Of a DNA stretch of 33,626 nt, positions 1-33,626 are shown one piece after another (the first letter of the stretch is position 1; the number at the start of each line of letters is the position of its first letter). The notes under the pieces were generated by a model. That model worked only from the letters and a program-made list of their open reading frames with translations. It was not told where the DNA came from and searched no databases. The position numbers were made by a program, and so were the translations under genes. Origin of the DNA: an uncultured bacterium. GTDB lineage: Bacteria > Cyanobacteriota > Vampirovibrionia > Gastranaerophilales > Gastranaerophilaceae. The stretch spans positions 1 to 33,626 of the forward strand of contig CADBXV010000011.1 of NCBI GenBank assembly GCA_902798645.1, in the 5' to 3' direction.

Positions 1-59
1 CGTTTCTTTGAAACTATTTCGAATGTATGGTTTGTCTTCGGAAAAACTACAACCTGAAA
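1..59 (+). repeat. 59-bp exact direct repeat of 774-832 at window edge
   Basis: Bases 1-59 match 774-832 without a mismatch, and the match breaks at base 60 (C versus T at 833). Both copies are read in the same frame. The second copy sits naturally inside the first Clp-N domain of the 646-1980 gene. The first copy displaces the RuvX N-terminus, so the copy at 1-59 is the misplaced one. Confidence 0.9.
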
Positions 60-346
60 CTAAAGCGTTGGAAGAGATTCAAAGAATTGCAAAAGAAAAT
101 CATGTTGAACAAATAGTTGTCGGACTTCCAAAAAACATGGACGGTACAATTGGATTTCAGGGGCAGGATTGTATAAATTTTTCACAAAAAATTGTTGGTT
201 TTGATATAATATTAGAAGATGAAAGATTAACTTCAGAAGAAGCAGAAGAAAGACTTCGTTCGAGGAAGGTAGATTTCAGAAAAAATAAGGGACTTGTGGA
301 TATGGAAAGTGCCTGTGTGATACTTGAACAATATTTAGGACGGTAA
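2..346 (+). pseudogene. ruvX: RuvX/YqgF Holliday-junction resolvase-like, C-terminal part with foreign N-terminus
   Basis: The frame is open from base 2 and ends at a TAA at 344-346. From about residue 20 the protein is a clear YqgF/RuvX C-terminal region: it has IVVGLPKNMDGT, then EDERLTSEEAEERL, then a final D-x-x-SA-x-x-ILEQYL segment. YqgF proteins are RNase H-fold nucleases linked to Holliday-junction resolution and 16S rRNA 5'-end maturation. The first about 19 residues (VSLKLFRMYGLSSEKLQPE) are not YqgF; they are identical to residues of the Clp-N protein encoded at 646-1980, because bases 1-59 repeat bases 774-832 exactly. The usual N-terminal strand carrying the first catalytic Asp (a D-x-G-x-x-x-x-G motif) is absent. 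This is therefore either a broken gene or an assembly chimera at the window edge. The order yqgF then DUF1292 matches that of Firmicutes such as Bacillus yrrK-yrzB, which supports the identity. Confidence 0.75.
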
Positions 347-349
347 ATT

Positions 350-643
350 ATGAGCGAAGAACAAAAAGATGAACAACAGTATGTAGAAGTTTTATGGGAA
401 GACGGAAGTGTTATTAAGTGTGAAATCTATGATGTGATAGATTTTGAAAATAAAACTTATGCTCTGTTAATTCCTCTCGGTGAAGACAATGATGATACCG
501 AAGTAATTGTAATGGAATATGTTGAAGAAGACGAAGACAATGCGCATTTCCAAACAATAGAAGATGAAGACGAGTTTAACAGAGTTTGTGAATATGTTCA
601 ATCTTTTGAAGAAGATGAAGATTTTGATGATGAGGAAGAATAA
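350..643 (+). CDS. DUF1292 family acidic protein (YrzB-like)
   Basis: A 97-residue, very acidic protein whose central part fits the DUF1292 pattern: an E-x-x-WEDG start, a Y-DVIDFENKTYALLIPL beta-hairpin block, then E-x-x-VMEY followed by a residue stretch ending in EDEDEFNRVCEYV. The last 14 residues are almost entirely Asp/Glu/Phe. The family has no established biochemical function. It starts 4 nt after the RuvX stop and is followed within 3 nt by the next gene, so the three are almost certainly one operon, as in the yrzL-yrrK-yrzB cluster of Bacilli. ATG is the only sensible start. Confidence 0.85.
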   Translation: MSEEQKDEQQYVEVLWEDGSVIKCEIYDVIDFENKTYALLIPLGEDNDDTEVIVMEYVEEDEDNAHFQTIEDEDEFNRVCEYVQSFEEDEDFDDEEE

Positions 644-645
644 TC

Positions 646-1980
646 TTGTTTGAACGATTTACTGAAAGGGCGCTGAATGTTGTATCCGAAAGCCAAAGGC
701 TTGCCGGTGTGATGGGTTGTTTGGAGATTTCACCGGAACATCTTTTGTTGGCGCTTGTGAATGAAGCAAAAGGCGTTTCTTTGAAACTATTTCGAATGTA
801 TGGTTTGTCTTCGGAAAAACTACAACCTGAAATTGCTAAATATGTTAAAACAAGTCATAAAAGATATGAAAATCTTACTTTCGATTTTGCGTATAAAGAA
901 ATTCTAAAACATACGCTTGATTTGGCAAGCAAGTCAGGAAATAGCAATATTCTTTTTGAACATTTATTTTTATCAGTAATAACAGATAAAAATTCTAATA
1001 TTCAATCTATTTTGAATAAATTTAATTTTGATGTTTATACATCCAAAGAGATATTAAACAAATTGGTTGAAAGAAAAATAAAGCGTCTTGAGCACCCTGA
1101 AGCTGAAGAAGATACAGTAAAAAGTGATTTTGAATCTGTTTATCAAGGGCAAGCTTTATCCGGTGTATTTGACAGGGCAGTTTCTAAATTGTCTGCCAAA
1201 GGATATGAAATTTTGGGAACTGAGCAGATTATTTCATCAATTCTGGAAACGCAAGATTCAGAGCTTGTTGAAACAATAAATAAATACGGACTTAATAATG
1301 AAAATTTTGAGGCTAAGCTTGCTGAACAGCAAAATCGTCAGTCTGAATATGAAGGTAAGAAAATTATTTTTACGCCTAATGCATTTCTAATGATAAATAA
1401 TGCATTTCAAATAGCAAAGGAATTGGGTTCTTCTGAAATAATGCCTGAACATATAGTTTTAAGTCTTTTAAAAAACAAAAAAGGTATTGCATACGATATT
1501 ATAAAAGAACTTGGTATAAACGGAGATGAACTTTCGGAAGAAATCCTAAAACCGATTGAAAAACAAATGCCTGAAACGCTTTCTATTATGAAACTTGCAA
1601 AGGAAGAAGCAAGAAGAATAGGCAGAAATGTTGTCGGAACAGAGATGTTTTTGCTTGGTATTATTGCAGAAGGTACAAGCAAAGCATACGAAGTTTTGAA
1701 TGAATTAGAAATTACTATGAAAGATGCAAGACTTGTTGTTGAAAGCCTTGTAGGATATGGTGATGAATATTTCGATAAAGAAATAACTTTTACTCCGAGA
1801 GCCAAAAAGGTTCTTGAACGGGCATGGTTATCAGCTAAAAAATTAAACAAACAAAAAATAGAAGCAGTAGATTTATTACTTGCAATTTTAGACGAGCCAA
1901 ACTCAATAGCTATGAAAACTCTTGACCAACTTGGTGTTGATGCCGTAGAAATCAGACATGGCATTAACGGAAAATATTAG
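646..1980 (+). CDS. Stand-alone tandem Clp N-terminal repeat protein (no AAA+ domain)
   Basis: A 444-residue protein opening with MFERFTERALNVV, the canonical start of ClpC-type N-domains; this supports the TTG start, which has AGGAAG about 8 nt upstream inside the preceding gene. I count about six half-repeats of the Clp-N helical type, i.e. three Clp R-domains: near residues 1-65, 75-140, 170-225, 240-300, 310-370 and 375-440. Recognisable cores are ISPEHLLLALV, NILFEHLFLSV, EIMPEHIVLSLL, VGTEMFLLGII and IEAVDLLLAIL. No Walker A/B, sensor or ClpP-loop motif follows; the frame stops at 1980 and the next 160 bp is non-coding. Clp N-domains recognise substrates and adaptors, so this may be an adaptor, a competitor of a full-length ClpC, or a substrate-holding protein. 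That role is inference. Confidence 0.85.
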   Translation: MFERFTERALNVVSESQRLAGVMGCLEISPEHLLLALVNEAKGVSLKLFRMYGLSSEKLQPEIAKYVKTSHKRYENLTFDFAYKEILKHTLDLASKSGNSNILFEHLFLSVITDKNSNIQSILNKFNFDVYTSKEILNKLVERKIKRLEHPEAEEDTVKSDFESVYQGQALSGVFDRAVSKLSAKGYEILGTEQIISSILETQDSELVETINKYGLNNENFEAKLAEQQNRQSEYEGKKIIFTPNAFLMINNAFQIAKELGSSEIMPEHIVLSLLKNKKGIAYDIIKELGINGDELSEEILKPIEKQMPETLSIMKLAKEEARRIGRNVVGTEMFLLGIIAEGTSKAYEVLNELEITMKDARLVVESLVGYGDEYFDKEITFTPRAKKVLERAWLSAKKLNKQKIEAVDLLLAILDEPNSIAMKTLDQLGVDAVEIRHGINGKY

Positions 1981-2077
1981 GAAAATAGGGGTAAATGATA
2001 AGGGGTAAATCATTATAGGTATTGCAATGCTGTGTTATGCTATTGATTTTTGATTGTACTTTTTTGTTGTTATTATT

Positions 2078-2094
2078 AATGACTGCAAGTCATT
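2078..2094. promoter_or_regulatory. Palindromic operator upstream of TetR gene
   Basis: Perfect inverted repeat AATGACT-GCA-AGTCATT. It overlaps the first two bases of a -35 hexamer (2093-2098) and lies 48 bp before the TetR start. Its size and position fit autoregulatory operators of TetR-family repressors. Confidence 0.65.
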
Positions 2095-2121
2095 GACTTT
2101 AATTCATATATTTGTTATTAT
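2093..2121 (+). promoter_or_regulatory. Sigma-70-type promoter of TetR gene/redox operon
   Basis: TTGACT at 2093-2098, 17-bp spacer, TATTAT at 2116-2121. The predicted transcription start near 2128 leaves a leader of about 14 nt carrying a GAGGGG Shine-Dalgarno just before the ATG at 2142. Confidence 0.65.
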
Positions 2122-2141
2122 TATTTTAAGTGAGGGGTTAT

Positions 2142-2750
2142 ATGACAAAAAGACAAGAAAATGCTCTAAAAACTCGTCAAAAATTAGTGGATACTGCTGA
2201 AAAACTTTTAAAAACTAATGGGTTTAATGCGTTGAGTGTGGAAGATATTACTAAAAATGCAGGTGTCGCAAAAGGAACTTTTTATGTTTACTTTAAGCAT
2301 AAAGAAGATATTGTGTCAGAAATATGCAGAGGATATTTTAAGCAAATAGAAAATCAAATAAATGAAATGTCAGGGAAAAATATAATAGATAAGTTATCGT
2401 TATATTTTGACAATTTTATGAAAGCGGTTGAGTTGTACGGGATAAATATATGTAGAGAATGGGTAAGAGCATCGATAGATCCAAATACGGCTTTTGATAA
2501 AACTGATATGACAAAATGGCAATATGATGTGGAAATGTTAAAAAACATTTTAAACAGTGCAATAAAGAATAATGAACTGTCAAAAGATATTCCTGTTGAA
2601 CTGCTGACTCATCTGATTATATCTGAGTTATACGGAATGATGACTTGCTGGTGTATGTCAGACGGGATGTTTGAACCAAAAGAATGGACAAAAAAGTTTT
2701 CTGAATTTCAGTTAAGAGCAATATTAAAAAAATATATTAATGAGGAATAG
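2142..2750 (+). CDS. TetR/AcrR family transcriptional repressor
   Basis: A 202-residue protein. The N-terminal helix-turn-helix is textbook TetR_N: residues about 15-60 contain an AEKLLKTNGFNALSVEDI helix pair, then AGVAKGTFYVYFKHKEDIV, the recognition helix and hallmark YxYFKxKEDL-type motif. The C-terminal ligand/dimerisation domain is helical and not assignable to a ligand class. I chose ATG 2142 over the in-frame GTG at 2130 because GAGGGG lies 4-5 nt upstream of the ATG and overlaps the GTG. It has a palindrome in its promoter (2078-2094) and leads a run of redox genes on the same strand, so it probably represses itself and that run in response to an electrophile or quinone-like signal (inference). 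Confidence 0.9.
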   Translation: MTKRQENALKTRQKLVDTAEKLLKTNGFNALSVEDITKNAGVAKGTFYVYFKHKEDIVSEICRGYFKQIENQINEMSGKNIIDKLSLYFDNFMKAVELYGINICREWVRASIDPNTAFDKTDMTKWQYDVEMLKNILNSAIKNNELSKDIPVELLTHLIISELYGMMTCWCMSDGMFEPKEWTKKFSEFQLRAILKKYINEE

Positions 2751-2758
2751 ATTCCTCA
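2741..2758. promoter_or_regulatory. 18-bp perfect palindrome across TetR stop codon
   Basis: TGAGGAAT-AG-ATTCCTCA, 8-bp arms with a 2-bp centre, overlapping the TAG stop of the TetR gene and 52 bp before the aldo/keto reductase start. No T-run follows, so it is not a normal terminator. A second operator or an RNA hairpin is possible. Confidence 0.4.
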
Positions 2759-2809
2759 CTCTGAATCTTTCTCTTAAGTTGAGAGAAGAAAAAAGAAAAG
2801 GAGAAAATT

Positions 2810-3799
2810 ATGCAATATGTAAAATTAGGCAACACAGGTGTTGATGTATCAAGAATTTGTCTTGGATGTATGAGTTTTGGAAAACCCGGAAAAGAAAACG
2901 GAGTTTTCCCGTGGGCAAAGGATTATGAAGATGCAAAACCTATATTTAAAAAGGCGATTGATTTAGGAATTAACTATTTTGATACAGCAAATGTTTATCA
3001 ACTCGGAACAAGTGAAGAAATAACAGGAAGATTGATAAAAGAATATGGTTTAGATAGAGATGAGATAGTTGTTGCAACAAAAGTACATTTTGGTATGCGT
3101 GAAGGAAAACCAAATGGTGCAGGCTTAAGTAGAAAGAATATAATGGCTGAGATTGACCATTCTTTAAAACGATTGGGGCTTGATTATGTAGATTTGTACC
3201 AAATTCACAGATTAGACCACGAAACACCAATGGAAGAAATTATGGAAGCATTGCATGATGTTATTAAATCAGGAAAAGCAAGATATATTGGAGCTTCCGT
3301 TATGTTTGCCTGGGAATTTGAAAGACTGAATCAAATAGCAGAGCGTAACGGATGGACAAAATTTGTTTCTATGCAAAACCAATACAATTTAATATACCGT
3401 GAAGAAGAACGTGAAATGATGCCTTTATGTCAGGACAGAAAAATTGCTGTTGTGCCTTGGTCACCGCTAGCGGGCGGAAGGTGCGCACATCCATGGGGTA
3501 CAAAAACCGCAAGAAATTCTATTGATGAAGTTTCACCAATGGTATGGCAAACTGAAGAACAAGATAAGATTGTAGTTGATAATTTAGAAAAAATTTCAAA
3601 AGAACTTGGGTATTCAATGGCACAAGTTTCGTTAGCGTGGATGCTGTCAAAACCTTATATCACATCTCCAATTGTTGGGTTTACGGATGTAAAACACGTA
3701 GAAGAAGCAGTATCGGCACTTGATATTACATTGAGTGATGATATCATAAAACGTCTTGAAGCACCTTATGTTCCTCATATAAAGACAGGTGCTTTCTAG
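2810..3799 (+). CDS. Aldo/keto reductase
   Basis: A 329-residue AKR-superfamily (TIM-barrel) NADPH-dependent carbonyl reductase. The catalytic tetrad is visible: Asp58 (NYFDTAN), Tyr63 (VYQLG), Lys91 (VVATKV) and His133 (LYQIHRLD). GASVMFAWEFERLNQ and the NQYNLIYREEEREMMPLC segment match the AKR subgroup of YajO/IolS-like enzymes, and the C-terminal SPIVGFTDVKHVEEAVSAL block contributes cofactor binding. The length is typical. The start has an AAAGGAG Shine-Dalgarno 7 nt upstream. It is the first structural gene behind the TetR regulator. Its physiological substrate cannot be told from sequence. Confidence 0.93.
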   Translation: MQYVKLGNTGVDVSRICLGCMSFGKPGKENGVFPWAKDYEDAKPIFKKAIDLGINYFDTANVYQLGTSEEITGRLIKEYGLDRDEIVVATKVHFGMREGKPNGAGLSRKNIMAEIDHSLKRLGLDYVDLYQIHRLDHETPMEEIMEALHDVIKSGKARYIGASVMFAWEFERLNQIAERNGWTKFVSMQNQYNLIYREEEREMMPLCQDRKIAVVPWSPLAGGRCAHPWGTKTARNSIDEVSPMVWQTEEQDKIVVDNLEKISKELGYSMAQVSLAWMLSKPYITSPIVGFTDVKHVEEAVSALDITLSDDIIKRLEAPYVPHIKTGAF

Positions 3800-3824
3800 G
3801 AGAAAATGGATATGTATGTAGTAA

Positions 3825-3850
3825 GTAGGGCGGCTTTATCAAGCCGACAA
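3825..3850 (+). repeat. GTAG-hairpin element, copy a
   Basis: GTAG foot (3825-3828), stem GGCGGCTT / AAGCCGAC with one mismatch, loop TATC, 3' flank AACA. It lies in the 65-bp gap before the flavoprotein gene and ends 14 nt before its ATG, just upstream of the AGGAGGG Shine-Dalgarno. Confidence 0.7.
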
Positions 3851-3864
3851 CACAGGAGGGAAAT

Positions 3865-4503
3865 ATGAGGGTATTATTATTTAACGGCTCACCGCATAAA
3901 AACGGTTGTACTTATACAGCATTAAACGAAATTGCAAAAACATTAAAAGAAGAAGGTATTGATGCTGAAATATACCAAATAGGAATTAAATCACTAACAC
4001 CGTGCAGAGCTTGCAGTGCTTGCGCAAAACTTGGAAGGTGTGTAATAACAGATGACGGTGTAAATGATTTTGTAGAGTATGCAAAAAACTTTGACGGGTT
4101 TATTTTTGGTTCGCCTGTTCATTATGGCTCGGCTTGCGGAGGAATTACGGCATTTTTGGACAGAGTATTTTTCTCAGCTCTTCTATCCGGAAGAATGGAC
4201 TATTTTAGACATAAGCCTGCTTCAGCAATATCAAGCGCAAGACGTTCAGGTACAACTGCGACTCTTGATCAATTAAATAAATATTTCACTATATCAGAAA
4301 TGCCTATAATTTCAGGCAGATATTGGAATATGGTACACGGTCATACTGCAGAAGAAGTTCGGCAGGATTTAGAGGGAATGCAAAACATGCGAATTCTTGC
4401 AAGAAACATGGCTTGGCATTTAAAATGCCAGGAAGCAGGTAAAAACGCAGGTGTTCCGATGCCTAAAGAAGAAGAAATTGTTTATACAAATTTTATTAGG
4501 TAA
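3865..4503 (+). CDS. NADPH-dependent FMN reductase / iron-sulfur flavoprotein family
   Basis: A 212-residue flavodoxin-fold protein. The N-terminal FNGSPHKNGCTYTAL is the FMN phosphate-binding loop. PCRACSACAKLGRC (about residues 46-60) is a compact cysteine cluster as in archaeal-type iron-sulfur flavoproteins, here likely CxxCxxC plus one more Cys. FGSPVHYGSACGGITAFLDR is the second FMN-contacting segment. The GRMDYFRHKPASAISSARRSGTTATLDQL stretch matches the flavodoxin_2/FMN_red subgroup often found in gut anaerobes. It probably acts as a cytosolic electron-transfer or quinone/nitro-reductase protein. It sits in the putative TetR-controlled redox run. Confidence 0.88.
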   Translation: MRVLLFNGSPHKNGCTYTALNEIAKTLKEEGIDAEIYQIGIKSLTPCRACSACAKLGRCVITDDGVNDFVEYAKNFDGFIFGSPVHYGSACGGITAFLDRVFFSALLSGRMDYFRHKPASAISSARRSGTTATLDQLNKYFTISEMPIISGRYWNMVHGHTAEEVRQDLEGMQNMRILARNMAWHLKCQEAGKNAGVPMPKEEEIVYTNFIR

Positions 4504-4517
4504 AGTAAGTAGTAGAT

Positions 4518-4543
4518 GTAGTTCGGCTTTATTAAGCCGTTAA
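4518..4543 (+). repeat. GTAG-hairpin element, copy b
   Basis: GTAG (4518-4521), then a 6-bp stem CGGCTT (4524-4529) / AAGCCG (4534-4539) around a TATT loop. The outer two stem pairs have decayed. It is located 15 nt before the next ATG. The upstream GTAAGTAG string is shared with copy a. Confidence 0.6.
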
Positions 4544-4558
4544 TAAAAGGAGATTATT

Positions 4559-5038
4559 ATGTCAAAAACTTTAGTAGCTTATTTTTCAGCAAGCGGAATT
4601 ACAAAAAAAGTTGCTCAAAACTTGGCAAGCGCAGCAAATGCTGATATATATGAAATCAAACCGTTAGTACCTTATACTAATGATGATTTAAATTGGATGG
4701 ACAAAAATGCTAGAAGTACTTTTGAGATGAAGGATTGGAACTCAAGACCGGAGATTAAGGAAGACGATGCACATATAGAAAATTACGATACCATTTTTGT
4801 AGGTTTTCCTGTTTGGTGGTATATTGCGCCTACTATCATCAATACTTTTTTAGAAACATATGATTTTTCCAATAAACGAATTATCCTGTTCGCCACATCC
4901 GGAGGAAGCGGTTTTGGCAGAACTATAGAAAATATAAAGCCAAGTGTTTCAGATTCAACAGAGATTATTGAAGGTAAAATACTTAACCATAATCCATCTG
5001 TAGAAGAACTAAAAAAATGGGTTGAAAGTATTGGATAA
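4559..5038 (+). CDS. Flavodoxin
   Basis: A 159-residue flavodoxin. LVAYFSASGITKKVAQNLA gives the FMN phosphate loop (S/T-x-S/T-G-x-T pattern). IFVGFPVWWYIAPTIINTFLE is the 60s-loop with the Trp residues that stack on the isoalloxazine ring. ILFATSGGSGFGRTIENI forms the 90s loop. It is the size of Flavodoxin_4 family members, which commonly sit beside aldo/keto reductases and carboxymuconolactone decarboxylase-like proteins, as here. It has a strong AAAAGGAG Shine-Dalgarno. Role: cytosolic one-electron carrier or quinone/flavin reductase; partner unknown. Confidence 0.92.
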   Translation: MSKTLVAYFSASGITKKVAQNLASAANADIYEIKPLVPYTNDDLNWMDKNARSTFEMKDWNSRPEIKEDDAHIENYDTIFVGFPVWWYIAPTIINTFLETYDFSNKRIILFATSGGSGFGRTIENIKPSVSDSTEIIEGKILNHNPSVEELKKWVESIG

Positions 5039-5076
5039 AAGTTTAACTTACTAAAGGTTATAGAAAGTGTAATAAT

Positions 5077-6105
5077 ATGCGATTTTTAAAAATTTTTATT
5101 TCTTTATTAGTAATATTTATAGCGGGGAATACGGTTATGGCAAAAGAGATACTAACAAAAAAGGAACAGAATATTGTTTTGATATCTTCATATACTGCAA
5201 GCGGTGATTTGGAGAATTTGGAAAAAGCAACAAAAAAAGGATTGGAAGACGGATTGACAGTTAATGAAGTTAAAGAGGTAATGGTGCAGCTTTATGCATA
5301 TTGCGGTTTTCCAAAGAGCATAAATGCCATTTCAACATTAATGAAAGTATCTAAAGGTGGCAAATATAAAGAGGGTAAAGCAGGAATTCCTCTTAAAAAA
5401 GATGTGGATAAAAACTTAATAGGCGAGAAAACTCAAACTGAGCTTTGCGGAAGCCCTGTTAAGGGAGAACTTTTTGATTTTGCACCTGCAATTGATGATT
5501 ATTTAAAAGAACATCTTTTTGGCGATATATTTGCCAGAGGTGTTTTAACCAATAAAGAAAGGGAGATTGCAACAGTATCAGCGCTTGCAACGATAGGAAA
5601 TGTTCAGCCTCAACTTAATGCTCATATTCAAATTGCTAAAAATACAGGTGTTACTCAAGAGCAAGCTGATAAAATTATAGATATCGTTAAAAATGCTCAA
5701 TATAGACCAACATTTGCTCTTGGCAACAAGAATGATGCTTATGCAAAATATTTTATCGGTCAAAGCTATTTAAACCCCTTGACATTAGAACAAGTGCCGT
5801 TATTCAACGTGACTTTTGAACCGGGTTGCAGGAATAACTGGCATATTCACCATTCAGGTCGTGATGGAAAAGGCGGTCAAATTCTTATTGTAACGGATGG
5901 CAGAGGATATTATCAGGAATGGGGAAAGCCTGCAAGAGAGCTTAAAAAAGGTGATGTGGTAAATATTCCTGCTGGTGTAAAGCACTGGCATGGTGCAGCG
6001 AAAGATTCTTGGTTTTCTCATATAGCAGTTGAAGTACCGTCGGAAGGTGCAACAAACGAATGGCTGGAAAAAGTAAGTGCAGAAGATTATAATAAATTAA
6101 AATAG
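5077..6105 (+). CDS. Exported carboxymuconolactone decarboxylase-like / cupin fusion protein
   Basis: A 342-residue protein. Residues 1-22 form a signal peptide (basic MRFLK, hydrophobic ISLLVIFIAG, likely cleavage after VMA). Two CMD/AhpD-like helical units follow: about 40-95 (EVKEVMVQLYAYCGFPKSINA) and 150-210 (EREIATVSALATIGNVQPQL). Residues about 240-322 are a cupin barrel with the metal ligands visible as H256-x-H258, GGQ, and HWH near 303-305. Homologous fusions are widespread in gut bacteria next to flavodoxin and aldo/keto reductase genes, but their reaction is not established. Neither CMD unit shows the AhpD C-x-x-C pair, so a peroxidase-reductase role is unlikely. The Shine-Dalgarno is weak. 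It is placed in the same run as the flavoproteins. Confidence 0.88.
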   Translation: MRFLKIFISLLVIFIAGNTVMAKEILTKKEQNIVLISSYTASGDLENLEKATKKGLEDGLTVNEVKEVMVQLYAYCGFPKSINAISTLMKVSKGGKYKEGKAGIPLKKDVDKNLIGEKTQTELCGSPVKGELFDFAPAIDDYLKEHLFGDIFARGVLTNKEREIATVSALATIGNVQPQLNAHIQIAKNTGVTQEQADKIIDIVKNAQYRPTFALGNKNDAYAKYFIGQSYLNPLTLEQVPLFNVTFEPGCRNNWHIHHSGRDGKGGQILIVTDGRGYYQEWGKPARELKKGDVVNIPAGVKHWHGAAKDSWFSHIAVEVPSEGATNEWLEKVSAEDYNKLK

Positions 6106-6124
6106 GAGGAAAGACAGTTAAGTT

Positions 6125-6667
6125 ATGAGTAAAAAAGTTTTAATAATATCGTCTTCACCAAGAAAAGGAGGAAATTCGGATATTTTATGCGACGAATTCT
6201 TAAAAGGTGCAATTGATGCAGGACATAGTGCAGAAAAAATATTTTTAAGAGATAAAAAATTAAATTTTTGTACCGGATGCGGTTTTTGTAATACAAATGA
6301 TTATACAAAATGCTCACAAGTAGATGACGGAAATGAATTAATGGATAATATGGAACAAGCTGATGTAATAGTTTTTGCTACGCCAATTTATTTTTATGCA
6401 ATCTCAGGTCAGATGAAAACCTTTATTGACAGGGTTTGCAGCCGTTATACACATCTTGTTAATAAAGAATTCTATTACATAATGACTGCAGCGGACAGTT
6501 CTAAAGAAACGGTACAATTTGCACTGGGAGAATTTAAAGGATTGATGGCATGTTTGGAAAATCCTGTTGAAAAAGGGTATTTGTTTGCAGGCGGTGTTTG
6601 GCAGAAAGATGAAGTCATTAATACTGATTATCCTAAACAAGCTTATGCATTAGGCAGGAATGTATAA
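6125..6667 (+). CDS. NADPH-dependent FMN reductase (flavodoxin family)
   Basis: A 180-residue protein with VLIISSSPRKGGNSDIL (FMN phosphate loop), then FCTGCGFCNTNDYTKC (cysteine cluster), VIVFATPIYFYAISGQMKTFIDR (second FMN-binding segment) and a C-terminal GYLFAGGVWQKDEV block. This is the FMN_red/iron-sulfur flavoprotein family again, a relative but not a close copy of the 3865-4503 product. It starts 19 nt after the CMD/cupin gene; AGGAGGAAAG is located about 10 nt upstream of the ATG. It is the last gene before the terminator at 6685-6704, so it closes the redox operon. Confidence 0.9.
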   Translation: MSKKVLIISSSPRKGGNSDILCDEFLKGAIDAGHSAEKIFLRDKKLNFCTGCGFCNTNDYTKCSQVDDGNELMDNMEQADVIVFATPIYFYAISGQMKTFIDRVCSRYTHLVNKEFYYIMTAADSSKETVQFALGEFKGLMACLENPVEKGYLFAGGVWQKDEVINTDYPKQAYALGRNV

Positions 6668-6680
6668 CTAAATTGTAAAA

Positions 6681-6711
6681 AAGACCTCCTTTTATATTAG
6701 GAGGGCTTTTT
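6681..6711. terminator. Bidirectional Rho-independent terminator
   Basis: Stem CCTCCT (6685-6690) / AGGAGG (6699-6704) with an 8-nt loop. GCTTTTTATTT follows on the plus strand and TCTTTTTTAC on the minus strand. It separates the convergent FMN reductase and prepilin genes and can serve both. Confidence 0.9.
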
Positions 6712-6726
6712 ATTTAGTGCCTAGTA

Positions 6727-7590
6727 TTAATTTAGCTGAGATTTTATATTTTTGTATAATTTTGTCGTGTTAGTTTCTTTCAGATAATATTTTTCCAGCG
6801 CATCACTAACCCAAACAGAGCCGTCTCTGTCTATATATATATTAAATCTGTCGGGATTTGTGCAGTTATTATCACCGTGATGACAATTATTTCCGTGTTC
6901 TCCGTTTATATCAACCACTAATATACATGTAGAAGATTCTGTACGACCGGCATGAAAGTTTCCGTATGGTAGCCACCAACTCATTCCATCAACTGTTTTA
7001 AAATTAGGATTGTCGCTTATAGTTAGGTCTGATGTCCAAGGAAGATTCTCATTGTGTTCTTTGCAAGCAGCAAGTTCAGCACCACCATCATCACCGTTTT
7101 GTCTTAAATACCAAGCTGGCAAATTGATATCCAGCCCCCATTCATCTGCAATGGATTGACAATCCTGCGGATCTTCTTGGCGAAGTTCATTTGATGTTCC
7201 GATGTCATTTCCGCTCACTTTTTCACATACAATATCTCCAGTGGTGTTAAGCTTTGAAACAAACAGGTTGCAAAATTTATATTTTGCTGCTTCAGAACCT
7301 TCCGCTCCTCCAAAATTTTCATTATGAAATGTTACCTGTTCTGTATTTGATAAACCTGAATACAGATTCCTATACATAACACGACTTTCATCGGTATCAT
7401 CAGGGTATAACTTATTATCATTAACCAGTTCCATTACGATTCTGCTTACAGTACCATATGCCTTTTTAAACATTATCATTTCTTGATTTTGCTGATTATC
7501 TTTTATTGTAGTGATTAATAAAAGTGAAATTACACCGATTATAACTACAGTTACCAAAACTTCCGCAATTGTAAATCCTTTGTTCTTCAT
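6727..7590 (-). CDS. Type IV prepilin-like protein
   Basis: A 287-residue protein with a class III leader: MKNKG followed by FTIAEVLVTVVIIGVISLLLITTI, i.e. the prepilin peptidase site G/F, Glu at mature position 5 and a hydrophobic alpha-1N helix. The rest is a globular domain rich in Asn/Asp/Cys that includes a WWLPYGNFHAGRTES motif, a CxxHGDNNC cysteine pair and a DINGEHGNNC..PDRFNIYIDRDGSV segment. The D-I-N-G-x-x-x-P-D pattern with a following Asp resembles the calcium-binding DxDG loop of minor pilins/pseudopilins. It is large for a major pilin, so it is more likely a minor pilin or surface-display pseudopilin. Prepilins with this leader and a big domain occur in many copies in Gastranaerophilales. 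The Shine-Dalgarno is GAGG 9 nt upstream. Confidence 0.88.
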   Translation of the reverse strand: MKNKGFTIAEVLVTVVIIGVISLLLITTIKDNQQNQEMIMFKKAYGTVSRIVMELVNDNKLYPDDTDESRVMYRNLYSGLSNTEQVTFHNENFGGAEGSEAAKYKFCNLFVSKLNTTGDIVCEKVSGNDIGTSNELRQEDPQDCQSIADEWGLDINLPAWYLRQNGDDGGAELAACKEHNENLPWTSDLTISDNPNFKTVDGMSWWLPYGNFHAGRTESSTCILVVDINGEHGNNCHHGDNNCTNPDRFNIYIDRDGSVWVSDALEKYYLKETNTTKLYKNIKSQLN

Positions 7591-7627
7591 ATTATTAAAC
7601 CTCAGTAAGCTTTCTTTCTATACAAAC

Positions 7628-7656
7628 AGGATACCATATTTGCTAATCTTGCACAA
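7628..7656 (-). promoter_or_regulatory. Promoter of prepilin gene
   Basis: Read on the minus strand: TTGTGC (7656-7651), 17-bp spacer, TATCCT (7633-7628). It lies in the 93-bp gap after the epimerase gene and allows the prepilin gene to be transcribed separately. Confidence 0.45.
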
Positions 7657-7683
7657 CATTAATATAACATGCAGGAAAAAGTC

Positions 7684-8799
7684 TTATTTAAAATATTCTC
7701 TTATTATTGTTTCAATTTTTTTTGACGAAGTGCCGTCACCATAGGGGTTTTGCGCTTTTAATCTTGTCTGTTCTTTTGATAAAGAAAGTATCTTTTCGCT
7801 CTCTGTAACTATTTTTTCATAATCAGCACCGACGAGCATAGAAACACCTGCCTCAATACCTTCTTTTCGTTCCGTTTCATATCTCATTACAAGAGTCGGA
7901 CAGGCAAACGAAGGTGCTTCTTCCTGAATTCCGCCTGAATCTGTCAGGATTAATTTTGCGTGTTTCATCAAATATACTAAATACGGATAATCCAGCGGTG
8001 TTAAAAGGTGAATATTTTCAAAATTACCTAAGCGTGAGTGAATTTTGTCATGCACATTCGGATTCGGATGCACAGGAATCACAAATGTATGATCTGAGTA
8101 TTTTGATGCCAAATCAGATACAGCTTTAATAATTCTGTCTATTCTTTCTCCATGATTTTCCCTTCTGTGTGCAGTAATTAAAACAAGATTATCATCTATA
8201 GGAATACTTTTGCTTGCGAAGAATTTTCTTGATTGCTCAACAATTTCTTCAGATAGGCAGAATAGAGCATCTATAACAGTGTTACCTACAACGTGGATTT
8301 TGTTTTTATCTATACCTTCGTTAAGTAGTGCCTTTTCGTTTACACCTGTAGGAGCAAAATGCAATTCTGCAACTCTTGATGTCATCTGTCGCATTACTTC
8401 TTCAGGGAATGGCTCATAAATATCATAAGAACGAAGTCCGGCTTCTACATGAAAAACGGGTATTTTGTGATAGAAACTTGTTAAAGCTCCGCATAGAACA
8501 GTCATTGTGTCCCCTTGAACTATAGTTGCATCAATTTGATTCTTTGAATAAACTTCATCTAAAGAGGTTAATATTCTTGATTGAACACCGGAAAGAGATT
8601 GATTTTCTCTCATACAGTCCAAGTTATAATCCGCTTTTAATCCAAAATATGCAAGGGTTTGGTTTGAAAGTTCTTTCTGTTGTTCTGTGTTAACAATAGT
8701 AACATTATAATAATTCGGATGTCTTCTAAGTTCCAATATCACCGGAGCAAGTTTAATTATTTCCGGACGTGTTCCAAATACAAAAGCTATGTTTTTCAT
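7684..8799 (-). CDS. wecB: UDP-N-acetylglucosamine 2-epimerase (non-hydrolysing)
   Basis: A 371-residue, full-length WecB/MnaA-type enzyme that interconverts UDP-GlcNAc and UDP-ManNAc for surface-polysaccharide synthesis. The motifs are all in order: FGTRPEIIKLAPV (N-terminal nucleotide fold), HVEAGLRSYDIYEPFPEEVMRQ, GNTVIDAL, ITAHRRENHGERIDRI, LLTPLDYPYLVYLM and LTDSGGIQEEAPSF (UDP-binding C-domain). The start has no Shine-Dalgarno; a TATAAT (minus strand, 8812-8807) ends 7 nt before the ATG, so the transcript may be leaderless. The neighbouring prepilin and glycosyltransferase genes point to cell-surface functions. Confidence 0.95.
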   Translation of the reverse strand: MKNIAFVFGTRPEIIKLAPVILELRRHPNYYNVTIVNTEQQKELSNQTLAYFGLKADYNLDCMRENQSLSGVQSRILTSLDEVYSKNQIDATIVQGDTMTVLCGALTSFYHKIPVFHVEAGLRSYDIYEPFPEEVMRQMTSRVAELHFAPTGVNEKALLNEGIDKNKIHVVGNTVIDALFCLSEEIVEQSRKFFASKSIPIDDNLVLITAHRRENHGERIDRIIKAVSDLASKYSDHTFVIPVHPNPNVHDKIHSRLGNFENIHLLTPLDYPYLVYLMKHAKLILTDSGGIQEEAPSFACPTLVMRYETERKEGIEAGVSMLVGADYEKIVTESEKILSLSKEQTRLKAQNPYGDGTSSKKIETIIREYFK

Positions 8800-8914
8800 A
8801 CAAAAAATTATATAATAAACAAAAAGTTTAGGTAATTTAATATTAAATAAAAATCAACTGCTCTTTAATAAAACATTTATTTATGGTATCTTTATCATAA
8901 AGGGAGTATTAATT

Positions 8915-9637
8915 ATGGACAAAAATGTTATTTGCATCAAATGGGGAACAAAATTCGGCCCTGAGTACGTTAATAAATTATATAAAATGGTAGAGAAAAA
9001 CTTATCTTTGCCTCATAGATTTGTATGTTTTACCGACAATGCCGAAGGAATTGTTGAAGGGGTTGAAATAAGACCTTTGCCGGAACTTAATGACGAAGGG
9101 ATTCCTGACAGAATGTGGAAAAAACTCGGACTTTTTGCAAACCCGTTGTCTGATTTAACAGGAACTGCTCTGTTTTTAGATTTGGATATAATAGTAAGAA
9201 GTTCGCTTGATCCGTTTTTTGAAGTTGAAGGAAGCTTTTTAATCTCTAAAGACTATGATTTTCCGCACGATATTATTGGTAACTCATCAGTTTTTCGTTT
9301 TGAAGTAGGCAAACATCCTGATATTATAGAAAACTTCTATAAAGAAGGTTTGACAATCAGGGAAAGATATAAAAATGAACAAGCTTTTTTGTCCTATGAA
9401 ATGGATAGAAAAGGCTTATTAAAATACTGGCCTAAAGATTGGGTAGTAAGCTTTAAACGTCAATGCTTGCACAAGTTTCCTATCTGTTGGTTTAAAGTTC
9501 CTAGAGATCCTGAAGAAGCTAAAATTCTGATATTCCATGGTAAACCAAATCCGGAACAGGCTTATAAAGGTTATTTTGGAAAAATGGGTTTCCGCTATAT
9601 AAAACCGACTAAATGGCTCGATAAATATTGGAATTAG
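8915..9637 (+). CDS. Glycosyltransferase, GT-A fold with DxD motif
   Basis: A 240-residue protein. FVCFTDNAEGI near residue 36 and TALFLDLDIIVRSSLDPFF (residues 84-103, DLD at 89-91) match the donor- and metal-binding half of GT8-like glycosyltransferases. The segment GNSSVFRFEVGKHPDII, NEQAFLSYEM and a final ILIFHGKPNPEQA complete the pattern; the C-terminal His-Gly is the usual late metal ligand. The sugar and acceptor are unknown. It has no membrane segment. An AGGGAG Shine-Dalgarno precedes the ATG. Its divergent neighbour wecB suggests a surface-glycan role, but no larger polysaccharide cluster is present. Confidence 0.82.
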   Translation: MDKNVICIKWGTKFGPEYVNKLYKMVEKNLSLPHRFVCFTDNAEGIVEGVEIRPLPELNDEGIPDRMWKKLGLFANPLSDLTGTALFLDLDIIVRSSLDPFFEVEGSFLISKDYDFPHDIIGNSSVFRFEVGKHPDIIENFYKEGLTIRERYKNEQAFLSYEMDRKGLLKYWPKDWVVSFKRQCLHKFPICWFKVPRDPEEAKILIFHGKPNPEQAYKGYFGKMGFRYIKPTKWLDKYWN

Positions 9638-9756
9638 GAGCAGGGGTAAATACATTATAGCAATTTTTTTTAAATAAAGTATGTAAGGCAACACCTGATT
9701 TACAATATTTTGGTCACCTCACTGTAGACTTTCTTCTTTTACAAAAGCGGTTAACT
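9638..9756. other. Non-coding stretch
   Basis: 119 bp between the glycosyltransferase gene and the XRE pseudogene. It contains GGGGTAAATACATTATAG at 9646-9663, similar to a string after the Clp-N gene (about 1998-2014). I see no ORF, hairpin terminator or RNA gene here. Confidence 0.5.
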
Positions 9757-9972
9757 TTATTGTTGTTTAATGTATTGAATATCATATCCTAATATTTCAG
9801 CAATAATCATAACTTAATTGTATGTGAATGAACCTCTGCTCATTTTTTGAGAAATATTTGTTTGGGAATAAACATGCCCCGTTTTTTCACTTAGCATTTT
9901 GGCTAAGTCCTTTTGCTTTATTCCTTCTTGTGATAGCAAAACTTTTATTTGTTCTTTTGCTTTTAATCTCAT
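9757..9972 (-). pseudogene. XRE-family HTH regulator with in-frame nonsense codon
   Basis: Reading the minus strand from ATG at 9972 gives 52 codons (MRLKAKEQIKVLLSQEGIKQ, KDLAKMLSEKTG, then SQTNISQKMSRGSFTYN), a TAA at 9816-9814, and then 18 more codons in the same frame (VMIIAEILGYDIQYIKQQ) to the TAA at 9759-9757. The two halves join into a normal short Cro/C1-type HTH protein of 71 residues; this family has Y-[DN]-E-[LV]-x-x-IAE-x-LGY at this point, so the TAA stands where GAA (Glu) is expected. One substitution explains it. The 52-residue product would lack the last helix of the HTH fold. The gene is divergent to the promoter, palindrome and small ORF at 10001-10316. Confidence 0.75.
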
Positions 9973-10000
9973 AGATACATTTTACAAATACAAAAACTTT

Positions 10001-10031
10001 TTGACAAATAAGGCAAAAATGATAGTATAAA
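10001..10031 (+). promoter_or_regulatory. Promoter of 70-aa ORF
   Basis: Consensus TTGACA at 10001-10006. Either TAGTAT (10023-10028, 16-bp spacer) or TATAAA (10026-10031, 19-bp spacer) can serve as the -10. Confidence 0.55.
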
Positions 10032-10036
10032 ATTAC

Positions 10037-10062
10037 TATTTAGGAAAATTGTTTCCTAAATA
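10037..10062. promoter_or_regulatory. 26-bp perfect palindrome, probable operator
   Basis: Arms TATTTAGGAAA and TTTCCTAAATA, 11 bp each with no mismatch, around ATTG. It covers the predicted transcription start region of the promoter at 10001-10031, where a repressor would block it. The divergent XRE gene is the natural candidate for its binding protein, but is now broken. Confidence 0.65.
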
Positions 10063-10103
10063 AGCAATAATATAACAACAAAACTTTACAAAGGAGAGAG
10101 AGT

Positions 10104-10316
10104 ATGACAGAAGAAGAACTCAGATTGACTATCATTGATGATGCAAAAAAGTATATCTCCTTATATTCAAAAAGGTTATGTTTGCTGCTTGAATATGTTG
10201 ATTTTAAGGATATTAATTTGATAGAAAAAATTATTCTTTGTAATTTTATAAATGAAATAGCCTGCAATATTCAAATTGAAACAGAAAATATTACACAAAT
10301 GTTGATTAAAGAATAA
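10104..10316 (+). CDS. Hypothetical 70-residue protein
   Basis: A short ORF with an excellent AAAGGAGAG Shine-Dalgarno 8 nt before the ATG and a consensus promoter, so it is very likely expressed. The product begins MTEEELRLTIIDDAKKYISL, is mostly helical with alternating acidic and hydrophobic residues, contains three Cys and has no transmembrane segment or signal peptide. I do not recognise a family. Placed behind an operator palindrome and opposite an XRE regulator, it has the arrangement of a small regulated module (for example a phage-derived or toxin/antitoxin-like pair), but nothing in the protein itself proves that. Confidence 0.65.
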   Translation: MTEEELRLTIIDDAKKYISLYSKRLCLLLEYVDFKDINLIEKIILCNFINEIACNIQIETENITQMLIKE

Positions 10317-10331
10317 TTAAAATATTTATTC

Positions 10332-11138
10332 CTATCCTTTAACAGCGCCGTCAAGAGGGTTGTTTATCAAGTATTTTTTACCTGTTATAAATACAGTGAT
10401 TACAGGAATTGAACAGATACATGAGCAAGCCATAAGCTCTCCCCAGAGGGTTACTTCTCTAAACGTGCTTTTGAATATTGTAAGTCCAACTGCAAGAGTG
10501 CGCATACTTTCCGTATTTGTTACAATTAAGGGCCACATAAAACTATTCCACGTTGTAACAAAAGTAAAAATACTAAGCGTTGCAATCGCAGGAATTGCAC
10601 AGGGTAAGGCAATCTTAAAGAATGTCTGCCAAATATTACAACCATCTAATTTTGAAGCTTCTTCTAGATCTTTTGAAAAACTTGTAAAATACTGCTTCAT
10701 AAAAAACACACCGAATCCGCCAAATAATCCCGGAATGATAAGTGCCTGATATGTGTTAATCCAGCCTAATTTGCTCATCAAATAAAATAGAGGAACAATA
10801 TTAACTTGTGAAGGAATCATCATTGTCAAAATAAATACAAAAAATAATACGTCTTTACCTTTAAAGTTGCATCTTGCAAACCCGTAACCGGCAAGAGCTG
10901 AAATTATGACCTGTCCGATAGTTGTGCATAGAGCAACAATCAGGCTGTTTAAGAAATATTTGATTACAGGAATTGAATGAAATACGTTTTTGTATGCACA
11001 AAAAGAGAGATTAATATTTTTATAATCTGTAAAAACATTATCTTGACCGCTTAATGATATTAAAAACATCATAAAAAACGGTAATATCATTGATAAAGCC
11101 ATTAAAACCAGAATAAAATGTAAAAATATTTTTCTCAT
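10332..11138 (-). CDS. Carbohydrate ABC transporter permease (MalG/UgpE type)
   Basis: A 268-residue inner-membrane protein with six predicted helices. The cytoplasmic EAA loop, EASKLDGCNIWQTFFKIALP (about residues 159-178), matches the EAA-x-x-DGA-x9-LP coupling motif of CUT1 sugar permeases, and the ending INNPLDGAVKG is the usual C-terminus of this family. It should pair with a MalF-type permease, a binding protein and an ATPase, yet none is encoded nearby: the flanks are a 70-aa ORF and folC. The start has no Shine-Dalgarno; TAAAAT ends 6 nt upstream of the ATG (minus strand 11150-11145). The substrate is unknown. Confidence 0.92.
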   Translation of the reverse strand: MRKIFLHFILVLMALSMILPFFMMFLISLSGQDNVFTDYKNINLSFCAYKNVFHSIPVIKYFLNSLIVALCTTIGQVIISALAGYGFARCNFKGKDVLFFVFILTMMIPSQVNIVPLFYLMSKLGWINTYQALIIPGLFGGFGVFFMKQYFTSFSKDLEEASKLDGCNIWQTFFKIALPCAIPAIATLSIFTFVTTWNSFMWPLIVTNTESMRTLAVGLTIFKSTFREVTLWGELMACSCICSIPVITVFITGKKYLINNPLDGAVKG

Positions 11139-11193
11139 AAGATTATTTTAGATGAAAATAGATTTTAATAAAAGATTGTTATAGTATAAAGTT

Positions 11194-12336
11194 ATGATTA
11201 GTTATGAAGAAGCTATAGGAATAATAACAAGCAAAGGTAAATTTTACATAGATTTAGGGTTGGAGAGAATATCTGATGTATTAAATTTACTTGGCAATCC
11301 TCAAGACGATATAAAATGTATTCACGTAGCCGGGACAAACGGCAAAGGCTCTGTTTGTGCCATGATAGAACGCATTTTAAGAGAAACCGGTTATAAAACG
11401 GGTTTGTATACAAGTCCTCATATTTGGGATTATACAGAGCGGATACAAATTTGCGGTAAGAATATTCCAAAAGAAGTTTTTGCTGAGTATGTTGAAAAAA
11501 TCTTGGCTTGCGGTATTCATTTAACAGAATTTGAAATACTTACGATTATGATGTTTTTGTATTTTAAAGAAAAAGGCGTGGAAGTTGCGGTTATTGAAAC
11601 AGGGTTAGGCGGAAGGTTGGATGCAACAAATGTGATAAAGAAGAACTTGTGTTCAATCATTACTCAAATTGACTTAGATCATACAGACAGACTTGGAGAT
11701 ACAAAAGATAAAATAGCTTACGAAAAAGCAGGTATTATTAAACCAAATTGTCCTGTGATTACAAGTATGGGATACGAGGCAATCAGAGATAAGGCTGATG
11801 AATGTAGTTCTATGTTTATTATGGTGTCGCCTTTTGTACCGGAAAAATTTGTTAATGCTCTTTCATTGAAGGGCAGACACCAAATTGATAATTTAGCATT
11901 GGTTGTTACTGCAATTAATTATTTGTTTAAGGATATAAATGACGATATTATTATAAACGGGTTAAAAAAAGTAAAACATCCATGCAGATTTGAGTATATT
12001 AAAGACAAAAATTTAATTATAGATGCGTGTCATAATCCTAATGGTGTTCTGGCATTACGTGAAAATTTGGATTTATATTATCCAAATCAGCAAAGACGAT
12101 TTGTATTCGGGGCATTAAGAAGAAAAGATTACAAAAAGATGATGGAAATTTTGTTTAGAGATGGTGATGAAATTTATTTTAACGAATTTGACTATCCGGA
12201 TGCTTGTACTTATGATGATTTAAAAAATGATTGCATATATGAATCAAAAAAATACATGAATTCTAATATACTAACATCTGACAAACTTAATATTATCTGC
12301 GGTTCTTTTTATATGATAGGTGGTATGAATATTTAA
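11194..12336 (+). CDS. folC: Folylpolyglutamate synthase / dihydrofolate synthase
   Basis: A 380-residue Mur-ligase-type enzyme that adds glutamate to dihydropteroate and folates. HVAGTNGKGSV (residues 44-54) is the ATP P-loop, LYTSPHIWDYTERI the folate/omega-loop motif, VIETGLGGRLDATNV and TQIDLDHTDRLGDT the metal-binding and hinge parts, and IDACHNPNG the C-terminal glutamate-binding domain signature. It is slightly shorter than the approximately 420 residues of E. coli FolC. The start has no Shine-Dalgarno and a TATAGT box ends 8 nt upstream of the ATG. thyX, another folate-linked gene, lies 5 kb away and is not co-transcribed. Confidence 0.94.
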   Translation: MISYEEAIGIITSKGKFYIDLGLERISDVLNLLGNPQDDIKCIHVAGTNGKGSVCAMIERILRETGYKTGLYTSPHIWDYTERIQICGKNIPKEVFAEYVEKILACGIHLTEFEILTIMMFLYFKEKGVEVAVIETGLGGRLDATNVIKKNLCSIITQIDLDHTDRLGDTKDKIAYEKAGIIKPNCPVITSMGYEAIRDKADECSSMFIMVSPFVPEKFVNALSLKGRHQIDNLALVVTAINYLFKDINDDIIINGLKKVKHPCRFEYIKDKNLIIDACHNPNGVLALRENLDLYYPNQQRRFVFGALRRKDYKKMMEILFRDGDEIYFNEFDYPDACTYDDLKNDCIYESKKYMNSNILTSDKLNIICGSFYMIGGMNI

Positions 12337-12348
12337 AAAGCAGAACAA

Positions 12349-13140
12349 CTAAGAAAACACAAATTTATTCACAGCTTTTACAAATCCGTCATTTTGAACG
12401 GTATCTGTTATATAATCTGCCTCTAATTTCAGCTTTTCTGTAGCGTTTCCCATTGCGACTTTTATTCCGCCTGCTTTTAAAAGCGCTATGTCATTATTTT
12501 GATCACCTATTGTTAGTATCTCATCATTATTTAAGCCCCAATATTTCTGTAAAAACTTCACTGCGCAGTATTTTGAACCTTCGGGGTGAGAAAATTCCAA
12601 GAAATTTGGAGTTGATTTAACTATGTATAGTTCAGGAAAAAATTCTTGCAGAGTTTTTTCCAAATAATCTATTTTTTCAGGATTTTTATAATCTATAGCT
12701 AAAATTTTGTTTACTTTATCTTTTTTTATCTCATCAAAAGATTTAACAGTATAATCTATATATTGGTTTTTACTGTATCTTTGAACAATTTCATTATCAT
12801 TTTCGGAATATAAGATGTCATCATTATATAAATTAATATGTACTCCTTCTTTTTTTGCCCATTCAATAATTTTTTCCGTCTGAGCTTCTGAAAGTCTTCT
12901 TTCATACAAAATATTTCCGTTTCCGTCATTAACCATTGAACCTTGATAAGATATAACCGGCGTATTAAGTCCAAGTTTTTCACGGATTTTCATTGCAGAC
13001 TTATTCATTCTTCCCGTAACCAAAACTACCTTAATACCTTTATTTTGTAACTCTTTTATACAAATCTTTACTTCTGATGTGAAATCGTGTTCAGGAATTA
13101 GTATCGTTCCGTCTATATCTGTTGCAACAAGTTTTATCAT
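12349..13140 (-). CDS. Cof-type HAD-IIB family phosphatase
   Basis: A 263-residue haloacid-dehalogenase phosphatase. Motif I is DIDGTIL (nucleophile Asp8, acid Asp10), motif II is VTGR, and motif IV is TIGDQNNDIALLKAGG. The YQGSMVNDGNGNILYERRL block and the cap domain between them are typical of Cof/YidA-like sugar- and nucleotide-phosphate phosphatases. The substrate cannot be assigned. It is convergent with folC with only 12 bp between stops. It has no clear Shine-Dalgarno; TAAAAT on the minus strand (13152-13147) ends 6 nt before the ATG. Confidence 0.92.
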   Translation of the reverse strand: MIKLVATDIDGTILIPEHDFTSEVKICIKELQNKGIKVVLVTGRMNKSAMKIREKLGLNTPVISYQGSMVNDGNGNILYERRLSEAQTEKIIEWAKKEGVHINLYNDDILYSENDNEIVQRYSKNQYIDYTVKSFDEIKKDKVNKILAIDYKNPEKIDYLEKTLQEFFPELYIVKSTPNFLEFSHPEGSKYCAVKFLQKYWGLNNDEILTIGDQNNDIALLKAGGIKVAMGNATEKLKLEADYITDTVQNDGFVKAVNKFVFS

Positions 13141-13190
13141 AAAAATATTTTATCATAAAAATCAGGCATATTTATTAAGTGAAATCAAAA

Positions 13191-13217
13191 AGAAAACGCC
13201 CATATAAAACGAGCGTT
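13191..13217 (-). terminator. Terminator-like hairpin after the 13258-13923 gene
   Basis: Read on the minus strand: AACGC, 13-nt loop, GCGTT, then TTCTTTTTG. The 5-bp stem is short but GC-rich for this genome and the T-run is adequate. It lies 41-67 bp past the stop of the repeat protein. Confidence 0.5.
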
Positions 13218-13257
13218 ATAAATTTAATAAGGTATTTTAATAAGGTTATTTAATATG

Positions 13258-13923
13258 TTATTTTTTCTTTTTAAAAGGATTGAGTTTAGTCAAAAAGCTT
13301 GTATGAGTTTCTGTTTTCGGAGGTTTTTTGCCTCTTTTAAAAGCGTGCATTAAAGCTCCAACACCAATAACAGCGCCAATTACACCTAGTATAAATTTAG
13401 GAGTGTTATTTATAACTGCCATTGTTTTATTAAAACCGCTTTGCAAATTGTTCTGTGTGTCTGAAAATCCGCCAAAAGAGTTTATAACGCCTGCCTGAGA
13501 TTGAGTACCCACGCCATATCCGTTAAAAGTGTTCATTCCACCGGCATTGGAATAAGCTCCTGTTGTTCCGTTAAAACCGAATGCACCTGCGGTTGTGTTA
13601 ACAGATTGAGCACCTACACCATATCCGTTAAATGTAGTCATACCACCAGCATTTGACAGTGAACCTATCTGAGCAGGTGCACCGGATACGTTTCCGTAGC
13701 TTTGGTAGTTTTGTACATAAGGTGATTGAATGCCTGTTGCTTGAAAAGAATCAGAATAAGCACCGTGATTTTGGTAAAGTCCGCCTTGTTTAGCCATATC
13801 CAAATACGGATTACTCATCGGCATCATTGCACCCATTGGTGTTCCCATCATTAAGTCAGTAGGAACATATTCCAAGATGCCTTTGTCGTAAAGACTATAC
13901 AAAGTATACGGATTCAATGCCAT
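13258..13923 (-). CDS. Gly/Asn-rich repeat protein with C-terminal membrane anchor
   Basis: A 221-residue protein of no family I recognise. It starts MALNPYTLYSLYDKGILEYV. Residues 25-36 are Met-rich (MMGTPMGAMMPM). Residues 50-165 are low-complexity Gly/Asn/Ser/Tyr with two nearly identical 18-residue units 35 apart (SNAGGMTTFNGYGVGAQS at 90-107 and SNAGGMNTFNGYGVGTQS at 125-142). One hydrophobic helix lies at about 177-195, followed by a very basic tail (KRGKKPPK ... NPFKKKK). The layout suggests a tail-anchored protein with the flexible repeat part on one side of the membrane. It has no signal peptide. The Shine-Dalgarno is AGAAGG 8 nt upstream. It lies directly downstream of secA on the same strand, 87 bp apart. 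Confidence 0.75.
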   Translation of the reverse strand: MALNPYTLYSLYDKGILEYVPTDLMMGTPMGAMMPMSNPYLDMAKQGGLYQNHGAYSDSFQATGIQSPYVQNYQSYGNVSGAPAQIGSLSNAGGMTTFNGYGVGAQSVNTTAGAFGFNGTTGAYSNAGGMNTFNGYGVGTQSQAGVINSFGGFSDTQNNLQSGFNKTMAVINNTPKFILGVIGAVIGVGALMHAFKRGKKPPKTETHTSFLTKLNPFKKKK

Positions 13924-14010
13924 ACTAAAACACCTTCTAAGTTCTACACATATATATAAAGTTTTTTAGCATGGAAAAATTGCTTAAATTAGTCTAAATA
14001 TTAAGAAATG

Positions 14011-16656
14011 TTAACTTTCGACTACTTCTACGCTTCCGTCGTCTGAAATAAATTGTATTCCGAATTTAGCCCTAAATAGATAACGAACGGTATTTGATTG
14101 AATTTCAAACATCATTTTGTTAAATAAATCATAAGCTTCTTTTTTGTACTCAATTAAAGGATCCTTTTGACCGTATGCTCTCAATCCTATACCGTCTTTA
14201 AGCATGTCAATATTGTGCAAATGGTCAATCCATTGATTATCAACAACACGTAATAAAATATCACGTTCAAGAGAACGCATTACGTTGTTTGAACCGAATA
14301 CTTCCTGTGGTACAAAAGTAGGATCGTATTGAGCGGATATTGAATTGAAAAAGCTTACAATTTCTTCTTCGTGGTCTTTATATGCTTTTTGTGCAGCATC
14401 TCTAATCATATCGTATATTTTATGAAAACGTACTTTCTTTATGTCTTCAACAGTAATAAATGAAAGTTGAGGAATTGTTGAGTGAAGTTCTGAAATCAGT
14501 GTCTTTAAATCTTCTGCGATATATTCTTCAGGATTCATCTCCGGTGCAATATATGATTTTAGAAGTCTGTCGACTTCTCTATCTATCATATATTCAATAT
14601 CGCTTCTTAAATCTTTGCCTTCAAGAACTTTTCTTCTTTGTGCATAGAATTTTTCTCTTTGAATATTCATAACGTCGTCATATTGAAGAACATTTTTACG
14701 TATATCAAAGTGGTAAGTTTCAACTTTCTTTTGAGCAGATTGAATTTGTCGTGTAATTAAAGAAGACTCAATTGCCATATTTTCATCTACTTGAAGCATG
14801 TTCATTAATGTGGTAATTTTATCTCCGCCAAAAATTCTCATCAAATTATCTTCAAGAGATAAGAAAAATCTTGTAGAACCGGGATCTCCCTGACGAGCGG
14901 CACGCCCTCTGAGTTGGTTATCGATACGTCTTGATTCATGCCTTTCTGTACCTATTACATGAAGTCCGCCAAGTTCTACAACTCTTGCGTGTTCTTCTTC
15001 GGTTATAATTCTTGCTCTTTCCAGTGCTTTGATTTTAAGAGTCTCGTAGTTTTCATGTTCAGGTGTGACTCCCATTTTTTCCAGCTCCTCTTTTGCCAAG
15101 AACTCGGCATTACCGCCTAAAAGAATATCAGTACCTCTGCCTGCCATGTTTGTAGCGATTGTAACAGCTCCGACACGTCCTGCTTGAGCGATTATATATG
15201 CTTCTTTTTCGTGTTGTTTTGCATTTAGAACATTGTGTTTAATTCCTTTGCGTTGAAGAAGTCTTGAAATATATTCTGATTTTTCAATACTTACCGTACC
15301 GACAAGGACAGGTCTTCCGAGTTTATTTTGTTCCACAATATCATTTACAACTGCGTTGTATTTTGCTCTTTCATTTTTGTAGATTACGTCCGGATAGTTA
15401 ATTCTGATATCTTCCTTGTTTGTAGGAATTGCAGTAACTTCCAAATTGTATATTTTACCGAATTCAGCTTCTTCTGTCATAGCGGTACCTGTCATACCGG
15501 AGAGTTTCGGATATAGTCTGAACAAGTTTTGGAAAGTTATACTTGCAAGAGTTTGTGTTTCGTCTTGTATTTCAACTCCTTCTTTCGCCTCTATTGCCTG
15601 ATGAAGTCCGTCAGACCATCTTCTTCCGGGCATCATACGACCTGTAAATTCATCTACTATAACTACTTCACCATCTTTTATTACGTAATCCGTATCTTTT
15701 ATAAACAGTTCTTTTGCTTTAAGAGCGTTTAGTAAATCGTGTGCATATTGGACATTAATGTCAAATAGATCCTTACAGCCGATAATTTCTTGCGCTCTGT
15801 CTATACCGTCTTCCGTGAAGATTACGTTTTTGTTTTTTTCGTCAACTTCATAATCTTTATCTTTTTCAAGCTGTGGTGCGACTTTCGCCATAAGAGTATA
15901 GGTATCTGCTGATTTTTCAACGCGACCGCTTATGATTAAAGGAGTTCTGGCTTCATCAATCAAAATACTGTCAACTTCATCTATGATTGCGTAGTTAAAA
16001 GGTCTTTGAACAAGATTTTCTTTAGAAGGTGCCATGTTGTCACGAAGATAATCAAATCCAAATTCGTTATTTGTGCCGTAGGTAATATCACAAGCATATG
16101 CAGCACGTTTTCTATTAAATTCATCAGCATCATGCTGGTTAGAAAGAATTACACCAACGGATAATCCTAAAAACTTATAGATTTTTCCCATCCATTCACT
16201 GTCACGTTTTGCAAGGTAATCATTGACAGTAACTACGTGAACACCTTTACCGGTTAAAGCGTTTAAATAAGCTGCAAGAGTAGCTACGAGAGTTTTACCT
16301 TCACCGGTTCTCATCTCTGCAATGTGGCCGTTATGTAGAAAATATCCGCCAATTAGCTGAACATCAAAGTGGCGCATATTTAAAACACGTTTTCCTGCTT
16401 CTCGAACAGTTGCAAAAGCTTCCGGTAAAATTTTATCCAAAGCTTCTTTTTCCAAAATTCTGTCAGCTTTTTCATTATCCGAAGTCGGTCTTTTTGCTAA
16501 AATTTCTTTGAATTCATCAGTTTTTGCTCTAAGTTCTTCGTCTGAAAGTTTTTCAAATTCCGGCTCTAATTTGTTTATATGTTCGACAATTCCCATCATT
16601 TTTTTTACTTTTTTCTCATTGGGATCGCCCATTAATTTTAATAAAAGACTAATCAT
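14011..16656 (-). CDS. secA: Preprotein translocase ATPase SecA
   Basis: An 881-residue SecA, the motor that drives Sec-dependent export through SecYEG. In order: [17 protein letters not shown] (Walker A), [51 protein letters not shown] (Walker B with the DEVD box), the preprotein cross-linking domain, [16 protein letters not shown] and [31 protein letters not shown]-like motif VI (here [12 protein letters not shown]), then the helical wing/scaffold. It ends ...[17 protein letters not shown], so the C-terminal zinc-binding tail (CxCxSGxxxxxCH) found in many SecA proteins is absent. The start has a GGAGAGG Shine-Dalgarno 8 nt upstream. Confidence 0.98.
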
Positions 16657-16877
16657 ATCCTAACCTCTCCAATTAATAAAATTATATCATGGACAAATTA
16701 TTTTAGACTAATTCGTCTGTAAGGTAATTTTATTTTAATCATGGATTATATATAGTAAACTTTTGTAACAATTTATTCAATTGCCTAGCAAAATAATTTA
16801 TACTCACGTTTTAGTATGAATGGATGGTTGATAAAACAAAAAAAATGATATAATTAACACAAAGCGAGGTAATATAC
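16657..16877. other. Divergent intergenic region between secA and the 109-aa gene
   Basis: 221 bp. On the plus side, TTGATA (16828-16833) and TATAAT (16849-16854) with a 15-bp spacer form a probable promoter for the 16878 gene. On the minus side, TATAAT at 16686-16681 is a candidate secA -10 with no clear -35. I see no RNA gene or ORF. Confidence 0.5.
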
Positions 16878-17207
16878 ATGAGTGAAGTTAACGGTCCTAA
16901 TTTTAGTATTAATCAAGTAAGTTTCAACAGTTCTCAGAAACAGCAGCTTGATGTGCAACAGGGGATTAAAGAAGACGAGCCTAAATTAAAAGATTTTTCC
17001 GACCCGAGAGCGGAAGCTTTGGGACGTTCGATGTTAGTAAAAGATGCTGATAACACTAATAGCGATTTAAATGCTTTAATAAAAAATCCTCAAATAGCGG
17101 AAAATTCGGATGAAATTTTTGAAACAGCATATAAATCTGCAGTTGATGCAGGAATTGAAAACCCATATGAGGAAGCATCTACATTTTCTACAGGTAATGT
17201 TAAATAG
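16878..17207 (+). CDS. Hypothetical 109-residue acidic protein
   Basis: No family recognised. The protein is hydrophilic and probably largely unstructured at the N-terminus (MSEVNGPNFSINQVSFNSSQ), followed by a helical, acidic part (DPRAEALGRSMLVKDADN, then EIFETAYKSAVDAGIENPYEEAS). It lacks a signal peptide and membrane helices. GAGG lies 10 nt before the ATG, and the gene has its own promoter (16828-16854) and terminator (17232-17260), so it is a monocistronic gene. The N-terminal INQVSFNS string resembles those of two other small unknown proteins in the window (20070-20510 and 28734-28958). Confidence 0.75.
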   Translation: MSEVNGPNFSINQVSFNSSQKQQLDVQQGIKEDEPKLKDFSDPRAEALGRSMLVKDADNTNSDLNALIKNPQIAENSDEIFETAYKSAVDAGIENPYEEASTFSTGNVK

Positions 17208-17231
17208 TCAAATTTGAATTAAAAGATAGCT

Positions 17232-17260
17232 AAAAACGTCGGGATAATCTCGGCGTTTTT
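17232..17260 (+). terminator. Rho-independent terminator
   Basis: Stem AAAAACGTCG (17232-17241) / CGGCGTTTTT (17251-17260), one T-G wobble, 9-nt loop; the right arm supplies the T-run. It separates the 109-aa gene from thyX. Confidence 0.85.
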
Positions 17261-17319
17261 ACTATACATATGTATAAAACCATGATATTATTATATAAAG
17301 TTATAGGGAGAGAGAATTG

Positions 17320-18018
17320 ATGGAAGAACATAATAATAAGCCGGTTGTTCATTTAATATCAAAACCGGAAAACATGCTTAAAACAATTTATACAGCAGCA
17401 AGAACTTGTTATAGCGCAGACATGCCTATAAATATATATGACAATGCTGATGATGAAGAAAAAATGCTTAAACTGATAGAAAGAGTAGTTGGTTCAGGGC
17501 ATTACTCGGTTATTGAACATATACAGGTAACTTTTGCAATATCAAATGTATCAAGAGCATGCACTCATCAGCTTGTAAGGCACCGCCATATGTCTTTTTC
17601 TCAGAAATCACAAAGATATGTGAAGGAAAAAGGGCAGTTTGATTATTTAATTCCTCCTACAATTGAAAAAAATGAAGAATTAAAGAAAAAATTTATAGAT
17701 TTTATGGGTGAGATATCTCAAAAATATTCTGAATTTGTTGAAGCAGGAATTCCTGCGGAAGATGCAAGAGCCGTTTTACCAAACGCTTGTGCTACATCAA
17801 TTGTAACAAGTTTAAATTTGAGAGAATTAATTCATATCGCAAACTTAAGACTTTGTACAAGAGCGCAGTATGAAATCAGAACAATGGTTAAGGCTATGTG
17901 TGATGAGTTAGTTAAAGTTGAACCGTGGTTAAAACCGTATCTTGTTCCGAAGTGTGAACGATTGGGATACTGCGATGAAGATAAATCTTGCGGAAGGAAA
18001 CCGAAACTTGAGTTATAA
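17320..18018 (+). CDS. thyX: Flavin-dependent thymidylate synthase ThyX
   Basis: A 232-residue enzyme making dTMP from dUMP with methylenetetrahydrofolate, FAD and NADPH. The signature RHR-x7-S is RHRHMSFSQKS (residues 87-97), followed by QRY. SGHYSVIEH (FAD/dUMP site) and ATSIVTSLNLRELIHIANLRLCTRAQYEIR (dUMP-binding C-terminal block) are intact. I take ATG 17320 rather than the adjacent in-frame TTG 17317 because the GGGAGAGAG Shine-Dalgarno spacing is better. Use of ThyX predicts absence of ThyA and possibly of classical DHFR. It leads a tight four-gene run with the binding protein, surE and ispF. Confidence 0.96.
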   Translation: MEEHNNKPVVHLISKPENMLKTIYTAARTCYSADMPINIYDNADDEEKMLKLIERVVGSGHYSVIEHIQVTFAISNVSRACTHQLVRHRHMSFSQKSQRYVKEKGQFDYLIPPTIEKNEELKKKFIDFMGEISQKYSEFVEAGIPAEDARAVLPNACATSIVTSLNLRELIHIANLRLCTRAQYEIRTMVKAMCDELVKVEPWLKPYLVPKCERLGYCDEDKSCGRKPKLEL

Positions 18019-18808
18019 AAAATTAGGAATAATATTATTATTTATATTTTTATGCATTGTAACTTTTTATTTTGTTGTTCTTAAGCCTGAAAAATATGTC
18101 GAAAAAGACATTTATGATTCAATAATGGAACGCGGAATTATAAAGGTTGGAATAAATATAGATTCAAAACCGTTTGGTTTTAAGAATGAACAAGGCGAGA
18201 TTTGCGGTTATGATGCAGATTTGGCAAGGTATGTAGCACAATATATTACAGGTAACAGGAATAATGTTATTTTTGTTCCAGTAACGACTCATGATAGATT
18301 GTTAAAAGCTTCAACAGGAGAAGTGGATATTGTAATTGCAACAATGACAATTACACCTCAAAGACAGCAAATAATAGATTTCTCAATTCCATATGATACC
18401 GCAGGTCAAGCTTTATTGGTAAGAAGTTCAAGTAAAATAACTTCAATCGGAGAACTATCAGGTTTAAATGTAGGTGTTATATGGGGAACAACTGCAGAAA
18501 AAAATATGATAAATTTGGTGCCGTCTGCTAATACAATTGGTTTTAAAACATATACGGAAGCATATAGAGCATTAAAAAACGGAACAATTGATGCTATAAC
18601 TTCTGACGATACTATATTAAACCGTTTTGTTTCAGATGATAATCAGGTAAAAATACTTCCTAAACGATATTCACGTGAGCCATATGGAATAGGCTTCAGA
18701 AAAGGTAAAGGCTCTGCAAAATTAAAAGATGCTCTTGATGATGCAATATCTGATATGAAACAAAAAAATGTTATAACCAGATTACATAAGCAGTGGTTAG
18801 GAGGATAA
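18008..18808 (+). CDS. Amino-acid-type periplasmic solute-binding protein (SBP family 3)
   Basis: An about 266-residue protein with an N-terminal signal/anchor (hydrophobic LGIILLFIFLCIVTFYFVVL) followed by a family 3 binding domain: IIKVGINIDSKPFGFKNEQG, EICGYDADLARYVAQYI, VDIVIATMTITPQRQQIIDFS, GLNVGVIWGTTAEKNM, then GTIDAITSDD and PYGIGFRKG. These bind polar amino acids for ABC import. No lipobox Cys is evident, so the protein is likely membrane-anchored by an uncleaved helix or processed by signal peptidase I. The start is uncertain: TTG 18008 has GGAAGG 10 nt upstream and gives a compact signal, overlapping thyX by 11 bp; ATG 17975 would add 11 residues inside thyX. No cognate permease or ATPase is adjacent. 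Confidence 0.88.
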   Translation: MSYKKLGIILLFIFLCIVTFYFVVLKPEKYVEKDIYDSIMERGIIKVGINIDSKPFGFKNEQGEICGYDADLARYVAQYITGNRNNVIFVPVTTHDRLLKASTGEVDIVIATMTITPQRQQIIDFSIPYDTAGQALLVRSSSKITSIGELSGLNVGVIWGTTAEKNMINLVPSANTIGFKTYTEAYRALKNGTIDAITSDDTILNRFVSDDNQVKILPKRYSREPYGIGFRKGKGSAKLKDALDDAISDMKQKNVITRLHKQWLGG

Positions 18809-18814
18809 CATCCA

Positions 18815-19606
18815 ATGAAAATTCTCGTATCAAATGATGACGGTATTTTGTCAAACGGTATAAGAGCTTTAATCGAAACACTATCTCTTAGTCACGATGT
18901 TTATGTGGTTGCTCCCGATAGAGAAAGAAGTGCTGCAGGGCATTCATTAACATTGCACACACCGTTAAGGGTAGAAGAAGTGGAACCGAAATATGGAGCA
19001 AAGAAATGCTGGATGACAACAGGTACACCCGGAGATTGTGTAAAACTGGCTGTAAATGCAATTCTTAGCGAGGAAGAAAAACCTGATATAGTAATTTCAG
19101 GAATTAATCATGGTCCTAATTTAGGTGCTGATATTTTGTATTCGGGAACAGTCAGTTGTGCCATGGAAGGTGCTATGATGGGTTATCCGAGTATTGCAAC
19201 TTCTCTTGCAAGCTTAAGAAATGAGTATGAGGATTTTAAATTTGCATCTCAATTTATTGCAGAATTTTTAAACAGAATTGATAAGTATAAAATTCCTCCA
19301 AAAACAATTTTGAATATAAACATTCCGGGATTGGAAAAAGAGGATATTGCAGGAATTGCTATAACGGAACTTGGTAACAGAATTTTTACGGATGGCTATG
19401 AAAAACGTGTAGATCCGAGAGGAAAAGTTTATTACTGGATGGCAGGAAAATTAATTACGGAACCGGAAAATGCATCAACTGATATTGCGGCTGTGAGAAA
19501 TAATAAAATATCCGTAACACCTGTTACATACGAAATGACCAGAAGAAATATTATGCAGGATTTGGAAGCTACTCTGTGTAAAGATAATTTTTGTGAGTGG
19601 TTTTAG
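18815..19606 (+). CDS. surE: 5'/3'-nucleotidase (survival protein) SurE
   Basis: A 263-residue SurE, a metal-dependent phosphatase of nucleoside monophosphates. The metal site is visible as MKILVSNDDG (Asp8, Asp9), PDRERSAAGHSLT (Ser39) and SGINHGPNLGADILYSGTVSCAMEG (Asn in GINHG). GTPGDCVKLA is also conserved. Six base pairs separate it from the preceding gene; AGGAGG at the end of that gene serves as its Shine-Dalgarno. Confidence 0.96.
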   Translation: MKILVSNDDGILSNGIRALIETLSLSHDVYVVAPDRERSAAGHSLTLHTPLRVEEVEPKYGAKKCWMTTGTPGDCVKLAVNAILSEEEKPDIVISGINHGPNLGADILYSGTVSCAMEGAMMGYPSIATSLASLRNEYEDFKFASQFIAEFLNRIDKYKIPPKTILNINIPGLEKEDIAGIAITELGNRIFTDGYEKRVDPRGKVYYWMAGKLITEPENASTDIAAVRNNKISVTPVTYEMTRRNIMQDLEATLCKDNFCEWF

Positions 19607-19621
19607 AGAGAAAGGTGTAAA

Positions 19622-20110
19622 ATGTCTAATAATAAAATCAGAGTGGGAATAGGATATGATTTGCACAGATTGGAAGAAAATCGTGATTTAATTATTGGGG
19701 GTGTTAAAATTCCTTATGAAAAAGGTCTTTTGGGACATTCTGATGCGGATGTTTTAGTGCATGCAATTATAGATGCATTACTTGGTGCAGTTTCACTTCC
19801 TGATATAGGAACTCTATTCCCCGATACGGATGAAAAGTACAAAGATGCAGACAGTATCAAATTATTAAAACAGGTTTACTATATGGTTAAAGAAAAAGGC
19901 TTTTATATAGGTAACTTGGATACAAATATTATTGCGCAAGCACCAAAGATGATGCCGTATATACAGGAGATGAAAAAAGTTCTTTCATCGATTTTAGGTC
20001 TGAATCTTGAGGACATATCAATAAAGGCAAAGACAAAAGAACATCTTGATGCTGTTGGTGAAAAAAGAGCTATTGAGGCTCAAGCTGTTGTATTGGTTTA
20101 TAGTGTTTAA
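19622..20110 (+). CDS. ispF: 2-C-methyl-D-erythritol 2,4-cyclodiphosphate synthase
   Basis: A 162-residue IspF, the step of the MEP isoprenoid pathway that forms the cyclic diphosphate. Metal ligands appear as GYDLHRL (Asp13, His15) and LGHSDADVLVHAI (His47). FPDTDEKYKDADS and the final ISIKAKTKEHLDAVGE (CDP-binding and gate) are typical. It starts 15 nt after surE with AAAGGTG upstream. Its 3' end overlaps the convergent 20070-20510 gene by 41 bp. Confidence 0.97.
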   Translation: MSNNKIRVGIGYDLHRLEENRDLIIGGVKIPYEKGLLGHSDADVLVHAIIDALLGAVSLPDIGTLFPDTDEKYKDADSIKLLKQVYYMVKEKGFYIGNLDTNIIAQAPKMMPYIQEMKKVLSSILGLNLEDISIKAKTKEHLDAVGEKRAIEAQAVVLVYSV

Positions 20111-20510
20111 TTTTCCCTAAGTTTATTATAAAATCAAAAATTCTGTCATTTTCTTCTTTGGGGGTTAATTTTGTTCTATTTTTATTTTTTTCTACAAAAT
20201 CAGCAAATTCTTTAAACCACTTTCGTATTTGTGTAATTGTATATTCAGTTCCGTGTTCAACATAATAAGATTGTTTCCCCCAAAACTGCTTATAGTATAT
20301 GTAGCAGGATATTTGTGGATGAATTGCTCTATTAGAATTATTTGCTCTTTTAATTTCTACGTCAAAGGGTAATTTTTCCAATAATTCTTCATTTGATAAA
20401 TTATTAACTTTGGTTTTGATAATGTCATGTACAAATTGAGCAGTCGGCTGTTTAAACTTATTCTGCTTAATAAATTTACCCCTAAATGTGATTGGTTGTA
20501 TTTTCGTCAT
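20070..20510 (-). CDS. Hypothetical 146-residue protein overlapping ispF 3' end
   Basis: No family recognised. The protein begins MTKIQPITFRGKFIKQ, is rich in Lys/Asn/aromatic residues and contains YIYYKQFWGKQSYYVEHG followed by an amphipathic helix. It has no signal peptide or membrane helix. I prefer ATG 20510 over the upstream ATG 20528 because the extra six residues (MCYFFS) look like spurious upstream sequence and the MTKIQPITF start resembles other small proteins here; neither has a good Shine-Dalgarno. Its last 13 codons run antisense through the end of ispF. Downstream of the asparaginase gene by 28 bp, it may be co-transcribed with it. Confidence 0.65.
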   Translation of the reverse strand: MTKIQPITFRGKFIKQNKFKQPTAQFVHDIIKTKVNNLSNEELLEKLPFDVEIKRANNSNRAIHPQISCYIYYKQFWGKQSYYVEHGTEYTITQIRKWFKEFADFVEKNKNRTKLTPKEENDRIFDFIINLGKIKHYKPIQQLEPQ

Positions 20511-20538
20511 AGAAAAAAAATAACACAAAATTAATTAT

Positions 20539-21447
20539 TTAAAAAGAAACCTTTACTTGTCCGACAACTTTTCCGGCAATAGTTTTGATTCTGTTGTCAT
20601 ACTTAATTTCTCCCCAACCAATACGGTTGATGATTTCAAATAACGCAAATCTCCTTGCTTCAGGAGAAGCATCATTAATTTTTACAACAAAAGCGTTGCA
20701 TTCTTGCACGTTTAAAATAACGCAGAGTCCGCCTGCTCCGACTTTTGCAATCAAATTCTCTGTTTTGCTTATAATTTCAGTGTCTGTTCGGCCTTCTCCT
20801 CCGAAAATGTACGGGTTTGTTTTAATTGCAGTTAAAATTTGGGGGTATTCAAGAAGTCTTACAAAACCTTGAGCCAAATTTTTTAACGGCATACTTAAGA
20901 TTGGTACTCCGCAACCATCGGTGGTCATAGGATATTCTTTTGTGATACCGCATAAATCATTTATTTTTTCTTTAACTGCAATTTGAAGCGGATGGTCAGG
21001 TGCGTCATAATCAGTTGTACTCCAACCTTTATTTACGCATATTGCAAGAAATCCTAAATGCTTACCGGAACAGTTGTTATGCAGTGGGGTTGGGGAATCT
21101 CCTCTGACAATCATTCGATTTTGCATACCTTTTGACAGTGGAGCATGTATTCCGCACTTAAGCATTTCTTCTTTGATTTTAAATTTTTTCATTATTTTCA
21201 TTGCAACTTTAATGTGACAATCTTCTCCGGCATGGGAAGCACAACACAGTGCAAGTTCTTCTTTCTTTAAGTCAAGTCCGTAGTCTAAAAGCAGAGTTGC
21301 TTGAAGTGGTTTTGCGCAAGAACGTAAAAAGTATGGCGTGTTATGGTCATTATCCGGCGAAAATCCTTTTATAGGTTTTGCCGAAACCCAATATCCTTCG
21401 TGGAATTCTTCTATTAATCCATCTCTTACATACTCAACTTTTATCAT
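20539..21447 (-). CDS. L-asparaginase II family protein (Rhizobium-type)
   Basis: A 302-residue protein of the Asparaginase_II family (Rhizobium etli thermolabile type), unrelated to the bacterial AnsA/B fold; it hydrolyses asparagine to aspartate and ammonia. Conserved motifs are present: FLRSCAKPLQA (with catalytic Ser/Lys), CCASHAGEDCHI, SPTPLHNNCSGKHLGFLA (Cys-Ser-Gly-Lys, zinc/active site) and MTTDGCGVP, plus a C-terminal AKVGAGGLCVIL. The length is slightly below the usual 330. No signal peptide, so it is cytosolic. Its gene follows the 248-aa gene by only 4 bp, so they share a transcript. Confidence 0.9.
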   Translation of the reverse strand: MIKVEYVRDGLIEEFHEGYWVSAKPIKGFSPDNDHNTPYFLRSCAKPLQATLLLDYGLDLKKEELALCCASHAGEDCHIKVAMKIMKKFKIKEEMLKCGIHAPLSKGMQNRMIVRGDSPTPLHNNCSGKHLGFLAICVNKGWSTTDYDAPDHPLQIAVKEKINDLCGITKEYPMTTDGCGVPILSMPLKNLAQGFVRLLEYPQILTAIKTNPYIFGGEGRTDTEIISKTENLIAKVGAGGLCVILNVQECNAFVVKINDASPEARRFALFEIINRIGWGEIKYDNRIKTIAGKVVGQVKVSF

Positions 21448-21451
21448 TTTA

Positions 21452-22198
21452 TTACGCTTTGTGATCCTTTATAAAAGTTAAAACCGCATCTAATTTTTGA
21501 CGCATTATTTCATTTTCTTCTTTAAGCCGTGTGTTTTCGACTCTTATGTCGTAATTTTCTTTTTCAACTGCAATATCCGGCATATCATCAGGATTTAGAG
21601 AAAATCTTTTGCCTGCTTCTTCTTTCATAAAAATGATACTTTTGACGTCGACTTCTCTAACAAAACCCATTTTAACCATTAGTTCCGCAATAAACACGTG
21701 TTTGCCGGAATCTCTGATTTCTTGTTGCTTATGTAGGACTTGGTCAAGCTGTTCAATAGTCATTTTTCCTGCACGTATAAAATATTCACCTGTTCTGTAA
21801 TTTCCTGCGATAAATCCGGCAATTGCGCTTACAAGATTAGGTACTTCTGCAGAAAAAAGTTTGGATTTTTTACAGAATGTAAAAGCTTTTGCAACTTCTT
21901 CCATAGTAAAGTTGTTTTCTATTGCTATTTCAATTAGTGACATTCCTTTTGAACAGCAATTTAAAAAAGAATATATGCTTTCGTCAAAACCGGACTCTTT
22001 TGTCAGTAATTCATTTTGACCATGTTCCGATAATGACGGTTTATATACGTGAAATAAATCTCCTTCTTCTACATCTAAAAATTCATTACTTAAATATTGT
22101 GTTAAATCATTAGACAAATTTAAGAAAATAGTTTGTTTTATCCATAAAGGGAAAGAACACATTTTTTCCATATAATCAAAAAATACGCTTTTGCTCAT
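21452..22198 (-). CDS. Unknown protein with MshEN-like domain and C-terminal coiled coil
   Basis: A 248-residue protein, not assignable to a named family. Residues about 130-200 (NYRTGEYFIRAGKMTIEQLDQVL then AELMVKMGFVREVDVKSIIF) follow the two-helix LGExLVxxGxITxxQLxxAL pattern of the MshEN/GspE N-terminal domain, known to bind c-di-GMP in some proteins. The first part (about 30-130) has a winged-helix-like GMSLIEIAIENNFTMEEVAKAF segment. The last 40 residues are a coiled coil (EKENYDIRVENTRLKEENEI). There is no ATPase domain. It has GAAGGG 7-9 nt before the ATG. Similar architecture in related genomes is called PatA-like/DUF4388-like; that link is only my guess. Confidence 0.7.
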   Translation of the reverse strand: MSKSVFFDYMEKMCSFPLWIKQTIFLNLSNDLTQYLSNEFLDVEEGDLFHVYKPSLSEHGQNELLTKESGFDESIYSFLNCCSKGMSLIEIAIENNFTMEEVAKAFTFCKKSKLFSAEVPNLVSAIAGFIAGNYRTGEYFIRAGKMTIEQLDQVLHKQQEIRDSGKHVFIAELMVKMGFVREVDVKSIIFMKEEAGKRFSLNPDDMPDIAVEKENYDIRVENTRLKEENEIMRQKLDAVLTFIKDHKA

Positions 22199-22286
22199 AA
22201 AATAACCCTTCTTTTATATGATGTAACAAAATAAATTATATCATAATATAATAAGTAAGTTAATATATGTAAAGGAAGTTTTAAAA

Positions 22287-22736
22287 ATGGGCATGGATGG
22301 TCTTTCTATTGCGAATACCGGTGCAATAAAAGAACAAACTTCAGCAGAATACGCAAACAGGGTTGAACAATCAATCGCATCTGACCCTACAAATTCTGCA
22401 CAACAGGTTAACGGTCTTGTAAATAATCAAAGAGTGCGTGAAAAAGAAGACAGAGAAGGTTCAGGAGGTCAACAAAACAATCCTTCAAATCAACAAGGAG
22501 AGTTCAATGACGGTATGGTAGAAGACACCCAAGAAAATTCCGCAGAATTTGATGTTGAAGATTTTGAGAATCCGGAAAAAGAATTTTATGTTAAATTAAA
22601 TGTAAAGGATGATATAATAGAATTATATGACAGTTCAACTGATAGATTAATAGAAACAATATCAGGAAATGAATTGGGCGAATTAGTACAAAAACTGAAT
22701 ATGGCATCCGGCATATTTGTAAACAAGAAGGTATAA
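22287..22736 (+). CDS. FlaG-like flagellar protein
   Basis: A 149-residue protein. The first 85 residues are Asn/Gln/Glu-rich and unstructured. The last 55 (FYVKLNVKDDIIELYDSSTDRLIETISGNELGELVQKLNMASGIFVNKKV) follow the FlaG pattern, in which a short beta-rich region is followed by a D-x-x-T-x-x-x-I-R-x-I-P-x-x-x-L-like helix and a G-x-x-V/F-D/N-x-x end. Its gene abuts fliS directly (stop TAA then ATG), the common flaG-fliD-fliS-fliT neighbourhood with fliD missing. An AGGAAG Shine-Dalgarno precedes the ATG. FlaG influences filament length in other bacteria. Confidence 0.75.
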   Translation: MGMDGLSIANTGAIKEQTSAEYANRVEQSIASDPTNSAQQVNGLVNNQRVREKEDREGSGGQQNNPSNQQGEFNDGMVEDTQENSAEFDVEDFENPEKEFYVKLNVKDDIIELYDSSTDRLIETISGNELGELVQKLNMASGIFVNKKV

Positions 22737-23225
22737 ATGTCACCTATAAATCCCTATAGTAAATATATAAAACAATACCAAACAAGTAATATAACAACCG
22801 CAACGCCGGAAAAATTGATGATATTACTTTTTGACGGAGCAATTCAGTTTTTACAGAAAGCAAAAAATGCAATAGCAGAGAATAAATTTAAAGAACGCTC
22901 AGAAAACATAGATGGCGCAAGAAAAATTATCAGGGAATTGATGCGCACAATCGACTTAGAAAACGGCAATGATGTTTCAAAACAACTGTTTAAACTCTAT
23001 AATCGTATGGCAATGAATCTTATTAAAGCAAATGTACAAAGGAACAGTGCATTGATAGATGAAGTTATAGAAGATTTGACAAATATAAGGTGGGGATTCC
23101 AAAAGGCAATTGAAATACAAAGCGGTGTTACAACAGTAGAAGATGCATTGAATGAACAACAAGCAAATAATTCAACTGCAAATGAAACATTACAACAAAA
23201 TTCCGGAGAAACAGATGCAAAGTGA
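22737..23225 (+). CDS. fliS: Flagellar export chaperone FliS
   Basis: A 162-residue FliS, the cytosolic chaperone that binds flagellin and prevents premature polymerisation. Signature parts are NPYSKYIKQYQTSNITTATPEKLMILLFDGAIQFL at the N-terminus (YxxxxVxTASPEKLLxMLYDGAI-type) and the four-helix bundle through GFQKAIEIQ. It carries a longer, Asn/Gln-rich tail than usual (about 35 residues beyond the bundle). It starts immediately after the FlaG-like stop codon and overlaps the next gene by 11 bp, so translation is likely coupled. Confidence 0.95.
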   Translation: MSPINPYSKYIKQYQTSNITTATPEKLMILLFDGAIQFLQKAKNAIAENKFKERSENIDGARKIIRELMRTIDLENGNDVSKQLFKLYNRMAMNLIKANVQRNSALIDEVIEDLTNIRWGFQKAIEIQSGVTTVEDALNEQQANNSTANETLQQNSGETDAK

Positions 23226-23592
23226 GCAACAATTTGAACAACTTATCTTGCAATATCAACAATTGTTAAACGGAGCGGAAGAAATTGCAAAAATGATTGA
23301 AAAAGAAGATTTTGACAGTGCAATTACTCTTCTAAGATCACGGGAACAGTTATTTATGAACTGCAAATGCATGCGAAGATATTTAGAGCTTACTCAAATT
23401 CAGCAAAAACAGCTTGATAAAATATTGGATGAAATTCGAAATTCAGAATTAAAAAATATAAAAGCCTTGGAAAAGGGTATGGATAATATACAGCTAGAAT
23501 TATCAAAAACACAAAAATCGCAAAAGCTTCAACAAGCGTATGGAGCATTTGGAGAGGGATCCAACGGAAATTTAGTAAATTTTGAAGACTAA
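23215..23592 (+). CDS. FliT-like flagellar protein
   Basis: A 125-residue, entirely helical protein (MQSEQQFEQLILQYQQLLNG, then EEIAKMIEKEDFDSAITLLRSREQL, and a Gln/Lys-rich long helix). Short helical proteins in this position, after fliS and overlapping it, are FliT-type chaperones of the FliD cap. Sequence similarity is too weak to prove it. I take ATG 23215, which has CCGGAG upstream and an 11-bp overlap with fliS; an upstream ATG at 23152 would run far into fliS without a ribosome site. Confidence 0.65.
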   Translation: MQSEQQFEQLILQYQQLLNGAEEIAKMIEKEDFDSAITLLRSREQLFMNCKCMRRYLELTQIQQKQLDKILDEIRNSELKNIKALEKGMDNIQLELSKTQKSQKLQQAYGAFGEGSNGNLVNFED

Positions 23593-23769
23593 GTTAAAAT
23601 TTCTGAATGTTTATTTTAGACATGCCGAATTTGTTTCTGTGTTTTGTTTTGAGAAAAAATTTTATATTAAATTCCAGAAAAAATCATACTTTTAGGTGAA
23701 AAAAAGACTTGCAATCTTTTATTAAAGCGCTATAATAGTCCTTGTAAAATTTAAGAAAGGAATTTTATA
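23593..23769. other. Intergenic region before HU gene
   Basis: 177 bp, non-coding. No convincing terminator is seen after the FliT-like gene. The distal part holds the HU promoter (23709-23736). Confidence 0.5.
23709..23736 (+). promoter_or_regulatory. Promoter of HU gene
   Basis: TTGCAA (23709-23714), 16-bp spacer, perfect TATAAT (23731-23736). The start point would be near 23743, giving a leader of about 27 nt with a GAAAGGA Shine-Dalgarno. Confidence 0.7.
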
Positions 23770-24048
23770 ATGAACAAAGAAGAATTAGTATCAGAAATTT
23801 CAAAAAAAGCAAAAGTTACTCAAAAAGAAGCTAACGAAGTATTATCAGCTTTAATAGAAACAGTTCAAAAAACTGTATCAAAAGGTAAAAAAGTAACTTT
23901 AGTAGGTTTTGGTACATTTGAACCACGTAAGAGAGCAGCTAGAAATGGCAGAAATCCTCAAACAGGTAAAGCTATTAAGATTCCTGCAAAGACAGTTCCT
24001 GTATTCTCTGCTGGTAAGAAATTCAAAGAAGTTGTTAACGGAAAATAA
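23770..24048 (+). CDS. hup: DNA-binding protein HU
   Basis: A 92-residue HU/IHF-family histone-like protein that bends and compacts DNA as a dimer. It has MNKEELVSEISKKAKVTQKEANEVL, then KGKKVTLVGFGTFEPRKRAARNGRNPQTGKAIKIPAKTVPVF (the beta-arm with the GRNPxTG and Pro-intercalation tip) and SAGKKFKEVV. Full length. It has a strong promoter and is flanked by an excellent terminator, so it is an independent, highly expressed unit. Confidence 0.98.
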   Translation: MNKEELVSEISKKAKVTQKEANEVLSALIETVQKTVSKGKKVTLVGFGTFEPRKRAARNGRNPQTGKAIKIPAKTVPVFSAGKKFKEVVNGK

Positions 24049-24071
24049 TTAATAACTTTTAAAGAAAATTT

Positions 24072-24106
24072 AAAGGCACAAACTGTCAGTTTGTGCCTTT
24101 ATTTTG
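24072..24106 (+). terminator. Rho-independent terminator of HU gene
   Basis: A perfect 13-bp stem (AAAGGCACAAACT at 24072-24084 and its complement at 24088-24100) with a GTC loop, followed by ATTTTG. It ends only 16 nt before the next start codon. Confidence 0.93.
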
Positions 24107-24121
24107 TGCTAGAATTTATGT

Positions 24122-25213
24122 ATGAAGATTTCGCCTTTTAAAGTTGAAGAATGGATGAACAGGTATGAATCAGGTGCGTTGTATGATTTAACAACAACCT
24201 GTATTAAGCCTTTAACAATAAACGAGTTATGTGGTCATGTAGGAATTAATGCATTTGATATTCCGTTAACTTATGGTGATATTACCGGTTCAGAGCGACT
24301 TAAAAATAATATAAAATCTTTGTATTCAAATCAAGAATTAAATAATATTACGGTAACACATGGCGCAATAGGTGCAAATCAGTTGGTATACTATTCGCTG
24401 CTTGAAAAAGGGGATGAGGTTGTTTGTGTAGTACCTGCATATCAGCAGCATTATTCGATTCCTGACTCAATAGGTGCGGATGTAAAAATGTATTTTTTGA
24501 AGGAGAAGAACAATTGGCTTCCTGATTTGGAAGAATTGTTCACTGTTGTAACATCAAAAACAAAACTTTTATGCATAAATAATCCCAATAATCCAACCGG
24601 TTCGGTTATGCCTAATTGGTTAATTGAAGAGCTGGCGGAAAGAGCAAAACAAAAAAACGTATGGATATTATCTGATGAGGCATACAGAGGACTTAATATG
24701 ATAGGTAATCCTTATTCGCAATCTATAGCGGATATTTATTCCAAAGGCATTTCAGTCGGGAGTATGTCAAAAACTTATTCACTTCCCGGGTTAAGATTAG
24801 GATGGGTTTGTGCGAGAGAAGATTTAATTAATGAAATTAACCATCAAAGGCAATATAATACTATAAGTGTAGGTGTTTTAGATGATTATTTTGCATCTGT
24901 CGCATTAGAAAACCGAAATTTAATTCAAGAACGAAATTTTAAAATAATGCAGTCCGGAATTAAAACTTTCACGGATTGGTTAACTAAGGAAGATAATGTA
25001 GAGTGTGTAATTCCAAACGGCGGAACAACTGCGCTTGTAAAATATAAAAAAGACATGTTGTCAAGAGAATTATGCAGGAGATTGCAAAACCGAACAGGTG
25101 TTGCATTGCTTCCCGGTGAAACAATGGAGATGGAAGGGTACGTCAGAATAGGTTTTTGTGCAGTCGCTTTAGAGCAAGCTTTGGGTTTATTTTCAGAATT
25201 TTTACGAAGTTGA
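24122..25213 (+). CDS. PLP-dependent aminotransferase, class I/II
   Basis: A 363-residue fold-type I enzyme. The PLP lysine is Lys217 in GSMSKTYSLPGLRLGW; NNPNNPTG (about 153-160), SDEAYRG (Asp185, Tyr188) and Arg225 are the other cofactor and substrate contacts, and the C-terminal YVRIGFC carries the carboxylate-binding Arg. The family includes aspartate, aromatic and cysteine-desulfhydrase-like enzymes, so substrate cannot be fixed. No Shine-Dalgarno precedes the ATG; TAGAAT (24110-24115) ends 6 nt upstream and lies right behind the HU terminator, so this transcript may be leaderless. Confidence 0.92.
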   Translation: MKISPFKVEEWMNRYESGALYDLTTTCIKPLTINELCGHVGINAFDIPLTYGDITGSERLKNNIKSLYSNQELNNITVTHGAIGANQLVYYSLLEKGDEVVCVVPAYQQHYSIPDSIGADVKMYFLKEKNNWLPDLEELFTVVTSKTKLLCINNPNNPTGSVMPNWLIEELAERAKQKNVWILSDEAYRGLNMIGNPYSQSIADIYSKGISVGSMSKTYSLPGLRLGWVCAREDLINEINHQRQYNTISVGVLDDYFASVALENRNLIQERNFKIMQSGIKTFTDWLTKEDNVECVIPNGGTTALVKYKKDMLSRELCRRLQNRTGVALLPGETMEMEGYVRIGFCAVALEQALGLFSEFLRS

Positions 25214-25232
25214 TTATATTATCTTTAGTGTA

Positions 25233-25261
25233 TTGTAATTATCTTATTCTGGTTTTATAAT
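25233..25261 (+). promoter_or_regulatory. Promoter of GHL10 gene
   Basis: TTGTAA (25233-25238), 17-bp spacer, perfect TATAAT (25256-25261), 22 bp before the ATG at 25284. Confidence 0.7.
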
Positions 25262-25283
25262 ATTCTTAATCAGGAATTTGGGG

Positions 25284-27074
25284 ATGGAGAGAATTTTTCG
25301 TAAATTATTTATTATATTAATATTTTCAATATTTTGTGCTGTGGTACAAGCACAAAATATTTATGAACCTTACATTCCTCAAGAAAATGAAGTTATTTTT
25401 AATCAGTCATCATTCCCGATTGATGTAATCGATCCTCAATCAAGTACGAATGCAAAAGGTGCAAATTATCCCGGATTAAGAGGAGCAAACCAGCTGGTGG
25501 TATATACTCCTGCTTTTGGTTTCAGAACAAATACAAACGAATTTGGAACAGAGGCGGTTATAACAGGAGATACCGTTTCTGCACTAAGCGGAGCAGACTC
25601 TTTAATACCTGCAAATGGAATAGTAATAAGCGGACATGGCAAAGCAAAAAAATGGATTAACGAAAATGTAATGGTAGGCTCAAAAATATATATTGATACA
25701 GAAAATAAACTAATTACCTCCTATATAACTTCTGATACTTTTTTATACGGTGCAAGAGAAAAAGTAAAAGAAGTTGATAATATGATGTTTTATTATGCAA
25801 AAAATTCTTCGATTAACCAGCGAAAAGCAGAACAAAACTTGAATAGAGCAAAAGAATACATTTTTAGAGCTCAAAAAGATAGTAATGATTCCCAAAAATA
25901 CGCATCAAAGGCTATAGAGTATGCTGACCTAGCTATGTCTACAGTGATTCCGTATAATCCTTATGAACTGAAAGGTGTGTGGATAAGACCTACATACTAT
26001 AGCATGGAAGAAATTGTATCTGTTTTGGACAGACTTGCTGATGCAGGAATAAACAATATATTTATAGAAACTTACTATCACGGTCAAACAATATTTCCAT
26101 CAAGAACAATGTCCGAGTATGGTTTCATTAAACAAAATCCTGAGTATGCAGGTTTTGATCCTTTAAGAATCTGGATAACAGAAGCTCATCGCAGAGGCAT
26201 AAAAGTCCATATTTGGTTTGAAACATTTTATGTCGGTAACAAACCGCCGGAATCAAATCCAAAATATATTCTTGCAGTAAAGCCTGAATGGGCAAATTAT
26301 CAAAAAAGAAATGTTGATTCAGAAACAATACCATACTCTGTTTCAGAACATAACGGCTACTTTATAGATCCGGCAAATCCGGAGGTTCAAGCTTTTCTTT
26401 ATAATTTAATAGATGAGATTATTTTAAGATACAGACCTGACGGCATCAATCTTGATTATATCAGATATCCTCAGTCTTTAGCACCTAATTACTCTAATTA
26501 TGATATGTCAAATTGGGGCTATACAAAATATGCAAGAGAAGAATTCAAAAAAATGTATGAGATTGATCCTGTTGAATTAACAGATGACGATGCTCTTTGG
26601 TATCAGTGGAAGATGTATCGAGCAGGAAAAGTAACTGATTTTGTGAGAAGAATAGGAAGACTTGCAAGGATGAACGGCATTACAGCGACAGCTGTAATAT
26701 TTCCTAATCAGCAAATGGCATATGATACAAAATTGCAAGATTGGAAAACTTGGTCAACAAATGATTTTATAGATGGTTTTACACCGCTGTTATTAACTTG
26801 TGATGATAAAACTGCAATGAACTTGTTAGGTAATGTATTAAGAAGTAAAGCGGCAGGCACAAAACTTTATGCAGGATTGTTTGTTACATTTATGAACGGT
26901 TCAAATGCAGATTTGATTAAACAAATTCATGCATCAAGAAGATGCGCTGTAAACGGATTGATAATATTTGACTATGCTCATTTAAAAGACAGTTATGTAG
27001 ATGTTCTTACTCAAAGTATATTCAGACCGATATCCAGAGAAGTGTATAGCAGAGGATCAAGACGTGGAAGATAA
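25284..27074 (+). CDS. Exported GHL10 (DUF187, YngK-like) glycoside-hydrolase-family protein
   Basis: A 596-residue protein. Residues 1-23 form a signal peptide (MERIFRKLFIILIFSIFCAV, cleavage near VQA-QN). Residues about 55-150 hold a beta-rich N-terminal domain with VISGHGKAKKWINENVMVGSKI, seen in NAGPA-type and cyanobacterial GHL10 proteins. A helical linker follows, then a TIM-barrel GHL10 domain from ELKGVWIRPTYYSMEEIVSVLDRL, with HRRGIKVHIWFETFYVG, PDGINLDYIRYP (catalytic-loop Asp) and a late GLIIFDYAHLKDSYVD. GHL10 members are thought to act on cell-wall or envelope glycans. I chose ATG 25284 because AGGA lies 8 nt upstream; the TTG at 25278 is too close to it. Confidence 0.9.
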   Translation: MERIFRKLFIILIFSIFCAVVQAQNIYEPYIPQENEVIFNQSSFPIDVIDPQSSTNAKGANYPGLRGANQLVVYTPAFGFRTNTNEFGTEAVITGDTVSALSGADSLIPANGIVISGHGKAKKWINENVMVGSKIYIDTENKLITSYITSDTFLYGAREKVKEVDNMMFYYAKNSSINQRKAEQNLNRAKEYIFRAQKDSNDSQKYASKAIEYADLAMSTVIPYNPYELKGVWIRPTYYSMEEIVSVLDRLADAGINNIFIETYYHGQTIFPSRTMSEYGFIKQNPEYAGFDPLRIWITEAHRRGIKVHIWFETFYVGNKPPESNPKYILAVKPEWANYQKRNVDSETIPYSVSEHNGYFIDPANPEVQAFLYNLIDEIILRYRPDGINLDYIRYPQSLAPNYSNYDMSNWGYTKYAREEFKKMYEIDPVELTDDDALWYQWKMYRAGKVTDFVRRIGRLARMNGITATAVIFPNQQMAYDTKLQDWKTWSTNDFIDGFTPLLLTCDDKTAMNLLGNVLRSKAAGTKLYAGLFVTFMNGSNADLIKQIHASRRCAVNGLIIFDYAHLKDSYVDVLTQSIFRPISREVYSRGSRRGR

Positions 27075-27270
27075 CAGTAACGAACAACAAAATTTAAGAA
27101 AGTTTATAGGTGTGTGGTTTGACTGTTGTCACACATATGGAAGACTGTATAAAAACAAAGAGGGTACGCAATATACAGGCAGATGTCCAAAGTGTATGCG
27201 TTATGTACATGTAAATATTGATGAAAATAGCAGTAAAGCTACAAACAGAAGATTTTTTAGAGGAAGCTAA
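27064..27270 (+). CDS. Small zinc-ribbon-like protein
   Basis: About 68 residues from GTG 27064, which has AGAGGA 7 nt upstream and overlaps the GHL10 stop by 11 bp. The core GVWFDCCHTYGRLYKNKEG then GRCPKCMRYVHVNI has CC and C-x-x-C pairs about 22 apart, an obvious zinc-ribbon arrangement. The fold seems to be a conserved lineage family, with the aromatic VWFDCCHxYGRLY block, but its function is unknown. An ATG in the same frame at 27001 would extend it deep into the GHL10 gene and has no ribosome site. Translational coupling to the exported GHL10 protein suggests a linked role. Confidence 0.75.
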   Translation: MEDNSNEQQNLRKFIGVWFDCCHTYGRLYKNKEGTQYTGRCPKCMRYVHVNIDENSSKATNRRFFRGS

Positions 27271-27316
27271 TGGGGTAAAAACAGAAGTGTGCATTTCAAT
27301 AAACGAATATAAGATA

Positions 27317-27343
27317 GTAGGGTGCGGTGTGCTGCACCGACAA
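27317..27343 (+). repeat. GTAG-hairpin element, copy c
   Basis: GTAG (27317-27320), stem GGTGC (27321-27325) / GCACC (27334-27338), loop of 8, then GACAA. It ends 36 nt before the M20 peptidase ATG. An alternative inner pairing CGGTG / CACCG is also possible. Confidence 0.65.
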
Positions 27344-27379
27344 GAGCAATAGGAGAATTCAACAACAAGGAGGTCTTCA

Positions 27380-28663
27380 ATGACAGTTATATTGGATAAT
27401 TTAAGAAACGAAAACGAAGTTTTAGATATTTTTTGCAATTTGGTATCAATCCCTTCACCTTCATTGAAGGAAGATAAGGTTATTGATTGGATTTTGAACT
27501 ATTGCAAGAAAAACAATATAAACGGTAAAAAAGATAATTACGGAAATATATATATTCACGTACCTGCAACAGATGAAACCAAAGAACCTATAATGCTATC
27601 ATCACATATGGATGTAGTAGGTGATGACAGTCCTGTTGTGATTTATCTTGATGAAGAAGGTTTTATTCATGCAAAAGGCAGAACTCTTGGTGCTGATGAT
27701 AAAGTTGGTGTCGCTTGTGCATTGATGCTGGCAAAGGAACTTGCAAACGGATTGACACCTCACCCAGATCATCTTCAAGCGAGGGAGAATTTAATACCTC
27801 ATGGCGGTTTAGAGATAACTTTTACACGTGACGAAGAAACCGGCATGAGTGGGATTGAACATGTTGAGTTTGATAATATTTTATCAAAATATGTTCTTGT
27901 AAATGATGCAGATAAATTAGGTCAATTACAAATCTCAGGAGCAAGTTATACCAATGCAAAAATTACGGTTAAAGGCTTAAAAGGCGGTCATTCCGGTATA
28001 GATATCGGTGATAAAACAAGATTAAACGCAGCAAAACTTATTGCGGAACTTATTGCAGAATTTCCTCAAGGTGTTTTCTTTGAAGATGAAACAGGTGTTA
28101 TAACTTCTTGCAATCTTGGCGCAATTGTCGCCGGCGGAATTCAAAACTCAGTTGCATCTATTGTTGAGAAAGGAATTAAAACAAATGATTATATAACAGA
28201 GATTATGAAAAAAACTTCTACAAATATAATTAATGTTTTGGGTATGGCATCTTATTCAATAAGAAGTGCAAGTATTGAAAAAGAAAATGAATTAAAGGCT
28301 TTGATGTCATCAATTGTTGATAAATTTAATAAAAAATATGAGAGTCTGGCAGAGGCTCAAATAGAGTTTGAAATACATTTACCACCGTTTGAAAGAGCTA
28401 AAGACGACAGGATAGAAGTTGTGCATACAAAAGCTTGCGAAAAAGCAGGTATTAAAAATGATATATCTTCATTCCACGCAGGTGCAGAAACCCATATTTA
28501 TTGCCAGCATAAAAATTCTAAAGGAGAAACTTTTATGCCTATGCTTTTAGGGCTGGCTGATGTTTATAATATGCACTCAGCTAATGAAAAAGTAGATTAT
28601 AAGTCTTTACTGAAAGGGTACGAAGTTATAAAAAATACTTTTATAGTTTTTAATGAAAATTAA
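27380..28663 (+). CDS. M20 family metallopeptidase (PepT/PepD-like)
   Basis: A 427-residue di-zinc exopeptidase. Metal and catalytic motifs are in order: MLSSHMDVVGD (His76, Asp78), TLGADDKVGVA (Asp106), FTRDEETGMSGI (Glu152, Glu153), VNDADKLG (Asp) and SSFHAGAETHIY (late His). An inserted dimerisation domain contains VKGLKGGHSGIDIG. The GADDKVG and HSG strings place it between tripeptidase T and Xaa-His dipeptidase (PepD) subfamilies; GGHSG(I/M)DI is more PepD-like. It likely acts in cytosolic peptide turnover. A perfect AAGGAGGT Shine-Dalgarno precedes the ATG. Confidence 0.92.
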   Translation: MTVILDNLRNENEVLDIFCNLVSIPSPSLKEDKVIDWILNYCKKNNINGKKDNYGNIYIHVPATDETKEPIMLSSHMDVVGDDSPVVIYLDEEGFIHAKGRTLGADDKVGVACALMLAKELANGLTPHPDHLQARENLIPHGGLEITFTRDEETGMSGIEHVEFDNILSKYVLVNDADKLGQLQISGASYTNAKITVKGLKGGHSGIDIGDKTRLNAAKLIAELIAEFPQGVFFEDETGVITSCNLGAIVAGGIQNSVASIVEKGIKTNDYITEIMKKTSTNIINVLGMASYSIRSASIEKENELKALMSSIVDKFNKKYESLAEAQIEFEIHLPPFERAKDDRIEVVHTKACEKAGIKNDISSFHAGAETHIYCQHKNSKGETFMPMLLGLADVYNMHSANEKVDYKSLLKGYEVIKNTFIVFNEN

Positions 28664-28733
28664 AATTTTAAGTAGCAAAAATTTTTTTTACGTGTTTTTA
28701 TTTACGATAACAGACAAAATAAAGAGGCGAAAA

Positions 28734-28958
28734 ATGCTAAACTCAGTAGATAATGTAAGCTTTGGAAGTTGGAGAACAGTAAAAATGTTTCTCCCCAGAA
28801 GAATTGTTGGCTATTCAACTCATACCCCAAAAGAAGCAGCGAGGTCTTATGGGTATTTTATGCCCAAAGAACAAAAACAAAATCCGATAAAAAGATTTTT
28901 TAACAGGATGATAGAACAATACAAAGGTATTCATGATGCAATGAAACCTGAAAAATAA
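28734..28958 (+). CDS. Hypothetical 74-residue basic protein
   Basis: No family recognised. From ATG 28734 (GAGGCG Shine-Dalgarno about 6 nt upstream) the product reads MLNSVDNVSFGSWRTVKMFL, then a basic, aromatic stretch with KEAARSYGYFMPKEQKQNPI and an amphipathic C-terminal helix (RFFNRMIEQYKGIHDAM). An upstream ATG at 28653 would add 27 residues and overlap the M20 gene, but has no ribosome site. The N-terminal NVSFG motif resembles those of two other small proteins here. Confidence 0.65.
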   Translation: MLNSVDNVSFGSWRTVKMFLPRRIVGYSTHTPKEAARSYGYFMPKEQKQNPIKRFFNRMIEQYKGIHDAMKPEK

Positions 28959-29143
28959 GTAATGGATAGTGCAACAGTAAAGACTTTTAAACATAAATAA
29001 CAGGATAACCTTTTTACAAAAATTTACATTAGATATTCCTTATGTTTGTAATTTACCTAATTTTTATGTATATTAAATAAAGTGTAAATTTTACAACATA
29101 GTAGGTCGGATTTACTAATCTGACAAAACATAGGAAATATAAG
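28959..29143. other. glyQ leader and promoter region
   Basis: 185 bp, non-coding. TTGTAA (29046-29051), 17-bp spacer, TATATT (29069-29074) forms a likely promoter. A perfect TGTAAA-T-TTTACA palindrome at 29083-29095 covers the predicted start point, and hairpin copy d follows at 29101-29128. I see no T-box (no GGTGG-type antiterminator). Confidence 0.5.
29101..29128 (+). repeat. GTAG-hairpin element, copy d
   Basis: GTAG (29101-29104), stem GTCGGATT / AATCTGAC (29105-29112 / 29117-29124) with one G-T wobble, loop TACT, flank AAAA. It lies 15 nt upstream of the glyQ ATG. Confidence 0.75.
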
Positions 29144-30019
29144 ATGGCGCTAAATTTTCAAGATTTGATTTTAAATTTGTCACGTTTTTGGTCTGATTAT
29201 GGTTGCATAATTCAACAGCCTTATGATATTGAAAAAGGTGCATCAACAATGAATCCTGCAACTTTTTTAAGAGCATTAGGGCCTGAACCGTGGCAAACTG
29301 CAATGGTTGAGCCTTGCAGACGTCCTACTGATGCAAGATACGGAGAAAATCCTAACAGGTTAGGACATTATTTTCAATATCAGGTTATATTAAAACCTTC
29401 TCCTGATAACGCTCAAGAACTTTATTTAAAGAGTTTGGAAGCAATGGGCATTGATTTAAGCAAACATGATGTAAGATTTGTTGAAGACAATTGGGAATCT
29501 CCGACTCTTGGTGCTGCCGGTGTAGGTTGGGAAGTTTGGCTTGACGGGATGGAAATTACTCAGTTTACATATTTCCAACAAGTAGGCGGTTTGGAAGTTA
29601 AGCCTGTTGCATTGGAGATAACTTACGGTTTAGAGAGAATTGCTATGTATATTCAAAACAAAGAATCTGTATTTGATATTATGTGGAATAATACTCTTAA
29701 ATACGGTGATATTTATCTTCAAAATGAAATTGAACAATCAAAATATAACTTTGAATATTCTGATGCAGAAAGACTTTTCAGCCTATTTGATTCATACCAA
29801 AAAGAAGTAGATAATTGCGTAAATGCTGAACTTGTTCTTCCTGCTTATGATTATGTTCTTAAATGCTCTCATACATTCAACTTACTTGATGCAAGAGGTG
29901 TAATCTCTAAAGATGAACGTATAAACTTTATTAATAGAGTTCGTACAATGGCATCTGCTGTTGCAAAGCTTTATGTAGAGCAAAGAGAAAAACTAGGTTT
30001 TCCGCTTTGCAAGGGGTAA
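29144..30019 (+). CDS. glyQ: Glycyl-tRNA synthetase alpha subunit
   Basis: A 291-residue class II aminoacyl-tRNA synthetase catalytic subunit of the bacterial alpha2beta2 type. [80 protein letters not shown] and [34 protein letters not shown] are diagnostic. It must work with the GlyS beta subunit, but no glyS gene follows: the downstream neighbours are amino-acid permeases. A GGAAAT spacing sequence and a hairpin sit in the leader. Confidence 0.98.
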
Positions 30020-30022
30020 ATT

Positions 30023-30056
30023 AAGGCGCTATGGCACTAAGATACTAAGGCACTAG
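30023..30056 (+). repeat. Degenerate short tandem repeat
   Basis: Four imperfect 8-9-bp units (AAGGCGCTA, TGGCACTAA, GATACTAA, GGCACTAG) directly after the glyQ stop codon. Confidence 0.45.
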
Positions 30057-30074
30057 GAATATATAACGTAGAAA

Positions 30075-30100
30075 GTAGGGTGCATTTTAATGCACCAACA
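30075..30100 (+). repeat. GTAG-hairpin element, copy e
   Basis: GTAG (30075-30078), perfect 8-bp stem GGTGCATT / AATGCACC (30079-30086 / 30089-30096) with a TT loop, flank AACA. Confidence 0.8.
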
Positions 30101-30120
30101 AAAAGAAAAACTTTAAGAAT

Positions 30121-30175
30121 ATAGGTCGGGTTTTAACCCGACAAAAAGTATTTGTCGGATTAAAACCCGACCTAT
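30121..30175. repeat. Head-to-head pair of hairpin elements (BIME-like palindrome)
   Basis: Copy f1 (plus) is ATAG, GTCGGGTT / AACCCGAC, ACAA-type flank, at 30121-30145. Copy f2 is the same element on the minus strand at 30151-30175. Each arm is 25 bp; they are reverse complements with a single difference at 30159, and 5 nt (AAGTA) lies between. It ends 18 nt before the first permease start. Confidence 0.85.
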
Positions 30176-30193
30176 AAATTAGAAAGGGTAATG

Positions 30194-31771
30194 ATGTCAC
30201 TAACCGATATAATATCAAATATGTTAAAAAGAAAAAACCCTGATGATGCAGTTGAAAGTGCATCAAAAGGCGGTTTAGAGAAAACACTCGGTGTTTGGGA
30301 TTTGATTATATTAGGTGTCGGTGCAATTATTGGTTCCGGAATTTTTGCAGTGGTAGGAATTGCAGCCGCAGGCTCTGCTGACGGAACTAGCCCCGGTGCA
30401 GGACCGGCTCTTGTATTATCAATGATAATTGCTGCAATTGCGTGTGTTTTTTCAGCTTTATGTTTTAGTGAGTTTGCTTCTATGATACCTGTTGCCGGTG
30501 GTGCTTATTCTTATACATTTGCAACGCTGGGTGAATTTGCAGCTTGGCTTGTCGGTTGGATTTTAATGCTTGAATATGTTATAGCTTTTATTGCTGTATC
30601 TTGTGCTTGGGCAAATTATGTTATTCAATTTCTTAAAGGTTTTGGACATGTACTTCCTGCAATAATTACAAACCCTCCAATTTGGCTTGTAAGTGATTTT
30701 AGAAGTGCTGTTCATACATTATCAGCACAAGGCATCGATTATCATTCGGTTATTCCTTATGTATGCGGAATTCCGTTTTGTATAAATTTTCCTGCAATAC
30801 TAATTATATTGTTTATAACTTTAACTCTTATAAAAGGAACAAAAGATTCAACAAAAATGGCAGCATTTATGGTTGCATTAAAACTTGGAATAATTGCGTT
30901 ATTTGTTATAACCGGATTTTTCTTTGTAGAACCTGCCAATTGGACACCGTTTGCTCTAAACGGATTTAGCGGTGTTTTCATGGGAGCATTTATAATATTC
31001 TTTGCTTATATAGGATTTGATGCATTAGCAACTACTGCGGAAGAATGTAAAAATCCACAAAGAGATTTACCTATAGGAATTATAGGTTCTCTTGTAGTAA
31101 CTACGATTGTTTATACTCTGGTTGCTCTCGTTTTGACAGGTATGTACAGAACTCAAGGAAATGTTGATCAAGCATTTTTAGGTGCGCCTTTAGCTTTTGC
31201 TATGGAAAATGCATTAAATGGCTGGATTGCAAAGGCTGTTCCGGGATTTATGTCTGTGGGTATAATTGCAGGATTAACGTCCGTTTTACTTGTTATGCAA
31301 ATGGCGGCAACAAGAATTTTGTATGTAATGAGTCGTGATCACTTTTTGCCGGAAGCATTCCAAAAGTTGCATCCAAAATTTAATACACCACACGTTTTAA
31401 CGTGGGTAGTTTGTATAGTTTCCATATTTGGTGCATTAACATTAAATCTTGATGCGGCAGCGGCTTTATGTAATTTTGGAACATTTACATCTTTTATTAT
31501 TGTTTGTCTTGCAATTTTAATATTAAGAAAAATTGATCCTGACAGACCAAGACCTTTTAAAGTTCCTTTTTGTCCGTGGTTTCCTCTTGCAGGTATTTTA
31601 TGCTGCGGTGGGCTTATGGCATTTATGATGGTAACTGCAAAAGGAGATTCTGCAATATTATCAACACAATTGTTCTTTGCGTGGATACTTATGGGAATTC
31701 TAATTTATGCAACATACGGATACAGAAAAAACAGATTGGCTGAGAAAAAAGAAATAGCGAAAAATGAATAA
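30194..31771 (+). CDS. APC-family amino-acid permease (CAT-type), first copy
   Basis: A 525-residue inner-membrane transporter with about 12-14 helices. GVGAIIGSGIFAVVG is the unwound-helix 1 substrate motif; EFASMIPVAGGAYSYTFATLGEFAAWLVGW is helix 3-4, FFAYIGFDALATTAEECKNPQRDLPIGI the helix 8 region, and RPFKVPFCPWFPLAGI the C-terminal signature of YfnA/CAT-like cationic or neutral amino-acid exchangers. I prefer ATG 30194 (5 nt from AAAGGG) to the adjacent ATG 30191. It overlaps the next permease by 8 bp. The leader contains the BIME-like palindrome. Confidence 0.94.
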   Translation: MSLTDIISNMLKRKNPDDAVESASKGGLEKTLGVWDLIILGVGAIIGSGIFAVVGIAAAGSADGTSPGAGPALVLSMIIAAIACVFSALCFSEFASMIPVAGGAYSYTFATLGEFAAWLVGWILMLEYVIAFIAVSCAWANYVIQFLKGFGHVLPAIITNPPIWLVSDFRSAVHTLSAQGIDYHSVIPYVCGIPFCINFPAILIILFITLTLIKGTKDSTKMAAFMVALKLGIIALFVITGFFFVEPANWTPFALNGFSGVFMGAFIIFFAYIGFDALATTAEECKNPQRDLPIGIIGSLVVTTIVYTLVALVLTGMYRTQGNVDQAFLGAPLAFAMENALNGWIAKAVPGFMSVGIIAGLTSVLLVMQMAATRILYVMSRDHFLPEAFQKLHPKFNTPHVLTWVVCIVSIFGALTLNLDAAAALCNFGTFTSFIIVCLAILILRKIDPDRPRPFKVPFCPWFPLAGILCCGGLMAFMMVTAKGDSAILSTQLFFAWILMGILIYATYGYRKNRLAEKKEIAKNE

Positions 31772-33317
31772 CTTAAAAGAAATATATAATAACTTAATAA
31801 AATGTAAAAGTCCTCAAGAATTGATAGATGAGGGAACAAATTCCGAACTAAAGAAAACGCTAAATGCATTTGATTTAATTATCTTAGGAATCGGAGCTGT
31901 TGTTGGTACCGGAATTTTTACAATTATCGGAAGTGCAATTGTAGGAAGTTCTGACGGCGCAGGTGCAGGCACGGCAGTTGTTATTTCTATGCTATTAGCG
32001 GCAATTGCAAGCGTATTTTCGGCTTTGTCTTATTCGGAAATCGCTGCTATGATACCTGTTGCAGGAAGTGCTTATACATATACTTATGCAACAATGGGTG
32101 AATTTATGGCTTGGATGGTAGGCTGGATATTGATGCTTGAATATGCAATCGGTAATATTACGGTTGCAAGTGCTTGGACAGGATATTTTGTACAGTTCTT
32201 AAAAGGATTTAAACATATTTTACCGGCATTTGTTGTAAATTGTCCGTTATGGTTAAGAAATGACTATAGAACAATGTATGAATTATGTAATAAATACGGC
32301 TGGGATGTTCACGATAAAATGCCCTTTTTAAACCTGCCATTTGACATACAAATTCCTATTGCTATTAATGTTCCTGCAATAGCAATTGTATTTATATTAA
32401 CGCTGCTGTTAATAAAAGGTGTAAAAGAATCTACTAAAGTTGCGACAATAATGGTCGGTGTAAATATGTGTATTATACTTTCATTCATCGTTGTTGGCTC
32501 ATTCTATGTTGCGCCTGAAAATTGGGGTACGAGTTTGGCATCGTTTGCACCGAATGGTATTGAAGGAATTTTTTCCGGAGCGTTTATTATATTTTTTGCT
32601 TATATAGGATTTGATGCGGTTTCAACTGCGGCAGAAGAAACAAAAAATCCACAAAGAGATTTACCTATTGCAATTATGGGTACTCTTGTAATTTGTACAA
32701 TTTTATATGTATGTGCAGCATTAGTGTTAACAGGAATTGTTCCTCTGAATGCTATAGACACTCAAGCGCCGCTTGCTCATGCTATGAGATTTATCGGTAA
32801 AAATTGGTATGCAGGATTGTTATCTGTAGGCGCGCTTTGTGCATTAACGTCTGTTCTTTTGATTTATCAACTTGGAACTACCAGAATTTTATGGGCGATG
32901 AGCCGTGACAGATTTTTACCAAAGTCTTTGAATGCTGTTCACCCAAAATTTAAGACACCGCATATAATGACTTGGCTTTCAGGGCTTGTCGTAATTGTTT
33001 GTGCTTTATTTATGGATTTGAATTTGTCGGCTGAACTTTGTAACTTTGGTACGTTTACTTCATTTATTATAATTTGTATTGCAGTTTTAATTTTAAGAAA
33101 AACAGAGCCTGATAGATCAAGACCGTTCAAGGTTCCCTTTTGTCCATGGTTTCCGATTTTTGGCATATTGACTTGTTCTGCTTTAATGTATTGTAAATTT
33201 AGTGCTAAAGCGACATCGGCTGTTTATTTCTTGTTCTGGTTGTTAATAGGTGTTGTTATTTATTCACTGTACAGTTACAAATCAAAAAGACAAGAAGAAA
33301 TTGAAAGTCAGGGGTAG
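31764..33317 (+). CDS. APC-family amino-acid permease (CAT-type), second copy
   Basis: A 517-residue paralogue of the preceding permease, with matching motifs at the same spacing: GIGAVVGTGIFTIIG, EIAAMIPVAGSAYTYTYATMGEFMAWMVGW, FFAYIGFDAVSTAAEETKNPQRDLPIAI and RPFKVPFCPWFPIFGI. The loop between helices differs (LRNDYRTMYELCNKYGWDVHDKMPF), so substrate range may differ. ATG 31764 lies inside the end of the first permease gene, so the two are translationally coupled; both are probably a tandem duplication followed by divergence. Confidence 0.94.
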   Translation: MNNLKEIYNNLIKCKSPQELIDEGTNSELKKTLNAFDLIILGIGAVVGTGIFTIIGSAIVGSSDGAGAGTAVVISMLLAAIASVFSALSYSEIAAMIPVAGSAYTYTYATMGEFMAWMVGWILMLEYAIGNITVASAWTGYFVQFLKGFKHILPAFVVNCPLWLRNDYRTMYELCNKYGWDVHDKMPFLNLPFDIQIPIAINVPAIAIVFILTLLLIKGVKESTKVATIMVGVNMCIILSFIVVGSFYVAPENWGTSLASFAPNGIEGIFSGAFIIFFAYIGFDAVSTAAEETKNPQRDLPIAIMGTLVICTILYVCAALVLTGIVPLNAIDTQAPLAHAMRFIGKNWYAGLLSVGALCALTSVLLIYQLGTTRILWAMSRDRFLPKSLNAVHPKFKTPHIMTWLSGLVVIVCALFMDLNLSAELCNFGTFTSFIIICIAVLILRKTEPDRSRPFKVPFCPWFPIFGILTCSALMYCKFSAKATSAVYFLFWLLIGVVIYSLYSYKSKRQEEIESQG

Positions 33318-33347
33318 TTTTAAAATAACTTTATTTTTAAGATAAAA

Positions 33348-33353
33348 TATAAT
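33348..33353 (+). promoter_or_regulatory. -10 box of pgi promoter
   Basis: Perfect TATAAT at 33348-33353, 19 bp before the pgi ATG; no convincing -35. The leader has the strong AAAGGAGAG Shine-Dalgarno. Confidence 0.5.
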
Positions 33354-33372
33354 CAGTAAAGGAGAGATAAAT

Positions 33373-33626
33373 ATGTTAACAAAAAGTTCATCACTAAAAA
33401 CAAATTTTTCAGGTGTTGATTTTTCAAAGTATGAATCAAAAACATCTGAATTTGTAAACGAGTTTTCGAAAAGAGCTAATAAAGAAGGTAAATTTTTAAA
33501 CTGGGTAGATTTACCGAATTACCAATTAACAAGATTGGATGATATTTATTCTATGGTATCATCTCTGAAATCTAATTCCGGTGCATCAAAATTATCAGTT
33601 ATGGGTATTGGCGGTTCAAAACATAC
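33373..33626 (+). CDS. pgi: Glucose-6-phosphate isomerase, N-terminal fragment
   Basis: An open frame from ATG 33373 to the window edge (84 complete codons, cut by the end of the sequence). The product reads MLTKSSSLKTNFSGVDFSKY, then EGKFLNWVDLPNYQLTRLDDIY and SKLSVMGIGGSKHT. The Leu-x-Trp-x-Asp-Leu-Pro block and the hydrophobic-MGIGGS glycine loop fit the start of the sugar-phosphate (SIS) domain of PGI. The identification rests on this short segment only. Confidence 0.7.
   Translation, partial: MLTKSSSLKTNFSGVDFSKYESKTSEFVNEFSKRANKEGKFLNWVDLPNYQLTRLDDIYSMVSSLKSNSGASKLSVMGIGGSKH

Follow-up and report, generated by a model that had tools for sequence, protein, structure and literature searches.

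The choice of substrates by the ClpCP protease is normally set by the N-domain of ClpC together with small adaptors. A gene at the start of a 33,626-nt stretch of DNA (the window) from an uncultured bacterium of the Gastranaerophilales raises the question of what such N-domains might do apart from the motor, as it was predicted, from the letters alone, to encode three tandem Clp N-domains and no ATPase. This prediction was borne out by the six half-repeats of the protein, by structure models, and by Pfam matches without any AAA+ family, and the product of the ORF is confirmed as a real, conserved, motor-free triple ClpC head.

The locus

Table 1. Features of the locus, in window coordinates (R1 to R6, half-repeats; D1 to D3, domains).
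Feature	Coordinates	Strand	Description
RuvX, 5′ part missing at contig edge	2..346	+	PF03652, E 2.5e-23, from residue 19 onward
DUF1292 protein, 97 aa	350..643	+	PF06949, E 8.6e-14; directly 5′ of the triple Clp-N gene
RBS-like GAGGAA (putative)	632..637	+	8 nt 5′ of the TTG, within the end of the DUF1292 gene; proposed from position only
Triple Clp-N protein gene	646..1980	+	444 aa, TTG start, stop included; backed by homologues and model
D1	646..1083 (residues 1–146)	+	R1 (T6, R8, E31) and R2 (F79, K84, E105); ClpC-like start MFERFTE
D1–D2 linker	1084..1137	+	Low confidence, pLDDT about 55–61; carries HPE
D2	1138..1560 (residues 165–305)	+	R3 (G191 T192 E193 Q194) and R4 (F242 T243 P244, E268 H269)
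D3	1561..1977 (residues 306–444)	+	R5 (E333) and R6 (R385, K387, K424 kept; Glu106 equivalent lost)

The TTG start of the triple Clp-N gene lies 2 nt past the stop of the DUF1292 gene (Table 1), which is context and has no part in the mechanism proposed below. The operon with RuvX and DUF1292 noted in the original prediction is real, but the contig edge cuts into its RuvX ORF, and the link proves to be local to one subgroup. Bases 1–59 of the window are an exact 59-nt duplicate of 774–832, inside the triple Clp-N gene, joined to mid-RuvX, such that about the first 19 codons of the RuvX ORF are foreign. This duplicate is most likely a chimaeric contig end, that is, an assembly artefact. The ClpC-like start and the lack of downstream AAA+ remnants, both remarked on earlier, hold, and the gene is followed by a separate TetR gene (2130–2750). 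The downstream region of this genome (1981–2750) thus carries TetR, against TilS-like and Hpt-like genes in most relatives; two close relatives (L040 and L043) also deviate.

Three ClpC-type N-domains and no ATPase

Searched against Pfam, the 444-aa protein matched Clp_N (PF02861) alone, over five stretches (E 8.6e-50; 167 bits, cut-off 20.7), and an orthologue (L139) gave six. Clp_N was found in all 68 diverse family members scanned, with D2 also positive in 68/68, and no AAA+ family matched the 444-aa protein or any of the 68. PF02861 being the sole Pfam family in the protein, the ClpS and MecA folds (PF02617, PF05389) are absent from it. NCBIfam matches were confined to the N-terminal parts of ClpB, ClpK, ClpA and TssH models. 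The two AAA+ modules with Walker A/B motifs that characterise ClpC and other Hsp100 proteins are missing, the ORF stopping after D3. A histone-fold Pfam match in 15 of the 68 members was dropped, as it was gone at E 0.001 in ten divergent members scanned singly.

The internal repeats were assigned using separate HMMs of the first and second halves of the ClpC N-domain, scored in 14 species. The first-half model outscored the second in R1 (14/14), R3 (13/14) and R5 (14/14), and the second-half model outscored the first in R2 (14/14), R4 (12/14) and R6 (14/14). The half-repeats therefore alternate as three pairs, giving three complete N-domains, and each folded domain holds two of them, half 1 then half 2. 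Identity to the N-domain of the ClpC encoded in the same genome is 29.5% for D1, 23.3% for D2 and 40.4% for D3 (z over shuffles 24, 18.5 and 40, respectively).

An AlphaFold2 model of the full protein (mean pLDDT 83.5) revealed a four-helix unit occurring six times; its pTM of only 0.57 is too low for the arrangement of the domains relative to one another to be read from it. Foldseek and VIA-align comparisons of this model placed ClpC N-domains at the top, with Z up to 22.8 and mainly on D3, and Hsp100 N-domains matched D1 at Z about 18. These matches hardly touched D2, which was modelled alone for this reason (pLDDT 84.0), giving Z 19.3 and an rmsd of 2.3 over 138 residues to 5gui, with other ClpC N-domains matching equally over 134–139 residues. 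A structural check for fewer than three Clp-N domains, suggested at the outset, thus found all three, in the full model and in D2 alone. By structure match, residues and identity, these are N-domains of the ClpC type.

Distribution and origin

Whole-genome searches found full-length orthologues in about 141 of 146 genomes of the order, one copy each, the five exceptions being G165, G002, G102, G109 and G117; in a family sample, 90 of 97 genomes gave a full-length match. The gene-free lineages are two genera (g3 and g39) and G165. The 148 homologues read from their loci are 442–467 aa long, share a common end point and mostly have TTG starts; none ends in an AAA+ module, the outcome that would have indicated truncation here. 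Outside the order, among the matches listed from the rest of the class and from a profile search of 292 phylum genomes, there was no full-length match, and only the heads of ClpC-length ORFs matched, on D3. Nor was there any sign of spread by plasmid or phage, where no place covers at least 80% of the protein and the matches are partial ClpC-like pieces. The named records are labelled Candidatus Gastranaerophilales, Melainabacteria or ‘uncultured bacterium’, plus a few odd ones. Two public records labelled ‘Acinetobacter sp.’ (L068) and ‘Fusobacterium sp. CAG:439’ (L083) carry the gene, and so seem to be mislabelled genomes of the order. The open-access literature yielded no paper describing a protein of this type from Gastranaerophilales, nor any on similar tandem Clp-N proteins that lack an ATPase.

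In an N-domain tree, D1, D2 and D3 each formed one group across families (SH-aLRT 97, 90 and 99, respectively), indicating a single triplication that predates the diversification of the order. The tree is a quick one with poorly resolved deep branching; in it D3 is the closest of the three to the ClpC heads, and is the slowest and most ClpC-like domain. A sister order with large genomes (group f8) has many ATPase-free Clp-N chains per genome, variable in number and length and with two to four domains each. In one such genome a 619-aa chain with four Clp-N domains and a 523-aa chain with three, both lacking an ATPase, lie directly upstream of clpC (L163, 1272–7987), and similar genes are clustered in two further loci (L162 and L164). 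The sister-order domains fall outside the D1, D2 and D3 groups, one long-branch domain being placed beside D2, so that such arrays probably arose more than once.

Gene neighbourhood and a stand-alone ClpX zinc finger

The arrangement 531-aa gene, RuvX, DUF1292, triple Clp-N, TilS-like and Hpt-like was present in about 73 of 101 loci, and in 1 of 20 among the divergent loci; the TilS-like, Hpt-like and ClpP-like names are our own assignments, made by reading the sequences. As the neighbours differ in divergent families and the RuvX/DUF1292 link is local to one subgroup, the operon tells little about function, and it was rejected as a general functional clue.

Some loci also encode a stand-alone ClpX-type zinc-finger protein (85–110 aa, PF06689) without AAA+. 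Its gene lies upstream of the triple Clp-N gene and in the same direction in about 41 of 101 loci (about 2.3–2.6 kb upstream in L102), and, of the genomes searched, 12 of 16 from the order encode the protein (here 89–106 aa) alongside a full ClpX, against 0 of 6 from outside; it is absent from G000. The conserved 531-aa protein, encoded between the zinc-finger gene and RuvX, occurs in 76 of 101 loci (three genes upstream in L061, for example). Since the zinc finger was seen in the order and not in the outgroups, its distribution, like that of the triple ClpC head, is limited to the order, and both are Clp heads without a motor. It is conceivable, if doubtful, that the order has its own layer of trans-acting heads, the triple ClpC head and the ClpX zinc finger often sharing one operon, that jointly replace adaptors of the ClpS/MecA type and steer ClpC and ClpX.

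Clp machinery of the genome

The genome itself encodes a full ClpC (837 aa), a ClpB-like protein, ClpX and two ClpP. With ClpC and ClpP both present, the protein might serve ClpC as an adaptor or decoy, as suggested earlier. ClpS was found in none of 19 genomes (this one and relatives), with five control genomes positive, and MecA in none of the same 19, with two controls positive.

McsB was found in none of 23 genomes, and the McsB of a Bacillus record used as control was recovered at 1e-78 in the same search. This control record (L186, NZ_AP028965.1) was deposited as a plasmid and holds ctsR-mcsA-mcsB-clpC-radA-disA, a set of genes that is normally chromosomal. The idea of a scaffold for phospho-arginine is therefore without its writer.

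The ClpC of this genome keeps the M-domain motif EF and the equivalents of E426, E435 and E359. D356, the AAA1 partner of K85, is replaced by serine, and the N462 position by lysine, leaving only some of the docking contacts intact.

Residue conservation

Resting ClpC has its N-domain fixed in place through T7, R9, K85 and R122, and it is by disrupting these contacts that MecA, phospho-arginine and cyclic peptides exert their effect (PMC12583610). Residues of the triple protein were mapped in Bacillus ClpC numbering. The pocket glutamates (E32, E106) are 94–100% kept in R1–R5, and R6 has lost its own. At the position of the cap threonine, R1 (T6) and R4 (T243) always carry threonine, R6 carries T or S, R2 has mostly S or D, and R3 and R5 lack the residue. 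The phospho-arginine pocket, made of cap threonine and glutamate, is consequently complete in R1 and R4, giving D2 one complete pocket (T243, E268), and is partial in R2, R3, R5 and R6. As a main role, a phospho-arginine scaffold is weakened: the same glutamates are equally kept in the organism’s own ClpC, in the absence of a detectable McsB, so their conservation is no evidence for phospho-arginine binding.

The other contact residues differ between the domains. In D1 the groove phenylalanines are retained, F2 at 85% (otherwise Leu or Ile) and F79 at 100%; in D2 the equivalents of K85 and R9 are lost; and in D3 the equivalents of R83, K85 and R122 are R385 (100%), K387 (97%) and K424 (88%). 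A His-Pro-Glu triplet (residues 150–152, bases 1093–1101) is invariant in 68/68 members amid an otherwise variable D1–D2 linker, and the C-terminal helix of D3 has the invariant residues D432, E435, I436 and G439. The triplet, resembling a short binding motif, and the invariants of the last helix look like candidate partner-contact sites.

Proposed function and alternatives

With moderate confidence, we see the protein as a trivalent version of the ClpC N-domain, freed from the ATPase, which would act on the ClpC(P) pathway in trans, be it as adaptor or as regulator. D1 and D2 would bind clients or degrons through their remaining ClpC peptide and pocket sites, given that D1 keeps F2, F79 and the cap threonine and glutamate of pocket 1, and D2 keeps T243 and E268. 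D3, which keeps the residues for docking to AAA1 and the M-domain and is without the pocket glutamate, could replace or compete with the N-domain of ClpC on the ClpC ring. The residue pattern would accordingly fit docking by D3 and binding by D1/D2, and the net effect would be either that clients are delivered to ClpC three sites at once or that the resting state of ClpC is tuned. Action in trans on ClpC is favoured by the retention of one copy per genome throughout the order, together with a ClpC and two ClpP and with ClpS and MecA not found in the genomes sampled. Against it, the gene is not adjacent to clpC in this order and is missing from a few lineages, the docking contacts in the own ClpC are incomplete, D2 is without the K85 and R9 equivalents, and the pocket residues that remain may be structural. 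The arrays directly upstream of clpC in one sister-order genome hint, independently, at a place for such arrays in the ClpC pathway.

Other readings have been weighed against the same data. That the gene is a broken ClpC or an assembly artefact, a suspicion encouraged by the chimaeric contig end nearby, is already refuted, as 148 homologues in independent assemblies share its length and end, a full ClpC is encoded elsewhere in the genome, and each domain has its own conservation pattern. A rather unlikely alternative is that the protein is a sponge, mopping up peptides or toxins directed against the ClpC N-domain, or competing with ClpC for clients and adaptors, and so protecting ClpC instead of helping it. 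The precedent is mycobacterial ClpC2, a ClpC relative with the N-domain only, which binds cyclomarin and has a protective effect on cells (PMC10030653), and whose C-terminal domain matches the triple Clp-N models at Z 15–16, and the retention of both groove phenylalanines in D1 would suit such a role. However, the extra N-terminal dimerisation/DNA-binding part of ClpC2 is absent here, the gene sits within a housekeeping-type operon in one subgroup and is not an autoregulated single gene, and its near-universal retention points to a constitutive role more than to defence needed only now and then.

A stand-alone peptide-binding scaffold or holdase outside the ClpC pathway, with D1–D3 binding other partners and HPE and the C-terminal helix making contacts of their own, would explain why D1 and D2 are far from ClpC (23–30%) while the ClpC heads stay nearly identical, and why the family-specific invariants HPE, E435, I436 and G439 are non-ClpC residues; the ClpC-specific surface residues that D3 keeps at 88–100% make this unlikely. 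An accessory role on the ClpP ring, as for plant ClpT1 and ClpT2, is very improbable: their structures match D2 and D3 at Z 17.6–19.8, the genome has two ClpP, and a clpP-like gene lies a few genes downstream in 13 loci, but ClpC heads match as well or better, and the ClpT match is not specific because all Clp-N domains share this fold. The preferred reading, of a trivalent head acting in trans on ClpC, makes the protein, retained as a single copy order-wide, a good candidate for a helper or a brake of the ClpC protease that has so far gone unrecognised. The order comprises gut-associated, non-photosynthetic cyanobacteria without ClpS, MecA and McsB in the sampled genomes, and would provide a natural test of whether N-domains can work in trans; D3, in which docking residues are separated from the phospho-arginine pocket, is a ready reagent.

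Comparison with known systems

Among the known systems is the N-domain of ClpC itself (Hsp100/ClpC, PF02861), with which the protein shares its fold, half-repeat order and initial residues, D3 being 40% identical to the N-domain of the genome’s own ClpC; the difference is that three such domains are here in one chain, without AAA1, the M-domain, AAA2 or the ClpP-binding loop. Plastid ClpT1 and ClpT2 are likewise ATPase-free Clp-N proteins, from the wider cyanobacterial/plastid lineage and of similar fold. Plant ClpT is, however, a single domain, against three here, and binding to the ClpP/R core is a feature of ClpT. The multi-Clp-N genes of the sister order (L162–L164) also place two to four Clp-N domains in one chain with no ATPase, but they vary in number and length, are many per genome, have domains outside the D1, D2 and D3 clades, and include one set upstream of clpC. 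Mycobacterial ClpC2 (Rv2667 type) resembles the present protein as an ATPase-free ClpC N-domain in a genome that encodes a full ClpC elsewhere; it differs in being an autorepressor with one C-terminal Clp-N domain after a dimerisation/DNA-binding part (PMC10030653), as opposed to three here, with Clp-N from residue 1. Single-domain, ATPase-free versions of the Clp N-domain are thus already known, from ClpC2 (PMC10030653) and ClpT, and the triple head is a new variant.
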